A DNA stretch of 64,000 nt from Bacteroidales bacterium (GTDB lineage Bacteria; Bacteroidota; Bacteroidia; Bacteroidales; F082), in the NCBI GenBank assembly GCA_017428285.1, contig JAFRRE010000178.1:1-64000 (forward strand). The letters are read 5' to 3'. Made by a program: the position numbers and the translations under genes. Shown piece after piece: positions 1 to 64,000 of the stretch (position 1 is its first letter; the number at the start of each line of letters is the position of its first letter). The notes under the pieces are model-generated. The model made no database searches, was not told the origin of the DNA, and worked only from the letters and a program-made list of their open reading frames with translations.

Positions 1-38
1 ATTCCGCGCCAGCGGAGTTCTTCAACAAAATTCTTCAT
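1..38 (-). CDS. tyrS: Tyrosyl-tRNA synthetase, N-terminal fragment
   Basis: Only the first 12 codons lie in the window. They start at the ATG at 38-36 and run off the left edge, reading MKNFVEELRWRG. This is close to the N-terminus I know from Bacteroides TyrRS, which charges tRNA-Tyr in the cytoplasm. The gene diverges from the hip operon and shares its upstream region (39-241). The call rests on a dozen residues and the bacteroidal pattern, so it is moderately sure; the rest of the gene is outside the window. Confidence 0.55.
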   Translation of the reverse strand, partial: MKNFVEELRWRG

Positions 39-215
39 CGTTAGGGTTAGTTTTGAGATGCAAAAATACGGGAAAACAGGAAATAATATGATTATTCATT
101 GAAAAATCTTTGGCAAAGGATGAAGATTTTCGTATAATTTACATTCTTTCGAATGTATTTATATGGAAATTTATGGTTTTCACATTCTTTCTGATGTAAT
201 TTCAATAAAAAGTGT

Positions 216-223
216 TATTTTTG
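216..223 (+). promoter_or_regulatory. -7 promoter box of the hip operon
   Basis: TATTTTTG matches the Bacteroidota -7 consensus TAnnTTTG and sits 18 bp before the hipB start codon. No clear -33 TTTG was found at the usual distance. Since HipB-type proteins bind operators over their own promoter, this box may be autoregulated; that is inference. Confidence 0.5.
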
Positions 224-241
224 CAGCCGAAAGGATGTAAA

Positions 242-457
242 ATGATGAAGAAAACCCCTTTGACAGAGACTGTGAAACAGTTGAGAAAGCAATATGGTCT
301 GACGCAGGAACAACTTGCCTACAAATCAGGCGTAGGATTGAATTTTGTCCGTGAGATGGAGCAAGGTAAGGCCACTGTCAGGCTTGATAAAGTCAATCAA
401 GTGCTCAATTTGTTTAACTATGAAATGGTGCCCACACCAAGAAAGGATAAGCAATGA
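242..457 (+). CDS. hipB: HipB-like XRE-family antitoxin/regulator (y4mF type)
   Basis: A 71-aa DNA-binding protein. The segment LRKQYGLTQEQLAYKSGV is a classic Cro/C1-type helix-turn-helix, followed by FVREMEQGKATVRLDK, typical of y4mF/HipB-type regulators. It probably represses its own operon and binds the HipS/HipT proteins encoded next. The start is placed at the first ATG of the ATGATG pair because the upstream codons overlap the -7 box. Its TGA stop overlaps the ATG of the next gene (ATGA), suggesting translational coupling. The family call is firm; the role in a tripartite system is inferred from gene order. Confidence 0.8.
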   Translation: MMKKTPLTETVKQLRKQYGLTQEQLAYKSGVGLNFVREMEQGKATVRLDKVNQVLNLFNYEMVPTPRKDKQ

Positions 458-789
458 AAAAGGCTCTGGTTTATTTTCGGGATGTTTTGGCGGGACGACT
501 CTCCGAGACAGAAGATGGTTATGAGTTTCGATACGAAGCAACCTACCTTGCCAGGCCACAAGCCGAGCCCATTAGCCTCACCTTGCCTTTGCGCGAAGAA
601 GCTTATCAAAGCCATGTATTATTCCCGTTTTTCGACGGACTGATACCTGAAGGTTGGCTTTTGGATGTGGCTTTGCGTAACACCGACATCAGTATGCTCG
701 ACAGGATGTCATTGCTGTTGCTTTGCTGCAAGGATTGTATTGGAGCTGTGAGTGTAATACCTGATAATGAGGAGGAAAGCCATGAGTAA
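454..789 (+). CDS. hipS: HipS-like protein (stand-alone HipA N-terminal subdomain)
   Basis: A 111-aa protein matching only the N-terminal subdomain of HipA (LVYFRDVLAGRLSETEDGYEFRYE, followed by the SLTLPLREEAY stretch and LIPEGWLLD). In classic HipA this part is fused to the kinase; here it is a separate gene, as HipS is in the E. coli O127 HipBST system, where HipS acts as the antitoxin. It overlaps hipB by 4 nt and hipT by 8 nt. The 8-nt overlap and the strong GGAGG of the next gene lying inside this reading frame indicate genuinely separate translation and not a sequencing frameshift, though an ancient frameshift of hipA cannot be excluded. Confidence 0.75.
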   Translation: MKKALVYFRDVLAGRLSETEDGYEFRYEATYLARPQAEPISLTLPLREEAYQSHVLFPFFDGLIPEGWLLDVALRNTDISMLDRMSLLLLCCKDCIGAVSVIPDNEEESHE

Positions 790-1723
790 ATGCTTGTTTT
801 GCTACAAGGAATTGAACGAGGGAGAGAAGGATTTTCATGCCCGTTGTGCCCGCAAATTCTTTGGTACGTCCACAGCACCTGACATGGAATACACACAATC
901 CGACATGGACCGTTTGGGCGAACAAATCATCCGTTCGCAGACAACATTGACGGGCGTGCAGCCCAAATTGTCGTTGAACCTACAAAAGCACGAAGGGGGT
1001 CAACGATTGACCATAGTTGGATTATGGGGTGCCTATATCTTTAAGCCTCAGACTTCAAGGTTTGCGGAGTTGCCCGAGAATGAAGACCTTACTATGCACC
1101 TTGCTGAGATCGCTGGACTAAAAACGGCACAACATTCTTTGATTCGCCTTGCTGATAATTCGTTGAGTTACCTCACTCGCCGCATGGATCGCGATGCAAA
1201 AGGAAACAAACTGGCGATGGAAGATTTTTGCCAACTTACAGAGCGACAGACGGAATACAAATACCGCAGTTCATATGAGCAGGTGGCTAAAGCTATCGAA
1301 CGCTATTCCACCGTTCCGCAATTGGATGTGATCAATTATTACGAAGAGATAATCTTTTGTTGGCTTACGGGCAACAACGACATGCACTTGAAGAATTTCT
1401 CTCTGCTGTCGCTGGGCGATAGTCGATATGAGTTATCGCCTGCATACGATTTGCTCAATGTAGCCATTGTAAATCCTGCTGACACCGAAGAATTGGCCCT
1501 CACCTTGAATGGCAAAAAACGTCGTATTTCCCGCAATGATTTTGTTGAAGCTGCAAGTAGGTCTGGCGTTTCGGAGAAAGTCTTGGATGGACTGATTGCA
1601 CATTTCAAGCAATGTTTGCCTGCATGGGAAAGGAAAATCGATGAATCGTTCCTTTCTGATGAAATGAAAACGGATTATAAAGAATTGATTTCCAAAAGGA
1701 TGAATCATTTGTTAGGGTTGTAG
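782..1723 (+). CDS. hipT: HipT-like serine/threonine kinase toxin
   Basis: A 313-aa HipA-family kinase. It has an N-terminal Cys/His knuckle (CLFC...H..C, residues 4-22), a Gly-rich ATP loop at about 55-62 (TLTGVQPK), a catalytic loop GNNDMHLKNFSLL near residue 200 and the metal-binding SPAYDLLN after it. Known HipT of E. coli O127 phosphorylates TrpS and is controlled by two Ser residues just before the Gly loop; here the equivalent positions read T55-L56-T57, so Thr would be the acceptors (inference). The start at 782 is favoured over 767 because GGAGG at 771-775 lies 6 nt upstream. The stop codon lies inside a palindromic repeat. Confidence 0.8.
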   Translation: MSKCLFCYKELNEGEKDFHARCARKFFGTSTAPDMEYTQSDMDRLGEQIIRSQTTLTGVQPKLSLNLQKHEGGQRLTIVGLWGAYIFKPQTSRFAELPENEDLTMHLAEIAGLKTAQHSLIRLADNSLSYLTRRMDRDAKGNKLAMEDFCQLTERQTEYKYRSSYEQVAKAIERYSTVPQLDVINYYEEIIFCWLTGNNDMHLKNFSLLSLGDSRYELSPAYDLLNVAIVNPADTEELALTLNGKKRRISRNDFVEAASRSGVSEKVLDGLIAHFKQCLPAWERKIDESFLSDEMKTDYKELISKRMNHLLGL

Positions 1724-1793
1724 GGCTGTCGTACCACGGCAGCCGCATAATGCAAATTGCGATAATGCGGCTGCCACAATGTGACAGCCCTAC
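1720..1793. repeat. Composite palindromic element overlapping the hipT stop codon
   Basis: Outer arms GTAGGGCTGTC (1720-1730) and GACAGCCCTAC (1783-1793) enclose inner arms GGCAGCCGCAT (1738-1748) and ATGCGGCTGCC (1765-1775). The hipT TAG (1721-1723) is part of the left arm. The outer arms recur at 16326-16354. It would fold as a long hairpin in RNA and could protect or end the hip transcript. Confidence 0.75.
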
Positions 1794-1800
1794 AAACAAA

Positions 1801-1833
1801 AATCCTCTCGCCAGGTTTTCTGACAAGAGGATT
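1801..1833. terminator. Probable transcription terminator between hipT and the T9SS gene
   Basis: Stem AATCCTCT (1801-1808) pairs with AGAGGATT (1826-1833), followed on the plus strand by a T-rich tract. It lies between convergent hipT and the T9SS cargo gene and may serve both directions. Confidence 0.5.
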
Positions 1834-1857
1834 TGTATTTGTGGTTTTGTCATAGAG

Positions 1858-1885
1858 ACGCGCCACGACATGTCTCTACAATAGT
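1858..1885. repeat. 28-nt palindromic repeat, copy 1
   Basis: Degenerate copy of the GTAGAGACG...CGTCTCTAC family: left arm begins ATAGAGACG and right arm ends TGTCTCTAC, 28 nt overall. Other copies lie near 6104, 22466, 36911, 38772 and 47529. Confidence 0.6.
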
Positions 1886-1890
1886 TGTCG

Positions 1891-3165
1891 TTACTCCACT
1901 ACCACTTTCTGCACCGAACCTTCATCAGACTTGATGAAGTAGACGCCAGAGCGGAGCGTGAGCGTATGCGTGCCGCTCTCGGAGTGGCTTGTGGTGATGA
2001 CTTGACCGAGTGTGTTGAACACTGTTACGTCAGTTGTTCCTTCAACGGTAAACTCACCATTGGAAGGATTGGGGTAGAGTTTAAAGGTTTTGTTTTGGTG
2101 TTCGCCGATACCGACGATTCCCTCTTCGCTACGGTTGGAGAGCAATCTGCTCTCACTCTTGCCGTTTTCAACGCCTTGAACAACTACGTGTCCCTCGTTG
2201 AACTGGTTTTCTGAGCAGGTGTAGCTGGTGACACTAGCACCGACGAAGTCGATGACTGTCAGGTCACCATCCTTGGCACCTGGATACCACTCACAGATAT
2301 TGTAGCCGAGTAAGTCGTATCCAGCAGGGACATTCCAGTTGACCTCGATGGTATTGTTGATACCTGTCAAGTAAGCCATGTGGATGGTCTCTTTGGGATA
2401 GCTCACGATGGGGCATTCTGTGCCGTCTGTGGCGACAGCTGTGAGTGTGTAAGTACGGGATGCGGAACCACTACCGATATTGTCTGTGAACTGACCATCG
2501 GAGTAGGGGGCTGTACCGACCTGTAGACCGTCACGTTTCACGATGACATGGTCGATGTACAGAGCTTGTGCTGGATTGGTCTGCCATGTGATCAAGTTTA
2601 AGTTGCTCTCAAGGTCACAGGTAGCCAAGTCGATTTCGACATTCTCATTCACGATTTTCGTTCTGTATGCGGTAGCACACATGTCTGAGATTCCGGCGAT
2701 GTAGGTTCCTGCAGGTTTGTAGATGATGTTTTCTTCTTCGCCTGAACTCCATGTAATGTTGTACATGCTAGCAGAATCATCTTCTACAGCTTTGAGTTCG
2801 GCAAGTTCGCCGCCGTGAATCCAGATTTTTTCGGTGGTTTCGTTAGGTACATTTGGCTCAATGAAGTGGACAACTCGTGAGTACGAATGGTCACATCCAG
2901 CGTATTCTATGTGGCAACTTGTAGTCCCCAATAGACACATTTCAGGAGTAATAATTACAGGGTTGTCAGAAAATTCTTCTCCCTCAATTAACCATATAAA
3001 CTCAGTGCAGTCTTCAGCGGCATAAATCAGTACCGTATCGTACTTGTTTGTACATACATCTACGATGGTTTCCATGTTGTTAACATAGAAAACTGTGTCG
3101 TTTTGTGCATTAGCTGTCATTATGAAACCAAGCACAAGCATTGTCATGATGATTACCTTTTTCAT
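1891..3165 (-). CDS. Secreted protein with C-terminal T9SS sorting domain
   Basis: A 424-aa exported protein. A Sec signal peptide (MKKVIIMTMLVLGFIMTANA) is followed by beta-rich sequence with Ig/fibronectin-like stretches (RTYTLTAVATDGTECP, IEVNWNVPAGYDLLGYN). The last ~75 residues are a type A T9SS sorting domain: FKLYPNPSNGEFTVEG, a VFNTLGQVI strand and a final SGVYFIKSDEGSVQKVVV. It should cross the outer membrane through the type IX machinery and be released or anchored at the surface. Its substrate cannot be told. The 98-bp gap upstream has an AAGGAAC ribosome-binding-like site but no clear TAnnTTTG box, so its normal promoter may have been lost at the junction with the recoded gene. 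Confidence 0.85.
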   Translation of the reverse strand: MKKVIIMTMLVLGFIMTANAQNDTVFYVNNMETIVDVCTNKYDTVLIYAAEDCTEFIWLIEGEEFSDNPVIITPEMCLLGTTSCHIEYAGCDHSYSRVVHFIEPNVPNETTEKIWIHGGELAELKAVEDDSASMYNITWSSGEEENIIYKPAGTYIAGISDMCATAYRTKIVNENVEIDLATCDLESNLNLITWQTNPAQALYIDHVIVKRDGLQVGTAPYSDGQFTDNIGSGSASRTYTLTAVATDGTECPIVSYPKETIHMAYLTGINNTIEVNWNVPAGYDLLGYNICEWYPGAKDGDLTVIDFVGASVTSYTCSENQFNEGHVVVQGVENGKSESRLLSNRSEEGIVGIGEHQNKTFKLYPNPSNGEFTVEGTTDVTVFNTLGQVITTSHSESGTHTLTLRSGVYFIKSDEGSVQKVVVE

Positions 3166-3239
3166 GGACTTGTTCCTTTCTATTATTTTGTTATTGATTA
3201 TTTGTTTTTATATCTATTTTATATTGAAATAATTTTATA

Positions 3240-3257
3240 AGTCAAGCTGAATTGACT
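3240..3257 (-). terminator. Small hairpin 6 nt after the recoded gene
   Basis: AGTCAA and TTGACT (3240-3245 / 3252-3257) form a 6-bp stem with a 6-nt loop, followed on the minus strand by an A/T-rich tract. If it belongs to the recoded gene, the foreign segment extends at least to about 3225. The stem is weak, so the call is tentative. Confidence 0.35.
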
Positions 3258-3263
3258 ATTAAT

Positions 3264-5909
3264 TTATAACTCTGCTGGATATTCGCTATAATAAGTACCA
3301 GTTGCAACATCAGAAGGTTTTGGTGAAACGTAACCACAAGATATGTCATAGTTTGTAATATCGACACTAGTATTTCATGTTGCAATAGTATTTCAATTTA
3401 ATAAGTTATATCGTCAGAATTCATAAGTTCCATCCGTGTTCTTCTTGTTTTTTTTACAAGCAACATAGTATCAAACATTGTTTTTCTCATAATACATAAC
3501 GGTTCAAACTCTTTCTTCGTCACAACTTGTTGGTACACAGTTGCTTCATAATTTTACAGAACCATTTACATCCAATGTAGCCTTTGGTGTTTGTGTATTA
3601 ATTCAAACTGAATATGATTTATAACGATTTGCGCTTAGTGTCATATTCCCTGTTAAATATGTGAAGTATATGAATGCTCCACTCATGGTTCAGACTGCAA
3701 GTTCGTGGGTTCACATAATTTCGTAGTGACGGTCATTGCTATCCACATCTCATGTTGCATAAATTGTAATTATTGAACCGTGAGCATTTGGTCTTGCAGC
3801 AGTTTTATAGTTATTAGATCCTATTCATACAGCTACCATTCATCCTATTGAAGCTCACGCTCCTTTGCTGTAAACAGCACCATTTCATACGCGTAATCAT
3901 TTTTGATCGAAAGTTATACGGGTGCTTGGTCAAGCAAGACCATCACTGTTGTAAGTATAGAAATTAAATGCTCCGCTATGGTAGAAATTTGTGGCAAAGT
4001 ACAGAGGAAGATCGTCTCTGATAGGTGTAAGAACATCTTTCGTCTTAATGTTTGAAGATGAAGGGTCGTATATTAACTTTTGATCAATATCCCAAAGGCT
4101 GTCTCATCATCCAGTATAATAATTGACAATTACTCATGTATGGAAATGGACAGTTGTTCCGCTGTGGATTGTTATCCTTGTTCATGTATAAATATTTGTT
4201 ACTCAACTATCTATGTTGTAGGTGTTGTATTCGTTATATGTGTTGTTTCCTCAATCACCTCCATCGAATACACATCGGATTTCTCATGATCATTCAGGTA
4301 TTGTTCGTTGAAGGATTCAACCTTCATCTTTATTTAACGCCGCATTGAATCTATCAACAGCTTCTTGTGTCATGTATCTACAAACTTTTCCACCACTATA
4401 GTGTGTCACTTGGATTCAATCTCATCCATTACATTGACCTTCGCAGGTTGGGGCATCCTCTTTGCAGACTATGGAGCAGTCTGTTCAGTCGCTTTCATAG
4501 CTCACAGTCACTCGGGATGGGTTTGTTTTTTCTATACCTTTAATAAATTCTATACAATCTTCATTATCTTCTGCATCATTATTACAATCTAGGTTTTCAG
4601 AATATCGTGTTTGTATTTCTTTACAGTCCTCTCCACAATTCCATTCCACTGTCATGGTAACTCCTTCGCATTGGTATTTACATCGCTGTCAATGGCTTCA
4701 TGTGGCATTGACTCAGGTTCCGCCAGTTCAGTCTTCTCAATCCAGGATTTCGAAAGATCCTGTAGTATTGTCTGTAAGTGTTATCGTCACGGTTGTCGTC
4801 TTTCCGACCTTGCCTGTCGTGATTTCGGAGATTCAAAGTCAGGCAGCTCAGGTATCTCATTTCGCTCCAGTGTCTCACTGTGCTCAGGTGTTTCATTGAG
4901 GTCAGGTGATGGACTGGACGGCATTTGCTATGGTAATGGTGTTATTGTTGCTCAACCTGAAGATGATGTCGTTTCAACTAAGGTATCCTGAAGTGACATA
5001 GGCTCCAGTTGCTCAGACGGCTCCAGTGTCTCACTGTGCTCAGGTACCTCATTTCAAGGTCAACATGGCATCGACTAAGGTGATGTGACTTCCGTTACTT
5101 AATTCAAAGACAATATTATTATATTGAATGTAACCTGTGGTAACATGAGCTCAAGTGGCTCATCTTGGTCATGGTCAACCATTTCAATTTCATCATATGA
5201 CAATAGTTTTGTCTGATGGTTGGTTTAGATTGAAACTATCAAATACCTCTCATGTTTCTGTGCTTTTAAATGAGATTATGGCATTTGATGGTGTATTGTT
5301 TGTACAATTAATTGTTTTTGCGCCACTATCGTAATAACACAACATTCCGTCCGTCATGGTTCAGAGTTTTGCTTGGTTACAAACAAGATTTTCTCATTCT
5401 TTTACGCAGATGTAGTTGTCGCTTCATGTCACGTTTGGTATCGTGATGGATTTATTGCTTCACGTATTGGCACTAAATATTGTCGGCGTTGTTCACTTTA
5501 TCATCGTCAGAGTTCAGTCCTTGATACGTTCATCAAGCTGTCCACTTGTGACGAAACCTGTCAAGTTACAAACAAGTCATGTGTTTCAATCTCGTTTACA
5601 GATGTATCAAGATGTAGAAACTCATCAAGTTTTTACCAAGAGTCAGTATGTATTATAATATGTATCACCTCACCCTCCTCCTCATGTTCAATTGGCTCAC
5701 GTTGCTCATTTTGGTCAAGTCAATGTCGTTTTAGCATTTACTAATCTAATCTCAAAACCATCATCTCTTTGAAAAACTAAGTCGTCTCAGCTCCAGTATC
5801 CTGTGTTTATGCTTGCTCAATTGGCTCAAGTTGCTCATTTAGCTCCAGTCGCTCATTGTGGTCCTGTAATGGTTTGGATTGCGTTTACTAATGTTATGGT
5901 TTCATTATC
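3264..5909 (-). pseudogene. 5'-truncated UGA=Gly recoded gene: collagen-like, tail-fibre/adhesin-like protein
   Basis: Minus-strand frame from 5909 to TAA at 3266-3264: 881 codons, no TAA or TAG inside, about 77 in-frame TGA by hand count. With TGA=Gly (genetic code 25) the protein is coherent. Near 5864-5815 the G-X-Y run is GPQ-GAT-GAK-GAT-GAN-GAS, with GGA at some glycines and TGA at others; 4904-4831 holds eight such triplets. Four ~33-residue modules (pattern [TS]GY....[DN][LI][VI]F...ITLVNA...TG) alternate with these runs. Then follow a Cys-rich part (about 4700-4270), a beta-rich part (TRITIHSGTTVHFHTG) and a C-terminal VGINTQTPKATLDVNGSVK plus CDEERVGTVMYYE, as in many tail-fibre/adhesin proteins. 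TGG still encodes Trp. No start codon belongs to it; the frame meets host repeats at 5910. The Bacteroidota around it would stop at every TGA, so it should be silent there. Confidence 0.88.
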
Positions 5910-6102
5910 TCCCCTACGGGGCTTTGCCTGCCGGGGGGCAGTGTCGCTGCTGTGGGTCATCGCTCCGTAGGTCGCCGACCTACGGTTACTAAAGTATCGT
6001 CCCTTCGGGACGGGGCCTGACAGCCGCTTTGCGTCACTGCGAACGATTAGCGAAGCAGTCCATTTGTTTCAGATTTGTGGAAGATTCGTTTCCTTCCCTT
6101 TT

Positions 6103-6128
6103 TGAGACGCAAGATTTTGCGTCTCTAC
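6103..6128. repeat. 28-nt palindromic repeat, copy 2
   Basis: Arms GAGACGCAA and TTGCGTCTC with CTAC-like ends, the same family as the copies near 1858 and 22466. Confidence 0.6.
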
Positions 6129-6264
6129 ACAGCTTCGCCCTGTCGGTCACATTCTGTTATTGTAAATTATTATAAAACAATCGTTTACAACAAACATAAA
6201 ACATGGCTAATAGAGGCTTTGTTGTACATGGCAAAGGTAAAGCAATCCATCAGTGGAAACCTAT

Positions 6265-6300
6265 TTTGTTGCAACATGTCATTGGGCAAATTGCAACAAA
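6265..6300 (-). terminator. Hairpin directly after the small HTH gene
   Basis: TTTGTTGCAA (6265-6274) and TTGCAACAAA (6291-6300) can pair over 10 bp with a 16-nt loop. It starts at the base after the stop codon of the minus-strand HTH gene. There is no clear U-run, so termination is inferred from position only. Confidence 0.4.
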
Positions 6301-6549
6301 TCATTGGGCAATGTTATCTTGTTTTTCCATCATGAGGAAACATTCCGACAGGTCGGCATTGAAGTCGTGATGCAGGATTAGGGAGATTCTCATCAGCGTG
6401 GTGGTATCGATCCAACTGCGCTGCAAGATGTGGTACACATTGTTGCGGTGGCAGCACATTTGGTCGGCAAGCCAAGCCACGCTCCGCCTTTGCCGAACGA
6501 GCTCGGCTTTGATGAGGTGTCCGATATGTATTTCTTCTTGCGTGGACAT
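6301..6549 (-). CDS. Small helix-turn-helix protein
   Basis: An 82-aa protein starting MSTQEEIHIGHLIKAELVRQ. The segment RSVAWLADQMCCHRNNVYHIL is a helix-turn-helix, followed by IDTTTLMRISLILHHDF. This layout is common among small Bacteroidota DNA-binding proteins that resemble XRE regulators. The start at 6549 removes a non-conserved N-terminal extension that would reach into the structured element upstream. It stands alone, with a 130-nt nested hairpin only 45 bp upstream. Targets are unknown; it could regulate the divergent ATPase gene, but nothing in the sequence shows that. Confidence 0.7.
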   Translation of the reverse strand: MSTQEEIHIGHLIKAELVRQRRSVAWLADQMCCHRNNVYHILQRSWIDTTTLMRISLILHHDFNADLSECFLMMEKQDNIAQ

Positions 6550-6594
6550 GTCTTTGGAGTTAGGGTATAGAAAAAGCGTGGAAGGTATTTCTTG

Positions 6595-6724
6595 CTTAGT
6601 ACTCCGGGTTTCCACGCCCGCTCCCACCTAACAAGCCTTCCACGCCGTGCAAACACGGCGTTTTGAAACTTGTTCTTAAATGGGAGTGTCCCCAAGGGAC
6701 TTTGTGGAAAATTTGAGTACTAAG
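6595..6724. repeat. 130-nt nested inverted repeat (MITE-like or structured RNA)
   Basis: Six helices nest in order: CTTAGTACTC/GAGTACTAAG (6595-6604/6715-6724), TTTCCAC/GTGGAAA (6609-6615/6704-6710), CTCCCA/TGGGAG (6621-6626/6681-6686), AACAAG/CTTGTT (6630-6635/6669-6674) and CGCCGTG/CACGGCG (6643-6649/6654-6660). Every pair is perfect and the intervening loops are short. The 10-bp terminal repeats suggest a miniature mobile element; the even spacing of helices is equally compatible with a folded RNA in the leader of the HTH gene. Confidence 0.7.
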
Positions 6725-6879
6725 AACTGCTTCGAATCGCTGTTTTTATTCTATGTCAATGTGTTGTTTTTGCTACATAATTCGTGTGTTTTGATGGGTG
6801 CAAAGATAGTAAAAAGGTAAAAACCCATCCCACCACAAACAAAAAATGCGTGTTTACAAAAAAAAAGTAAGCAAATGGA

Positions 6880-6909
6880 TTGTCCGTTATGGAAATTTAT
6901 GTAATTTTG
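6880..6909 (+). promoter_or_regulatory. Promoter of the DUF4143 ATPase gene
   Basis: TTG at 6880-6882 (-33) and TAATTTTG at 6902-6909 (-7, exact TAnnTTTG) are 19 bp apart. Transcription would begin near 6915, which supports the internal ATG at 6948 over an upstream start at 6846. Confidence 0.65.
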
Positions 6910-6947
6910 CAGTTGTATTGCAAATTTGCATAAAATATAATAAATAT

Positions 6948-8102
6948 ATGATTTATAGGGATTTGACGGATTTTATGTTGGAAAACTACAAGTATTTTCC
7001 AGTAATCACCTTGACGGGGCCGAGGCAGTCGGGCAAGACCACGCTCATTCGTGAGGTGTTTAAGGATTTGCCTTATTATTCTATGGAAAATATTGATATA
7101 CAAAATTTTGCGAACAACGACCCTGTTGCTTTCCTGCATCGAGACAAGCGGGGAATGATTTTGGATGAGGTACAAAACACACCACATTTGTTATCGTATA
7201 TACAAGGTATCGTTGACGAGAATCCTGAAAAGAAATTCATTCTGTCGGGCAGCGCACAATTTAGTTTAATGCACAATGTAACACAATCATTGGCTGGAAG
7301 GACTGCAGTTTTGGAGTTATTGCCTTTCTCGCTCAAAGAATTAAGGGGAATCCTCCCAGAAATGAGTGTTGATAGTTTGATTTTTAATGGCTTCTATCCA
7401 GCCATCCATGCCGGAAAGAATGTTCCAAAGTTGTTTTATCCTGCCTATACGAAAAACTACTTGGAACGGGACGTAAGACAGTTGCTGCAAATCAAGGACA
7501 TACGGGCTTTTCAGGTGTTTTTGAGACTTTGTGCTGGCCGCATCGGCAGTCTGTTCAACAGTTCCGAATTGTCGAACGAGGTCGGTGTTTCGGTCAATAC
7601 TATCAAGGCTTGGTTGTCGCTGTTGCAGGCTTCATATATCGTGACACTGCTGCCCCCGTATTATGAAAACTCGCGCAAGAGACTGACCAAGACGCCGAAA
7701 CTCTACTTTTATGATACGGGATTGGCCGCTTATCTTCTGGACATCGAAAACGAGCAGCAGCTTTCGCACGACAAGATGCGAGGCCATCTGTTTGAAAACA
7801 TGGTGGTCATGGAGTTTATGAAAAACGCCTTCAACAAAGGTCGAAGCGGCAATCTCTCATTTTACCGCGACAGCAATGGTAACGAAATCGACTTGCTTGT
7901 TGCCAAAGGAGGGCGTTATACGGCTATCGAAATCAAGTCGGCCCAAACCTATAACAGCGAATTTGAGAAAGGTCTTAAATCTGCTTCACCTGAATTGGAA
8001 TCCAAAATAATCGAAAGGGCTATCGTTTATGCTGGTGATTACGAGAACACTGAAGGCAAGATAAAACTATTGAATTTCAAAAACTCACAAAGTCTAATGT
8101 AG
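6948..8102 (+). CDS. AAA-type ATPase with C-terminal DUF4143 domain
   Basis: A 384-aa protein of the ATP-binding/DUF4143 family. Walker A is GPRQSGKTTL (about residue 24); Walker B is RGMILDEVQ. FILSGSAQFSLM and SLAGRTAVLELLPFS are family hallmarks. The C-terminal half carries a winged-helix-like stretch (SSELSNEVGVSVNTIKAWL) and a PD-(D/E)XK-like nuclease fold region, EIDLLVAKGGRYTAIEIKSA. These genes are common and variable in Bacteroidota; their role is not settled. The gene is monocistronic, with its own promoter and a short gap before the convergent DUF3089 gene. Confidence 0.85.
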   Translation: MIYRDLTDFMLENYKYFPVITLTGPRQSGKTTLIREVFKDLPYYSMENIDIQNFANNDPVAFLHRDKRGMILDEVQNTPHLLSYIQGIVDENPEKKFILSGSAQFSLMHNVTQSLAGRTAVLELLPFSLKELRGILPEMSVDSLIFNGFYPAIHAGKNVPKLFYPAYTKNYLERDVRQLLQIKDIRAFQVFLRLCAGRIGSLFNSSELSNEVGVSVNTIKAWLSLLQASYIVTLLPPYYENSRKRLTKTPKLYFYDTGLAAYLLDIENEQQLSHDKMRGHLFENMVVMEFMKNAFNKGRSGNLSFYRDSNGNEIDLLVAKGGRYTAIEIKSAQTYNSEFEKGLKSASPELESKIIERAIVYAGDYENTEGKIKLLNFKNSQSLM

Positions 8103-8129
8103 TTTTTTAGCAGATATTGCCAAATTAAT

Positions 8130-9110
8130 CTAGTTTTTCATATTCAACCTGCACCGCATATTCTCCACCACATTTCCACCAAACAGCCACGAATCGGCGA
8201 AATGTAAGTTGCCCCTGGGGAACATCTGCTCATAGGCGGGGATGAAGACCATCTCGGGGTCGAGGTCGGGACAGACGGTGGTGTGTTTATAGAGATAAGT
8301 TCTCGTTGGGCAAGGCACAATCAGCACGCTGTCGCGAGCATCATTGTATTTGGCCATACCTAATTGGAATTCAGCGGGGATAGTGTCCGTCGCCATCGTC
8401 CAAGTCGTAGGATTGACGCCCACCACATCACCGCGAGAGACCATGCCGATGGCGGTCGTGTCGGTCACGGAGTTGAAGACAACCAATCCTTGCATGAGAC
8501 TGTCGGTAGCAGGCTTCAAGGCCTCAGGATACTCGGCCAGCTCTTCCGCAGTAACATGATAGCCAATGCAATAAGCGGCCACCATCAACTGGCGTTGTTC
8601 CTCGGTCATGCCGTGTTTCAATAATTCTATAAGCATCTGCGAGCCTTGGCTGTGGCCCATCAGGAAGAAGGGACGGCCGTGGTTGTAATGTGCCATATAA
8701 TATTGGAAGGCATCGTTGATATCCTTGGCGGCGATTTGGGCCAGCGAATCTACTATGGAATTAGGTTGGCTGTATGCCTCGAAAATCATCTGACGGTAGT
8801 ACGGCGCATAGAAATTGTACTCGCCGTAAAACATCTTGTTGAACCGCTGGTTGCCATTAGCCTCTTCGCGCACCTCGGGCAGGGTGATGTCGGCAAACCA
8901 CGAAGAATCGTTGTCGACAAAAGAAATGGTCGACACGGTCGGATAGACATAAAACACATCAGCGGCATGGCTCTCATCGCCACAGCTGTACCAATAAGTC
9001 GTATTAGCATAGTCAATGGTAGTTTCAACGGGTTGCAGTTGATGCTTGCAAGAAATGGTGGCAATTAGTATTAGTGTTGTCAAAAGGGCAAAAAATGTCT
9101 TGTTTTTCAT
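8130..9110 (-). CDS. DUF3089 alpha/beta-hydrolase-like lipoprotein
   Basis: A 326-aa protein with a lipoprotein signal peptide ending at LIATISC, so it should be anchored in the cell envelope. The DUF3089 pattern is clear: ADVFYVYPTVS near the N-terminus, APYYRQM, and the nucleophile elbow FFLMGHSQGSQM around residue 155, where Ser is the likely catalytic residue. GHSQGS indicates a serine hydrolase (esterase or lipase type). The substrate is unknown. It is convergent with the DUF4143 ATPase gene and has no operon partner. Confidence 0.85.
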   Translation of the reverse strand: MKNKTFFALLTTLILIATISCKHQLQPVETTIDYANTTYWYSCGDESHAADVFYVYPTVSTISFVDNDSSWFADITLPEVREEANGNQRFNKMFYGEYNFYAPYYRQMIFEAYSQPNSIVDSLAQIAAKDINDAFQYYMAHYNHGRPFFLMGHSQGSQMLIELLKHGMTEEQRQLMVAAYCIGYHVTAEELAEYPEALKPATDSLMQGLVVFNSVTDTTAIGMVSRGDVVGVNPTTWTMATDTIPAEFQLGMAKYNDARDSVLIVPCPTRTYLYKHTTVCPDLDPEMVFIPAYEQMFPRGNLHFADSWLFGGNVVENMRCRLNMKN

Positions 9111-9194
9111 AGATTGGATTCATTTTGAGCGGTCAAAGGTAGTAAAAATCAGAATTTTTGTTTCAGAATCAATTTATTTTCGCAAATTTGCAGC

Positions 9195-9350
9195 GGAATT
9201 AGCCTCTAGCTTATGGCCTCTGGCTTCTGGCAGCTTTATGATAGATGTAAGATTTACCTTTTCCAATCAAGCTGCCAGTTGCTAAAAGCCAGTGGCCAGC
9301 AGCTAACCAAATCTTTGAATCTTAAATCTTTAAATCTTAAATACACATTC
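9195..9350 (+). repeat. Repeat-rich leader of glyA
   Basis: Interspersed CTGGC/GCCAG palindromic words (9200-9306) are followed by the AT-rich leader AATCTTTGAATCTTAAATC (from about 9312) that ends just before the glyA ATG. A very similar leader precedes glyS (34445-34560) and shorter versions precede aspS and the DUF3098 gene. Confidence 0.6.
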
Positions 9351-10649
9351 ATGAAAAGAGACGAAAAAATCTTTGATCTGATTCGCCAAGAGAAAGAGCG
9401 TCAGATGCACGGAATCGAACTTATCGCTTCGGAAAACTTTGTCAGTGAGCAGGTTCTGGAAGCCATGGGTTCTGTCATGACCAACAAATACGCCGAGGGT
9501 TATCCCGGCAAGCGTTACTACGGCGGCTGCCAAATCGTCGACCAGAGCGAGCAAATCGCCATCGACCGCGCCTGCCAGCTGTTCAACGCCACCTTCGCCA
9601 ACGTGCAGCCCCACTCGGGCGCACAGGCCAATATGGCTGTGATGCAAGCTCTGCTTGAACCCGGCGACACTTTCATGGGTCTCGACCTCTCACACGGCGG
9701 TCACCTTTCACATGGCAGCCCAGTCAATGCTTCGGGTATGCTTTACAAGCCCGTCGCTTACCATGTGGCCAAGGAAACTGGTCGCGTGGACTACGATGAA
9801 ATGGAGAAGATTGCCCTTGAGTGCAAACCGAAACTCATCATCGCCGGTGCCTCTGCCTACAGCCGCGACTGGGACTACAAGCGTATGCGTGCCATCGCCG
9901 ACCAAGTGGGTGCTGTCCTCATGGCCGACGTCAGCCACCCCGCTGGCCTCATCGCCAAGGGTCTGCTGAACGACCCGTTGGAGTACTGCCACATCATCAC
10001 CACTACGACCCACAAGACCCTCCGTGGTCCCCGTGGCGGTATGATCCTCATCCGTCATGACTTCGAAGACCCGCGTGGCCGCAAGACCCCGAAGGGCGAA
10101 ACGAAGATGATGTCAGCTCTCATCAACAGTGCCGTGTTCCCGGGCATCCAAGGTGGTCCTCTGGAGCACGTCATCGCCTCCAAGGCCGTTGCTTTCGGCG
10201 AAGCCCTCAGCGACGAGTACATGGAGTACATCCAGCAGGTGAGAAAGAACGCCGCCTTCATGGCCAGAGCTTTCATGGATAAGGGCTACGATGTCATCAG
10301 CGGTGGCACCGACAACCACTCCATGCTCATCGACCTCCGCGGCAAGTTCCCGGAAATCACCGGTAAGATGGTGGAGAACACCCTCGTCCTTGCCGACATC
10401 ACCGTCAACAAGAACATGGTGCCCTTCGACACCCGTTCGCCTTTCCTGACCTCAGGTCTGCGTGTCGGCACGCCCGCCATCACCACCCGTGGTCTGAAAC
10501 AAGACAAGATGGCTGTCATTGTCGACATGATCGATGATGTCATCAGCGACATCAATCCTGAGACCAAGACCGCTTCGGAGGCCAAGATCAACGCCGTCCG
10601 CGCCGAGGTCAACAAGCTGATGAAGGACTATCCGCTCTTCGCTTGGTAA
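9351..10649 (+). CDS. glyA: Serine hydroxymethyltransferase
   Basis: A 432-aa PLP enzyme that interconverts serine and glycine and loads tetrahydrofolate with one-carbon units. [22 protein letters not shown] and the PLP-lysine motif [16 protein letters not shown] (Lys about residue 225) are diagnostic; [15 protein letters not shown] is the substrate region. The start at 9351 is chosen because [21 protein letters not shown] is the family N-terminus and the upstream codons lie in repeat DNA. It is single-copy here, ends at a strong terminator and shows biased, GC-rich codon use as expected for a highly expressed gene. Confidence 0.97.
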
Positions 10650-10673
10650 GCATTAGCAACACCTTAATTAATA

Positions 10674-10707
10674 AATGGTCGCCCCAATGTGGGTGACCAT
10701 TTTTTTT
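10674..10707 (+). terminator. Rho-independent terminator of glyA
   Basis: ATGGTCGCCC pairs with GGGTGACCAT around a short loop and is followed by eight T residues. It lies 25 bp after the glyA stop. Confidence 0.8.
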
Positions 10708-10751
10708 GACTTAAAATTTTAGAAAAAAGGCCTTAGTATTTTGAAAAAACG

Positions 10752-10759
10752 TATCTTTG
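10752..10759 (+). promoter_or_regulatory. -7 box of the DUF1846 gene
   Basis: TATCTTTG, an exact TAnnTTTG match, 50 bp upstream of the ATG at 10810. The -33 element is not clear. Confidence 0.55.
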
Positions 10760-10809
10760 CATCCCGTATTTTTAATTCCAAGCACTATATTTCGATAAAC
10801 TCAATAACC

Positions 10810-12285
10810 ATGAAAACCACTAAAAAATACGGGTTCGACAACGAAAAATACCTCAAAATCCAGTCAGAACACATCAAAGACCGCATTGCAAAATTCGGCG
10901 ACAAACTGTATCTCGAATTCGGCGGCAAACTCTTCGACGACTTCCATGCCAGCCGCGTGCTGCCTGGCTTCCAGCCTGATAGTAAACTGAAGATGCTGTC
11001 ACAGCTCATCGATGTGGCTGAAATCATCATTGTCATCAGTGCCGTCGACATTGAGAAGAACAAGGTGCGCGGCGACTTGGGCATCACCTACGATGTGGAT
11101 GTGTTGCGTCTACGTGAGGAATTCATGAACCGTGGTTTCATGGTGAGTTCGGTGGTGGTGACCCACTACAACGGTCAAGCCAGCACCGATGCCTATCGCC
11201 AGCGTTTGGAGCGCATGGGCATCAAGGTGTATTACCACCGCATCATTGAAGGCTATCCCAACAATGTCGCTCTCATCGACTCGGAAGAAGGCTTTGGCCG
11301 CAACGACTATGTGGAAACCACTCGTCCTTTGGTGGTCGTCACAGCCCCTGGTCCGGGAAGCGGCAAGATGGCCGTCTGCCTCAGCCAACTCTATCACGAG
11401 AACAAGCGCGGCGTCAAGGCGGGCTATGCCAAGTTTGAGACCTTCCCCGTATGGAATCTACCTCTGAAGCACCCCGTCAATGTGGCCTACGAAGCCGCCA
11501 CCGCCGACCTCAGCGATGTCAATATGATTGACCCATTCCACCTGGAAGCCTACGGCAAAACTGCTGTCAACTACAACCGCGATATTGAGATTTTCCCAGT
11601 GCTGAATGCTATCTTTGAGAGCATCTATGGTGAGAATCCCTACAAGTCGCCGACCGACATGGGCGTCAATATGGTAGGCTATTGCCTCAGCGATGATGAA
11701 GCCTGTTGCGAAGCCTCCAAGCAAGAAATCATCCGTCGTTACTATGCTGCACTTTGCAATTTGGCCAAAGGCAAAGGCACTGAAAACGAGGTCAATAAGA
11801 TTGCTTTGCTGATGAAACAAGCCAAAATCAGCACGGCTGACCGCAAAACCACCATCGCTGCCAAAGAGCGCAAAGAGCAGGAAGGCGCTGCCGCTGCCGC
11901 CATCGAATTGGAAGATGGCACCATTATCACAGCTCACACCAGCACCCTTCTCGGCCCCAGCGCGGCCTTGATTCTAAACGCCACCAAACATATTGCAGGC
12001 ATACCGCATGAGGTGAAGCTCATCCCGCAAGCCATGATTGAGCCCATTCAAAAGACAAAAGTCAGCTTCTTGCATGGCAAAAACCCACGCTTGCACACCG
12101 ATGAGGTCTTGGTTGCCCTCTCCATGCTCAGCCTTTGGGATGAAAACTGCAAAATGGCCTTGGAACATTTGCCGCAACTAAAAGGCTGTCAAGTGCATAG
12201 CACGGTAATGCTCAGCGAAGTGGATCAAAAAATCTTCAAGAAACTGGGCATTGATTTGACTTGCGACCCTGTGGCTAAGAAATAG
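10810..12285 (+). CDS. DUF1846 family protein
   Basis: A 491-aa cytoplasmic protein of the DUF1846 family, recognised from the N-terminus (KYGFDNEKYLKIQ, FGGKLFDDFHASRVLPGF), the P-loop-like VVTAPGPGSGKMAVCL at about 180, and the conserved C-terminal part. Structures of the family show a nucleotide-binding core, but no reaction is firmly assigned. The start is set at 10810, 50 bp after a good -7 box. It is convergent with the next lipoprotein gene, with stop codons only 2 bp apart. Confidence 0.88.
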   Translation: MKTTKKYGFDNEKYLKIQSEHIKDRIAKFGDKLYLEFGGKLFDDFHASRVLPGFQPDSKLKMLSQLIDVAEIIIVISAVDIEKNKVRGDLGITYDVDVLRLREEFMNRGFMVSSVVVTHYNGQASTDAYRQRLERMGIKVYYHRIIEGYPNNVALIDSEEGFGRNDYVETTRPLVVVTAPGPGSGKMAVCLSQLYHENKRGVKAGYAKFETFPVWNLPLKHPVNVAYEAATADLSDVNMIDPFHLEAYGKTAVNYNRDIEIFPVLNAIFESIYGENPYKSPTDMGVNMVGYCLSDDEACCEASKQEIIRRYYAALCNLAKGKGTENEVNKIALLMKQAKISTADRKTTIAAKERKEQEGAAAAAIELEDGTIITAHTSTLLGPSAALILNATKHIAGIPHEVKLIPQAMIEPIQKTKVSFLHGKNPRLHTDEVLVALSMLSLWDENCKMALEHLPQLKGCQVHSTVMLSEVDQKIFKKLGIDLTCDPVAKK

Positions 12286-12287
12286 TT

Positions 12288-12914
12288 TCAGAAATTTCGT
12301 ATTGCCCTCACATAAAACTCCAGCGTCTTCACTGAGTCGCTGATAATGAACTGTCCGTCCTGCATCCTTACGGCTGCCGCACCACGTGTGCCCGTCTCGG
12401 TGCTCGACCAATAGGTCTTGTCCTCCAAAGTGGGATAACCCATCGATGCCAAGGTGGCGTTCACCGCCTCTTGGTTTTGCAAAAGATAGCGTAACTCCGT
12501 CGTCGAGGGCACATACCACTGCTTATCGATAATCTTCCGATGGGGATAATTTACGAGATGCCAAGTGTTTTTGAGGTAACTCCATTGAATGGCTGGATAA
12601 TGACTCATATCGTAGACATCCATCAGGATGTTGGTGTTGTTCCAGCCTTCGTAGGGATTGGTGGCACCCGTCTCGCAGTTTAGATTTCCTGGCAGACACC
12701 ATGGCAAAAAGGTCTCATCAAGACTGACCATTAGGCCGTGATAGGCCGTATAAGTCCAAAACACAATCCCTTCCAAGGTGTCGTTATGATAATAATCACC
12801 TACCTCGTATGTGGGCTGATAAGGCACATGAGGCTCACCACCTTGTGGGGTTTCCTCTTTCCTGCATGACACAAAAAAGCAAAGCAAAGCAAGGAAATAG
12901 AGTCCTTTTTTCAT
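12288..12914 (-). CDS. Lipoprotein with DUF1566-like end
   Basis: A 208-aa lipoprotein (MKKGLYFLALLCFFVSC, lipobox Cys at 17). The mature part is aromatic-rich. The end (KTYWSSTETGTRGAAAVRMQDG and YVRAIRNF) resembles the DUF1566 or fibrobacter-type paralogous domains that occur in many exported Bacteroidota proteins. The function is unknown. The start is the ATG at 12914; an upstream TTG is less likely. The gene begins 5 bp after the pfkA stop, so it is probably the last gene of the FGE-pfkA transcript. Confidence 0.7.
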   Translation of the reverse strand: MKKGLYFLALLCFFVSCRKEETPQGGEPHVPYQPTYEVGDYYHNDTLEGIVFWTYTAYHGLMVSLDETFLPWCLPGNLNCETGATNPYEGWNNTNILMDVYDMSHYPAIQWSYLKNTWHLVNYPHRKIIDKQWYVPSTTELRYLLQNQEAVNATLASMGYPTLEDKTYWSSTETGTRGAAAVRMQDGQFIISDSVKTLEFYVRAIRNF

Positions 12915-12919
12915 GGTAT

Positions 12920-14014
12920 TCAAATACCCAAAGAGATGTTCAACCCTCTCGCCGTATTCACCAAGTCGCTGTCAATGGTGACAAGATTGGGCTTGGAAAT
13001 AGCTTCCTTGAGGGAGACAGCCACCAAATCGGGATGATGGTAGGCCACCATCTGGCCGAACTGACCGTTGAGGACCATCTCGAAAGCTTTCACACCAAAC
13101 TCAGCTGACAAAACACGGTCATAGGCAATCGGCACGCCACCGCGCTGCAAGTGACCCAATGTGGTCTCGCGCATGTCGTGGGTAAAGCCAGCCGCCTTCA
13201 TCTCTTCGATGAAACGGCGACCGATGCCGCCCAATTTCTTGTTTTCGTAGCCGACCTCTGTGCTGATCTCATACACCTGCTGGCCGTCCTTCGGGCGAGC
13301 GCCTTCGGAGGCCACCACCACGGCAAAGCCACGGTCATGGTTGAAACGGCGTTCCAAACGCTCCTTCACGATGTTAATGTCATAGGGGAACTCAGGCAAC
13401 AAGCACACCTCTGCTCCACCTGCGATAGCGGAATGCAAGGCAATCCAACCCGCATCGCGACCCATGACCTCAAGGACGAAGACGCGGTTGTGTGATGCAG
13501 CCGTAGTGACAAGTTTGTCAACAGCCTCAGTGGCAATCTGCACTGCGGTTTGGAAACCAAAAGTGCATTCCGTCGAGGAGAGGTCGTTGTCGATGGTCTT
13601 GGGCACGCCGATGATGTTCAAGCCCTTTTCGTAGAGCCTCTGCGAGATACGCTGCGAGCCATCTCCGCCGATGCTGATGACCGCATCAATGCCCATGTAT
13701 TGCAATTTACGGAGCATCTCATCACTACGGTCAACGGTAGTCCAAGTACCGTCTGAGTTCTTCACAGGCCAACTGAACGGGCCACCCTTGTTGGTGGTCT
13801 CGATGATGGTGCCGCCACGGAAGTGGATGCCGCGCACCGACTCGGGTGTCAGCCTGACGACCTCGGTGGGTTCCCAAAGGATGCCGTTGTAGGCTTGTAT
13901 GCTGCCGAGCACTTCCCAATCCTTTTCTTGGGAGGCCCTCTTGACGATGGCGCGAATCACGGCGTTCAAGCCTGGGCAGTCGCCGCCACCGGTTAAAACA
14001 AGTAATCTTTTCAT
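12920..14014 (-). CDS. pfkA: 6-phosphofructokinase
   Basis: A 364-aa PFK: phosphorylates fructose 6-phosphate at the committed step of glycolysis. The N-terminus reads LLVLTGGGDCPGLNAVIRA. Two positions set the phosphoryl donor: GGDGS has Gly where PPi enzymes have Asp, which favours ATP, but PKTIDND carries the Lys found in PPi-using and in actinobacterial-type enzymes. This mixture is typical of the clade called group III/mixed-substrate PFK, so ATP use is likely but not certain. MGRDAGWIALHSAIAGGA is the sugar-phosphate region. The ATG at 14014 lies 2 bp after the stop of the FGE-like gene. Confidence 0.92.
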   Translation of the reverse strand: MKRLLVLTGGGDCPGLNAVIRAIVKRASQEKDWEVLGSIQAYNGILWEPTEVVRLTPESVRGIHFRGGTIIETTNKGGPFSWPVKNSDGTWTTVDRSDEMLRKLQYMGIDAVISIGGDGSQRISQRLYEKGLNIIGVPKTIDNDLSSTECTFGFQTAVQIATEAVDKLVTTAASHNRVFVLEVMGRDAGWIALHSAIAGGAEVCLLPEFPYDINIVKERLERRFNHDRGFAVVVASEGARPKDGQQVYEISTEVGYENKKLGGIGRRFIEEMKAAGFTHDMRETTLGHLQRGGVPIAYDRVLSAEFGVKAFEMVLNGQFGQMVAYHHPDLVAVSLKEAISKPNLVTIDSDLVNTARGLNISLGI

Positions 14015-14016
14015 AT

Positions 14017-14838
14017 TCAATAATTTATTTCATCTTTTTCAAGAGCAAGACGGAAGCCACACCCATCGCCACTAAATTCGGGATTGTTGAAACTCCTGTT
14101 GGACACACGGCAATACCAGTCATTGCTGTTCCAGCATCCGCCACGAAGCACACGATAGGAGCCCTCCTCAACGCCTGTCGGGTCGATCTGGGAACTAACC
14201 GTATAACGGCCGTACCTGTCAGCACACCATTCCCAGACGTTGCCGCTCATATCGTACAGCCACAATTCGTTAGGCGACTTGCCTTTCACCGTATGAGTTT
14301 TGTTGCCGCTATTATCAAGAAACCACGCTATGCTGCTCATGAAGTTTTTGCCCGCATACTTGTAACCATGACCTTTTTTCCCGCCACGGGCTGCAAACTC
14401 CCATTCGGCCTCGGTAGGCAAACGGAATGAGTATCCCGTGATTTGGTTCAAAACGCGAATGAACTCCTGACAATCGTTCCAACTCACGCTCTCCACAGGA
14501 CGTTTGCCGCCTTTGAAACGGCTGGGGTTGTTGTTCATCAGAGCTTGCCACAAGGCTTGCGTCACCTCCGTTTCGCCCATGTAGAACGAGCTCACCTTCA
14601 CTTTGTGGACAGGACGTTCATCGCGGTAGGCATCGTCACCGTCGTTTCCCATTTGAAACGAACCACCATTAACATTTTTCATCGTGAAAGAAACCCCTTT
14701 GACCGTGAAAACCAAATCATTTCCGACGGTTTTGACCTGCCATTCATTTGGAGACTGTTCCACAAGTGTGTCGGCCTGTTGGGCAAAACATGCCATAGAC
14801 AGGCAAAACAACACTCCAATAAATAGCAAGTTTTTCAT
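14017..14838 (-). CDS. Formylglycine-generating-enzyme/SUMF1-like exported protein
   Basis: A 273-aa protein with signal peptide MKNLLFIGVLFCLSMACFA. The FGE-sulfatase domain fills the rest: GGSFQMGNDG, YMGETEVTQALWQALM, RPVESVSWNDCQEF, FRLPTEAEWEFAARGG, YDMSGNVWEWC and RVLRGGCWN...GFRL. True FGE oxidises a sulfatase Cys to formylglycine with two copper-binding cysteines. Many bacterial members with this domain, such as gliding and secretion proteins (GldK type), lack that chemistry, so the catalytic role is open. It is followed after 2 bp by pfkA, an odd pairing of an exported and a cytoplasmic protein. Confidence 0.85.
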   Translation of the reverse strand: MKNLLFIGVLFCLSMACFAQQADTLVEQSPNEWQVKTVGNDLVFTVKGVSFTMKNVNGGSFQMGNDGDDAYRDERPVHKVKVSSFYMGETEVTQALWQALMNNNPSRFKGGKRPVESVSWNDCQEFIRVLNQITGYSFRLPTEAEWEFAARGGKKGHGYKYAGKNFMSSIAWFLDNSGNKTHTVKGKSPNELWLYDMSGNVWEWCADRYGRYTVSSQIDPTGVEEGSYRVLRGGCWNSNDWYCRVSNRSFNNPEFSGDGCGFRLALEKDEINY

Positions 14839-14939
14839 AGTCAGTATATTACTATCGATCCTAGATTTGAAATACAATGTTTAAAAGTTCAAAAATAGAG
14901 AAAAAAGCAATACAATGAATGAAAACGATTGTTTTTTAA

Positions 14940-15112
14940 ACGGACATCGTTTTCAAAAAGGCCGAAGGGGCAATGCACCAATTGAATAGTGCAACCTGAG
15001 ATATATGAGTTGTTTCGAAACGGCCCGAAGGGCCAAAAGCCAACTGACCAGGGCAACGCCCTAGGCAAAAGAGATAATTTGTCAATGTCGCCCTGAAAGG
15101 GCAAAAGCAATA
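14940..15112. repeat. REP-type hairpin cluster downstream of the RAYT-like gene
   Basis: Short imperfect palindromes in series: GGCCGAAGGGGC, GGCCCGAAGGGCC, GGGCAACGCCC and GCCCTGAAAGGGC, spaced 30-50 bp apart. Together with the matching cluster at 15585-15680 they bracket the transposase-like gene, as REP hairpins do around RAYT genes. Confidence 0.65.
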
Positions 15113-15115
15113 TCA

Positions 15116-15571
15116 TCAGTCCGTGAACACATACCGCTCATCATATTCAATATTGTAAAGTTTCAAAAACTCCAAATATTCATCATGGAAATTCCGTTTT
15201 GCATGATGCTGTTTCTGATTCTTGACATATTCCAATGTCCTAGGCAATACGGACTCGCTGACCGAAAAAGCAGCATAGCCACCCTGCCAAGCAAAATGCT
15301 CATATACATCGTCTATTGTCTTGATCCATCGGCTGCTATTTCGTTTCACCTCTTCCACAAGATGTGCGATGGTTTCGGTTTTTGAAAGCACACAAAGCAA
15401 ATGCACATGGTCGGTGACACCACCCACGCGTAATACCTGACAACCCGTGGTGTTCACGAGTTGGCCCATATAACTATGGAGGCGTTCCAGATGTTCTTCT
15501 CGGATTTCTGGGCTTGTAGTCTTAATATGAAAAACGATATGCAGATAGACTTTACATAGGGATTGTGACAT
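15116..15571 (-). mobile_element. IS200-like / REP-associated tyrosine transposase
   Basis: A 151-aa Y1 transposase (HUH endonuclease) of the TnpA_IS200/RAYT type. The HUH motif is DHVHLL at about residues 54-59, and the catalytic Tyr lies in TLEYVKNQKQHH near residue 114. VYLHIVFHIKTT is the first strand and WQGGYAAFSVS the conserved segment before the Tyr helix. The enzyme nicks and joins single-stranded DNA at hairpins. There is no TnpB or other cargo, and the gene lies between two clusters of short palindromes, favouring a domesticated RAYT over an active IS200. The length is that of an intact family member. Confidence 0.88.
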
Positions 15572-15584
15572 GGCTTTGGTGGCT

Positions 15585-15680
15585 TTTGCCCTTTCAGGGC
15601 GTTATGGATTTCTTGGTTTTTATCGCCACGGGCGTTGCCCGAGGCTAATAGCTTGATGGCCTTTCAGGCCGTTTGTATTT
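15585..15680. repeat. REP-type hairpin cluster upstream of the RAYT-like gene
   Basis: Palindromes GCCCTTTCAGGGC, CGGGCGTTGCCCG and GGCCTTTCAGGCC. The first is the reverse form of GCCCTGAAAGGGC found on the other side of the gene, so the two clusters face each other. Confidence 0.65.
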
Positions 15681-15706
15681 TGATTCTGACAGATTGAAAA
15701 TCACCA

Positions 15707-16303
15707 TTACTGTCGTACATTTCCTTGTTGCATTAATGATTCGATTTTTACTTGTGCCTCACCAAAAATCTCTTCTATATCCTTACCATTATAATTATTG
15801 ATAATGAAAGTCCTAGTGTCAATTATGTCGTTTACACGATCTTCCAAATTCCAACCATTTATTGCTCCAACATGATCAAATTCAACAAACCATTCCAGCT
15901 TCGCATTATTAATGCAATAACCTATTTTAAATCCACTTTCCGTGACATATTTATTCTCAACATAATCAACTTTTGCCAATTCTAAATTCTTATCATCTTC
16001 CTCTTTAACAAGTAATAACTTTAGTGCGTCATTAATCTTTTCAAGATCCTCATAGGAAATCATAGTAACAAATGAAGATTGTATCGAAGCACGGGTATCT
16101 TTTGAAACGACTTTAAAAACATAATAATACTGGGTCTCATTATCTACATCAACTCTCCTTACAAAAGTGTTGATTTGAGAATAGTCTGTTTGAATATCTA
16201 TAGTTGAAATAGGATAATCGATAAAACTATACATCCCCTCAATGTTTTGTGCAAAACTAAAAAGACTCAACAGCAATACTACAGCTAACAATAGTTTTTT
16301 CAT
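15707..16303 (-). CDS. Exported protein of unknown function
   Basis: A 198-aa protein with a clear signal peptide (MKKLLLAVVLLLSLFSFA) and an AT-rich gene. The mature part alternates strands and charged helices (VVSKDTRASIQSSFVTMISYEDLEKINDALKLLL) and has no motif that I recognise. The start is the ATG at 16303; seven further in-frame codons upstream would spoil the signal peptide. It is probably periplasmic. It ends beside the REP cluster and follows aspS on the same strand after a hairpin at 16326-16354. Confidence 0.6.
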   Translation of the reverse strand: MKKLLLAVVLLLSLFSFAQNIEGMYSFIDYPISTIDIQTDYSQINTFVRRVDVDNETQYYYVFKVVSKDTRASIQSSFVTMISYEDLEKINDALKLLLVKEEDDKNLELAKVDYVENKYVTESGFKIGYCINNAKLEWFVEFDHVGAINGWNLEDRVNDIIDTRTFIINNYNGKDIEEIFGEAQVKIESLMQQGNVRQ

Positions 16304-16325
16304 TGGTTTATTCTTATTAAACAAT

Positions 16326-16354
16326 ATAGGGCTGCCATACTATGACAGCCCTAC
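16326..16354. repeat. Short palindrome of the GTAGGGCTG family
   Basis: TAGGGCTG (16327-16334) and CAGCCCTA (16346-16353) form an 8-bp stem. The arms match the outer arms of the element at 1720-1793. It lies 16 bp after the aspS stop and may end that transcript. Confidence 0.6.
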
Positions 16355-16370
16355 AATCAATTTCATTTCT

Positions 16371-18125
16371 TTATTTCAGATTCAAAGCTATTTGAAGCTC
16401 ATCCAACTGTTCCTGTGCAATCGGTGCAGGACTACCGCTCATCACGTCGCGGCCAGCGTTGTTCTTCGGGAAGGCGATGAAGTCGCGGATCGAGTCAGCA
16501 CCACCGAACAGAGAGCAGAGACGGTCGAAGCCGAAGGCCAGACCAGCATGAGGCGGAGCACCATACTCGAAAGCACCCATCAGGAAGCCGAACTGCTCCT
16601 GCGCCTTCTCATCAGTGAAGCCGAGGGTGTGGAACATCTTGTTCTGCAAAGTGCGGTCGTGGATACGGATGGAGCCGCCACCGACCTCCACACCATTCAT
16701 TACGATGTCGTAAGCGTTGGCGCGAATGTCGCCCCACTTGCTCGGGTCATCTAACAAAGCCTCGTCTTCAGGTTTCGGAGCGGTGAAGGGATGGTGCATG
16801 GCGTAGTAACGTTGCGTCTCCTCATCCCATTCAAGCAGCGGGAAATCGATGACCCACAGCGGTGCATACACATCGGGATTGCGCAGACCGAGTTGGTTGC
16901 CCATCTCCAGACGCAAGGCATTGAGTTGCACGCGAGTCTTCATGGCCTCACCGCAAAGGATGAGCATCAGGTCGCCAGGCTTGGCACCGAACTTGTCGGC
17001 AATGACCTTCAGGTCTTCAGGCGTATAGAACTTGTCAACAGATGACTTGAACGTGCCATCAGTGTTGTATTTGATGTAGACCATGCCGCCAGCACCCACC
17101 TGTGGACGCTTCACAAATTCGGTGAGCTGGTCGAGTTGCTTGCGGGTGTATTCCGAGCAGCCCTCGGCATTGATACCGACCACCAAATCAGCATTGTCGA
17201 AAAGGCCGAAGCCCTTGCCTTTCACCACGTCATTAAGCTCCACGAATTTCATCCCAAAGCGGATGTCGGGCTTGTCGGAGCCGTAGTATTTCATGGCGTC
17301 ATGCCAAGTCATGCGCGGGAATTGGTCGAACTCAAGGCCCTTCATCTCCTTGAAGAGGTGCTTGGCCAAGCCTTCGAAGGTGTTCAGCACATCTTCCTGC
17401 TCCACAAACGACATCTCGCAGTCGATTTGCGTGAACTCAGGCTGACGGTCGGCGCGAAGATCCTCATCGCGGAAGCAGCGCACAATCTGGAAATAGCGGT
17501 CCATGCCAGCCACCATCAGCAGCTGTTTGTATTGCTGCGGGCTTTGCGGCAGAGCGTAGAACTCACCAGGATTCATGCGGCTCGGCACCACAAAGTCGCG
17601 GGCACCCTCAGGCGTGCTCTTGATGAGCATTGGGGTCTCGATTTCGAGGAAGTTGAGGTTGCTCAGGTAGTTGCGCACCAGCATGGCCATGCGGTGGCGC
17701 AACTCAAGGTTCTTGCGCACGGGGTTACGGCGAATATCCAAGTAACGGTATTTCATGCGAAGGTCATCGCCGCCGTCGCTGACATCTTCGATGGTGAAGG
17801 GCGGGGTCTTGCTGCTGTTGAGCAGTTTAAACTCACTGACTTTCAGCTCAATTTCTCCTGTAGGCATGTTTGGGTTCTTCGATTCGCGTTCGATGACGGT
17901 GCCTTTGGCCTGAATTACGAATTCACGGCCGAAAGAACGGGCTTGTTCCAAAAGTTTCGGGTCGCTGCTGCCATCCAAGAAGAGTTGGGTGATGCCATAA
18001 CGGTCGCGGAGGTCAATCCAAACGAGGGAGCCTTTGTCGCGGGTGCGCTGCACCCACCCGGCCAATGTCACTTCCTTGCCGGCGTCGGCAAGACAAAGTT
18101 CGCCACAAGTATGTGTTCTGTACAT
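16371..18125 (-). CDS. aspS: Aspartyl-tRNA synthetase
   Basis: A 584-aa class II synthetase of the bacterial type. The N-terminal OB fold ([26 protein letters not shown]) binds the anticodon; motif 2 is [20 protein letters not shown] and motif 3 is [15 protein letters not shown]. The bacterial GAD insertion is present in the middle (about 290-410). Its length is normal. Asp/Asn discrimination cannot be judged from the sequence alone. The leader contains the same AAATCTTGAATTT-type AT-rich words seen before glyA and glyS. Confidence 0.96.
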
Positions 18126-18218
18126 ATTTTCGAGATTTAAAAATTTAAAAATTCAAGATTTAAAGATTTGTTCCATTGGATTGGAATTGCAAAAGTAGTA
18201 AAAAAACAATCCAATTGT

Positions 18219-18554
18219 TCACACAACAGCCTGCATAATACTTTCTTTCACAAAAGCATTAAGCGAGATACCTTCTTCCTGGGCTTTTGCAGCTGCCTTT
18301 GCGTGAAGTTCGATGGGAATTCGGATGTTGAAACTACCTGTGTATGACTTATGTAAAGGAAGTCCTTTTTCTTTGCAGAAAGCGATGTAGTCTTCCACGG
18401 CATTGATGAAATCTTCCTTCAGTTCGGCAAGGGTATTCCCTTCGTAAGTCACCAAGGTTTCCTTGTCCAAACCGAGCACTTTTCCATAGAGGGTATTGCT
18501 GTCAAGTTCGGCCTCTATGCTCCCGATGAATCCTTTGTATTTTAATGTATCCAT
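18219..18554 (-). CDS. hicB: HicB-like antitoxin
   Basis: A 111-aa protein with the HicB partial RNase H fold (YKGFIGSIEAELDSNTLYGKVLGL, NTLAELKEDFINAVEDYIAFC) and a C-terminal ribbon-helix-helix-like end (FNIRIPIELHAKAAAKAQEE). It should neutralise the HicA toxin and repress the pair. It begins 1 bp after the hicA stop. The toxin-first order hicA-hicB is usual for the family. Confidence 0.88.
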   Translation of the reverse strand: MDTLKYKGFIGSIEAELDSNTLYGKVLGLDKETLVTYEGNTLAELKEDFINAVEDYIAFCKEKGLPLHKSYTGSFNIRIPIELHAKAAAKAQEEGISLNAFVKESIMQAVV

Positions 18555-18555
18555 A

Positions 18556-18813
18556 TTAAATGAGTTTGTTTTCTTTCAGATAATCCACTATGTCTTTCAA
18601 AGCCTTTTCCTTAATGACATTCGAGGGATGAGGCTTATGTGCCAAATACTGCAATTGTTTGTCTTTGTTATAGAATCTCACTCTCGAACCAGATGTCTTT
18701 CCTTTGTCATCTTTTTCAAAACCCAATTGAAGGAGGACTGTTTCCAATTCTGCAAAAGTGAAGTCCTTGGGCAAACGAGACATCTTCTCTATCAGTTTTT
18801 CCTTTTTGGTCAT
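18556..18813 (-). CDS. hicA: HicA-like mRNA interferase toxin
   Basis: An 85-aa HicA protein: a dsRBD-like fold that cleaves mRNA. SRLPKDFTFAELETVLLQLGF is the first helix and strand, TSGSRVRFY the GSR/H loop, and HKPHPSNVIKEKALKDIV holds the catalytic His region. The ATG at 18813 is preferred over an upstream TTG. The -7 box TATTTTTG on the minus strand is at 18842-18835, 21 bp upstream. It is divergent from the Ig-like lipoprotein gene. Confidence 0.85.
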   Translation of the reverse strand: MTKKEKLIEKMSRLPKDFTFAELETVLLQLGFEKDDKGKTSGSRVRFYNKDKQLQYLAHKPHPSNVIKEKALKDIVDYLKENKLI

Positions 18814-18834
18814 TTTGCAACTAAAATTCGGTTG

Positions 18835-18842
18835 CAAAAATA
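18835..18842 (-). promoter_or_regulatory. -7 box of hicAB
   Basis: TATTTTTG on the minus strand, 21 bp before the hicA ATG. HicB probably represses here, by analogy with other HicAB pairs. Confidence 0.5.
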
Positions 18843-18874
18843 ATACTTTTTCTAGAATTACAACAAAAAATGAC

Positions 18875-18882
18875 TAATTTTG
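18875..18882 (+). promoter_or_regulatory. -7 box abutting the start of the Ig-like lipoprotein gene
   Basis: TAATTTTG, an exact consensus match, ends 4 bp before the GTG start at 18887. Transcription would begin at or next to the start codon. Confidence 0.5.
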
Positions 18883-18886
18883 CCCC

Positions 18887-20725
18887 GTGATTCGGAGACT
18901 GAAATATCTGTTTTTGAGCTTTGGCTTAGTTTTGACGGCCCTCATTGCCCAGCGTTGCGCCAATGCGGTGGCACCCACAGGTGGACCTAAAGACGAGCGA
19001 CCTCCCGTGGTGGTCGAAGCCGTGCCCGAAAACCATAGCGTCAGCTTTGTCGGGAAGAAAATTGAAATCACCTTCGATGAATACATCACCCTCGAAAACG
19101 CCAACCAGAACGTGATGATTTCGCCACCGCTGAGCGAGAAACCCGACATCAAGCTGAAGAATAAGACCGTAGTCATTAAATTCAAGGAAGACTTGGCTTC
19201 AAACACCACTTACACCATCAACTTCGGGGCAGCCATCAAGGACTTGCACGAGGGCAATCAGTTCAAGGATTATGTCTATAGTTTTTCGACGGGCGACCAT
19301 ATCGACACCCTCTGCATTGCAGGTAAAGTGCTGAACGCTGCCGATAAAAAACCAGTGGGAGATGTCTATGTTTCTCTCTATGCTGCTAACCAAGAAAACA
19401 TTGATTCGCTGCCACTTACCACCACCCCAAACTACATCACCAAGACCGACAAGGAAGGCAACTTCCGTCTTACAGGTCTTGCCGATCAACAATACCTCGT
19501 TTTCGCACTTAAGGATGCGAATTCCAACCTTTACTTTGACTTACCGAACGAAGAAGTGGCTTTCTTGGATACTTTGGTTCCCGCTTCCTATCAGCAAACG
19601 TCTAGACCGCAAGTTGCGGATACAACTGCGACGGACAGCACCTTATTGATTAATGATTCCATACCGATGGCATCTGCGGATTCTCTTATGGGAATCCATT
19701 CAGATTCATCATTCATCATACCGAAAGACACCATTCCCCAAAGAGTTTTCGACCAAAAAGCACTGAACCTTACTCTCTATATGTTCACCGAAGAAGATTC
19801 CACACAGGTACTTTTGGAAAAGAAGCTCATTGAAGAAGGCCTATTGCGCTTTGTTTTCCGTTGTCCCGCCAAGGAAGCCGTGGTGATGACCCCTGAAATG
19901 CTGCCCGACACTTTCAATCTCGTATCCATACATTCCGCTGAATACGATACAGTTTGGTGGTATTTCACACCCAATGTAAAGGACAGCCTTTGGGTGCAAG
20001 TGAAATACGACACTGTCATCAACGACTCATCTCGCTACAGCCTGAAATTCAAGGAATCCGGCGGAAACAGAAGACGCAAACGTGAGGTGGAAAAACTGAA
20101 GATCACCGACAATCTGCTCGGTCGTGGAGGACTAATTGCTGGCGAAGACCTCATCTTGAAGTTTTCAGAACCTATCATCGACTACCAAATGCGCGACTCG
20201 GCTGTCTTCAAACGCGACACTACCAAATGTTACAACCAACTTGCCTTTGAGCCTATCGATGAAGATGGCCTGAAATATCGACTAACCACGCCTTTTGCCG
20301 CTGATTCAAGCTACAGCTTCGAGATTCCCGACTCTGTTTTTTGGGGCATCCGAGGCCGCACCAACGGCCCTATCAGGGTCGATTTCCACGTACTGAAAGA
20401 TGATGAATATGGCAACATCTACATCACCGTGACACCACCAGAGGGCATGAAACAAGTTGTGGTGCAACTCACCAATGAGAACGGCAAAGTGCTGGAAGAG
20501 GATATCATCACGACCCGACAAGAGGTAATATTTGAGCACCTTATGCCTGCCAAATACAAGCTCCGCGCCATCCTCGATGCCGACGGCAACGGCAAATGGA
20601 GCACTGGCAATTATCATCGTCACGCCCTCCCCGAGACCGTCATCGACTACAAAGACCCGCTTGAAATCAAGGCAGGATGGGATATTGATCTGGAAGAAGC
20701 TTGGGATCTGAATAAGAAACCTTAG
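18887..20725 (+). CDS. Ig-like domain lipoprotein
   Basis: A 612-aa envelope protein. The GTG start gives MIRRLKYLFLSFGLVLTALIAQRC, a lipoprotein signal ending at Cys24, followed by APTGGPKDERPP, the signature of a Bacteroidota family with an N-terminal bacterial Ig-like domain (Big_5 type: IEITFDEYITLENANQNVMISPP). A carboxypeptidase-regulatory-like beta domain follows (about 145-240: IAGKVLNAADKKPVGDVYVSLYA), then further beta domains. The function is unknown. The stop codon overlaps that of the convergent L,D-transpeptidase gene by 2 bp. The -7 box lies so close to the GTG that the mRNA may be leaderless. Confidence 0.8.
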   Translation: MIRRLKYLFLSFGLVLTALIAQRCANAVAPTGGPKDERPPVVVEAVPENHSVSFVGKKIEITFDEYITLENANQNVMISPPLSEKPDIKLKNKTVVIKFKEDLASNTTYTINFGAAIKDLHEGNQFKDYVYSFSTGDHIDTLCIAGKVLNAADKKPVGDVYVSLYAANQENIDSLPLTTTPNYITKTDKEGNFRLTGLADQQYLVFALKDANSNLYFDLPNEEVAFLDTLVPASYQQTSRPQVADTTATDSTLLINDSIPMASADSLMGIHSDSSFIIPKDTIPQRVFDQKALNLTLYMFTEEDSTQVLLEKKLIEEGLLRFVFRCPAKEAVVMTPEMLPDTFNLVSIHSAEYDTVWWYFTPNVKDSLWVQVKYDTVINDSSRYSLKFKESGGNRRRKREVEKLKITDNLLGRGGLIAGEDLILKFSEPIIDYQMRDSAVFKRDTTKCYNQLAFEPIDEDGLKYRLTTPFAADSSYSFEIPDSVFWGIRGRTNGPIRVDFHVLKDDEYGNIYITVTPPEGMKQVVVQLTNENGKVLEEDIITTRQEVIFEHLMPAKYKLRAILDADGNGKWSTGNYHRHALPETVIDYKDPLEIKAGWDIDLEEAWDLNKKP

Positions 20726-21351
20726 TTCATCTTATCAGCAAGGATGACCACACGCATCCCAACGAAAGCATATTTAGCTTTCAATTCATCCAAATCTTTG
20801 TTTCTCAACCTAATGCACCCTTCACTTCCACGACCTGGAACGGAGTTTTCATTATTGGTGCTGCCATGAATACCAATGCCTTTGAAACCTGGCGTACTCA
20901 ATCTCATGAACCAATTGCCGTAAGCAAGGATCTCACCACGGCCATCGCCAAAATCGTGGTACCATTTGGAAGCATCCTTGATTTCAGTAATAGTAAACGG
21001 TTGGTCGACAGTACATTCTGGTGTTTTCATGTCGCCTTTTTTCTGTTTCTGGCCTTTCTTCAAGCCGACACAAACAGGATAATGCACACGTTTGATGGTA
21101 TCGCCATTCACCACCTCGCACACATACAGCCGATACTCTGGCTTGGAAATGAGGATGAAACAGTTCTTTTTGTTCACCACCTCGGAATAAAAAGTGGCCG
21201 AGTCGGCGGGAACCACATTGATAGTATCCATTGGAACCGTTTCTACGATAGGCTCTTGTTTTTCGACTACCTTATCTGAAGGGGTTGTACCACACGACGG
21301 CATAACAAACAAAGCCGCCAAAAGACTGAATATGAGGGTCATTTTTTTCAT
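20722..21351 (-). CDS. L,D-transpeptidase (YkuD family) lipoprotein
   Basis: A 209-aa lipoprotein (MKKMTLIFSLLAALFVMPSC). The YkuD domain occupies residues ~60-205: FILISKPEYRLYVCEV at its start and the catalytic motif IGIHGSTNNENSVPGRG followed by SEGCIRL, with the His and Cys expected for the thiol enzyme. Such enzymes form 3-3 cross-links in peptidoglycan or attach proteins to it. It stands alone and is convergent with the Ig-like gene. Confidence 0.9.
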   Translation of the reverse strand: MKKMTLIFSLLAALFVMPSCGTTPSDKVVEKQEPIVETVPMDTINVVPADSATFYSEVVNKKNCFILISKPEYRLYVCEVVNGDTIKRVHYPVCVGLKKGQKQKKGDMKTPECTVDQPFTITEIKDASKWYHDFGDGRGEILAYGNWFMRLSTPGFKGIGIHGSTNNENSVPGRGSEGCIRLRNKDLDELKAKYAFVGMRVVILADKMN

Positions 21352-21411
21352 GATATTTCAAAACATGGGTGCAAAAGTACACATTTTTTGATGTTTACGG
21401 CTTTGTCTAAA

Positions 21412-21440
21412 CATGAACACGTCATTTTTCCTTATTTTTG
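21412..21440 (+). promoter_or_regulatory. Promoter of rlmN
   Basis: TTTG at 21412-21415 and TATTTTTG at 21433-21440, 17 bp apart. The start codon is at 21445, only 4 bp after the -7 box, leaving no room for a leader. Confidence 0.55.
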
Positions 21441-21444
21441 CGGC

Positions 21445-22461
21445 ATGGAAAAAATGATACTTTTAGGCAAGACCCCTGCCGAGATTCAGGAGGTTGTCGA
21501 GAAATTGGAACTGCCCAAATTCACGGGCAAGCAGATTGTGGACTGGATTTACCAGAAACGTTGTTCCTCCATCGAGGATATGACCAACCTCAGCAAAAGT
21601 GCAAGGGCTTTGTTGTCAGAGCAATACGAGACTGGACTGAATGCCCCCGTCAAGGAACAGGTGTCAACCGACGGCACGAAGAAATATCTCTTTTCTGCCG
21701 GTGAGCATTTCATCGAGGCGGCCTACATCCCCGACCGCGACCGCGCCACACTGTGTGTCTCCACGCAGGTTGGCTGTCAAATGGATTGTCTCTTTTGCGC
21801 CACAGGAAAACAGGGCTTCCAAAAGAACCTCTCCGTGGCCGAGATCATGAACCAAATCCTCAGCCTACCCGAGTTCGACACACTCACCAACATCGTATTC
21901 ATGGGCATGGGCGAACCTTTGGCCAACTACGACAACCTGATGCGCTCACTCGACATTCTCACCCAAGACTGGGCCCTGGGCTGGAGCCCGACCCGCATCA
22001 CCGTTTCGACCTGCGGCCTTATTCCCAATCTCAAGCGTTTCCTCGAAGAGTCGAAATGCAACCTCGCTATCTCGATGCACAGTCCCTTCCACGATGAGCG
22101 CATCAAGCTGATGCCCGTCGAAAAGAGCTATCCCATCAAGGAGGTCATTCATGCTGTGAAACAGCACGACTGGCACGGCCAACGCCGCCTATCTTTCGAG
22201 TACATTATCTTCAAGGACTTGAACCACAGCAAGGATCACATCAAGGAGATTGCAAGGCTGCTCGGCAGCACACGGTGTCGTTTTAATTTAATAAGGTATC
22301 ACGCCGTGCCCGGCATCCCGCTGAAGAGCCCCGATGCCGCCACGATGACCTGGTTCCGCGACACGCTGAACGAGAAAGGCATCATCGCCACCATCCGTGC
22401 TTCACGCGGACAAGACATTGACGCAGCTTGTGGACTGCTGTCGACAAAAAATCTGTTATAA
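21445..22461 (+). CDS. rlmN: 23S rRNA/tRNA m2A methyltransferase RlmN
   Basis: A 338-aa radical-SAM enzyme that methylates A2503 of 23S rRNA and A37 of some tRNAs. The cluster motif is CQMDCLFC (CxxxCxxC); ATLCVSTQVG precedes it and MGMGEPLANYDN and ISMHSPFHDERIKLMPV follow. The C-terminal conserved Cys is in the ASRGQDIDAACGLL segment and the other catalytic Cys upstream. The start at 21445 (MEKMILLGKTPAEIQEVVEKL) fits the family; longer versions would run through the promoter. A perfect palindrome follows the stop. Confidence 0.95.
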   Translation: MEKMILLGKTPAEIQEVVEKLELPKFTGKQIVDWIYQKRCSSIEDMTNLSKSARALLSEQYETGLNAPVKEQVSTDGTKKYLFSAGEHFIEAAYIPDRDRATLCVSTQVGCQMDCLFCATGKQGFQKNLSVAEIMNQILSLPEFDTLTNIVFMGMGEPLANYDNLMRSLDILTQDWALGWSPTRITVSTCGLIPNLKRFLEESKCNLAISMHSPFHDERIKLMPVEKSYPIKEVIHAVKQHDWHGQRRLSFEYIIFKDLNHSKDHIKEIARLLGSTRCRFNLIRYHAVPGIPLKSPDAATMTWFRDTLNEKGIIATIRASRGQDIDAACGLLSTKNLL

Positions 22462-22465
22462 AAAT

Positions 22466-22495
22466 TGTAGAGACGGTGTGCACACCGTCTCTACA
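22466..22495. repeat. Perfect 30-nt palindrome (28-nt repeat family, copy 3)
   Basis: TGTAGAGACGGTGTG followed by its exact reverse complement. It lies between convergent rlmN and the GH97 gene, 5 bp from either stop, so it could end both transcripts. It is the best-preserved member of the family found at 1858, 6103, 36911, 38772 and 47529. Confidence 0.85.
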
Positions 22496-22499
22496 TGTT

Positions 22500-26355
<3,856 letters not shown>

Positions 26356-26359
<4 letters not shown>

Positions 26360-27399
26360 ATTCCTATGTTTTTGATTATTGCTTCACTGAATCTGGGTGG
26401 TATGGCTTCACCGATCATCTGGCGAATAAAATTATCAGAGCACCATTGAGGCAAATCCCAATCAGCAGGCAGTGAAGAAACTATAAACAATTCCCTTAGC
26501 GTCAGAACACGAGCATCACTATAGGTGCCATCTGGAAGCAATCTCCCGGGATGAACATTGTTATGCCCCCCCATGTTTCCACTTTGCATTGCCCGTGCCG
26601 GACAAGGTTCGTCCCATCGCATCCTGGCAAAGGTGTTGTGAAATCCTTTCATCCTATCACCATTCTCCTTCTTGGGATAATGCTCTGCATTTAGAAAGGC
26701 AGACTTGCCTTCCGGAGTATGGCGCATTGCGTCAATATCCCTTTCATTGTGAGGTTTTGCATAATGCCATTTTATGCCACTCTCTTCGCCTGCCTCCAAT
26801 GATGGCAAATCACCAATGGCTGTTCTCAATGTGATTTCCGGTTGTGCAATGGGATTACCCCATGAAAGTCCCTTTTTCCATAGTTTTACGAACCCTCTCG
26901 GTCTGCTCTGGGGAACTCCATAGTCTTTCGCGTTCAAAACAAAAGATTCAATATTGTATTTTTCTCCGTATTTGTCCGCAACTATTTCAACCAGTTTACG
27001 CCCCTCTCCTTTATACGGGAAATATAGCTTCAAAAACTTTGGCACATTTTCAATCAATATATAGTCAAAGTCACATTTGTCAATTAAATCAAAAGCATAG
27101 AATATCAGATAATTCCTTTTGTCTTCCACATAGTCTTTTTTGCCAAGGCTACTCATCCCTTGGCAAGGTGGAGTCGCAAGTAAGAATTTGCAGTCATTAT
27201 CCTGGGTCTCCTTTAAGACTTGGTCAAATATATCCGGCTGTGTTATGTCTCCACATATTGTATGGCATTCCTTATACAGCCAACTATGAAGGTCGCATCT
27301 GTTTTTATGTAACTCATTTGCAACTACAATGTCGATGCCGTTTTCTTTAAAATAAGTCTCGGCGATTCCAGCACTACAAAACAAAGAAACACCCTTCAT
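26356..27399 (-). CDS. DNA (cytosine-5) methyltransferase 2 of the R-M operon
   Basis: A 347-aa C5 methyltransferase. Motif I reads LFCSAGIAE, motif IV ATPPCQGMS with the catalytic Cys, motif VI LIENV, motif VIII QSRPRGF and motif X IGEAIPPRFSEAI. The target-recognition region lies between VIII and IX (about 190-280). It is a paralogue of the preceding gene (shared HTPEGKSAF / HPGRLLPDGTYSDARVLTL segments). The ATG at 27399 overlaps the TGA of that gene as TGATG; a GTG one codon earlier is possible. The stop overlaps the endonuclease start as ATGA, so the three genes are translationally coupled. Confidence 0.92.
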
Positions 27400-28493
27400 C
27401 ACTCAATCTTTTTTATGTTTTTACAAATGCTCTCCATCAGCAAAGGTGGAACCGCTTCTCCCACAATATACCTTATTTGGCTATCGGAAGCAAAACTTGG
27501 CAGATCTATATCCGGGTCAATCGAACTGAGAATGAACAACTCTCTTAATGTAAGGACTCTTGCGTCACTATACAGCCCGTTAGGTAAAAGTCTACCAGGG
27601 TGCACAGTATGCGTTGAAGAAATTGTATCGCTTCTCATTGTAATCGTTGGCGCCGGGCGATCCCAGTCTATCCTTTTATAGGTGTAAGGATACCCTGTAA
27701 TCCTGGTACCATCAGATTTACGGGGGAAAAACACTTCGTTTTGAAATGCTGATTTTCCCGTAGGGGTATGCTGCATATATTCAATATGTTCAGCAGTGTG
27801 TACTCTGGCGCTGTGATGTTTCAGTTTGCTGGTTTGACCGGATTCCAAAGAAGGCAATCCTCCGATGGCTTCTCTGACTGTAACCTGTTTGTCAACCTTT
27901 TTTGGACGGGTAAACGAGAAGCCTTTCTTGCACAACACGGCAATCATCCTTCTCCGACTTTGCGGGACGCCATAGTCAGCCGCATTATAAATATCTATAT
28001 CAATACTATAAACCCCTTTATATTTTTCATTCAGAATCTGTTCAAGGCTGTACATTCCATTGTCATACGGAAAGTACATCTTTACGAATCGGTCTACATT
28101 TTCAATCACAACCACATCGGGATTGATCTCATCCACAATTTCCAATCCATGAAAAATCAGGAAGTTTCTAGGGTCTTTGATATACTGATCGTTTCTTTTG
28201 TTCTTCCCTATAAGAGACACGCCTTGGCATGGAGGTGTCGCCAACACAAAGTTTACCTTTTCTTTTTTTGCTTTCTCAATTATGGCTTGTTTGATACTGT
28301 TTTCCGTAATATCGCCTACTATCATTTCAGTATTTGGATGCCAAAACTCATGAACCTTACATCTAATAGGAATAAGTTCATTTGCCACTTTAAAATCTAT
28401 ATAGGGTGCCAAATTCAACTCAGCAACGCCTGCACTTGAAAAGAGTGACAAACCGATGAACTTACTTGTGGTATTCTTACAATTCTTTGCCAT
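27399..28493 (-). CDS. DNA (cytosine-5) methyltransferase 1 of the R-M operon
   Basis: A 364-aa C5 methyltransferase and first gene of the R-M operon. Motif I LFSSAGVAE, motif IV ATPPCQGVS, motif VI VIENV, motif VIII QSRRRMI, motif IX RPAPTITMRSD and motif X VGEAVPPLLMESI. It is distinct in its recognition region from methyltransferase 2, as expected if each methylates one strand of an asymmetric site; the HgaI system has this arrangement. The ATG at 28493 is preferred to a TTG 18 codons upstream. The gene is AT-rich relative to the carboxylase next to it. Confidence 0.92.
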   Translation of the reverse strand: MAKNCKNTTSKFIGLSLFSSAGVAELNLAPYIDFKVANELIPIRCKVHEFWHPNTEMIVGDITENSIKQAIIEKAKKEKVNFVLATPPCQGVSLIGKNKRNDQYIKDPRNFLIFHGLEIVDEINPDVVVIENVDRFVKMYFPYDNGMYSLEQILNEKYKGVYSIDIDIYNAADYGVPQSRRRMIAVLCKKGFSFTRPKKVDKQVTVREAIGGLPSLESGQTSKLKHHSARVHTAEHIEYMQHTPTGKSAFQNEVFFPRKSDGTRITGYPYTYKRIDWDRPAPTITMRSDTISSTHTVHPGRLLPNGLYSDARVLTLRELFILSSIDPDIDLPSFASDSQIRYIVGEAVPPLLMESICKNIKKIE

Positions 28494-28527
28494 AGAAAAA
28501 CTACATGTTGCTATAATACGCTGTAGA

Positions 28528-30135
28528 TTACATCCTAAACACGCCAAACTGCTGCGGCGGGAAGGGTTGGTTCAACGAGGCAGCAATACCCAGTGCGAGA
28601 ATCTTACGCGTATCGACAGGGTCGATGATGCCATCATCCCAAAGGCGAGCCGTACTATAGAAGGCAGAACCCTCGTAATCATATTTAGCCAAGATGTCCT
28701 TCTTCAGTTGGGCGATTTCATCTGTCGGAACCTCCAATCCTTTGTATTTGTATTGATCTTCCTTCACCGTGGCAAGGACACTGGCTGCTTGCTCGCCGCC
28801 CATGACGGAGATTTTGGCGTTGGGCCACATAAAGAGCAATCTCGGGCTGTAGGCACGGCCCGCCATGCCATAGTTGCCTGCGCCAAACGAGCCACCAAAG
28901 ATGACCGTGAACTTGGGCACATTGGCGTTGGAGACCGCGTGCACCATCTTGGCACCGTCCTTGGCAATGCCACCTTGCTCGTACTGTTTACCTACCATGA
29001 AGCCCGTGATGTTCTGCAAAAACACCAACGGGATGTTACGCTGGCAGCAAAGTTCGATGAAGTGCGTAGCTTTCAGTGCTGATTCTGAGAACAATACACC
29101 AAAGTTAGCGATAATGCCTACAGGAAAGCCCATCAAATGCGCGAAACCGCAAACGAGGGTGGTGGCATACCTTGACTTGAATTCCTGGAAACGGCTGCCA
29201 TCCACAATGCGGGCGATGATTTCCCTTGGATCCACCAATTTGTGGAAATCGATGGGAGCGAGGCCGTAGAGGTCGTGCGGGTCATATAAAGGTGCCTCAA
29301 CAGGCAGCATGTCCAGTTTCTGACGGTGCGACTTCTCCAAGGTCTTGAAAATGTTGCGGCAAATCTGCAAGGCGTGTTGGTCGTTTTCGGCCAAGTGGTC
29401 GGCCACGCCAGAAACAGAGGTGTGCATTTCGCCACCGCCCAACTCTTCCGCCGTGACCACCTCACCCGTGGCGGCCTTTACCAATGGCGGTCCACCGAGG
29501 TAAATCGTGCCTTGATTGCGCACGATGATGGTCTCATCGCTCATGGCCGGAACATAAGCACCGCCTGCAGTACACATACCCATCACGATGGCGATTTGGG
29601 GAATGCCCATGGCCGACATGCGAGCTTGGTTGTAGAAGAAACGCCCAAAATGGTCACGATCAGGGAAGACCGTGTCCTGCTCGGGCAGGAAGGCACCGCC
29701 ACTGTCGACCATATAGACACAAGGTAGGTGGTTCTCCATGGCAATCTCTTGTGCGCGAAGGTGTTTCTTCACCGTATACTGCATATAGGTGCCGCCTTTT
29801 ACGGTGGCGTCGTTGGCAACGATGACGGCCTCTCTACCTTGAATCACACCGATACCCGTGATGATGCCCGCCGAAGGGAAGTCGTTGTTATAGGTGCCAT
29901 AAGCCGCCATCGGCGACAACTCTAGAAACGGTGTGTTTGGGTCGATAAGCAGGTCGATGCGCTCTCGGGCGAGCAATTTGTTGCGTTTCTTGTGCTTGGC
30001 AACGGCACTCTCGCCACCACCTTGCATGGAGGCCGACATCGCCTCACGATATTGAGCCATCAGCGCAAGGAAGTTCTTCTCGTTCTGCTTGAACTCTTCG
30101 GAGTCGGTGCGTATGTTGGATTTCAGTACTTGCAT
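28528..30135 (-). CDS. Acyl-CoA carboxylase carboxyltransferase subunit (methylcrotonyl-CoA carboxylase beta type)
   Basis: A 535-aa biotin-dependent carboxyltransferase. It transfers CO2 from carboxybiotin to an acyl-Co[52 protein letters not shown] and [19 protein letters not shown] match the methylcrotonyl-CoA carboxylase beta subunit better than propionyl-CoA carboxylase, which would place it in leucine breakdown. However, no biotin carboxylase or carrier gene is adjacent, and Bacteroidota homologues are often assigned other acyl-CoAs. The start at 30135 gives the usual family length; the longer frame upstream enters the ftsX promoter region. Confidence 0.85.
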
Positions 30136-30228
30136 AGTAGTAGAGATTGAAAGCACAAAAATAGTGAAAAAACCGAAAGTGAAAAACAAAAACTTCATTC
30201 CGTGAAAACGGAATTGAAATATTTCCCC

Positions 30229-30236
30229 TATCTTTG
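30229..30236 (+). promoter_or_regulatory. -7 box upstream of ftsX
   Basis: TATCTTTG (exact TAnnTTTG), 43 bp before the ftsX ATG. It probably starts the ftsX-DUF3098-uppP transcript. Confidence 0.55.
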
Positions 30237-30279
30237 CCGTTTCATTCATAATGAGGCTACTGAGTTTATCGAAGTAAAG

Positions 30280-31158
30280 ATGTCCGAAAAGAGTTCAAGC
30301 AAAAGCCGTGTGGCAGGGTCCTATTTCATGTCGCTGATGAGTATTTCGTTAGTACTCTTCCTCTTAGGCGTGTTTGCCCTGCTTATGATGCATGCGCAGA
30401 AACTCTCCAACCATCTCAAGGAAAACATCGGCTTCGAGGTGGTGATGAACAGCAATGTGAAAGAAGCCAATATCCTCAAACTACAACAGGAACTCGACTC
30501 CATGCCCGCCGTGAAGTCGACGGAATACATCACCAAGGATGAGGCCATCCGCCGTTTGAGCGAAGACCTCGGCGAAGACTTCCTGCAATGGCTCGGCAAC
30601 GAAGAAAACCCGCTCCTCCCCTCCATCGATGTGCGCTTCAATGCCGACTGGGCCAACAATGACAGCATTAACCTCATCCAAGCCCAACTGAAGAAAAACA
30701 AGGATGTCAAGGAAATCTACTACCAAAAATCCTTGGTCAACTTAATCAACCAGAATGTCAACCGCATCGGCCTCGCGCTGATGATTGCCAGCTTGGTACT
30801 ACTCATCATCTCCATCACACTGATACGCAATACGATACGACTTAGCATATACTCAAAGCGCTTTCTCGTGCGCAGCATGCAACTTGTGGGGGCAACACCC
30901 GCCTACATCCGTCGGCCTTTCATCAGGAGTGGCATCACCCAAGGCTTTTTCGGAGCTTTACTGGCCGATGCTTTCTTGGCACTGCTGCTGTACGGTCTCA
31001 CCAAACGCTTACCGGAACTGACTTTTGTACAAGACTATAAAATCATCATTGGCATCTTTGTCGGTGTCCTCATTTTGGGCATCCTTCTCGGCGGTCTTTC
31101 CACGCGACTGGCCCTCCGGAAATACCTCCACGCCGACATCGACCAACTGTACGCTTAA
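30280..31158 (+). CDS. ftsX: Cell division ABC-transporter permease FtsX
   Basis: A 292-aa inner-membrane protein. TM1 lies at about 20-40 ([20 protein letters not shown]), an extracytoplasmic PLD-like loop at 50-165 and three C-terminal TM segments with the FtsX core ([25 protein letters not shown]). With FtsE it activates peptidoglycan hydrolases at the septum. The start is the ATG at 30280; the upstream frame is leader. It is first in a conserved Bacteroidota cluster, followed by DUF3098 and uppP. ftsE is not in the window. Confidence 0.92.
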
Positions 31159-31161
31159 GGG

Positions 31162-31184
31162 TCGTTGAGCCTGTCGAAACGCCC
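31162..31184. repeat. Dispersed repeat, copy (TGAGCCTGTCGAA)
   Basis: GTTGAGCCTGTCGAAACGCC just after ftsX belongs to the family whose best copy is at 45831-45854 (CCTGAGCCTGTCGAAGGG). Confidence 0.55.
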
Positions 31185-31189
31185 GAATA

Positions 31190-31236
31190 ATCTTAAGTTT
31201 TAAATCTTAAATCTTGAATTTTAAATACTACTGAAT
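31190..31236 (+). repeat. AT-rich leader repeat before the DUF3098 gene
   Basis: TTTTAAATCTTAAATCTTG and neighbouring words, closely similar to the leaders before glyA and glyS; it ends directly before the ATG. Confidence 0.5.
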
Positions 31237-31512
31237 ATGGCAAAAGAAATAACAAAAACAAAAGCAAAAACGACCGAAGTTGCTGACAACCAAAAGGTCA
31301 TGCCCTTCGGCAAACAGAACTACATCATCGTGCTCATCGGTATCGCCCTGCTTGCCTTGGGCTTCATCCTGATGATTGGTGGAGGCTCCTCTGACCCCGA
31401 TGTGTTTAATCCAAAAATGTTTGATTTCCAACATATTACTCTGTCCACCATTTTGATTTTGGCAGGATTTGTCGTTGAAATCGTGGCAATATTCTGGAAA
31501 GGAAAAAAATAA
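31237..31512 (+). CDS. DUF3098 membrane protein
   Basis: A 91-aa protein with a charged, Lys-rich N-terminus and two TM segments (about 31-53, IIVLIGIALLALGFILMI; and 68-87, STILILAGFVVEIVAIFW). This is the DUF3098 family, regularly found between ftsX and uppP in Bacteroidota. Its function is unknown; the genomic context points to cell division or envelope synthesis. Confidence 0.85.
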   Translation: MAKEITKTKAKTTEVADNQKVMPFGKQNYIIVLIGIALLALGFILMIGGGSSDPDVFNPKMFDFQHITLSTILILAGFVVEIVAIFWKGKK

Positions 31513-31514
31513 TT

Positions 31515-31610
31515 CATCGCTTTGCGTCACTGCGAGGCACGAAGCAGTCCAGATGATGTGTTACTGGATTGCTTCATCGTTCCTCCTCGCAATGATGACA
31601 AGTACATAAA
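31515..31610. repeat. Inverted GCGTCACTGCGA / GAAGCAGTCC repeat
   Basis: CTTTGCGTCACTGCGAGGCA and ACGAAGCAGTCC face GGATTGCTTCATCGTTCC and TCCTCGCAATGATGAC, giving an imperfect inverted repeat of about 95 bp between the DUF3098 gene and uppP. One half occurs again at 6026-6062. It looks like a small non-coding mobile repeat. Confidence 0.6.
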
Positions 31611-31620
31611 ATGAAAAACT

Positions 31621-32454
31621 ATGGATTGGTTACAAGCATTAATCTTAGGCATTATTCAAGGTTTGACGGAATATCTGCCCGTCAGCAGTAGTGGTCACTT
31701 AGCCATTGGTCAAGCCCTCTTCGGTCTCGAAGACGGCGAATCGAACCTCGCATTTACGGTTTTGCTTCATGTGGCCACCGTGCTCAGCACCTTGGTCATC
31801 CTCTGGAAGGAAATCGTGTGGATTTTCAAGGACCTGTTTGCCAAGCAGTCGTGGCGCAAATACTGCAACCTCAATGACGGCACAAAATACGCCTTCAACA
31901 TCCTCATCTCAATGATTCCCGTGATGATTGTCGGCTTGTTTTTCAAGGATAAGGTAGAAGAGGTCTTCGGCTCAGGCCTGCTCATCGTGGGCATCATGCT
32001 CTTGGTGACGGCTTCGTTGCTTGCCTTCTCCTACTTCGCAAAACCCAGACAAAAGGAAAACATCAGTGGTTGGCATGCCTTCATCATCGGTATCGCTCAG
32101 GCTTGCGCCGTGATGCCAGGTCTGTCGCGCTCGGGTAGCACCATCGCCACAGGTTTGCTGTTGGGCAACAAAAAGGAAAAATTGGCTCAGTTCTCCTTCC
32201 TGATGGTCATTCCTCCTATTCTCGGCGAAGCTTTGCTCGATGTCAAGGATATGTTTGAGGTTGGATTCAGCCAAGCCATGAGCGGCATTTCGCCCGTGGC
32301 AGCCATCGTGGGCTTCCTGGCAGCCTTCATCTTCGGCTGCATCGCCTGTAAGTGGATGATCAACATCGTGAAAAAGGGCAAGCTGATTTGGTTTGCCGTG
32401 TATTGCGCCATTGTGGGTATTTTGGCAATTGTTTTACCTTATATCCTCAAGTAA
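31621..32454 (+). CDS. uppP: Undecaprenyl-diphosphatase
   Basis: A 277-aa polytopic membrane enzyme of the BacA/UppP family that recycles undecaprenyl diphosphate to the monophosphate carrier. The two signatures are present: [19 protein letters not shown] at residues 8-26 with the catalytic Glu, and [16 protein letters not shown] with the second SGS-type motif around 160-175. Eight or so TM helices can be traced. It lies in the conserved ftsX-DUF3098-uppP-truB-queA order. Confidence 0.95.
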
Positions 32455-32557
32455 TTGCTTCGAAGAAGCATTGTCGAGAGCCCGATAAGGGCAAGCCGAC
32501 AGATAGCGACTGGAAAAAGATTTATTATAGATTGATGTAAGATTTGCTTCAAAAAAA

Positions 32558-33301
32558 ATGTTCAACTTCGAAGAAGGCGAGGTCATCCTCATCGACAAGC
32601 CCTTGGACTGGACTTCGTTCGACACAGTCAACTTCATCCGTTCCTTGCTCAACCGTTGCTATGGCATCCGCAAGCTAAAGGTGGGCCATGCTGGCACTTT
32701 GGACCCATTGGCCACAGGCCTGCTCATCCTCTGCACAGGCAAAATGACCAAGCAAATCGACAACTATCAGGCGCAGGTGAAGACCTACACGGGCACCATC
32801 CTGCTCGGCCAGACCACCCCAACCTTCGACTTGGAGAGCGAACCTAACGCCTTCTTCCCCACTGACAGCATCACGCCAGAACAGATTGAGGCTGCCCGCC
32901 AGCAGTTCATCGGTGACCTGAAGCAATACCCGCCCAAGTACTCCGCCATCAAAATCAAGGGGAAACGCGCCTTCGACTATGCCCGATCCGATGAGGAAAT
33001 CGAGCTGAAAGCCCGCGATGTCCGCATCGATGACTTCAAACTCAACCTCGACCGTTTCCCTGAACTCGACTTCGAAGTCACTTGCAGCAAAGGCACCTAC
33101 ATCCGTAGCCTCGCCAACGACTTCGGCAAGGCATTGGACAACGGCGCCTGTTTAACATCTTTAAGACGCACCCGCATCGGCGACTTCAAAGTCGAAGATG
33201 CTTGGCCGTTGGAAAAGCTGAAACAGCACATCATCGACACGGGCGACGCTTTTAAGGAATGGAAAAAGGAACAATTGGAAAAAGAGCAAAAACAAGCTTG
33301 A
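32558..33301 (+). CDS. truB: tRNA pseudouridine-55 synthase
   Basis: A 247-aa enzyme that makes pseudouridine at position 55 of the T-loop. LIDKPLDWTSFDTVNF opens the fold, and VGHAGTLDPLATGLLILCTG contains the catalytic Asp. KYSAIKIKGKRAFDYAR and CSKGTYIRSLANDFG are further family blocks. The protein lacks a C-terminal PUA extension, as usual for this phylum. The ATG follows an A8 tract after a 100-bp spacer from uppP. Confidence 0.96.
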   Translation: MFNFEEGEVILIDKPLDWTSFDTVNFIRSLLNRCYGIRKLKVGHAGTLDPLATGLLILCTGKMTKQIDNYQAQVKTYTGTILLGQTTPTFDLESEPNAFFPTDSITPEQIEAARQQFIGDLKQYPPKYSAIKIKGKRAFDYARSDEEIELKARDVRIDDFKLNLDRFPELDFEVTCSKGTYIRSLANDFGKALDNGACLTSLRRTRIGDFKVEDAWPLEKLKQHIIDTGDAFKEWKKEQLEKEQKQA

Positions 33302-33326
33302 CAATCAACACATTAATAAAAAACAC

Positions 33327-33357
33327 TTGACAAAATTTCGGTTTTGTCGTATCTTTG
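33327..33357 (+). promoter_or_regulatory. Promoter of queA
   Basis: TTG at 33327-33329 (inside TTGACA) and TATCTTTG at 33350-33357, 20 bp apart, 37 bp before the queA ATG. Confidence 0.65.
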
Positions 33358-33394
33358 TAATTTGTTTCAGAAAAATCAACAATAACATCATACA

Positions 33395-34444
33395 ATGAAA
33401 CTCTCACAATTCAAATTTAACTTGCCGAGCGAGCTCATTGCGCTGCAACCTACACAAAACCGCGATGAAGCCCGCCTGATGGTTGTCGACCGCAAGACCG
33501 GAAAGATTGAACACCGTGTCTTCAAAGACCTCGTGGATTATGTCCGCGACGGGGACGTGTTTGTCATCAACAACACTAAGGTGTTCCCCGCCAAACTCTA
33601 CGGTGAAAAGGAGAAGACTGGTGCCAAGATTGAGGTGCTGCTACTCCGCGAACTCGACCACGAGAGCCGCCTTTGGGATGTGCTTGTCGACCCAGCGCGT
33701 AAAATCCGTATCGGTAACAAACTCTACTTCGGTGAAGGCGATGAGCTGGTGGCCGAGGTCATCGACAACACCACCTCGCGCGGCCGCACATTGCGCTTCC
33801 TTTACGACGGCACCTACGACGAGTTCAAGAAGACCCTTTCAGGACTCGGCCACACGCCCATCCCGAAAGAACTCAACCGCGAGGAACGCCCTGAAGACGC
33901 TGAGGACTTCCAGACCATCTACGCCAAAGTGGAAGGTGCAGTTTCGGCCCCTACCGCTGGTATGCACTTCAGCAAAATCCTGATGAAACGCTTGGAAATC
34001 ATCGGTGCCTCCTTCGCTGAGTTGACCTTGCATCCTGGCATGGGCAACTTCCGCGACATCGAGGTGGAAGACCTCACCAAGCACAAGCCAGACTCGGAAG
34101 AGATGTACATCGATGAGGAATGCTGCACCTTGGTTAACGAGGCCAACGCACGCCACAACAATGTGTTTGCCGTGGGCACCACTTCGCTGAAAGCCCTTGA
34201 GACAGCTATGACCATCGGTGGCAAGATCAAGCCCTACAAAGGCTGGACAAACAAGTTCATCTTCCCGCCTTACACTTTCTCCGTAGCCAACTGCATGATC
34301 ACCAACTTCCACCTGCCCAAATCGCCCATGATGATGGAGGTGGCCGCATTCGCTGGTTACGACCTGCTGATGAAGGCCTACAAGGAAGCCATTGCCGAGA
34401 AGTATCGTTTCTTCACCTATGGTGATGCGATGTTGATCATTTAG
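33395..34444 (+). CDS. queA: S-adenosylmethionine:tRNA ribosyltransferase-isomerase
   Basis: A 349-aa enzyme that makes epoxyqueuosine from preQ1 in tRNA, using the ribosyl group of [57 protein letters not shown] and [14 protein letters not shown] are typical, as is [15 protein letters not shown] and [17 protein letters not shown] near the end. It has its own promoter although it belongs to the truB-queA cluster. Confidence 0.96.
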
Positions 34445-34563
34445 CTATCAGCCATCAGCAGTCAGCTATCAGCTCAGTTTTGCTGGCTGAAAGCTGATTG
34501 CTGAATGCTGAAAGCCAATCTTGAATTTTGAATCTTTGAATCTTAAATAAATAACTAAAAATA
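34445..34563 (+). repeat. Repeat leader of glyS
   Basis: AGCTATCAGCC/GGCTGAAAGCTGA-type palindromic words (34443-34513) are followed by AATCTTGAATTTTGAATC and CTTTGAATCTTAAAT, ending at the glyS start. The same two-part layout precedes glyA. Confidence 0.6.
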
Positions 34564-36087
34564 ATGAACCAAGAAGATTTTTTCAAGAAAATAACCGCTC
34601 ATGCGAAGGAATATGGTTTTATCTTCCCTTCGAGCGAAATTTATGACGGACTGTCAGCCGTTTACGACTACGGCCAAAACGGTGTGGAGCTGAAGAAGAA
34701 CATCCGTGAATACTGGTGGAAGGCCATGGTGCAGATGCACGAGAACATTGTCGGTATCGACGCCGCCATCTTCATGCACCCCACCACCTGGAAGGCATCA
34801 GGACACGTCGATGCTTTCAACGACCCGCTCATCGACAACCGCGACTCAAAGAAACGGTACCGCGCCGATGTGCTTGTCGAAGATTATATGGCCAAGATCG
34901 AGGAGAAGATTAATAAAGAGGTGGAAAAAGCTCGCAAGCGCTTCGGCGACGCCTTCAACGAGGAGCAGTTTGTGACCACCAACCCGCGCGTGCTCGAACA
35001 CAAGGCCAAAATCGAGGAAATCAGCCACCGCCTGTATGGTGCCATGGAAAGAAACGACCTCGACGCCATCAAGCAGCTCATCCTCGACCTGGAAATCGTC
35101 TGCCCCATCAGTGGTACCCGCAACTGGACCGATGTGCGTCAGTTCAACCTGATGTTCGCCACCAAGATGGGTAGCGTGGCCGACGGCTCCGACACCATTT
35201 ACCTGCGTCCTGAGACGGCACAAGGCATTTTTGTCAACTACCTCAACGTGCAAAAGACCGGCCGCATGAAGATCCCGTTTGGCATCGCCCAGACTGGTAA
35301 AGCCTTCCGCAATGAGATTGTGGCCCGTCAGTTCATCTTCCGCATGCGCGAGTTCGAGCAGATGGAGATGCAGTTCTTTGTCCGTCCTGGCACGGAACTC
35401 GAGTGGTTCCAACACTGGAAACAGGAACGCCTCAACTGGCACCTTTCCTTAGGTCTGCCCGCCGAGAAATACCGCTTCCACGACCATGAGAAGCTGGCCC
35501 ACTACGCCAACGCCGCCACCGACATCGAGTTCGACTTCCCATTCGGATTCAAGGAACTCGAGGGCATCCACAGCCGTACCGACTTCGACCTCTCGGCCCA
35601 TGCCAAATACTCGGGCAAGAAACTCCAATACTTCGACCCCGACACCAACGAGAGCTACACGCCTTATGTCATCGAGACTTCCATTGGCCTCGACCGTATG
35701 TTCCTCGCCATGTTCAGCAACGCCTTCACCGAGGAGAAGCTGGAAGACGGTTCAGAGCGCGTGGTGCTGAAGTTGCCGGCCATCCTTGCACCTTACAAAG
35801 TCGCCGTGCTGCCGTTGGTCAAGAAAGACGGTCTGCCGGAAAAGGCCCGCGAAATTATCGACTCATTGAAGGCCGACTTCATGTGCCAATACGAGGAGAA
35901 AGACTCCATCGGCAAGCGCTACCGTAGACAAGATGCCATCGGCACACCGATGTGCGTCACCGTGGATAACGACACCTTGGTTGACAACACCGTCACCGTG
36001 CGCGACCGCGACACGATGGCCCAAGTGCGCGTCCCGATCGACAATCTGAGAAACATGATTTTCGATGAATTGAAGCCGAAGAAATAA
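34564..36087 (+). CDS. glyS: Glycyl-tRNA synthetase (homodimeric type)
   Basis: A 507-aa class II enzyme of the alpha2 type, not the tetrameric alpha2beta2 form. YGFIFPSSEIYDGLSAVYDYG is the N-terminal signature; LMFATKMGS and YLRPETAQGIFVNYLNV lie in the catalytic core; FRNEIVARQFIFRMREFEQMEMQ is motif 2 and YVIETSIGLDRMFLAM motif 3. The C-terminal anticodon-binding domain (APYKVAVLPLVKKDGL) is complete. A zinc-ribbon gene follows after 5 bp, evidently in the same transcript. Confidence 0.96.
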   Translation: MNQEDFFKKITAHAKEYGFIFPSSEIYDGLSAVYDYGQNGVELKKNIREYWWKAMVQMHENIVGIDAAIFMHPTTWKASGHVDAFNDPLIDNRDSKKRYRADVLVEDYMAKIEEKINKEVEKARKRFGDAFNEEQFVTTNPRVLEHKAKIEEISHRLYGAMERNDLDAIKQLILDLEIVCPISGTRNWTDVRQFNLMFATKMGSVADGSDTIYLRPETAQGIFVNYLNVQKTGRMKIPFGIAQTGKAFRNEIVARQFIFRMREFEQMEMQFFVRPGTELEWFQHWKQERLNWHLSLGLPAEKYRFHDHEKLAHYANAATDIEFDFPFGFKELEGIHSRTDFDLSAHAKYSGKKLQYFDPDTNESYTPYVIETSIGLDRMFLAMFSNAFTEEKLEDGSERVVLKLPAILAPYKVAVLPLVKKDGLPEKAREIIDSLKADFMCQYEEKDSIGKRYRRQDAIGTPMCVTVDNDTLVDNTVTVRDRDTMAQVRVPIDNLRNMIFDELKPKK

Positions 36088-36092
36088 AGCCT

Positions 36093-36893
36093 ATGCAAGT
36101 CAAGTGTGATTTTTGCGGCTCAATGATTGACGAGAAGAGCGAGCGCTGTCCCTGTTGCGGCGCTCCTCTCTCGGGTGCTAACCGCACTGCCAAGGAGCAG
36201 CCCAAGACCATCGAGGAGCTGCGTGCTTGGTATATCGCACATCACCTGCCACCAGAAGAAATCACTAGGTTTTTCATCGGCAAAAACATCACTGAACCGA
36301 AAGCCTTCGGTATCTACAAAGATAGCTTTGGCGACTTCGTGGTTTACAAGAACAAGTCAACTGGAGAGCGCGCCATCCGCTACCAAGGTACCGATGAGAG
36401 GTATGCCGTCAACGAACTTTACCAACGTCTGAAGGCGGAAATCGCCGACCAGAAAGGCAACCGACCTGCAAGCAGTCCGCAACAGCCTTTGGTGGACAAG
36501 ACCGTCAAAAAGAAAAAGAAGAGAAAAGGCTGTCTGTTTGCTGTAGGTATCTTCTTTGTCGTCATGTGCCTCTTGGTGGCCATTTTTGACAACACACCTC
36601 CTAACGGCTACTACAACTACAACGGCACACAATATTATCACCAAGGCTCATCGTGGTTCTATTACGACAAAGAAAAAGACGACTGGTTCAAGTCCTATGA
36701 AGAAATCGACATTACGGACAAGAACGCAAAGGACTACAAAACCTACCAACATTCGGGCAAATCATTCGAAGAGACCAGTTGGTATGACTCAGGTAAACAT
36801 AGCGACGATTCCGGCTGGGACAACGACAGCAACTGGGACAGTGACAATGACTCATGGGACAGCGGTAGCACCGACTGGGATTCGGACTGGTAG
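36093..36893 (+). CDS. Zinc-ribbon membrane protein with Trp/Asp/Ser-rich tail
   Basis: A 266-aa protein that I cannot assign. It starts with a zinc ribbon (CDFCGSMIDEKSERCPCCG, two CxxC pairs, residues 5-23), followed by a region with helical and strand segments, a Lys-rich stretch (KKKKKRKGC) and one TM helix (about 149-166, FAVGIFFVVMCLLVAIF). The part after the membrane is Tyr-rich and ends in about 30 residues of repeating W-D-S (DSGWDNDSNWDSD...). The ribbon side is likely cytoplasmic by the positive-inside rule. It is co-transcribed with glyS. Confidence 0.7.
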   Translation: MQVKCDFCGSMIDEKSERCPCCGAPLSGANRTAKEQPKTIEELRAWYIAHHLPPEEITRFFIGKNITEPKAFGIYKDSFGDFVVYKNKSTGERAIRYQGTDERYAVNELYQRLKAEIADQKGNRPASSPQQPLVDKTVKKKKKRKGCLFAVGIFFVVMCLLVAIFDNTPPNGYYNYNGTQYYHQGSSWFYYDKEKDDWFKSYEEIDITDKNAKDYKTYQHSGKSFEETSWYDSGKHSDDSGWDNDSNWDSDNDSWDSGSTDWDSDW

Positions 36894-36910
36894 AGACGAA
36901 AATTTCGCCT

Positions 36911-36939
36911 TGTAGAGACGGTGTGCCACCGTCTCTACA
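36911..36939. repeat. 29-nt palindrome (28-nt repeat family, copy 4)
   Basis: TGTAGAGACGGTG, a short centre, then CACCGTCTCTACA. It lies 18 bp after the zinc-ribbon gene and may end the glyS transcript. Confidence 0.8.
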
Positions 36940-37079
36940 TAGACAACACCATAGACAACGATTGAACTTCGATTTTACAACAAATTGAAATTCAATCGTT
37001 TAATATTTTAAAGCATCAAGAGATGATAGACAAGCACTCCAAAGGGCTTGACAAATGTTTTTTGTCTTGGAAAATGCTA

Positions 37080-37087
37080 TATTTTTG
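37080..37087 (+). promoter_or_regulatory. -7 box of the T9SS cargo/TPR operon
   Basis: TATTTTTG, consensus match, with TTTG at 37061-37064 as a possible -33 (15-bp gap, short). It is followed by a 76-nt A-rich leader. Confidence 0.45.
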
Positions 37088-37163
37088 CAATGCAAACCCA
37101 AAGGAATGCATAAATCAAAGCAACGAACAACAAAACAAAGTATAAACAATAAAACCTAATACA

Positions 37164-38954
37164 ATGAAAAAGCTATTTGTAATCTTCATCCTCTGCCTCG
37201 GCTGCTGCGGCATCCTTGAAGCGCAAAACATTTGGGAACCCTTGAATCTTCCAGGTTCGCTCAGGGGGGTGAATACCCAAGGTGATTTGTTCTGCATCAA
37301 GTACGCCTATCCTCTAACTCTGCAACGCTCGCAAGACAAAGGTGAAACTTGGGAAACCGTGTTCACTGGCAATATCGGAAATTGCATCATCGGAGACAGA
37401 GGCAGGATTTTCCTCATAAGCGACCGTATCATTTATTACTCAGATGATAACGGCGACACTTGGTCTCACACTTCACCTATTAATGAAGATTCCGGCTATA
37501 ACCATTTCAGCAGTATGAGAATGTGTTCTCCTTTGAATGATACACTCGTTGGATGGGAATCTCCTTATATTACTTGGACATTTGATGGCGGCAACACTTG
37601 GGATTCGACACACATCGCCTTCATGGAATACGACCAAGTAATCTCAAGCCTCCTCGTCAAAAAAAACGGTGACGTATATGCCAGTATTTGGCATCACATC
37701 GGACCCAACATCGGTGTGTACCATACCACCCTTTCAGATATGCGTAACTGGGAACTCGTTGCCTTTGAAGGCATTGGCATTAAAGATATGGCATTTGATC
37801 CTGAAGGCAATTTGCTTTGCGCTGTTGATTTCGATGGTAGCTTTTCAGGCTTTGAGCATGTGCCTGGATTTTATGCCTTTCGGGCCACCAGTATCGATGC
37901 CTCCCGCAATGGCATCATTTACAAACATAGCATTTCGAATACAAACACGGCGGTTCTGTCCTATTCCTTTGACCATGGTGAGCACTTCTACAACACCTTT
38001 GAAAACCTTCCCATCTCAGAACTCGCTCCTACCGGCCTCTCCATTGGCTGGGACAATCACATGTATTTTGTAGGCGATGGGCAATTTTGGAGGAGCATTC
38101 CCTATGCCAATGACATTCCTAGCATTTTCACTTTGTTTTCTGACTGGTATTACGAAATCCTCAACGACGACGGCAACATCTCTTACCAGCATCTGGAATA
38201 TGTCGGTGATACGCTGTTCGATCGAGCAAGCAAACGTCCAAAGGTCATCGTGCGCAGTAATACCCACTACGACCGCAACGAAATTACTGAAGTCACTCAC
38301 GAATATGTCTACGAGGAAAACGGCAAAGTGTATTGGTGGAACAAAACCACTGAAGAATTCACAACACTATACGACTTCTGGGCTAATGTTGGTGACGAGT
38401 GGGACATCATGGTAGGTAACGAGACCATCACTGTCCATGTTGATGCCATTGACGATAGTTACGAATACAACAATAGGAATTACAGAGCGTTGCATATCAC
38501 CGACGCAAACGACATTTTCAGCGGCACCATCATTTGCGGCCTTGGCCATCTGACGAGTTTCTTCCCTGAAAAAATGATGACGCAAGGTAAAAGATCCAAT
38601 GTGGAAGGTTTACGCTGTTACTGGAGGGATGGCATCTTAGCATACAAAGATGGTGAAAGGGACTGTGATGAGATTTATCAACAACTGCACAACGGTATTG
38701 AGGAAGACGACCCTTCGACAGACTCCGGGACCTTAACGGTTTATCCGAATCCCGCCAACGGCGTTTTGTTTGTAGAGACAGTGCATGCACCATCTCTACC
38801 AGACCAAACTTACCGCATCACCAACCTCGTGGGACAAACCCTTCTGAAAGGTTCGATTAATGCTGAAACCCAGCAGATTGACATTGCCAATCTGACTGCG
38901 GGGATGTATTTCTTCAATGTGGGAGAACAAACCGTGAAATTCGTAAAACAATGA
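37164..38954 (+). CDS. Secreted Asp-box (BNR-like) protein with T9SS sorting domain
   Basis: A 596-aa exported protein (signal MKKLFVIFILCLGCCGILEA). Asp-box motifs SxDxGxTW recur: SQDKGETWETV, SDDNGDTWSHT and TFDGGNTWDST, the mark of a sialidase-like beta-propeller. No sialidase Arg triad is evident, so it may only bind or scaffold. The last 75 residues are a type A T9SS domain (LTVYPNPANGVLFVE... GMYFFNVGEQTVKFVK). Two dispersed repeats lie in frame near the junction: one gives DPSTDSGTL (38711-38732) and one gives VETVHAPSLPD (38771-38800). The stop overlaps the next start as ATGA. Confidence 0.85.
   Translation: MKKLFVIFILCLGCCGILEAQNIWEPLNLPGSLRGVNTQGDLFCIKYAYPLTLQRSQDKGETWETVFTGNIGNCIIGDRGRIFLISDRIIYYSDDNGDTWSHTSPINEDSGYNHFSSMRMCSPLNDTLVGWESPYITWTFDGGNTWDSTHIAFMEYDQVISSLLVKKNGDVYASIWHHIGPNIGVYHTTLSDMRNWELVAFEGIGIKDMAFDPEGNLLCAVDFDGSFSGFEHVPGFYAFRATSIDASRNGIIYKHSISNTNTAVLSYSFDHGEHFYNTFENLPISELAPTGLSIGWDNHMYFVGDGQFWRSIPYANDIPSIFTLFSDWYYEILNDDGNISYQHLEYVGDTLFDRASKRPKVIVRSNTHYDRNEITEVTHEYVYEENGKVYWWNKTTEEFTTLYDFWANVGDEWDIMVGNETITVHVDAIDDSYEYNNRNYRALHITDANDIFSGTIICGLGHLTSFFPEKMMTQGKRSNVEGLRCYWRDGILAYKDGERDCDEIYQQLHNGIEEDDPSTDSGTLTVYPNPANGVLFVETVHAPSLPDQTYRITNLVGQTLLKGSINAETQQIDIANLTAGMYFFNVGEQTVKFVKQ
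38711..38732. repeat. Dispersed repeat within a reading frame
   Basis: CCCTTCGACAGACTCCGGGA is the reverse complement of the TGAGCCTGTCGAAGGG family with three changes. In the T9SS gene it is read as PSTDSGT, the same frame in which the copy in the AsmA-like gene is read. Confidence 0.55.
38771..38800. repeat. 28-nt palindrome within a reading frame (copy 5)
   Basis: GTAGAGACAGTGCA and TGCACCATCTCTAC with the same length and ends as the intergenic copy at 22466. It lies inside the T9SS sorting domain and keeps the frame open. Confidence 0.7.
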
Positions 38955-40294
38955 AAACACGATATTTGATATGGGCACTCCTTCTTATGGCGTTCTTTGC
39001 AGCATGCCAGCATAAGGCGCGCTACCTCAAAGAAGCTGAGACGTACTTCGATCAAGGCACGGAACAACGCGCTGCCAAACAAACGGAAGCCGCTGCCGAG
39101 AGCTTCAGCCAAGCATTGTTGGCCATCAACCGCTGCAACCAAGCCCAACCCGAGGTAAAACGGCTGAAAGCTCAAATCGAGGACAACCTAGGCTTCTGCT
39201 ACTGGAAGCATGAACTCTTCGACGAAGCCCTACATCTGCATGAAAATGCTGCCACGCTGGCTCGTGAACTCAACGACTCCACTTTATCGATGAACGCCCT
39301 GCGCAACTGTGGGCGGGCTACGGCTTCATTGGGCGACATTGATGCGGCAGAACAGTATTATAATGAAGCCCTCAGTCTTGCCAAAGCACTGAACGACAAA
39401 ACGATGCAAAACGAAATCCTGCTTGAATCGAGCCGCGATGTGCTATTGGTGAAGGAAGACTACGAACAGGTGATCGAGCGTGTCAGTCAGGCTTTGGCCA
39501 ACGGCGCACAAGGCGACGGCCCGCTGACCTTAGGCTTGGCCTACTATTATCTAGAGGAGGATAGCCTCGCCATCGTCCACCTCACTGAGGCCACCCATAA
39601 CGAGATGGCTGGCGTGCGTATGTCGGCCTACCAAAGCCTCTATTTCATCCATCAGATTGAGGAGGACTACCAAAAGGCTTTGGAATGTCACGAGCTGTTC
39701 AACGAGAACATGATGCAGGCCGACAGCACCCACCGCAGCGAGCAGGTGCAGCGCATCAAGGCGGAATACGACCTCCAGATGCAGAAAAGCCAACTGCAAT
39801 CAGAGCAAAAACTGAAGAGCCTCTACTTTTATCTCATCGTCGGTGTCTTGTTGGTCGTTTTGGCTATCACCTTGCTACTCTTGAGACAAAAATCGCTCAG
39901 TGCCAAGCTGAAAGCCGAAGAAATGAAGAACCAACTGGAGTTAGAATTGAAGAAAAACAAGGTGTATGTGACCGCCCTCGCCCTCACCGAGCAAATCACC
40001 GCCTCCACCCTCGACTTCGACCTGAAGGAAAATGAATGGGACGACTTCGTGACGCTCATCGACAAGGTCTACAGCGACTTCACAAAACGACTGATGGACA
40101 AATACCCAACCCTCACCAAGAGCGACCTGCAAATCTGCTGCCTCACCAAGCAAGGCTTCAGCAACCAGGTCATCTCCATCCTGATGAACCTACAAACCAA
40201 CTCCTATGCCCGCCGCAAGTCGCGTATCAAGCAAGAGAAGATGAACGGCTTGGAGGACGAGCGGAGTTTTGAAGAAATTATTAATGAAATATGA
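38951..40294 (+). CDS. TPR lipoprotein/membrane regulator with LuxR-like C-terminus
   Basis: A 447-aa protein with a lipoprotein-like N-terminus (MKTRYLIWALLLMAFFAAC), six or so tetratricopeptide units (about 25-270: LGFCYWKHELFDEALHLHENA, TASLGDIDAAEQYYNEALSLAK), one TM helix (about 298-316), a coiled coil and a C-terminal helix-turn-helix-like segment (LTKSDLQICCLTKQGFSNQVISILM...SYARRKSRI) like the LuxR-type end of related Bacteroidota proteins. It probably senses in the periplasm and acts on DNA at the membrane, though a lipidated N-terminus would conflict with that topology. It is coupled by ATGA to the T9SS cargo gene. Confidence 0.78.
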   Translation: MKTRYLIWALLLMAFFAACQHKARYLKEAETYFDQGTEQRAAKQTEAAAESFSQALLAINRCNQAQPEVKRLKAQIEDNLGFCYWKHELFDEALHLHENAATLARELNDSTLSMNALRNCGRATASLGDIDAAEQYYNEALSLAKALNDKTMQNEILLESSRDVLLVKEDYEQVIERVSQALANGAQGDGPLTLGLAYYYLEEDSLAIVHLTEATHNEMAGVRMSAYQSLYFIHQIEEDYQKALECHELFNENMMQADSTHRSEQVQRIKAEYDLQMQKSQLQSEQKLKSLYFYLIVGVLLVVLAITLLLLRQKSLSAKLKAEEMKNQLELELKKNKVYVTALALTEQITASTLDFDLKENEWDDFVTLIDKVYSDFTKRLMDKYPTLTKSDLQICCLTKQGFSNQVISILMNLQTNSYARRKSRIKQEKMNGLEDERSFEEIINEI

Positions 40295-40314
40295 ACAAGT
40301 AAAACCTAAATCCT

Positions 40315-40830
40315 ATGAAAAAAACATTCGTAATTCTAATTGTCGCGACGGCCGCAATCGCTATGGTATCCTGCAAAAAGGATAACACAAACAGCAATGA
40401 CAAGCCCAACTACAACGAACTAGTTGTCGGAAAATGGGATGTGCAGACTTATCACCTTTGGATTCACGATCTCACTGACAAGCATCCGTGGGGTAACGAT
40501 GAATCATATTCCCAGGAAGAAACATGGAACTTGCCCGATACCAGTTATGCTGGCTATGACGCAATCGAGATTTATGCCGACGGAACCCTGCGGTGGCACA
40601 TAAGCGACCGAATGTTTCAAGAGGGAACATATGACAACCCTTATGTGGAGGCTGATTGGCTTATCAGCGGAGATTCTCTGATAATCAACACGACCAAATA
40701 TGCAATAACTAAACTCGACAATGAAACCATGGTCTTCGAAGACTACTATAAGGTAAATTCATACCAAAACCACCATGGCTGGGAACGAACAAACTGCTAC
40801 ACTTTCAAGCGCGTACAAGGTTCAAACTAG
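40315..40830 (+). CDS. Small lipoprotein, lipocalin-like
   Basis: A 171-aa lipoprotein (MKKTFVILIVATAAIAMVSCKKD). The mature part has the strand order and motif style (VVGKWDVQTYHLWI, YADGTLRWHISD, WLISGDSLIINTTKYAITKLDNETMVFED) of small lipocalin-like Bacteroidota lipoproteins. No ligand can be inferred. It follows the TPR gene by 20 bp and is probably in its operon. Confidence 0.7.
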   Translation: MKKTFVILIVATAAIAMVSCKKDNTNSNDKPNYNELVVGKWDVQTYHLWIHDLTDKHPWGNDESYSQEETWNLPDTSYAGYDAIEIYADGTLRWHISDRMFQEGTYDNPYVEADWLISGDSLIINTTKYAITKLDNETMVFEDYYKVNSYQNHHGWERTNCYTFKRVQGSN

Positions 40831-40891
40831 CGGATGCCGTGATACATCAGTTCTACAACCTCAAATGAAAAACCAACAAAAGCAATTTAAT

Positions 40892-41686
40892 ATGAAAAAG
40901 CAACTTTCCATTATGATCGCACTGGTCGTATTGGCCATCGGCATCATCACGTCTTGCAAAAAAGACCCCATCCCGAACAACAATGAACAACCAACAGACA
41001 CTATTCCCACCGTTACTGACAGAATCACATTTGGCGATACCACTGGAATGATTGTCACCACCTACAACACCATCATGGAATTCGATGAAGGACGGAATCC
41101 TATCATTCTCGACCTTAACGACGGTGGAATCGATGACATTAAGATTGAAACCTATTACGACGGTCCCTTGGCGATAGGAGAATTTCAAACCCTCACCTTG
41201 CACTGCCTTAATGACCATACCGAGCTGCTTGGTGATAGTATCGTAAAAGAGAGCTACTCACATCGTGAAACGACCTATGACACTATCGATGACTACATTG
41301 TCATTACCCACGCATATACATTTTCAACATGCGAGACAATAGAAGAAAACGACCCCGTTCACACCTCAAAAGTGTTCGAGGTCTTCGCCAATGATTATGA
41401 TAACACTTTTGGTGCTGAAGATCATTTTCAAACCGGTAAAGCCGTTTTGTTTAGGGAAAATGTCAAGTATAGTTTGGCAAACCCTGGAGATGAAATAGTT
41501 GATGTCGACTATTATAACAACATCTACGACTGCTGGAACTTCCCGACCGATGAAGAGAAATACATTGGTTTCAGAATCACCAAAAACGGCAATTCACGTT
41601 ACGGTTGGCTAAAAATCAAATTGCATCCGACTTGGGGCGGTAAAGTGGTCGACACAGAGCTTATCGAAACCGCCATTCAGAAATAG
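40892..41686 (+). CDS. Lipoprotein of unknown function
   Basis: A 264-aa lipoprotein starting MKKQLSIMIALVVLAIGIITSCKKD; the ATG at 40892 gives the compact signal, while one 9 codons earlier is possible. The mature part is beta-rich and acidic, with PIILDLNDGGIDDIKIETYYDG near residue 75, as in surface proteins that describe a bound ion-rich segment. A similar GWLKIKLHPTWGGKVVDTELIE end is common in proteins of this kind. The function is unknown. Confidence 0.65.
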   Translation: MKKQLSIMIALVVLAIGIITSCKKDPIPNNNEQPTDTIPTVTDRITFGDTTGMIVTTYNTIMEFDEGRNPIILDLNDGGIDDIKIETYYDGPLAIGEFQTLTLHCLNDHTELLGDSIVKESYSHRETTYDTIDDYIVITHAYTFSTCETIEENDPVHTSKVFEVFANDYDNTFGAEDHFQTGKAVLFRENVKYSLANPGDEIVDVDYYNNIYDCWNFPTDEEKYIGFRITKNGNSRYGWLKIKLHPTWGGKVVDTELIETAIQK

Positions 41687-41700
41687 AAAACCGCACTTGC

Positions 41701-44700
41701 TTACCTCACATTTGCCTTCAAACGGTCGGCAATCTTCTTCTTCAGTTCATAGTACATCTGTTCCGTATCGCTGCGCTTATTGGGCTTGTAGAGATTGGGA
41801 TACTTGCAGTCTTCAAGCTTATACTCTAGCTTGTTGAAGGGTCCTGAAATCTTCAGCCCAAGGCGCACGGGCAAAGGCGACTGGGTCACCGAGAGATGAT
41901 ATTCGCCATTCTTGTCCAAGGTCATACGGCCGTCTACCGTCACCTTGTATTTCCCAATCGCGATTTGCGAAGGCCACAAGTCGATTTCGTTCTTGAAAGC
42001 GGTGAGCTGCACATCAAGGCTGTCGACACGGTATTCTCCGTTGGTGCTGACATCCAGCATGTCGGTAATCTTCGTGAAGGTGAATTTGTCTTTCACAGTC
42101 AGGTTTTTACCTTCAATGTCGGCAGCAGCGCGCAAGGTGGAAATCTTGGGTTCGTAGTTCGACTTCAGGTTGGTCTCCGCACCGATGTGGAACTCGGCCT
42201 GCCCGTCGAAGGTCTTCAACATGGGCACCAGTGTGTCAATATATGGCACCATCTGCAACAAGTCGTTGATCTGCACCTTCAGCAGGTGGAAATCCATAGC
42301 CAAGAAGAGGTTGTTCATGCGCGGCGACTGATACAGAGCCGTCAGTTGCATCTCGGCAGCCTTGTTGGTGAAACCGATTTCCTGCAAGATGAGCGTACCG
42401 TCTTTCACGGTCATGGTGCCGTTGAGGTTGTTCAGGTCGAAGTTGTCGTACAAGGCCTTCTTCGTATTGAGTACGAAGTTGAAATCGATACCTTCAGGCA
42501 CCATGAAGGGGTTGTCTTCCTTGTTTTCAGGTTCGTTCGCCAAGGTCCCTGAGCCTTCGGTTCCTGAGCTTGTCGAAGGAGTCGAAGGGCCATCCGTTTC
42601 AGACCTACCTAACCCGCTGGTCAAATCCAAGATCTCATTGATGTCCATCATATTCGATGTGACTTGCATCTCGCCCTTCATCAGGTTCTTGCGGTCTTCG
42701 ATCCACTCCTTGATGCCGATGACACTCCCTTGCAGACTGATGTCAGACTTGCCGATGCGGAAGGTGCTTTTCTTGAAGTCCAACTCACTGGAATTGAAGA
42801 GGAAATCAATATTACTGATACGGATGTCCTCGCTGATACCGTCTACCTGCAACTCAGCATTGCCCAAAATGAAATCAGCGGTGGGATTCCACTGGTTGAG
42901 GAAGTCCGTCTTGGCTTTGTTTTGTTTCACCGAAGCGTCGACTTTCAGCGAATTGGAGTTCAACGCATAGGCTTTGCCCAAATTGGCCACCACCTGCTTG
43001 CCGTCTAAGGTAACACGGGCATTCATGCCACTGGCTTTCTTCTCGGGCGTAGTCACGAAAGTGAGTGCAGGCGCATCGATATGGGCGGTAATGCTGTCGT
43101 AGTCCACATCCAAATGGCTAAACTTAAGGTCGGCATTCAGCAGCATCTTCTCCAACCCGCCTTTGAAGTTGTCGGCCGACAGCTTGATGTCGGGATTCTT
43201 CAAATCAGCCTTGATGCTTTTTCCTACTTGAGCATCCAATTGGCTGGTATTGAGAGCGATGTAGGCACCCTTCTGTCCTTTTTGTTTGGCTGAGGCCGGC
43301 AAGGTCAAACCCACATTGAGCATAGGAGCCTTTGCATGAATGGTGTCCATGTCCAAGGCGAAGTCCTTGACTTTCAGGTTGGCCTTGGCCGAAAGGCGGT
43401 TCAGGTTGTAATCATCGAGCGACTTCATCAACTGCTCAACTGTGAAGTTGGTGGTCAAGTCGAGGTTGGTGCGACCGTTCAACTTCATTGTCTTGGGCAG
43501 GAAGCTCTTAATATCCGTCATCGGCACATCGCCTTTCACCTTGAGTTTCAAGCCGATGTCACCCAATAAATCATCGACCAAGCCACTAGCCGTAAAGCTG
43601 CTTCGGTTGAATTTGGCCTTCACACTGTTGACCGTCAAGCTATTGGCATCAGTGTTGAGGTCCAAGTCCAAATCGCCATCCAAGTTGACCTCAGTGATGG
43701 GATACGGCAACTGCCTCATGCTGACTTTCACATTGTCGGTCAACACCTTAGCCTTAATCAAAGGCATGAGACTATCATTATAAGTGCCTTTCACCTCTAC
43801 ATCAGTGAGAGTCGCCTTGCCCGAATACTCGATGCGACTTAGCTTTTTCTGCACCTTTTCAGGAAGATAAGTCAACACATCTTCTACAACCAAAGTATTG
43901 GTATTCAGCACTAAATCAAGGTTGATGTCGTTGTTATCGGCCATTTCCACCTCGCCGTCCACATCAAATTGGTAGCGATTAATTCCAATTGTAGCCTTGT
44001 CAAGATGCCCCTTCATGTCTTTCAAGTTGAACTGCAAAGGCAGGTTCAAGCTCAACGAATCGCTCTCAAGATAAGGTTCCTTTAGGTTCAAGTTGATGTC
44101 GGGAGTAGTCAGTTTCAATGTGCCATTGATTTGATCCAATTGCGCAATTTTGCCATTAAAATCGAGGTTTAAAGCCTTCAATGCCAACTGTATAGCCTTC
44201 ATCTTCAGCGTTAAGTCATTGGCATTCAGGGTCAAATCAGCATCGATGTCCTTGTCCTGCATCTTGCCTTTCAAATCTAGGTTGAGCCCTTGGACTTGGG
44301 TTGTCATTCCATTGCGGTCGTCGGTATATAACAAGGTAGTGTTTTTCAGCTTGACTTCCTCAATATCAACCAAATAATCAAAAGTGCTCGTAGTGTCATT
44401 ATCCTCACTGGGTTTGAAGACATTGAAATTGTTATTGCCAATCGTATCCGTATACAGGTTGACAAAAGCATCTTCAAGAATGCACTTTCTGATTACTATC
44501 TCATTCTCTTTCAACAGTTTCTTGAGGTCAAGCACCACCGCCAAGTCATCGATATTGGCTAAAGTATCGGATGGCGAACCCGCAGTTGGGTTAATTAAGG
44601 CAACATGCTCAATATCGATGCCCACATTGGGGAAAGTTTTGAACCAGGTGAGGTCGGCCTTGCCCAACTCCATCTCGCAGGTGATGAACTCAGGCGCGTA

Positions 44701-44826
44701 CTTCTTGACCATCTTGGTCAGCCGTCCCGAAGAGGAAATCATGGCCACGGCAATGCCAACCACAATAATCACTACCCCCACAAGGGAGGCCAAGGTAATG
44801 CCGGTTATCCTTAAAGCCTTTTTCAT
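41701..44826 (-). CDS. AsmA-like envelope protein
   Basis: A 1041-aa protein with one N-terminal TM segment (about 7-30, ITGITLASLVGVVIIVVGIAV) and a long repeated-beta body typical of the AsmA/TamB-like bridge proteins, which span the periplasm and move lipids towards the outer membrane. The AsmA N-terminal part is at 35-130 (FPNVGIDIEHVALINP, LDLKKLLKENEIVIRKCILED); the C-terminal part is the AsmA_2-like region (FDGQAEFHIGAETNL). A low-complexity linker (GPSTPSTSSGTEGSGT, around residue 745-760) is encoded by a dispersed repeat inserted in frame. The 3' end lies 14 bp from the convergent lipoprotein gene. Confidence 0.82.
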   Translation of the reverse strand: MKKALRITGITLASLVGVVIIVVGIAVAMISSSGRLTKMVKKYAPEFITCEMELGKADLTWFKTFPNVGIDIEHVALINPTAGSPSDTLANIDDLAVVLDLKKLLKENEIVIRKCILEDAFVNLYTDTIGNNNFNVFKPSEDNDTTSTFDYLVDIEEVKLKNTTLLYTDDRNGMTTQVQGLNLDLKGKMQDKDIDADLTLNANDLTLKMKAIQLALKALNLDFNGKIAQLDQINGTLKLTTPDINLNLKEPYLESDSLSLNLPLQFNLKDMKGHLDKATIGINRYQFDVDGEVEMADNNDINLDLVLNTNTLVVEDVLTYLPEKVQKKLSRIEYSGKATLTDVEVKGTYNDSLMPLIKAKVLTDNVKVSMRQLPYPITEVNLDGDLDLDLNTDANSLTVNSVKAKFNRSSFTASGLVDDLLGDIGLKLKVKGDVPMTDIKSFLPKTMKLNGRTNLDLTTNFTVEQLMKSLDDYNLNRLSAKANLKVKDFALDMDTIHAKAPMLNVGLTLPASAKQKGQKGAYIALNTSQLDAQVGKSIKADLKNPDIKLSADNFKGGLEKMLLNADLKFSHLDVDYDSITAHIDAPALTFVTTPEKKASGMNARVTLDGKQVVANLGKAYALNSNSLKVDASVKQNKAKTDFLNQWNPTADFILGNAELQVDGISEDIRISNIDFLFNSSELDFKKSTFRIGKSDISLQGSVIGIKEWIEDRKNLMKGEMQVTSNMMDINEILDLTSGLGRSETDGPSTPSTSSGTEGSGTLANEPENKEDNPFMVPEGIDFNFVLNTKKALYDNFDLNNLNGTMTVKDGTLILQEIGFTNKAAEMQLTALYQSPRMNNLFLAMDFHLLKVQINDLLQMVPYIDTLVPMLKTFDGQAEFHIGAETNLKSNYEPKISTLRAAADIEGKNLTVKDKFTFTKITDMLDVSTNGEYRVDSLDVQLTAFKNEIDLWPSQIAIGKYKVTVDGRMTLDKNGEYHLSVTQSPLPVRLGLKISGPFNKLEYKLEDCKYPNLYKPNKRSDTEQMYYELKKKIADRLKANVR
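42559..42591. repeat. Dispersed repeat within the AsmA-like gene
   Basis: TTCCTGAGCTTGTCGAAGGA followed by GTCGAAGGG, a tandem form of the family found at 31162, 38711, 44841 and 45831. On the coding (minus) strand it is read as PSTPSTSSGT. Confidence 0.65.
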
Positions 44827-44840
44827 ACATTATTGTTTTG

Positions 44841-44887
44841 TCGGCCCTTCGATGCTTCGACTTTGCTCAGCAACCTCGAGCTCAGGG
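44841..44887. repeat. Dispersed repeat upstream of the AsmA-like gene
   Basis: GGCCCTTCGATGCTTCGAC and TGCTCAGCAACC form the reverse-complement version of the TGAGC..GTCGAAG family, with partial self-pairing (CTTCGA/TCGAAG). Confidence 0.5.
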
Positions 44888-44897
44888 ACCTTAGCTT

Positions 44898-45299
44898 TTA
44901 TTCAACCTTTGAGAAATGATGTGATGTTCCATAATCATCCTTATAGACCAACTCGCTGGACGTGAGTGAAGTGACGGTATAAATCTTGGGAACCATCACA
45001 AACGTGCCCACGTGCTCGTGCTTCAGGGTGGAGCCTGTCAAAGTCCAGTTGAAAAGTTGTGCCTCATCCTCACTGACATCATCGCCCTCATCCCATGTGG
45101 TACCGTTAACTTGTACGGTGTCGCCATTGGCCAAAACACGTTCTATATTGGAACTATAATAATGCTCGAAAACCGTGCCTTCCTGCCACTTTCCATACAA
45201 CATTGAAGTGTCATAATCATTTTCAGTGGTAATATCGCCACATGCGCTGAAGCTCAAAGCGACAATAAGGCATAGAAAGAAATGAAGTAGCTTCTTCAT
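44898..45299 (-). CDS. Small lipoprotein, lipocalin-like
   Basis: A 133-aa lipoprotein (MKKLLHFFLCLIVALSFSAC). LYGKWQEGTVFEHYYSSN near the start of the mature part and IYTVTSLTSSELVYKDDYG near its end follow the strand layout of small lipocalin-like lipoproteins, as in the gene at 40315. The function is unknown. It is on the same strand as the AsmA-like gene and may be co-transcribed with it. Confidence 0.7.
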   Translation of the reverse strand: MKKLLHFFLCLIVALSFSACGDITTENDYDTSMLYGKWQEGTVFEHYYSSNIERVLANGDTVQVNGTTWDEGDDVSEDEAQLFNWTLTGSTLKHEHVGTFVMVPKIYTVTSLTSSELVYKDDYGTSHHFSKVE

Positions 45300-45325
45300 C
45301 GGTTCGTTATTTAAGTTGTTGTATC

Positions 45326-45775
45326 TTATCTAGTTAATACTTTATTCACTTCGTTGTCTGACAGGGCTTTTTGCAGGATCTGCTCATGGTCGAAGGCCAG
45401 ACCCGGCAACTTGTCCAAGGCAAACCATCGTGCTTCAGCCGCATCATCGCTTCCCACAGCTTGTCGTTCCGAGTTGTCAACGCCCCAATAGGCTACACTG
45501 ATGGTACGATGACGCGGGTCGCGGTTAGGTGCGCCAAAAGCATAGAGCTGGTGCAATTCGATGCCCGTCAGTCCTGTCTCTTCCTGCAATTCTCGTGCCG
45601 CACAGGTGTCCAAATCCTCCTCCATCTCCAAAAAACCGCCTGGCAAAGCCCAACAACCCTTGAATGGTTCGTTTCCCCGCTCAATCAAAAGCAGGTGCCA
45701 ATTACCATCTATCTTTCTGAATATCAAATTATCAGTCGTAACACATGGACGCGGATATTTGTATGTAAAACTCAT
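45326..45775 (-). CDS. NUDIX hydrolase
   Basis: A 149-aa NUDIX protein. The Nudix box is GGFLEMEEDLDTCAAREL plus QEETG (G-x5-E-x7-REL-x-EE-x-G). The N-terminal VTTDNLIFRKIDGNWHLLLIERG and the AYWGVDNSERQAVGSDDAAEARWF segment are those of the ADP-ribose-pyrophosphatase-like or NrtR-like group, without the DNA-binding C-terminal domain of NrtR. It hydrolyses a nucleoside diphosphate linked to another group; the substrate is not known. It diverges from the nitrilase gene. Confidence 0.9.
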   Translation of the reverse strand: MSFTYKYPRPCVTTDNLIFRKIDGNWHLLLIERGNEPFKGCWALPGGFLEMEEDLDTCAARELQEETGLTGIELHQLYAFGAPNRDPRHRTISVAYWGVDNSERQAVGSDDAAEARWFALDKLPGLAFDHEQILQKALSDNEVNKVLTR

Positions 45776-45811
45776 AGTGCCTTATTTTCCGCAAAAATAA
45801 GATTAATTTTC

Positions 45812-45819
45812 TATTTTTG
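45812..45819 (+). promoter_or_regulatory. -7 box of the nitrilase-family gene
   Basis: TATTTTTG, consensus match, 43 bp before the ATG. A dispersed repeat (45831-45854) lies in the leader. Confidence 0.5.
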
Positions 45820-45830
45820 CGTCACTTTTA

Positions 45831-45854
45831 GGTTCCTGAGCCTGTCGAAGGGCC
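45831..45854. repeat. Dispersed repeat, reference copy
   Basis: GGTTCCTGAGCCTGTCGAAG then GGCC. Members of this family also lie at 31162, 38711, 42559 and 44841, two of them within reading frames. Confidence 0.65.
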
Positions 45855-45862
45855 GATTTATT

Positions 45863-46657
45863 ATGCAAAACCTCAATCTCGCTTATATCCAAGCCGACCT
45901 CAAATGGGAAGACAAGTCGGCCAATCTACAACATTTCAGCGATTTGCTGAAACAGGTACAACCTGACACCGACCTGATTCTCATGCCCGAAACCTTCACC
46001 ACGGCTTTTCCGGTCGACCCAAAACAATTTGCCGAAACCGTCGATGGCCCGACCATGCGATGGCTGCGCGAACAAGCCAAGGCAAATGATGCAGTCATTG
46101 CCACTACCTTCCCTCTCGAAATCGAGGGGCATTACTACAACAGCCTTGTCTGGATGCGTCCCGATGGCAGCTTTGAGCTCTATTTCAAGCGCCACACCTT
46201 CACCATGGGTGGTGAGGATAAGTTGGTGGAACGCGGTGACAAACAGCTGATTGTAGAATTAAAAGGCTGGCGTATCAAGCCGATGGTGTGCTATGACATC
46301 CGATTCCCCATTTGGGCGCGCAACCGCTACGAGTATGGACAATACGAATACGACTTGGCCTTCTATCTCGCCAATTTCCCCGACTCAAGGATGGTGGTTT
46401 GGAACACGCTTTTAGTCGCCCGTGCCATCGAGAACCAAGCTTATTGGATAGGCGTGAACCGTGTCGGCGAAGATCCCAATGGCCTGCATTACAGCGGTGA
46501 GTCGCAGGTGATCAATTCCCGAGGAGAGGTCATCTCTAAAGCGGAGCCATACCAAGAAGCCGTGCTGCATTGCACCTTGGATTACGAAAAGCTGGAACGC
46601 TTCAGGCAGAAATTCCCTTTGGGACCAGATTGGGATAGGTTTGAAATCAAAATGTAG
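45863..46657 (+). CDS. Nitrilase-family amidohydrolase (omega-amidase type)
   Basis: A 264-aa carbon-nitrogen hydrolase. The catalytic triad is visible: Glu in LILMPETFTTAF, Lys in ELYFKRHTF and Cys in PMVCYDIRFP. The sequence is closest in style to YafV/omega-amidase, which deaminates 2-oxoglutaramate and 2-oxosuccinamate and repairs metabolites. The start at 45863 (MQNLNLAYIQADLKWEDKSAN) fits; the upstream frame is antisense to the NUDIX gene. It is followed after 7 bp by the RhuM-like gene. Confidence 0.92.
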   Translation: MQNLNLAYIQADLKWEDKSANLQHFSDLLKQVQPDTDLILMPETFTTAFPVDPKQFAETVDGPTMRWLREQAKANDAVIATTFPLEIEGHYYNSLVWMRPDGSFELYFKRHTFTMGGEDKLVERGDKQLIVELKGWRIKPMVCYDIRFPIWARNRYEYGQYEYDLAFYLANFPDSRMVVWNTLLVARAIENQAYWIGVNRVGEDPNGLHYSGESQVINSRGEVISKAEPYQEAVLHCTLDYEKLERFRQKFPLGPDWDRFEIKM

Positions 46658-46664
46658 TATTGAC

Positions 46665-47522
46665 ATGCAGCAAACTGGCGAAATCATATTATACCAACCC
46701 GATGAAAACGTACAGCTTGAAGTACGCTTGGAGGAAGAGACGGTTTGGCTTACGCAACAACAAATGACTCTGCTTTTTGAAACCACCAAGCAGAACGTCA
46801 GTCTTCACATTAACAATATTTTCAAAGAAGAAGAGTTGTCGCCAATTTCAACTGTCAAGGAATACTTGACGGTTCATCAAGAAGGCAACAGAACAATAAA
46901 ACGTAACCAAAAGTACTACAACCTTGATGTCATCATCTCAGTAGGCTATCGTGTAAAAAGCCGCAGAGGTACACAATTCAGAATTTGGGCAAATAAAGTC
47001 TTAAAAGACTATTTATTAAAAGGTTATGCTATAAACCAACGGCTATTAAAGATTGAAAACCAATTAGAGAACCAGCAAGCCTTATTGGCTGAACATTCCG
47101 AAAAAATAGACTTTTTTGTTCGTACATCACTTCCACCTGTCGAGGGAATTTTCTTCGAAGGTCAAGTGTTTGATGCCCATGCGTTTGTCAGCAACTTGAT
47201 TCGTAGTGCAAAAAAAAATATTGTACTCATTGATAACTACTTGGATGATACTGTATTGAAACTTCTTGATAAACGCGCCCCAAATGTCAAAGCAACAACT
47301 TATACCCGTCAGATAAGTCCAGCTTTGCAAACCGACATCAACCTGCATAATGCACAATATGAACCCATTGATGTTCAGGTCTTTGCCGATTCACACGACC
47401 GTTTCCTTATGATTGACGATACCGTTTATCACATCGGTGCATCATTGAAGGATTTAGGAAAGAAATGGTTCGCTTTCAGCAAGATGGAAATTAGTTCTAC
47501 GACATTGTTATCAAAAATGTAA
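46665..47522 (+). CDS. RhuM-family protein with C-terminal PLD-like domain
   Basis: A 285-aa protein. The N-terminal part (about 1-150) is RhuM-like: VWLTQQQMTLLFETTKQNVSLHINNIFKEEEL, KYYNLDVIISVGYRVKS and TQFRIWANKVLKDYLLKG. The C-terminal part (160-285) ends in SHDRFLMIDD and VYHIGASLKDLGKKWFAFSK, an HKD-like element seen in phospholipase D-type folds. RhuM proteins were first noted in Salmonella pathogenicity islands, but most occur near mobile DNA and their role is unproven. It follows the nitrilase gene closely, yet its DNA is more AT-rich than that gene, suggesting later insertion. Confidence 0.82.
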   Translation: MQQTGEIILYQPDENVQLEVRLEEETVWLTQQQMTLLFETTKQNVSLHINNIFKEEELSPISTVKEYLTVHQEGNRTIKRNQKYYNLDVIISVGYRVKSRRGTQFRIWANKVLKDYLLKGYAINQRLLKIENQLENQQALLAEHSEKIDFFVRTSLPPVEGIFFEGQVFDAHAFVSNLIRSAKKNIVLIDNYLDDTVLKLLDKRAPNVKATTYTRQISPALQTDINLHNAQYEPIDVQVFADSHDRFLMIDDTVYHIGASLKDLGKKWFAFSKMEISSTTLLSKM

Positions 47523-47528
47523 TCATTG

Positions 47529-47554
47529 GGAGACGCAATCGTTACGTCACTACA
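47529..47554. repeat. Degenerate 28-nt palindrome (copy 6)
   Basis: GGAGACGCAATCGTTACGTC and ACTAC match the family layout with several changes. It lies between the RhuM-like gene and tadA. Confidence 0.45.
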
Positions 47555-47565
47555 AATCAAATAAT

Positions 47566-48006
47566 ATGCTCTCCGTTTTCTCCGATGAATATTATATGAA
47601 ACAAGCCTATCAAGAGGCTCAGCAAGCCCTTGAGGCCGATGAAATCCCCATTGGTGCTGTGGTGGTGTGCAACAACAAGATCATCGCCCGTGCCCATAAC
47701 CAGACCGAGACCCTCAACGATGTGACCGCCCATGCCGAAATGCTTGCCATCACTGCCGCTGCCAACGCCCTGGGTGCCAAATATTTGGATGAATGCACGC
47801 TCTATGTCACTTTGGAACCCTGCCCCATGTGTGCCGGAGCACTTTGTCACGCACATATCGGCAAGGTCATCTGGGCAGCCGATGACCCAAAAAACGGCTT
47901 TTCGCGTTTTGGCAATATGCTACACCCCAAGACAAAGACTGAAACAGGCATAATGCGGGAGGAATGTCTCTCGCTGCTGACGGAATTCTTTAAGAAGAGA
48001 AGATAA
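47566..48006 (+). CDS. tadA: tRNA-specific adenosine deaminase
   Basis: A 146-aa zinc deaminase that converts A34 of tRNA-Arg(ACG) to inosine. The zinc motif is HAEMLAI with the catalytic Glu, and PCPMCAGAL with the two Cys ligands. FGNMLHPKTKTETGIMREEC is the C-terminal tRNA-binding part. It is convergent with the ClC gene, sharing a hairpin terminator. Reading-frame length is normal for TadA. Confidence 0.94.
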   Translation: MLSVFSDEYYMKQAYQEAQQALEADEIPIGAVVVCNNKIIARAHNQTETLNDVTAHAEMLAITAAANALGAKYLDECTLYVTLEPCPMCAGALCHAHIGKVIWAADDPKNGFSRFGNMLHPKTKTETGIMREECLSLLTEFFKKRR

Positions 48007-48008
48007 TA

Positions 48009-48034
48009 AAGAGATTCCCAAGGGAATCTCAAAA
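48009..48034. terminator. Bidirectional terminator between tadA and the ClC gene
   Basis: GAGATTCCC (48011-48019) and GGGAATCTC (48022-48030) form a 9-bp stem with a 2-nt centre, then A4 on the plus strand. It separates two convergent stops. Confidence 0.65.
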
Positions 48035-48035
48035 A

Positions 48036-49832
48036 TCAATCTTCCGAGATTTCACTCATCATGGCGCGATAGGCCGAAAACACATTGGCCCGCGAAAGGT
48101 AACCCAAGTACTTGCCTTCCTGGATGACAGGAATGTTGTATTTGCCCGACTTCTGGAACTTGTGCACAATTTCTTCCATCGGCTCTTCAGGATGGATGAC
48201 ATAATCAGGCAGTACAGCATAATTTTGGATTGATTGGTCGTAATGGCTTGAATCGAAGAGGATACTGCGAACATCATCGAACAACACATGACCGCAGAAG
48301 AAGCCTTCCTTATCGACCACCGGGAAGATGTTGCGCTTCGATGACGACACCAAAGGCAACAGGTCGCCAAAAGTGCAATTCGGGTCAATCGGACTGAAAT
48401 TGGTCTCAATCAATTGATTGATAGCCAACATATTAAGAATACTCTTATCCTTATTGTGCGTCACCTCCACACCTTTCTCTGCCACGGCATTGGTATAAAT
48501 GGAATGGCTGAAAAACAGCCTGTTGATGGCATAGGCCAATGCCGACACAATCATCAAGGGCACAATGAGCGCGTAGCCATTGGTGATTTCAGCAATGAGG
48601 AAGATGCCTGTCAAGGGCGCATGAAGCATGCCTGCCACCAAGCCACTCATACCCACAAGAGCAAACTTGGCAGGATCTAAGTTACCTATACCCAAATAGT
48701 TGACCAAGGTAGCAAAAAACAATCCCGTGAAGGCACCAATAAACAAGGCCGGAGCAAAGGTGCCACCCACGCCACCTGCACCGAAGGTGAAGGCCGTGGC
48801 GAAGGCTTTCAGCAGAATCATACCTGCGAACAGAATAATAACCACCAAATCATAATCCTTGAAGTATTCAAACCAATGATTGCCGAAAACAGGACTATAA
48901 TCGCCTCGTAAAGCCGAGTTGATGGCGTCATAACCCTCGCCGTAAAGCGCTGGGAATAAGAAAATAAGGATGCCTAACAGGGTGCCACCAATAAGAAAAC
49001 GCACCCAAGGCGACTGCACTTTCTTGAAACGCTTCTCCACACTGAAGGTCACCTTGAGGAAATAGGCCGAAACAAGGCCTGCAAAGAGGCCCAAACCAAT
49101 GTAATACAAGGCATTGGACGGGATGAAGCCTTCGGCAATGACCGCAGGGTATTCCACCGTCTGACCGAGGAACCAATAGGCCGTCAGGATGGCGACAAAA
49201 GAAGAGCAGATGATGGGCACCAATGCATTGAGCGACAGGTCTATCATAAACACCTCAAGGGCAAAGACAATGCCCGTGATAGGAGCCTGGAAAATGGCTG
49301 CCAAAGCCGCCGCGCCACCCATGCCTATGAGTTGAATGGTATGCTTGTAATCGAGTTTCAGGATCTGTGCAATGTTGGAGCCAATGCTGCCGCCCGTCGA
49401 CACACTGGGACCTTCCAATCCCACCGAGCCGCCAAAGCCGACCGTCAGGGCACTGGTGACAATGCTCGACCAAGTGCTGCTGCGGCTTACTTTACCTTTG
49501 TTCTTCCTAATGGCATACAAGATGCCCGGGATGCCATGACCGACTTCCTTCTTCAAGACAAACTTACAGAATAGTATGGTCAGCAAGATACCAATGGCGG
49601 GACAAACGAAATACAGCAAATGGGAGTAGGAAAACGACGCGTTGATAACCTGGTTATACACCAGATCGCGAATGCCGTGGGCCAACTTCTTGATAATGAC
49701 AGCAGCCGCACCAGCGAAGAAACCTGCTGGAATACTGAGTATCAGCATAAAACGGCGGTCGGTCATGTGAGTAGCCCGCCATGCGTTGAAGCGGTCAATC
49801 CATCCGTTGATTTTATCTTTGGCTTTACCCAC
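48036..49832 (-). CDS. ClC-family chloride channel/antiporter with CBS pair
   Basis: A 598-aa membrane protein. The ClC selectivity motifs are present: GSVGLEGPS (about residue 138, with the gating Glu), GGVGGTFAPALFIGA and the helix-ending GMSGLVAGMLHAPLTG. The C-terminal ~130 residues contain two CBS domains (NFSPIDPNCTFGDLLPLV and IHPEEPMEEIVHKF...IPVIQEGKYLGYLSRANVF) that could sense nucleotides. It moves Cl- or a Cl-/H+ pair. The start is a GTG (49832); no in-frame ATG precedes the first TM segment. Confidence 0.92.
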   Translation of the reverse strand: MGKAKDKINGWIDRFNAWRATHMTDRRFMLILSIPAGFFAGAAAVIIKKLAHGIRDLVYNQVINASFSYSHLLYFVCPAIGILLTILFCKFVLKKEVGHGIPGILYAIRKNKGKVSRSSTWSSIVTSALTVGFGGSVGLEGPSVSTGGSIGSNIAQILKLDYKHTIQLIGMGGAAALAAIFQAPITGIVFALEVFMIDLSLNALVPIICSSFVAILTAYWFLGQTVEYPAVIAEGFIPSNALYYIGLGLFAGLVSAYFLKVTFSVEKRFKKVQSPWVRFLIGGTLLGILIFLFPALYGEGYDAINSALRGDYSPVFGNHWFEYFKDYDLVVIILFAGMILLKAFATAFTFGAGGVGGTFAPALFIGAFTGLFFATLVNYLGIGNLDPAKFALVGMSGLVAGMLHAPLTGIFLIAEITNGYALIVPLMIVSALAYAINRLFFSHSIYTNAVAEKGVEVTHNKDKSILNMLAINQLIETNFSPIDPNCTFGDLLPLVSSSKRNIFPVVDKEGFFCGHVLFDDVRSILFDSSHYDQSIQNYAVLPDYVIHPEEPMEEIVHKFQKSGKYNIPVIQEGKYLGYLSRANVFSAYRAMMSEISED

Positions 49833-49939
49833 GGTTATTCTCGTTTTTCGGCCGCTAAAATAGGAAAAAGTATCAAGCGAACTGAAAAGAAAGATTTTTT
49901 TCAGTATTTTCGCAGTCTAATAGATACGGGTAACAAATA

Positions 49940-50045
49940 CCCCTTTGACCGTCATTGCGGGCTTGACCCGCAAATCCTCGCGATTCGACGATGCGAAGCG
50001 AGTCAATCCCTTAAGCGATAGGGACTCCCTTCAGCGCAAGGAATG
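49940..50045. repeat. Repeat-rich spacer upstream of xth
   Basis: The 280-bp gap between the ClC gene and xth carries short hairpins: TGCGGGCTTGACCCGCA (49955-49971), GATTCG..CGAAGCGAGTCAATC and GGCGGATGTGCCTCCGCC. GTCATTGCGGGCTTGACCCG is a well-spread type of bacterial repeat. No gene is supported. Confidence 0.6.
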
Positions 50046-50113
50046 GCGGATGTGCCTCCGCCATGACGGCTATAGGTGGATGATGGTGTTACCCAGCCCG
50101 AAAAAATACCATA

Positions 50114-50875
50114 ATGAAAATCGTCAGTTATAACGTGAACGGCATCCGCGCAGCCATCAACAAGGGCCTGCTGCAATGGATCAACGACTACCAACCCGAT
50201 GTGCTCTGCTTCCAAGAGCTGAAAGCCACACCCGACCAGATTCCCTTGATGGACTTCGAGATGATGGGCTACCACCACTATTGGTTCCCTGCGCAAAAGA
50301 AAGGCTACAGCGGCGTGGGCCTCATCACAAAACAAGAGCCTGACAAAGTGGTTTATGGCATGAACGAGCCTTTATACGACAACGAAGGCCGCTTTCTTCG
50401 TGCCGACTTCGGCGACCTCTCGGTGGTGAGTGTCTATCATCCCTCGGGCACCACAGGCGATGAGCGCCAAGCCTTCAAGATGGTGTGGCTCGACTTTTTC
50501 CGCAACTATGTCAACGAACTGAGGAAAGAACGCCCGCAACTGGTGCTTTCGGGCGACTACAACATCTGCCATGAGGACATCGACATCAACAACCCAAGGA
50601 AACACGACACCTCATCGGGCTTCCTGCCCGAGGAACGCCAGTGGATGACCGATTTTCTCAACGATGGCTACATCGACAGCTTCCGACAGTTGGTGAAGGA
50701 ACCCAACCAATACAGTTGGTGGAGTTTCCGCGCCGGTGCCCGCGCCAAGAACCTCGGCTGGCGCATCGACTACCACATGGTGACAGAGAACTTGAAAGAC
50801 CGCATCGCCCAAGTAGGTATCCTGCCCGAGGTGATGCACTCCGACCATTGCCCTATCGTGTTGGAGTTGAAATAA
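50114..50875 (+). CDS. xth: Exodeoxyribonuclease III
   Basis: A 253-aa AP endonuclease/3'-5' exonuclease for base-excision repair. MKIVSYNVNGIRAAINKG opens the EEP fold, CFQELKA carries the metal-binding Glu, LVLSGDYNICHEDIDINN the Asp/Asn pair, and HSDHCPIVLEL the terminal Asp-His. The NWRIDYHMVT-type block (LGWRIDYHMV) is also present. Its length is normal. A tRNA gene follows in the same direction. Confidence 0.95.
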   Translation: MKIVSYNVNGIRAAINKGLLQWINDYQPDVLCFQELKATPDQIPLMDFEMMGYHHYWFPAQKKGYSGVGLITKQEPDKVVYGMNEPLYDNEGRFLRADFGDLSVVSVYHPSGTTGDERQAFKMVWLDFFRNYVNELRKERPQLVLSGDYNICHEDIDINNPRKHDTSSGFLPEERQWMTDFLNDGYIDSFRQLVKEPNQYSWWSFRAGARAKNLGWRIDYHMVTENLKDRIAQVGILPEVMHSDHCPIVLELK

Positions 50876-50903
50876 AGTTTTCTTCTATTTCGGAAAAATT
50901 GTG

Positions 50904-50911
50904 TACCTTTG
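50904..50911 (+). promoter_or_regulatory. -7 box of the tRNA-Arg gene
   Basis: TACCTTTG (exact TAnnTTTG) ends 19 bp before the mature tRNA, showing it is transcribed separately from xth. Confidence 0.55.
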
Positions 50912-50930
50912 CAGCGGATTTAAATCCAAT

Positions 50931-51002
50931 GGCCTTATAGTTCAAGGGATAGAACGGAAGTTTCCTAAACTTTAAATCTAGGTTCGAGTCCTAGTGGGGC
51001 TA
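50931..51002 (+). tRNA. tRNA-Arg (anticodon CCU)
   Basis: A full cloverleaf can be drawn in 72 nt. Acceptor GGCCTTA pairs with TGGGGCT (two G-U pairs in the middle and one at the end), D stem GTTC/GAAC, anticodon stem GAAGT/ACTTT with loop TTCCTAA and anticodon CCT, and T stem CTAGG/CCTAG with loop TTCGAGT. T8 and A9 are in place and the discriminator is A. CCA is not encoded. It reads AGG codons. Confidence 0.95.
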
Positions 51003-51134
51003 CAAAATTTCAGATAGCAAACAATTGGTTTTCAGTTGTTTGCTATTTCTTTATATTTCATTTTGATGCAATAATACGCACAAATCAGCGTTATCATCCC
51101 ATAAATTTGTATTTTTACCGCCAAATTCATCACT

Positions 51135-53456
51135 ATGAACAGATTCAGATTTACCCTCCTCATAGCCGCATGGCTCGTTTCCACCTTCGCTATCGCCCAA
51201 GACGGCGTTTCCATCGGCAACTGGCGCACACACCTGCCCTATCAGAAAGTGATTGGTGTTGAGCCCATTGGCAACAAAATCTATGCTGCCACGCAGTATG
51301 AGCTGTTTTATTACGACACCGAGGACAATTCCATCAACATCCTCAACAAAATCAATGGCTTATCGGACATCGGCATCAGCACCATTGCCTACAATGAAAG
51401 CCAATGCAAGCTCTTTGTGGCCTACACCAACGCCAACGTCGACCTCATCGACTACGACGGCAACATCCACAACATGAGCGACATCAAGGACAAGAACATT
51501 GTGGGCAACAAAAGCATCAACCATGTCTACTTCAATGGCGACTTGGCCTATGTGGCCTGCGGATTCGGCATTGTAGTCTTCGACCTGAAGAAAGAAGAGG
51601 TAAAAGACACTTATTATATTGGAAGCCAAGGTGATATGGTGAATGTCACAGACGTGGCTTTCTATAATGGCCGCATCTATGCCTGCACCGACAATGGCAT
51701 TTACTACGCATCACAAGATGCCCAAAACTTAGCCAATTATGCCGCTTGGCATTTCGACACCAGCCCCATCCATCCGCATTTAGCCTACTCTGAAATGGAA
51801 GTGTTTGGTGGCAAACTGTTGCTCAACTACAATGGTGGCTTCAATACCGACACTCTCTTTGTGTTTGACGGTAGCCATTGGGAGTATTTCGACAAAGAAA
51901 ATGTCAGCGAGAAAAAACAAATGCGCGCTTACAACGACCGGCTACTGCTGACCAACCGTTACAATGTCTCAGTACACGACATCAACCTCAACCAACAGCA
52001 ATCTATATATTCACCTGGTGGTGGCATTGAACCTCTCGCTGTGGCTCTCGACGGCAACGGCAACTACTGGATTGGCGACACTAAACGAGGACTCATTAAG
52101 ACCTCCGATGGCTGGAACAATATGGATGTGAAACCCAACGGCACTGCCTCAAAAAACGTCTTCGAGCTCAAGGCCTGTGATGACCAAGTCTGGATTGCCA
52201 CTGGAGGACACGCATCCAATTGGAGCAAGCGCTATATGCGTGATGGCGTGGCCCGTTTTGACGGCTCATGGACCATCCTCAACAATACCACCTTGCCCGA
52301 CTTCAACGAATACACCGACTTCATTTGCACCGCTACCAACCCCAACGACCCATCAGTCACCTACGTGGGTACCTGGGGCTATGGTATATTGAAATTCAAG
52401 GATGATGAATTGGTGGAGGTCTACAACGAAGAAAATAGCTCGCTGCACCACTGGGTTAGCGACCCGAACCTCATCAACATCAGCGGCTTGGCCTTCGACA
52501 GCAAAGGCAACCTATGGGTAGCCAACACAGGAGCACCCAATCTCCTCTCAGCGATGGAGCCCAATGGCACTTGGCACTCCTTCAATCTTGGCGGTAGCAT
52601 TAGTGCCATCGACATCGGCACATTGCTCATCGACCATAACGACTACAAATGGATAATACGCCGTAATGGCGAAGTCATTGTCTTCAATGAGAATGGCACT
52701 CTCGATAATCCTACTGACGACCAAACGGTTAACCTCAACACAGCTACAGGCAACGGCAAACTCCTCGGTTCGGTTAGCTGCCTTACTGTAGACAACAAAG
52801 GCGCCGTTTGGGCTGGCACCGACAAAGGTCCTTGCCTGTTTTCCGATACAAAGAAGATTTTCAGCGGAGACAACTTCGACGCTACACAAGTACGGGTGCC
52901 TCGCAACGACGGTACCGACCAATATGACTTCTTGTTTGCCGAATCCAATGTGCTTTCAATGGCAGCCATGGAAGGTTCCGAACAGATTTGGTTTGGTCTT
53001 GAATCGGGCGTCTATCTCATGTCGTTTGACGGCAAACCAAAAGAAATCCATTACTTCAACACCAACAACAGCCCCTTGCTCGATAACGCCGTCACCACCA
53101 TGGCCATTGACAAGAGCGGCGAGGTGTTTTTCGGCACAGCCAGCGGCGTCATCTCCTATCGTGGTGAATACGCCACCCCCGAACCCGAAATCAGTGAAGT
53201 GATTGCCTATCCCAACCCTGTAAGACCTGGTTATAACGGTTTTGTTGGCATCAAGGGATTGGTTTCCAATTCGTTGGTAAGAATCACTACTGTCGACGGC
53301 ACCTTTGTCACTCAGTTGATTTCAGAAGGCGGTCAGGCCGTATGGGATTGCACCAACATCAATGGTGAGAAAGTCGAACCTGGCGTTTATTTCATCTTCG
53401 TCAGCACCAAACAAGGCACCGACAAGTTTGCCACCAAGATCCTGATCATGAACTGA
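51135..53456 (+). CDS. porZ: Type IX secretion surface protein PorZ
   Basis: A 773-aa exported protein (signal MNRFRFTLLIAAWLVSTFAIA) made of beta-propeller repeats with Y-two-component-like blades and a C-terminal T9SS-type domain (AYPNPVRPGYNGFVGIKGLV ... GVYFIFVSTKQGTDKFATKILI). The N-terminal NWRTHLPYQKVIGVEPIGNK is a PorZ mark. In Porphyromonas PorZ sits in the attachment complex and delivers anionic LPS to PorU. The gene confirms that the host has T9SS. Its TGA overlaps the recO start by one base (TGATG). Confidence 0.9.
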   Translation: MNRFRFTLLIAAWLVSTFAIAQDGVSIGNWRTHLPYQKVIGVEPIGNKIYAATQYELFYYDTEDNSINILNKINGLSDIGISTIAYNESQCKLFVAYTNANVDLIDYDGNIHNMSDIKDKNIVGNKSINHVYFNGDLAYVACGFGIVVFDLKKEEVKDTYYIGSQGDMVNVTDVAFYNGRIYACTDNGIYYASQDAQNLANYAAWHFDTSPIHPHLAYSEMEVFGGKLLLNYNGGFNTDTLFVFDGSHWEYFDKENVSEKKQMRAYNDRLLLTNRYNVSVHDINLNQQQSIYSPGGGIEPLAVALDGNGNYWIGDTKRGLIKTSDGWNNMDVKPNGTASKNVFELKACDDQVWIATGGHASNWSKRYMRDGVARFDGSWTILNNTTLPDFNEYTDFICTATNPNDPSVTYVGTWGYGILKFKDDELVEVYNEENSSLHHWVSDPNLINISGLAFDSKGNLWVANTGAPNLLSAMEPNGTWHSFNLGGSISAIDIGTLLIDHNDYKWIIRRNGEVIVFNENGTLDNPTDDQTVNLNTATGNGKLLGSVSCLTVDNKGAVWAGTDKGPCLFSDTKKIFSGDNFDATQVRVPRNDGTDQYDFLFAESNVLSMAAMEGSEQIWFGLESGVYLMSFDGKPKEIHYFNTNNSPLLDNAVTTMAIDKSGEVFFGTASGVISYRGEYATPEPEISEVIAYPNPVRPGYNGFVGIKGLVSNSLVRITTVDGTFVTQLISEGGQAVWDCTNINGEKVEPGVYFIFVSTKQGTDKFATKILIMN

Positions 53457-54181
53457 TGGACAACACAATCCAAGGCATTGTCCTGCAATCCATCCGCTAT
53501 GGTGACACCAGTCTCATCGTGAAGGTGTACACCCGAAGCCTTGGTCTGCGCTCCTATATGGTGAAAGGTGCGTTCAATCGCAACTCGAAAAGCCGCGCGG
53601 CCTTGTTTCAAAACCTACACCTTATTAATTATGTGGAAGCCGGCAAACCCAACAAAGGCAGTTTGGGCTATCTGAAGGACGTGCAACTCACCACTATCTA
53701 CCAAAGCATCCCTTTTGTGATGAACAAGAGTGCCATCTTGATGTATGTCAGCGAATTGCTTTCAAAGACCCTAACGGAACAAGAGCAAAACGAACCACTT
53801 TACGACTTCATCGCAAAGTCGCTTCTATGGCTCGACTTGGTGGAACAAGACTATGCCAATTTCCCTTTGTTCTTCACCTTGGAGCTGACCCGTCACCTCG
53901 GTTTTTATCCCAAAGCCAATCATGAAAACGGCTATTGCTTCGACATGATGGAGGGTTCATTTGTCCACGACTTGCCTGTGCATCCCTATTACTTCGAGGC
54001 AGAAAAAGCATGGTTATTGTCGCAATTGCTCAACGTAAGCATTGATGAAGCTTGTCGCTTGCCCTTACACGTGAGCCAACGCCGAGAGTTGCTTGACGGA
54101 CTCATCATGTTCATGCGGCTTCATGCCCCAGTGATGAACGACTTCCATTCACACGAGGTACTGAAGACCGTCCTAGAATGA
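53456..54181 (+). CDS. recO: DNA repair protein RecO
   Basis: A 241-aa RecO: with RecR it loads RecA onto SSB-coated DNA. The N-terminal OB fold is IQGIVLQSIRYGDTSLIVKVYTRSLG; helical domain follows (LYDFIAKSLLWLDLVEQDYANFPLFFTLELTRHLGFYP). The Cys zinc finger of other RecO proteins is not seen, as is common in Bacteroidota. Translation is coupled to porZ (TGATG), a known Bacteroidota neighbourhood. Confidence 0.93.
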   Translation: MDNTIQGIVLQSIRYGDTSLIVKVYTRSLGLRSYMVKGAFNRNSKSRAALFQNLHLINYVEAGKPNKGSLGYLKDVQLTTIYQSIPFVMNKSAILMYVSELLSKTLTEQEQNEPLYDFIAKSLLWLDLVEQDYANFPLFFTLELTRHLGFYPKANHENGYCFDMMEGSFVHDLPVHPYYFEAEKAWLLSQLLNVSIDEACRLPLHVSQRRELLDGLIMFMRLHAPVMNDFHSHEVLKTVLE

Positions 54182-54195
54182 AAGCCCATCATTTC

Positions 54196-54247
54196 GAAAT
54201 CGCCCACCTATAGATTCCATTCAGGAATGACATAGGTGGGCGATTTC
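54196..54247. terminator. 16-bp stem hairpin between convergent genes
   Basis: GAAATCGCCCACCTAT (54196-54211) is the exact reverse complement of 54232-54247. Inside the 20-nt loop, ATTCC and GGAAT pair again. It lies between recO and the convergent coiled-coil gene; there is no long U-run but the stem is strong enough to stop or protect RNA both ways. Confidence 0.65.
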
Positions 54248-54291
54248 AAGAAAATGTTGTAAAGTGGATCTATGGTCTTTACTACCACAAA

Positions 54292-55206
54292 TTACTTCAA
54301 ATCAACGGTGGTCTGGCCTATCAGCTTGCCACCTTGTTCATACACATCAACGAAATAGGTACCAGGCATCAGCTCGTAAGCATCAGGCTTCACATAGTAG
54401 GCACGCACAGCGGTCTCAGTGCCGTCGTAGTTGACTCTCACCTTCTCAGTGAACTGCAAGGTTTCGCCGTTCGACTTGAAGGAATACTCATCGCCAGTGC
54501 CCTTGCTGATGATAGCACGCTTGGGGTCGGCGATGCGTACATAGAACAACTTCGTACCTGGCTCAATGAGCTCGTTGGCCGCCACATTGAAGTCGATTCT
54601 GATGCGTTCGGTACGGCTGGCCCGATCAGTGTCCGATTCCTTGCCACTGCCCTTGAAGCGCACGGCTTTGGCTTTGTAGTTGGAGATCCTCATCGTAGCA
54701 GCTTGGTTCACCTTGTTGGTCAGCTCCTCCTTCTGACGAGTAAGAGTAGTGTTTTGACGGCGTTCGGCTTGGAATTCCTCACGGATACGCTCGTTCTCGG
54801 CCACCAGCTCACGATTGACAGTATAGAGGGAGTCCATCTGACGCACATAACGCTGCGAAATGTCTTGCAAGTTAGCCAATTTCTTCTTGATGCGGTTGTA
54901 ATCCCATTGTGAATCAAGGAGTTTCTTGATTTCAACGGCATCGGCTTGAATGATACTGTCTTTCTCGGCTAGTTCAAGACTCAACTCGCCGTAGCTTTCT
55001 TTCAATTCGTTATGCACTCTCATCAGGCTATCCACTTCGGCCTGGAAGTCGAGGCGTTGCATTTCCTTTTCGGCTTCAAGGGCTTCCTTTTCACTCTTCA
55101 ATGACGACCTGCTCACCAGAGCGATAATCAAGCCGATAACCAACAAACCCAGCAAGGCATAGAGCCAATAGGGTTGTTTCGATTTTTTCTTATTTTCTGA
55201 ATCCAT
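54292..55206 (-). CDS. Membrane-anchored coiled-coil protein
   Basis: A 304-aa protein of unknown role. It has one TM segment (about 14-32, WLYALLGLLVIGLIIALVS) after a charged N-terminus, a coiled coil of ~130 residues (EKEALEAEKEMQRLDFQAEVDSL...REEFQAERRQNTTLTRQKEEL) and a C-terminal beta domain (KLFYVRIADPKRAIISKGTG, VRAYYVKPDAYELMPGTYFVDVYE) that looks like an Ig-like fold. The topology places the coiled coil and beta domain in the periplasm. It is the last gene of the gldH-wza-wzc-upxY direction, 70 bp after upxY. Confidence 0.72.
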   Translation of the reverse strand: MDSENKKKSKQPYWLYALLGLLVIGLIIALVSRSSLKSEKEALEAEKEMQRLDFQAEVDSLMRVHNELKESYGELSLELAEKDSIIQADAVEIKKLLDSQWDYNRIKKKLANLQDISQRYVRQMDSLYTVNRELVAENERIREEFQAERRQNTTLTRQKEELTNKVNQAATMRISNYKAKAVRFKGSGKESDTDRASRTERIRIDFNVAANELIEPGTKLFYVRIADPKRAIISKGTGDEYSFKSNGETLQFTEKVRVNYDGTETAVRAYYVKPDAYELMPGTYFVDVYEQGGKLIGQTTVDLK

Positions 55207-55277
55207 GACTTATTTGTTTTGTTTCAATTCATGTTTTTATGCTGCAAAAATAACAATATTCCTCAAACGAGCATTGT

Positions 55278-55811
55278 TTATTTCACCTCTTCACATGGCT
55301 CCACTTTTGCCCTTGGGATATGGACTGGAATGCACTGTCCCACCACATCAATATAGACAATGAGATGGCGTTTGTTGTAAATGGTCTCAAGCCGGCCTAT
55401 AAGGCCCTTCATGGGACCATTGATAATCCTCACCTTCTGACCCACTTTCAGCTCCTCATTGTTCATCATCTTATACTCTTCGCCTTTATCGAAATCGCTC
55501 ACAAACTTCTTGATGGCAAGAATCTGATTCTCAGGAACAACAACTGCCTGCCGCTCAAAGGTTACAAACTTAATCACGCCATACACATTCAAGATAGGTA
55601 TGTATTCCCTTTCGTTGGAATACACGAACACATACGACTTGAACAACGGCTCTTCCACTTTCTTTTTGCGGTCGCTCCATTGCCTAACCTGCGTAATCAG
55701 AGGCAAATAAGCCTTATAACCTCCTTCTTCAAGTTGCGACAGCACTTTCTTCTCCATCCGCGACCTGACATAAAGGGCATGCCAGTACCTCTCGACACGG
55801 TTGTCCATCAT
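55278..55811 (-). CDS. UpxY/NusG-like transcription antiterminator
   Basis: A 177-aa NusG-family protein: an N-terminal NGN domain (WHALYVRSRMEKKVLSQLEEGGYKAYLPLI, PLFKSYVFVY) and a C-terminal KOW motif (LKVGQKVRIINGPMKGLIGRLETI). In Bacteroides, UpxY proteins keep RNA polymerase going through capsule operons. There they are usually first in the operon; here it comes after wzc by 9 bp. No capsule gene cluster is downstream on this strand, so its target may be elsewhere, or the operon may have been cut short. Confidence 0.88.
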   Translation of the reverse strand: MMDNRVERYWHALYVRSRMEKKVLSQLEEGGYKAYLPLITQVRQWSDRKKKVEEPLFKSYVFVYSNEREYIPILNVYGVIKFVTFERQAVVVPENQILAIKKFVSDFDKGEEYKMMNNEELKVGQKVRIINGPMKGLIGRLETIYNKRHLIVYIDVVGQCIPVHIPRAKVEPCEEVK

Positions 55812-55820
55812 GTGACTCTT

Positions 55821-58316
55821 TTACACCTTATCCTCTTTCTTTTCCTTATGACGACGACTCTTTTTCTTGTCACCTTCTTCGCTCTCGCCGTAATAGTCAC
55901 TAGTATCTCCTCCATAACCATAGCCATAACCATAGCCATAACCGTAACCATACCCATATTTCTTGCCACCATAGCCATAACCCTTCTCAGCCTTGACACC
56001 ATTAATGACAATGGAGAAATGCATTCCACGGTCTTCAAGGTCTTTGATAAGACCACCAAATGCGTTCTTGTTGGTCACGCCCTGACGGACAATAAAGAGG
56101 TTGGCATCGGAATGGCGCATGAGCAGCAAGGAATCGGTGACAAGGGCGATAGGCGGTGTGTCGATAATGATGTAATCATAACGTTTCCTCAGTTCGGCAA
56201 ACAATTCATCGCACTTTGCAGAAGCAATCAGCTCAGCTGGGTTAGGCGGTATGGGGCCGCTCGGAATGATATCGAGGTTCGGGATTTTCCCAGAACGCTG
56301 AATGATGTTATCCAAACTCTCCTTATTGCCTAAGAAACTGCTCAGACCCACGTTATTGGATAAACCAAACTCTGGGAAAAGCCTGGGTTTTCTCAGGTCG
56401 AAACCTAACAATACGGTTTTTTTGCCATAAAGCGCATAAACGGAAGCAATATTGATGCTGTTGAACGTCTTTCCAATGCTCTGCGTGTCGCCTGTAATCA
56501 AAACAGTGCAAGGCAGTTTGCTCTGCGTGATGAATTCGACATTGGTACGAATAGAACGGAAGGATTCTGCAATAGGCGACTTGGGGTTGTTGACCACCAA
56601 AAGCGGGTCTTTGGCATTGCTTTGGGCCACCATTCCAATAACAGGGAAGCTGGTCAGTTTTTCCACATCCTTGCGGTCGGAGATGGTCACATTGAAGAAA
56701 TTCTTCAAGATGAGGTACAAGGCAGGAATCAACAGCCCAATGATGATGGCTACTAGATAGTTCATCATCACACGAGGTGCGATAATACGAGTTCTTTCCA
56801 ACCGAGCTTCATCAAGAATCTCGTTGTCGGGGGTATTGGATGCTTTCAGGATTTGGGCTTCGGCGCGACGACGCATCAGATACTTATAGGTTTCATCCGT
56901 GAAGTCACGATTGCGCTGAATGTTGATGAGTTGTTGTTGCTTACCAGGAAGCTGGCGCGATTTCACTTCCAAAGAACCAATGCGGCGTTCTACCTCGTTG
57001 AGACTCATTTGGGCATTGTTCACAAGGTTATTGACATTCTCAAGCAATGCCTTCTTTGTGGTGACAATCTGCTCGTTGAGCTTTACAATCTGGGGGTGCT
57101 GCTCGGTTTGGGTTAGCAACTGGGTAGCCTTTGATTGCGACAGCGTTACAAGGTCACGAGCCAACTGATTGAGCAAGGGATCGTTGATACCCATCGTGCT
57201 GGGAGCAGCAAGATTCTCCGGATCATCAATTTGCACCCGGATGTAATCTTGCAAACGCTGGTAAATCTTCAAATTAACAGTTTTCTCAGCTCTCTCCTTT
57301 TCCAAAGCTTGAAGGTTGGTGTAGACCTGATTGGTCTGTAGGTCAAAATTCACAAGGTCATTCTGTTGGCGAAAGTCTTTCAAATCCGTCTCAGCCTGGC
57401 TCAACGACTCCTGAATGTCACTCAGTTCGTTGTCGATGAAAGCAATTGTGTTTTCCGAGACTATATTTTTCTTCTCCAACCCACGATTGACATATTCGTT
57501 CATCAGCAAATTGACAAAATCCACGATTTTCTGCTTGTTGGTACCCTGCATACTCACAGATGCCACAGAAGCTTGTTTGGTGAGAGGACCTACAGAAAAA
57601 CTGCTCATTTGTGATACCAATGAAGGATAACTGTTGAGCCAAAAATACATCTTGTGGTCGCCACTCGCATCTTGTTTAAACTCTTCCGTCTTGGTAATGC
57701 GGATACGATTGTAGCCATTGTCAATCCATGCCCCGAATTTGTAATCTCCACTAATGTCAATCTTGGCAAACGGATCGTATTCTGATTCTTGGCAAAGAAT
57801 GTAATCATATTTTCTAAGACCTTCGCCTAAGGCATGAAGACTGATGTTATTATCATCCAAGAAAGCTATCTCGTATCTCAATCCCACAGCTTGTGGAACG
57901 CTACTTTCAAATTCGACATGGAATGGCGAGTTCTTGTACATCTCATGACCAGTGATGCGACCTTTATCCATATAGGTTACTTCTATGCCCATTTTCTTCA
58001 CTACACGTTCGGTAAGTGAATACGATCTCAACACGGCAATCTCATTATCCAAATTTTGTCCACCCCCAAAATTTCTAGTGGTCATAATAGATGTTGGGTC
58101 AATATCACTATTCCGCTCTTTGATAAGCACCGTACCTGAAGTCTGATAGACTTTTGGCGTATAGCGATTGTATACGAAACAAATGGCCAAAGCCACAACA
58201 ACGAAGATGAGGAACAAATACCAATGATTCAATGCAACAAAAAACAGTTGTTTTATGTCGATACTTTGGTCATCTTTATTCGGTTGAGAATTGAATGCTT
58301 GTTTCTTATTTGCCAT
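55821..58316 (-). CDS. wzc: Wzc-like polysaccharide co-polymerase/BY-type tyrosine kinase
   Basis: An 831-aa inner-membrane protein: Wzz domain with TM1 (about 32-50) and TM2 (about 527-547), a long periplasmic coiled coil (DIQESLSQAETDLKDFRQQ) and a cytoplasmic kinase. Walker A is TGDTQSIGKTF, Walker A' LLGFDLRKPRL and Walker B YDYIIIDTPP. The C-terminal Tyr cluster is a (GY)n run: about 12 Tyr in 26 residues (near 782-805). It should control chain length and export of an exopolysaccharide with the Wza channel encoded before it. The Tyr run is encoded by a CTATGGTTATGG-type tandem repeat. The first Asp of Walker A' is replaced by Gly, as often in this phylum. Confidence 0.92.
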   Translation of the reverse strand: MANKKQAFNSQPNKDDQSIDIKQLFFVALNHWYLFLIFVVVALAICFVYNRYTPKVYQTSGTVLIKERNSDIDPTSIMTTRNFGGGQNLDNEIAVLRSYSLTERVVKKMGIEVTYMDKGRITGHEMYKNSPFHVEFESSVPQAVGLRYEIAFLDDNNISLHALGEGLRKYDYILCQESEYDPFAKIDISGDYKFGAWIDNGYNRIRITKTEEFKQDASGDHKMYFWLNSYPSLVSQMSSFSVGPLTKQASVASVSMQGTNKQKIVDFVNLLMNEYVNRGLEKKNIVSENTIAFIDNELSDIQESLSQAETDLKDFRQQNDLVNFDLQTNQVYTNLQALEKERAEKTVNLKIYQRLQDYIRVQIDDPENLAAPSTMGINDPLLNQLARDLVTLSQSKATQLLTQTEQHPQIVKLNEQIVTTKKALLENVNNLVNNAQMSLNEVERRIGSLEVKSRQLPGKQQQLINIQRNRDFTDETYKYLMRRRAEAQILKASNTPDNEILDEARLERTRIIAPRVMMNYLVAIIIGLLIPALYLILKNFFNVTISDRKDVEKLTSFPVIGMVAQSNAKDPLLVVNNPKSPIAESFRSIRTNVEFITQSKLPCTVLITGDTQSIGKTFNSINIASVYALYGKKTVLLGFDLRKPRLFPEFGLSNNVGLSSFLGNKESLDNIIQRSGKIPNLDIIPSGPIPPNPAELIASAKCDELFAELRKRYDYIIIDTPPIALVTDSLLLMRHSDANLFIVRQGVTNKNAFGGLIKDLEDRGMHFSIVINGVKAEKGYGYGGKKYGYGYGYGYGYGYGYGGDTSDYYGESEEGDKKKSRRHKEKKEDKV
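55905..55985. repeat. Short tandem repeat encoding the Wzc Tyr cluster
   Basis: Repeats of CCATAACCATAG (plus strand), 6- and 12-bp units, within wzc. Slippage in whole units would change the number of Tyr-Gly pairs without a frameshift. Confidence 0.7.
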
Positions 58317-58336
58317 GGTTCTTTCAATAGATTAGA

Positions 58337-59131
58337 TTAATTGTTATTTCTAAAAATACTATATAGGGTTACGCCCAACGTGACAATAGAAAAGACTGTG
58401 GAATACGGGAAGGTGGTGAAGCCCCATTGCTTGATCTTCAAAGGTTCTACATAAACGATGTCATTAGGTTTCAAATAGTAATATGGTGAAGAAAGAATAT
58501 CAGCCTGACCCATATCGACAGTAACAATCTCAGAACCATTATCAGTTTGACGGATAATCTTCACCTCGCTCTTTTTGGCAAAATTGGTCATATTACCTGC
58601 CAAGGACATGGCTTCAAAAAGGTTGATCTGCGACTGGTAGACCTTATACATACCTGGTCTGCCCACTTCGCCTAACAAAGTCACATTGAAACTGGCCAAT
58701 TTGACTATTAGCATACTTCCATTGATATAAGTATTGATAGATGTTTGTAACTTGTTTTTGGCTTCGTCAACCGTTAGGTTCTTCACCTCAACCTTCCCCA
58801 CCAAAGGCATTTCTATACAACCCTCCTTATCAATAGTAGTGGTTTGAAGGTAGATATTGGCGTCAGAAGACAGGTAACCTCTAATATCACCATTGATTGA
58901 GGCTGCACCGCGTTCATCAATGGTATTAACGACATGAATGTACAAATTGTCTCCTGGCTGTAGTTTGTAGTCAATGGTGCGGTCGTTGACGTATTCTTTG
59001 GAAATGTTTTCTGCAGCCATTTCAGCATTCTTCAAATAAAGCATCTTTTTCTGGGGTACGCACGAAGCAAAGACCACGGTAAAAAGCACCGCAATCACTC
59101 CAATTTTCAATAATCTGCTCATGTATTTCAT
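58337..59131 (-). CDS. wza: Wza-like polysaccharide export lipoprotein
   Basis: A 264-aa outer-membrane lipoprotein (start MKYMSRLLKIGVIAVLFTVVFASC). The Poly_export domain is at about 55-125 (YKLQPGDNLYIHVVNTIDERG, GCIEMPLVGKVEVKNLTVDEAKNKL) and a SLBB domain after it (VTLLGEVGRPGMYKVYQSQINLFEAMSLAG). A hydrophobic helix at the C-terminus may contact the membrane. It should make the export path for the polysaccharide handled by Wzc, whose gene begins 20 bp on. The start at 59131 is preferred over an upstream TTG. Confidence 0.92.
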   Translation of the reverse strand: MKYMSRLLKIGVIAVLFTVVFASCVPQKKMLYLKNAEMAAENISKEYVNDRTIDYKLQPGDNLYIHVVNTIDERGAASINGDIRGYLSSDANIYLQTTTIDKEGCIEMPLVGKVEVKNLTVDEAKNKLQTSINTYINGSMLIVKLASFNVTLLGEVGRPGMYKVYQSQINLFEAMSLAGNMTNFAKKSEVKIIRQTDNGSEIVTVDMGQADILSSPYYYLKPNDIVYVEPLKIKQWGFTTFPYSTVFSIVTLGVTLYSIFRNNN

Positions 59132-59145
59132 AATGATTTGTATTT

Positions 59146-59607
59146 TCAATTGTTTATAAGGGTCAATTCCTTCACTCCCACTACGGGTGTGATAGGCATC
59201 TTTTGTTCAAGCCTAAAACGATATTTGCCTGGGTCGGTAATCGTCAACTGCTTATTGATGGGCAACGTGAAGGTATAGCATCCGTCCACTTTTTCGACGT
59301 TCCAGTGGCCTTCCTCATCCTTCAGGTTAAACTTGTATCCCTTAGCACGATAAGGGTCTTCATGTTCATCAAAAACAGTGAAAACCAACGAAATGTCGTT
59401 GTAGGGATAATCATCGGTGAAACTGATGCGTAAACTGAGGTCGTAGGTCGTTACTTTGGTAATGTCAATGTCTTTAGTCACATAATCAAATCGTTCCCAC
59501 ACGGTTCCATAGAAACTGCGTTGCAACAACTCCTTGTTGTCCATCTGTTGCCCACATCCGAAAAGGCAAAGGAAAAAAGACACAACTAAAACTCGATACA
59601 CTTTCAT
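59146..59607 (-). CDS. gldH: GldH-like lipoprotein
   Basis: A 153-aa lipoprotein (MKVYRVLVVSFFLCLFGC). The mature part matches the GldH family of gliding lipoproteins: DLSLRISFTDDYPYNDISLVF, FNLKDEEGHWNVEK and the C-terminal YRFRLEQKMPITPVVGVKEL. In Flavobacterium GldH is needed for gliding; in non-gliding Bacteroidales it is kept with no clear role. The start at 59607 gives a compact lipid signal; earlier codons read into the AT-rich promoter. It begins the wza-wzc transcript, 14 bp from wza. Confidence 0.82.
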   Translation of the reverse strand: MKVYRVLVVSFFLCLFGCGQQMDNKELLQRSFYGTVWERFDYVTKDIDITKVTTYDLSLRISFTDDYPYNDISLVFTVFDEHEDPYRAKGYKFNLKDEEGHWNVEKVDGCYTFTLPINKQLTITDPGKYRFRLEQKMPITPVVGVKELTLINN

Positions 59608-59742
59608 TTTTTTTATGCATAAAAACGTGCAAATATACGGAAAAATTATCATTGGCTTTGCTTTTATCCTCTGATTTTGATTGAAAAAAATTTTTTTTGA
59701 AAAAACAGTCAAGACCCCTTTCCACTTATAAGAAAATCATAT

Positions 59743-59750
59743 ACTTTTGT
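59743..59750 (+). promoter_or_regulatory. -7 box of mrdA-rodA
   Basis: TACTTTTG (exact TAnnTTTG), 17 bp before the mrdA ATG, in the AT-rich divergent region shared with gldH (59608-59767). Confidence 0.55.
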
Positions 59751-59767
59751 AATTCACAAAATTCATC

Positions 59768-61630
59768 ATGAGAACGGGCAATAACAATTTGACAAACAGG
59801 AAGTTGTTGGTAATGGGTGTCTTCATTGCCATAGGTGTGGTTTATCTTATTAGGCTGTTTTCGCTCCAAGTGCTCGACAAACATTACAAACAGTTGGCCG
59901 ACAACAATGCCTTGCGTTTCGTTACCCAATATCCTGCCCGTGGCAAGGTGTACGACCGCAACGGAAAACTTTTGGTGTTCAACGAGGCTGTCTACGACTT
60001 GATGGTCACCCCAAGACAAGTCGCGGAGGCTATAAAAACAGACACCCTGAACCCCTTTGACACGGTGACGTTCTGCCATCTGTTGGAAATCGACAAGGCC
60101 TCGTTCATCGAGCGAATGAACAAGGCCAAGCATGAGTCATATTTCAAGCCTTCTCCTTTCATGACCCAAGTCTCGAAAGAAAACTATGCCCATATCGCTG
60201 AGTTGCTCTACCGCTTCCCTGGTTTCTTCTTTCAAACGCGTACCGTTCGTCACTATCCCAATGCCATCGCTGCCCACACTTTGGGTGACATCGGCGAAAT
60301 CAGCAAAAACGAATTGGATAAAGATGAGGAAAACTACTACCGTCAAGGCGACTATATCGGCAAATCGGGCATCGAGAAGTCGTATGAGAAAGAGCTGCGC
60401 GGTGTGAAGGGCCTGAAAGTGATGATGGTGGACGTGCACAACCGTGAGATGGGCAGCTTTATGGATGGCGAGCTCGACAAGGAACCCGTGGCCGGAAAGG
60501 ACATCTACCTCGGCTTGGACGCTGATTTGCAAGCCTATGGTGAACAACTCATGGTCGGCAAGATTGGCTCCATCGTGGCTGTCGAGCCTTCCACAGGACA
60601 GATTTTGGCTTTTGTCACTAGCCCTACTTACGACCCCAACCTCCTCGTAGGCCGTGAACGCGGCACCCACTACAACGAGCTGAAAAACGACCCGATGAAG
60701 CCTCTCATCAACCGCGCTATCAGCGGCACCTATCCTCCCGGCTCTACCTTCAAAACTGTCGTGGGACTTATCGCCATGCAAAGCGGCAGTATCACACCCG
60801 CCACCTGTTTCCACTGTAGCGGCCCAGGCTCCATGCCCATCAAATGCACCCACAGCCATGGTTCGAGCCCCGACTTCGCCAACGCCATCATGAACTCGTG
60901 CAACCCTTATTTCTACGAGTCGTTCAAAACCACCATCAACAACCCGAAGTTCGGCAACATCAAGAATGGCTACCAGTACTGGAAAGACATGACTTACAAG
61001 ATGGGGCTCGGACGCAAGTTCGACACCGACATCCCTTATGAACGCTCAGGCAACATCCCCTCGCGCGAATATTACGACAAAATGTACGGAGGACAATGGA
61101 ACTCGGTGACTATCCGCTCGTTAGGCATCGGACAAGGCGAAGTCCTGGTGACACCCTTGCAACTTTGCAACATCGCCGCCTTGATAGCCAATGAAGGCTA
61201 TTATTACCCGCCTCATCTGATTAAGTGTTTCGGCGACACCACGGCCATCCCCGAGGTGATGACCACCAAAGTAGACCCTGGCATCGACCGGAAATACGTC
61301 CGCACGATGAAGCAAGGCCTGCGTACCGTGTTCAGCGGTCCCGCTGGCACTGCGCGTCGCTACGAGTTGAAGGACATCCCACAATGCGGCAAGACGGGCA
61401 CCGCCCAGAACCCGCACGGCAACTACCACTCCAATTTCATTGCCTTTGCCCCTGTCGACAACCCAAAAATCGCTCTTGCCGTCATCATCGAGAACGGCGG
61501 TTACGGTGCTACCTGGGCAGCTCCCATCGCCAGCCTGATGATAGAGAAATACATACGCGGCTATACGGTGCGCGAAGATTTGGAAAAACGCATTATGGAA
61601 GGCAGAATCTCATATAAGAACGAACGATGA
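59768..61630 (+). CDS. mrdA: Penicillin-binding protein 2 (elongation transpeptidase)
   Basis: A 620-aa class B PBP. One N-terminal TM segment (about 17-35), the dimer domain (YPARGKVYDRNGKLLVFNEAVYDLMV) and the transpeptidase with SxxK in PPGSTFKTVVG, SxN as NSCNP and KTG in CGKTGTAQNPHG. It makes peptidoglycan cross-links for side-wall growth together with RodA, whose gene overlaps by 4 nt (ATGA). Known mreB/C/D partners are not in the window. Confidence 0.95.
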   Translation: MRTGNNNLTNRKLLVMGVFIAIGVVYLIRLFSLQVLDKHYKQLADNNALRFVTQYPARGKVYDRNGKLLVFNEAVYDLMVTPRQVAEAIKTDTLNPFDTVTFCHLLEIDKASFIERMNKAKHESYFKPSPFMTQVSKENYAHIAELLYRFPGFFFQTRTVRHYPNAIAAHTLGDIGEISKNELDKDEENYYRQGDYIGKSGIEKSYEKELRGVKGLKVMMVDVHNREMGSFMDGELDKEPVAGKDIYLGLDADLQAYGEQLMVGKIGSIVAVEPSTGQILAFVTSPTYDPNLLVGRERGTHYNELKNDPMKPLINRAISGTYPPGSTFKTVVGLIAMQSGSITPATCFHCSGPGSMPIKCTHSHGSSPDFANAIMNSCNPYFYESFKTTINNPKFGNIKNGYQYWKDMTYKMGLGRKFDTDIPYERSGNIPSREYYDKMYGGQWNSVTIRSLGIGQGEVLVTPLQLCNIAALIANEGYYYPPHLIKCFGDTTAIPEVMTTKVDPGIDRKYVRTMKQGLRTVFSGPAGTARRYELKDIPQCGKTGTAQNPHGNYHSNFIAFAPVDNPKIALAVIIENGGYGATWAAPIASLMIEKYIRGYTVREDLEKRIMEGRISYKNER

Positions 61631-62895
61631 ACGAAAGAAACAGCATCATAGGAAAAATCGACTGGGTGACTGTGCTGATTTATTTAGCCTTGGTCTTGAT
61701 AGGTTGGTTCAGCATCTTCTCAGCCAAATACAACGAATTGCACCCCAGCATATTCGACTTCTCGATGGAGTATGGCAAGCAGATGATCTGGATTGGCATG
61801 GCGCTCCTTCTGGGTTTCATTATTCTACTCATCGATGCCAAGTTCTTCAACGCTTTTTCGCTCTGGATTTACTTCTTCTTCCTCGCCAGTTTGTTTGTCG
61901 TGCTGGTCTACGGCAAAGCCACCAATGGTGCCACTTCGTGGATTGAGTTTGGCCCTGTCAAGTTCCAGCCTTCCGAATTCGCCAAAATGGCCACGGCTTT
62001 GGCATTGGCAGGTTATCTCAGTCGATTGGACGTTGACCTGCAAAAGCGTAAGAACCAAATCATTGCCGCTCTTCTTGTCCTCGCCCCTATGGCACTCGTA
62101 TTGCTCCAAAACGACACAGGTTCGGCCATCGTGTTCGTTTCTTTCATCTTCGTACTTTACCGCGAGGGCTTCCCTGGCACAGGATTGGTGATGGTAGGCG
62201 GAGTGGTGGCCATACTCCTATTTGTCCTCACCTTAGTATGGAGCCAAAAAGTAATGTACATCATCCTTGGTATCCTATTTGCCCTCACCTTGACTTACTA
62301 CTTGGTTACCAAGAAGAAAGGCCTGTTCAAGATGTTGGGCATATTCGCTTTTATGTTTGTGTTCGTATTTTCGGTCGACTATGCCTTCAACAAAGTATTA
62401 CAGGAACACCAACGGAACCGCGTTCTGGTACTTTTGGGTCAGCTCGATGACCCGCAAGGCGTGGGCTACAACGTGCACCAATCGAAGATTGCCATCGGTT
62501 CGGGCGGCTTCACGGGCAAAGGCTTCCTGCAAGGCACCCAAACCAAATACGACTTCGTTCCCGAACAGCACACCGACTTCATCTTTTGCACTGTAGGCGA
62601 GGAAGGCGGTTTCTTGGGTACAGCCGTTGTGGTATTACTCTATATAACACTATTGGTACGAATTATCCTTCTTGCCGAGCGACAACGATCCACCTTCAGC
62701 CGCGTGTATGGCTATGCCATCGCCGGCATCCTCTTTGTCCATGTGGCCATCAACATTGGCATGACCATCGGTTTGGTGCCCGTCATTGGCATCCCCCTAC
62801 CATTTCTGAGCTATGGTGGTTCCAGTATGCTGGCCTTCACCATAATGTTGGCCATTTTCGTGAAACAGGATGCTAATCGATTGAATATTTTATAA
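61627..62895 (+). CDS. rodA: Rod-shape SEDS glycosyltransferase RodA
   Basis: A 422-aa SEDS protein with about ten TM helices; polymerises lipid II glycan strands. GATSWIEFGPVKFQPSEFAKMATALALAGYL is the family block after TM3, GYNVHQSKIAIGSGGFTGKGFLQGTQ the large loop containing the catalytic-region Asp-like segment (with PEQHTDFIF), and IPLPFLSYGGSSMLA the C-terminal signature. It is translationally coupled to mrdA and ends directly beside the convergent adenine deaminase stop. Confidence 0.95.
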   Translation: MNERNSIIGKIDWVTVLIYLALVLIGWFSIFSAKYNELHPSIFDFSMEYGKQMIWIGMALLLGFIILLIDAKFFNAFSLWIYFFFLASLFVVLVYGKATNGATSWIEFGPVKFQPSEFAKMATALALAGYLSRLDVDLQKRKNQIIAALLVLAPMALVLLQNDTGSAIVFVSFIFVLYREGFPGTGLVMVGGVVAILLFVLTLVWSQKVMYIILGILFALTLTYYLVTKKKGLFKMLGIFAFMFVFVFSVDYAFNKVLQEHQRNRVLVLLGQLDDPQGVGYNVHQSKIAIGSGGFTGKGFLQGTQTKYDFVPEQHTDFIFCTVGEEGGFLGTAVVVLLYITLLVRIILLAERQRSTFSRVYGYAIAGILFVHVAINIGMTIGLVPVIGIPLPFLSYGGSSMLAFTIMLAIFVKQDANRLNIL

Positions 62896-64000
62896 ATCCC
62901 CGTAAATCGACGTAATCCCAAACCTCTTGACGTCAAATAACCCTTGGTCGCTGAGTTTCAGCTCTGGTATGACCAACAAAGCCATGAACGCCAAAGTCAT
63001 AAAGGGAGCATAAAGGGTTGAACCCAAACGTTTGGCCAAGGCATCGGCATTCTGATAGGCGGCCGCTACCTCGTAGCCGTCCTCATTGCTCATCAAACCT
63101 GCCACGGGCAACGGCACTGCCACCATTTCCGTACTGCAATAAGCCGTCACACCACCCGTATGCTCAATGAGCAAATTGACCGCATGAAGAATGTCCTTAT
63201 CGGTGACACCCACCGCCACAATGTTGTGACTGTCGTGGGCCACACTCGAAGCCAAGGCTCCACGCCGCAGCCCAAAGCCCCTAATGAAGGCGACCGCTGG
63301 TCGGGAAGGTTTGTATCGGTTAACGACAACTATCTTCAAGATGTCGCGCTCCACATCGCTGACAACACCTCCATCCACTACTTTCGGTTCAATAGTGAAA
63401 CTTTTTGTAATCAACTGTCCGTCAACGCAATCTATCACCCTTATCATTTTGCCTTCATCCGGAACAAACAGATCTTCTGCCTTAATGAATTCGGCTTTGA
63501 AGATATTTGGAGTCTCCCTTTCCTTATAATCGATGTTCGACACTCCATTTTCCGCCACCAGCACACCTTTAATATATGTCTGTTTGGCGACAGGATGGTG
63601 GAGGTCGTCGACCACGATAAAGTCGGCATCATCGCCTATTTGAAGCATACCCACATTGAGGTTGTAGTGCTTCACAGCATTGAGCGAACCCGCCTTTAGC
63701 ACATCCAATATATTGTAACCCAGCGCAATGGCTCTACGCACCAAATTGTCAATATGGCCTTCCACAAGTTCGTTGGGATGCTTGTCGTCGGAACAAAACA
63801 TCAGTTTGTCGGGATAGGTGGCCATCAGCGGTATCAAAGCCTCAAAATTCTTGGCTGCACTGCCTTCGCGGATGAGAATCTTCATACCAAGGCTGATTTT
63901 CTCCAAGGCTCCCGCTAAACGGAAACATTCGTGGTCGGTGGTGATGCCTGCGCCGACATACTTTTGCAAATCGTTGCCAGTCACAGCGGGGGCGTGGCCG
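62890..64000 (-). CDS. ade: Adenine deaminase, 5' part missing at the window edge
   Basis: C-terminal ~370 residues of a metal-dependent adenine deaminase (Ade family), which makes hypoxanthine from adenine. The frame enters at the right edge with GHAPAVTGNDLQKYVGAGITTDHE and continues through LMFCSDDKHPNELVEGHID (metal-site Asp), GMLQIGDDADFIVVDD and the C-terminal GGVTAYCSTEMVAVPLPVAGLMS. The GTG at 63984 is not the start; the reading frame stays open to the edge. Its TAA lies next to the rodA TAA in convergent orientation. Confidence 0.9.
   Translation of the reverse strand, partial: GHAPAVTGNDLQKYVGAGITTDHECFRLAGALEKISLGMKILIREGSAAKNFEALIPLMATYPDKLMFCSDDKHPNELVEGHIDNLVRRAIALGYNILDVLKAGSLNAVKHYNLNVGMLQIGDDADFIVVDDLHHPVAKQTYIKGVLVAENGVSNIDYKERETPNIFKAEFIKAEDLFVPDEGKMIRVIDCVDGQLITKSFTIEPKVVDGGVVSDVERDILKIVVVNRYKPSRPAVAFIRGFGLRRGALASSVAHDSHNIVAVGVTDKDILHAVNLLIEHTGGVTAYCSTEMVAVPLPVAGLMSNEDGYEVAAAYQNADALAKRLGSTLYAPFMTLAFMALLVIPELKLSDQGLFDVKRFGITSIYGDL

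What the first reader, a model, noticed from the sequence alone, without database searches (positions are those of the whole stretch)
3264..5909. A UGA=glycine recoded gene embedded in a standard-code Bacteroidota chromosome segment
Hand translation of the minus strand shows 881 codons without TAA or TAG and about 77 in-frame TGA, ending in TAA. TGA alternates with GGA at the invariant Gly of collagen-like triplets (for example GPQ-GAT-GAK-GAT-GAN-GAS near 5864-5815 and eight consecutive triplets at 4904-4831), so the codon value is Gly, not Trp; TGG encodes Trp elsewhere in the frame (VEWN, SLWD). UGA=Gly is known from Absconditabacteria (SR1) and Gracilibacteria. Genes on both sides use TGA as stop. 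A standard gene finder sees only noise here.
Basis: partly seen in the sequence, partly recalled or inferred. Interest (0 to 1): 0.95.

Follow-up and report, generated by a model that had tools for sequence, protein, structure and literature searches.

The report
UGA-glycine gene captured by Bacteroidales
A stretch of this standard-code Bacteroidales DNA holds the tail of a surface-type protein gene in which UGA, normally a stop, means glycine; similar genes sit beside the same secreted-protein gene in other gut Bacteroidales, so DNA has likely crossed, repeatedly, a genetic-code barrier that has been proposed to block gene exchange.

Summary
Minus strand 5909-3264 reads 881 codons with 77 in-frame TGA and no TAA/TAG until the final TAA. 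With TGA masked, standard-coded relatives place Gly opposite TGA in 221 of 311 positions and Trp in none. The gene lacks its 5' end and a start codon, is AT-rich (GC3 0.30; pooled long ORFs 0.59), and lies 98 bp upstream of a T9SS-cargo gene. It is not a one-off: the UGA=Gly family occurs in 5 of 99 genomes of the genus and in one of another family. Of eight loci, five firmly and one by its last codons have the same T9SS gene 88-113 bp downstream; one contig ends too soon and one (L037) lacks it. Among 393 genomes sampled from the order, only one outside the genus has the T9SS gene; it also has the UGA gene, next door. No UGA-reading tRNA was found in two such genomes, and 9 of 36 long ORFs here end in TGA. 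Best reading: recurrent capture of surface-protein genes, likely from an Absconditabacteria/Gracilibacteria-type epibiont, predicted to be silent in the host. No donor was found; why the genes stay open beside one T9SS gene is unexplained.

The parts
3264..5909 (-). UGA=Gly open frame, 881 codons, 77 TGA, ends TAA; 5'-truncated surface-type gene with collagen-like Gly-X-Y runs, Cys-rich middle and a C-terminal ATLDVNG domain
5905..5912 (.). 5' junction between foreign gene and host-type palindromic repeat sequence
   Evidence: frame stays open to 6206 but family homology starts at about 5909; 5910-6160 matches repeats in other Bacteroidales loci; the junction is also within P0002, listed with a longest contig of 5,540 bases
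3166..3263 (-). 98-bp spacer with TTGACT-N16-TATAAA (3245-3218) and a Shine-Dalgarno-like ATAGAAAGGA (3174-3183)
1891..3165 (-). standard-coded T9SS cargo gene, 424 aa, signal-peptide-like start, Por_Secre_tail at residues 363-423, ends TAA
5910..6160 (-). mosaic of short host intergenic repeats (e.g. CCGTAGGTCGGCGACCTACGG) abutting the 5' end
6301..6627 (-). small ORF, related to one found upstream of UGA genes in L017 and L035 and of T9SS genes in L174 and L183; helix-turn-helix-like by my reading, no Pfam match

Best explanation
A 5'-truncated gene for a surface-type protein, written in a code where UGA means glycine, sits in a standard-code Bacteroidales contig directly upstream of a T9SS-cargo protein gene; it was likely captured from an Absconditabacteria/Gracilibacteria-type epibiont and is predicted to be untranslatable in its host. 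Shown: the code value, the missing 5' end and start codon, the foreign composition, the standard-code host, and the recurrence beside the same T9SS gene family in several genomes. Inferred: DNA of a UGA=Gly cell living on these bacteria enters them repeatedly and is joined between host repeats and the T9SS leader. The 3' side is constant (gene end, a TTGACA/TATAAT-like motif in most, then the T9SS leader) while the 5' side is cut at different points, as expected if one short anchor at the leader or promoter starts the recombination and the other end is joined by illegitimate recombination. In the host, UGA would stop ribosomes within about 20 codons here, so the insert is probably silent debris that is regularly renewed from the donor.
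For: Code: Gly 221/311, Trp 0/311 opposite masked TGA. Foreign: GC3 0.30 against 0.59 pooled for 36 ORFs of the window (single ORFs 0.34-0.75); Gly codons mostly GGA/GGT against GGC/GGT in the host. Standard host: 9 of 36 long ORFs end in TGA; no UCA anticodon among 39 anticodon types read in G039 and 33 in G112. Recurrence: UGA genes in 5 of 99 genus genomes and in G039 of another family; T9SS gene downstream in window, L017, L018, L035, L036, and in L025, where only 43 codons with 4 TGA are on the contig and homology was not tested. 5' ends vary: window in the collagen part, L017 first gene and L018 in mid gene, L035 complete with a signal-peptide-like start, L017 second gene fused in frame to the T9SS 5' end. 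The T9SS genes beside UGA genes are host-like (GC3 mean 0.55 against 0.54; one ends in TGA), so only the UGA gene looks foreign. Promoter-like match with at most 2 mismatches in 5 of 7 such spacers against 3 of 27 T9SS starts without a UGA gene (the spacers are also more AT-rich).
Against: No donor: the GTDB contig scan, with one peptide pattern, gave strong relatives only in three Bacteroidales MAGs, and 379 genomes of the phylum of a Parcubacteria-group genome gave no TGA-coded match; that sample may hold no code-25 genome at all. The seven longer genes are not decayed, although unselected copies should be. L035 and P0047 share 52 codons of upstream sequence that I take as host, yet differ by 50 of 550 residues in the gene's conserved blocks with all 30 compared TGA and all 25 GGN kept, which looks like selection or repeated refilling at one site. 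Five UGA genes and their T9SS neighbours give the same pruned topology (1 in 15 by chance), and the only non-genus genome with one has the other, which looks like a travelling pair rather than repeated chance capture. L037 lacks a T9SS start in the 169 bases after its UGA gene.
Confidence: 0.56

Rival explanations
1. The UGA gene and the T9SS gene form a unit that selection keeps in Bacteroidales: UGA is somehow read as Gly there, or the untranslated gene is kept as a reservoir.
For: Seven genes open over 881, 738, 877, 425, 425, 444 and 400 codons; TGA and GGN strictly kept in the conserved blocks between L035 and P0047; in 393 order genomes the pair occurs together in G039 and each family in no other non-genus genome; same pruned topology for five loci.
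Against: No UCA tRNA; TGA is a stop for 9 of 36 long ORFs here and for 12 of the 46 other T9SS copies with a stop in view; this copy has no start codon; codon use is foreign; the first UGA gene of L017 falls in the other clade.
Confidence: 0.1
2. The intact relatives (L035 type) give a short secreted peptide that ends at the first UGA and acts in the host, for example as a decoy against the epibiont's own surface protein; this window's copy is a dead remnant.
For: First TGA at codon 94 in L035 and (as Trp) in P0045, P0046, P0048, P0049, with 7 GGN and no TGA before it in L035 (P about 0.001 at its own later ratio; the copies are near-identical there, so not independent); L036 0 TGA among 6 from a start point that I chose; the L017 fusion carries a T9SS signal-peptide-like start in frame.
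Against: P0050-P0052 have it at codon 19; the start of L036 is unclear; no expression data.
Confidence: 0.08
3. The donor is a code-25 phage and the gene a tail fibre.
For: Collagen-like fibre repeats; weak PHROG tail-fibre match E 1.8e-4; code-25 phages are reported (PMC10746230, abstract).
Against: Signal-peptide-like start in intact members (by eye); no match in IMG/VR (only a 29-residue ATLDVNG match) or INPHARED.
Confidence: 0.12
4. Assembly chimera of epibiont and Bacteroidales contigs.
For: The relatives are MAG-type assemblies; L037 has an undetermined residue in the gene; repeats flank the junction.
Against: Both sides of the window's insert are Bacteroidales-type; the 5' junction recurs in P0002 (longest contig 5,540 bases) and the L035 upstream stretch in P0047 (4,514 bases); the same arrangement in several assemblies, one a 330-kb contig.
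Confidence: 0.07
5. TGA means Trp or another residue, or the frame is chance.
For: A database entry reads it as Trp (P0002).
Against: Trp 0 of 311; shuffles reach 411 codons at most.
Confidence: 0.01

Closest known systems
Genetic code 25 (UGA=Gly) of Absconditabacteria/SR1 and Gracilibacteria
   Same: UGA alternates with GGN at glycine positions
   Different: Here the gene lies in a standard-code Bacteroidales contig; no relative was found in any genome of those lineages
Phages that use a reassigned stop codon in standard-code hosts (e.g. Lak phages, UAG=Gln)
   Same: Recoded genes inside standard-code bacteria
   Different: No suppressor tRNA found, no viral relatives found
PTD-repeat surface protein shared by a gracilibacterium and Colwellia (PMC6851277, passages)
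   Same: A UGA=Gly lineage and a standard-code bacterium share surface-protein sequence; hypervariable gene
   Different: There only a short repeat is shared, TGA is not used in either repeat region, and convergence is held at least as likely
T9SS type A cargo proteins (PF18962 / TIGR04183)
   Same: The neighbouring gene carries the sorting domain
   Different: Multi-copy family with Shine-Dalgarno leaders, in some cases preceded by a UGA=Gly gene

Membership tests
Code-25 gene (Absconditabacteria/Gracilibacteria) | UGA encodes Gly | tested here: met
   Gly 221/311, Trp 0/311 opposite masked TGA
Code-25 gene (Absconditabacteria/Gracilibacteria) | Homologue in a genome of that lineage | tested here: inconclusive
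   None by the GTDB contig scan (one peptide pattern) or in 379 genomes of a Parcubacteria-group genome's phylum, which may include no code-25 genome
Code-25 gene (Absconditabacteria/Gracilibacteria) | Genome has tRNA-Gly(UCA) | tested here: not met
   Tested in host-side relatives G039 (44 RF00005 hits over the cut-off) and G112 (36): none with UCA; the window's own assembly is not held
Suppressor-tRNA recoding as in recoded phages | UGA-reading tRNA near the gene or in the genome | tested here: not met
   One tRNA-Arg in the window; none in L017-L019; none with UCA at 47 of 65 pattern places or in G039 and G112
Phage tail fibre | Relatives in phage genomes | tested here: not met
   IMG/VR; INPHARED; only weak collagen-type PHROG matches
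Collagen repeat family PF01391 | Pfam match | tested here: not met
   No Pfam family at E 0.1, although Gly-X-Y runs of 6, 6, 6 and 8 triplets are present
T9SS cargo (neighbour gene) | C-terminal sorting domain above cut-off | tested here: met
   PF18962 40.5 bits, cut-off 27; TIGR04183 42.8 bits, cut-off 23

The most novel reading that the evidence does not exclude
The UGA=Gly gene and its T9SS partner are a travelling pair that selection maintains in standard-code Bacteroidales: either UGA is read as glycine for this gene in the host, or the host expresses only the UGA-free first part as a secreted peptide aimed at the UGA=Gly epibiont from which it was taken.
Probability: 0.15. Interest if true: 0.96.

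Novelty: new variant of a known kind. Interest (0 to 1): 0.82.

Why it matters
UGA reassignment has been speculated to isolate Absconditabacteria genetically from their neighbours, preventing competitors from acquiring their genes by HGT (discussed in PMC8080830, passage read). Here DNA in that code sits repeatedly in another phylum, at one class of site. If the donor is an epibiont, the inserts are a fossil record of who lives on whom, readable from genomes alone. If the genes are kept by selection, it is a case of a coding barrier being used rather than merely crossed. A standard-code reading shows only short pieces of such genes, so more may be waiting.

Tried and rejected
Rejected: TGA=Trp; one-off chimera; residence of the T9SS gene in the UGA=Gly donor (its GC3 equals that of other T9SS copies and L036's ends in TGA). 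Led nowhere: viral contig scans, INPHARED, the Parcubacteria-phylum sample, a TGA-coded VDHGKT pattern to recognise code-25 genomes (one hit in 379 genomes; read it showed no such gene), C-terminal structure prediction (mean pLDDT 45, not searched further), Rfam on the window (one tRNA). The UCA-tRNA patterns gave 22 hits against 5 for the reversed control in nine genomes and 51 against 28 in six, i.e. above control; several are tandem repeats, ARAGORN found no UCA tRNA at the 47 places fetched, and 18 of the 65 distinct places were not read. A tree of UGA genes needs at least six changes of the Bacteroidales label, but the other rows have no known location, so this does not count captures. 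Stop codons of UGA-adjacent T9SS genes (4 TAA, 1 TGA, 1 cut off) do not differ tellingly from the rest (23 TAA, 12 TGA, 11 TAG, 2 cut off). Literature searches for transfer of recoded genes into Bacteroidota returned no such report in their listings (one search was on rumen occurrence); only openly licensed PMC papers are searched. Papers: PMC10746230 abstract and passages; PMC8080830 passages; PMC6851277 passages; PMC9976891 start of abstract in a search listing only.

Full report
Observation. The minus strand of 3264-5909 is open for 881 codons if TGA is sense, with 77 TGA, and ends in TAA. Shuffles that keep dinucleotides reach at most 411 codons in 1000 trials. TGA sits at glycine positions of Gly-X-Y runs. 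To test the value without assuming it, TGA was masked and the protein compared with the 22 other proteins of the first protein search: in 33 alignments, 221 of 311 residues opposite TGA are Gly and none is Trp; GGN codons face Gly in 142 of 241. These alignments overlap and lie in the collagen-like part, so they are not 311 independent tests. In the conserved C-terminal region of six family members, non-TGA residues opposite TGA are Gly 57, then Ser 14 and Asn 14, and Trp 0.

What it is. The frame is open to 6206, but 5910-6160 matches repeats of other Bacteroidales loci and no start codon precedes the family homology, so this is a 5'-truncated gene. Intact relatives in the protein database begin M(T/K)(T/R)R..TKVLLSLLA...NAYTF or similar and are 701-909 residues long on contigs of 3-9 kb; P0047 has 52 extra residues before that. 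Their Trp-rich sequences show that TGA was read as Trp. No Pfam or NCBIfam family matches the window's gene. The C-terminal structure prediction was too poor to use.

Setting. The window's own assembly is not held; the nearest genome shares 46% of the window's words. Three relatives carry record titles 'Bacteroidales bacterium', one from goat reticulum (RGIG3192), one Tb.RUG.344, one SRR11784281_bin.64. Thirty-six ORFs of 250 aa or more, chosen not to overlap much, end in TAA 18, TGA 9, TAG 9; their pooled GC3 is 0.59 against 0.30 for the UGA gene. The neighbour at 1891-3165, 98 bp downstream, is a 424-aa T9SS cargo protein, GC3 0.53.

Recurrence. Searching 60 relatives with the protein found TGA-coded matches next to the homologue of the T9SS gene. 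A profile search of 99 genomes of the genus found the family in five: G022, G112, G018, G116, G095. G039, of another family, has it on a 330-kb contig. With this window that is seven assemblies and eight loci. The T9SS gene lies 88-113 bp downstream in window, L017, L018, L035, L036 and L025. In L036 the usual ATG of the T9SS gene is absent and the distance is to the next ATG. In L025 only the last 43 codons (4 TGA) of the upstream frame are on the contig and homology was not tested. L019 ends 49 bases after its gene; L037, whose gene holds an undetermined residue, ends after 169 bases and shows no T9SS start there, an exception. L017 has two UGA genes in a row, the second fused in frame to the leader, signal-peptide-like start and about 60 codons of a T9SS gene. 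In 393 genomes drawn from the order, at least five of them of the genus, the UGA family was found only in G039 (three further weak hits carry no TGA) and the T9SS family, at E 1e-20, only in G001 of the genus and in G039; in G039 they are 92 bp apart. In a tree of 54 T9SS copies those next to UGA genes pair as window+L017 (100/99) and L035+L018 (100/100), while L036 and L025 pair with copies from G095. Among the UGA genes, window pairs with the second gene of L017 (91/85), and L035 and L018 share a clade with database proteins between them. Pruned to these five loci (with L036) both trees have the same topology, a 1 in 15 chance; the first UGA gene of L017 falls in the L035/L018 half and breaks this match if it is counted.

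Host decoding. No tRNA with anticodon UCA was found. Pattern searches gave more hits than the reversed control (22 against 5; 51 against 28), some of them tandem repeats; ARAGORN found no UCA tRNA at the 47 of 65 places that were fetched. The RF00005 hits over the cut-off in G039 (44) and G112 (36) were all fetched and read by ARAGORN as 39 and 33 anticodon types without UCA. These are MAGs and may lack some tRNAs; G022 was read only in part and G018, G116 and G095 only by patterns. The T9SS copies beside UGA genes are ordinary host genes: GC3 mean 0.55 against 0.54 for the others, and L036's ends in TGA.

Mechanism. The 3' side is nearly constant: gene end, a TTGACA/TATAAT-like motif (at most 2 mismatches in 5 of 7 spacers against 3 of 27 T9SS starts without a UGA gene; AT-richness may help), then the T9SS leader. 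The 5' side differs from locus to locus. T9SS loci L174 and L183 have the related small upstream ORF and no UGA-gene match at those places in the genus search; they are likely empty sites. I infer capture with one short anchor at the leader and an illegitimate join at the other end, from a UGA=Gly donor whose genes stand in a row with promoters between them. The donor is inferred from the code: known UGA=Gly lineages are Absconditabacteria and Gracilibacteria (PMC10746230 abstract; PMC8080830 passages), and Vampirococcus, of the first group, is an epibiotic predator with ComEC and type IV pili (PMC8080830 passages). That Absconditabacteria occur in the rumen is supported by the search listing only.

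What does not fit. Silent copies should decay, but the seven longer genes are open throughout. L035 and P0047 share 52 codons of upstream sequence at full identity, then diverge along the gene while keeping all 30 compared TGA and 25 GGN in the blocks of 80% identity or more. I take that upstream stretch as host because the DNA further upstream matches L017 at 84% over 549 bp and by eye it holds a repeat seen before the T9SS gene of L174; if it is donor DNA this argument falls. It could be repeated refilling of an occupied site by homologous recombination with donor alleles, or selection in the host. In L035 the first TGA is at codon 94, with seven GGN and no TGA before it; P0045, P0046, P0048 and P0049 have their first Trp there too. 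A 93-residue secreted peptide would be the standard-code product. P0050-P0052 have it at codon 19. L036 shows a GC3 fall from 0.75 to 0.17 along the gene. No relative in a code-25 genome was found; the scan of GTDB contigs used one peptide pattern and the Parcubacteria-phylum sample may hold no such genome.

Verdict. Silent capture from a UGA=Gly epibiont is the most likely reading; a maintained pair is the exciting alternative.

Noticed in passing
1891-3165 and 53 T9SS starts in fetched loci: This T9SS gene family carries Shine-Dalgarno leaders: matches of 6 or more bases to AAAGGAGGT in 35 of 53 starts against 8 of 79 control ORFs (the controls include some T9SS genes and overlapping loci), although Bacteroidia ribosomes are reported not to recognise them (PMC9976891, abstract start in the listing).
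   Followed up: partly
L020-L023, L166, L171, L186, L187; window 6560-6680: T9SS genes without a UGA gene are often preceded by short structured repeats of type GCGTGGAA...TTCCACGC; a copy lies upstream of the UGA gene here. Nature unknown, no Rfam match in the window.
   Followed up: no
212-1723: HTH gene, HipA N-terminal domain gene and HipA C-terminal kinase gene in a row, like a split, HipBST-type toxin-antitoxin set (name recalled).
   Followed up: no
L017:11885-15496: Two UGA=Gly genes in tandem; the second has the leader, signal-peptide-like start and about 60 codons of a T9SS gene fused in frame to its body.
   Followed up: partly
L036:3584-4915: UGA gene with GC3 falling from 0.75 to 0.17 along its length and no TGA in its first 60 codons: partial host adaptation, or a mosaic of donors.
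   Followed up: partly
L035:9761-9790 (-): Bacteroidota-type promoter-like TTTG-N17-TATCTTTG about 140 bp upstream of the intact UGA gene (by eye; consensus recalled).
   Followed up: no
P0026-P0035: Relatives on contigs of 1-4 kb share long blocks in different combinations, as in a recombining, hypervariable surface-protein family.
   Followed up: no
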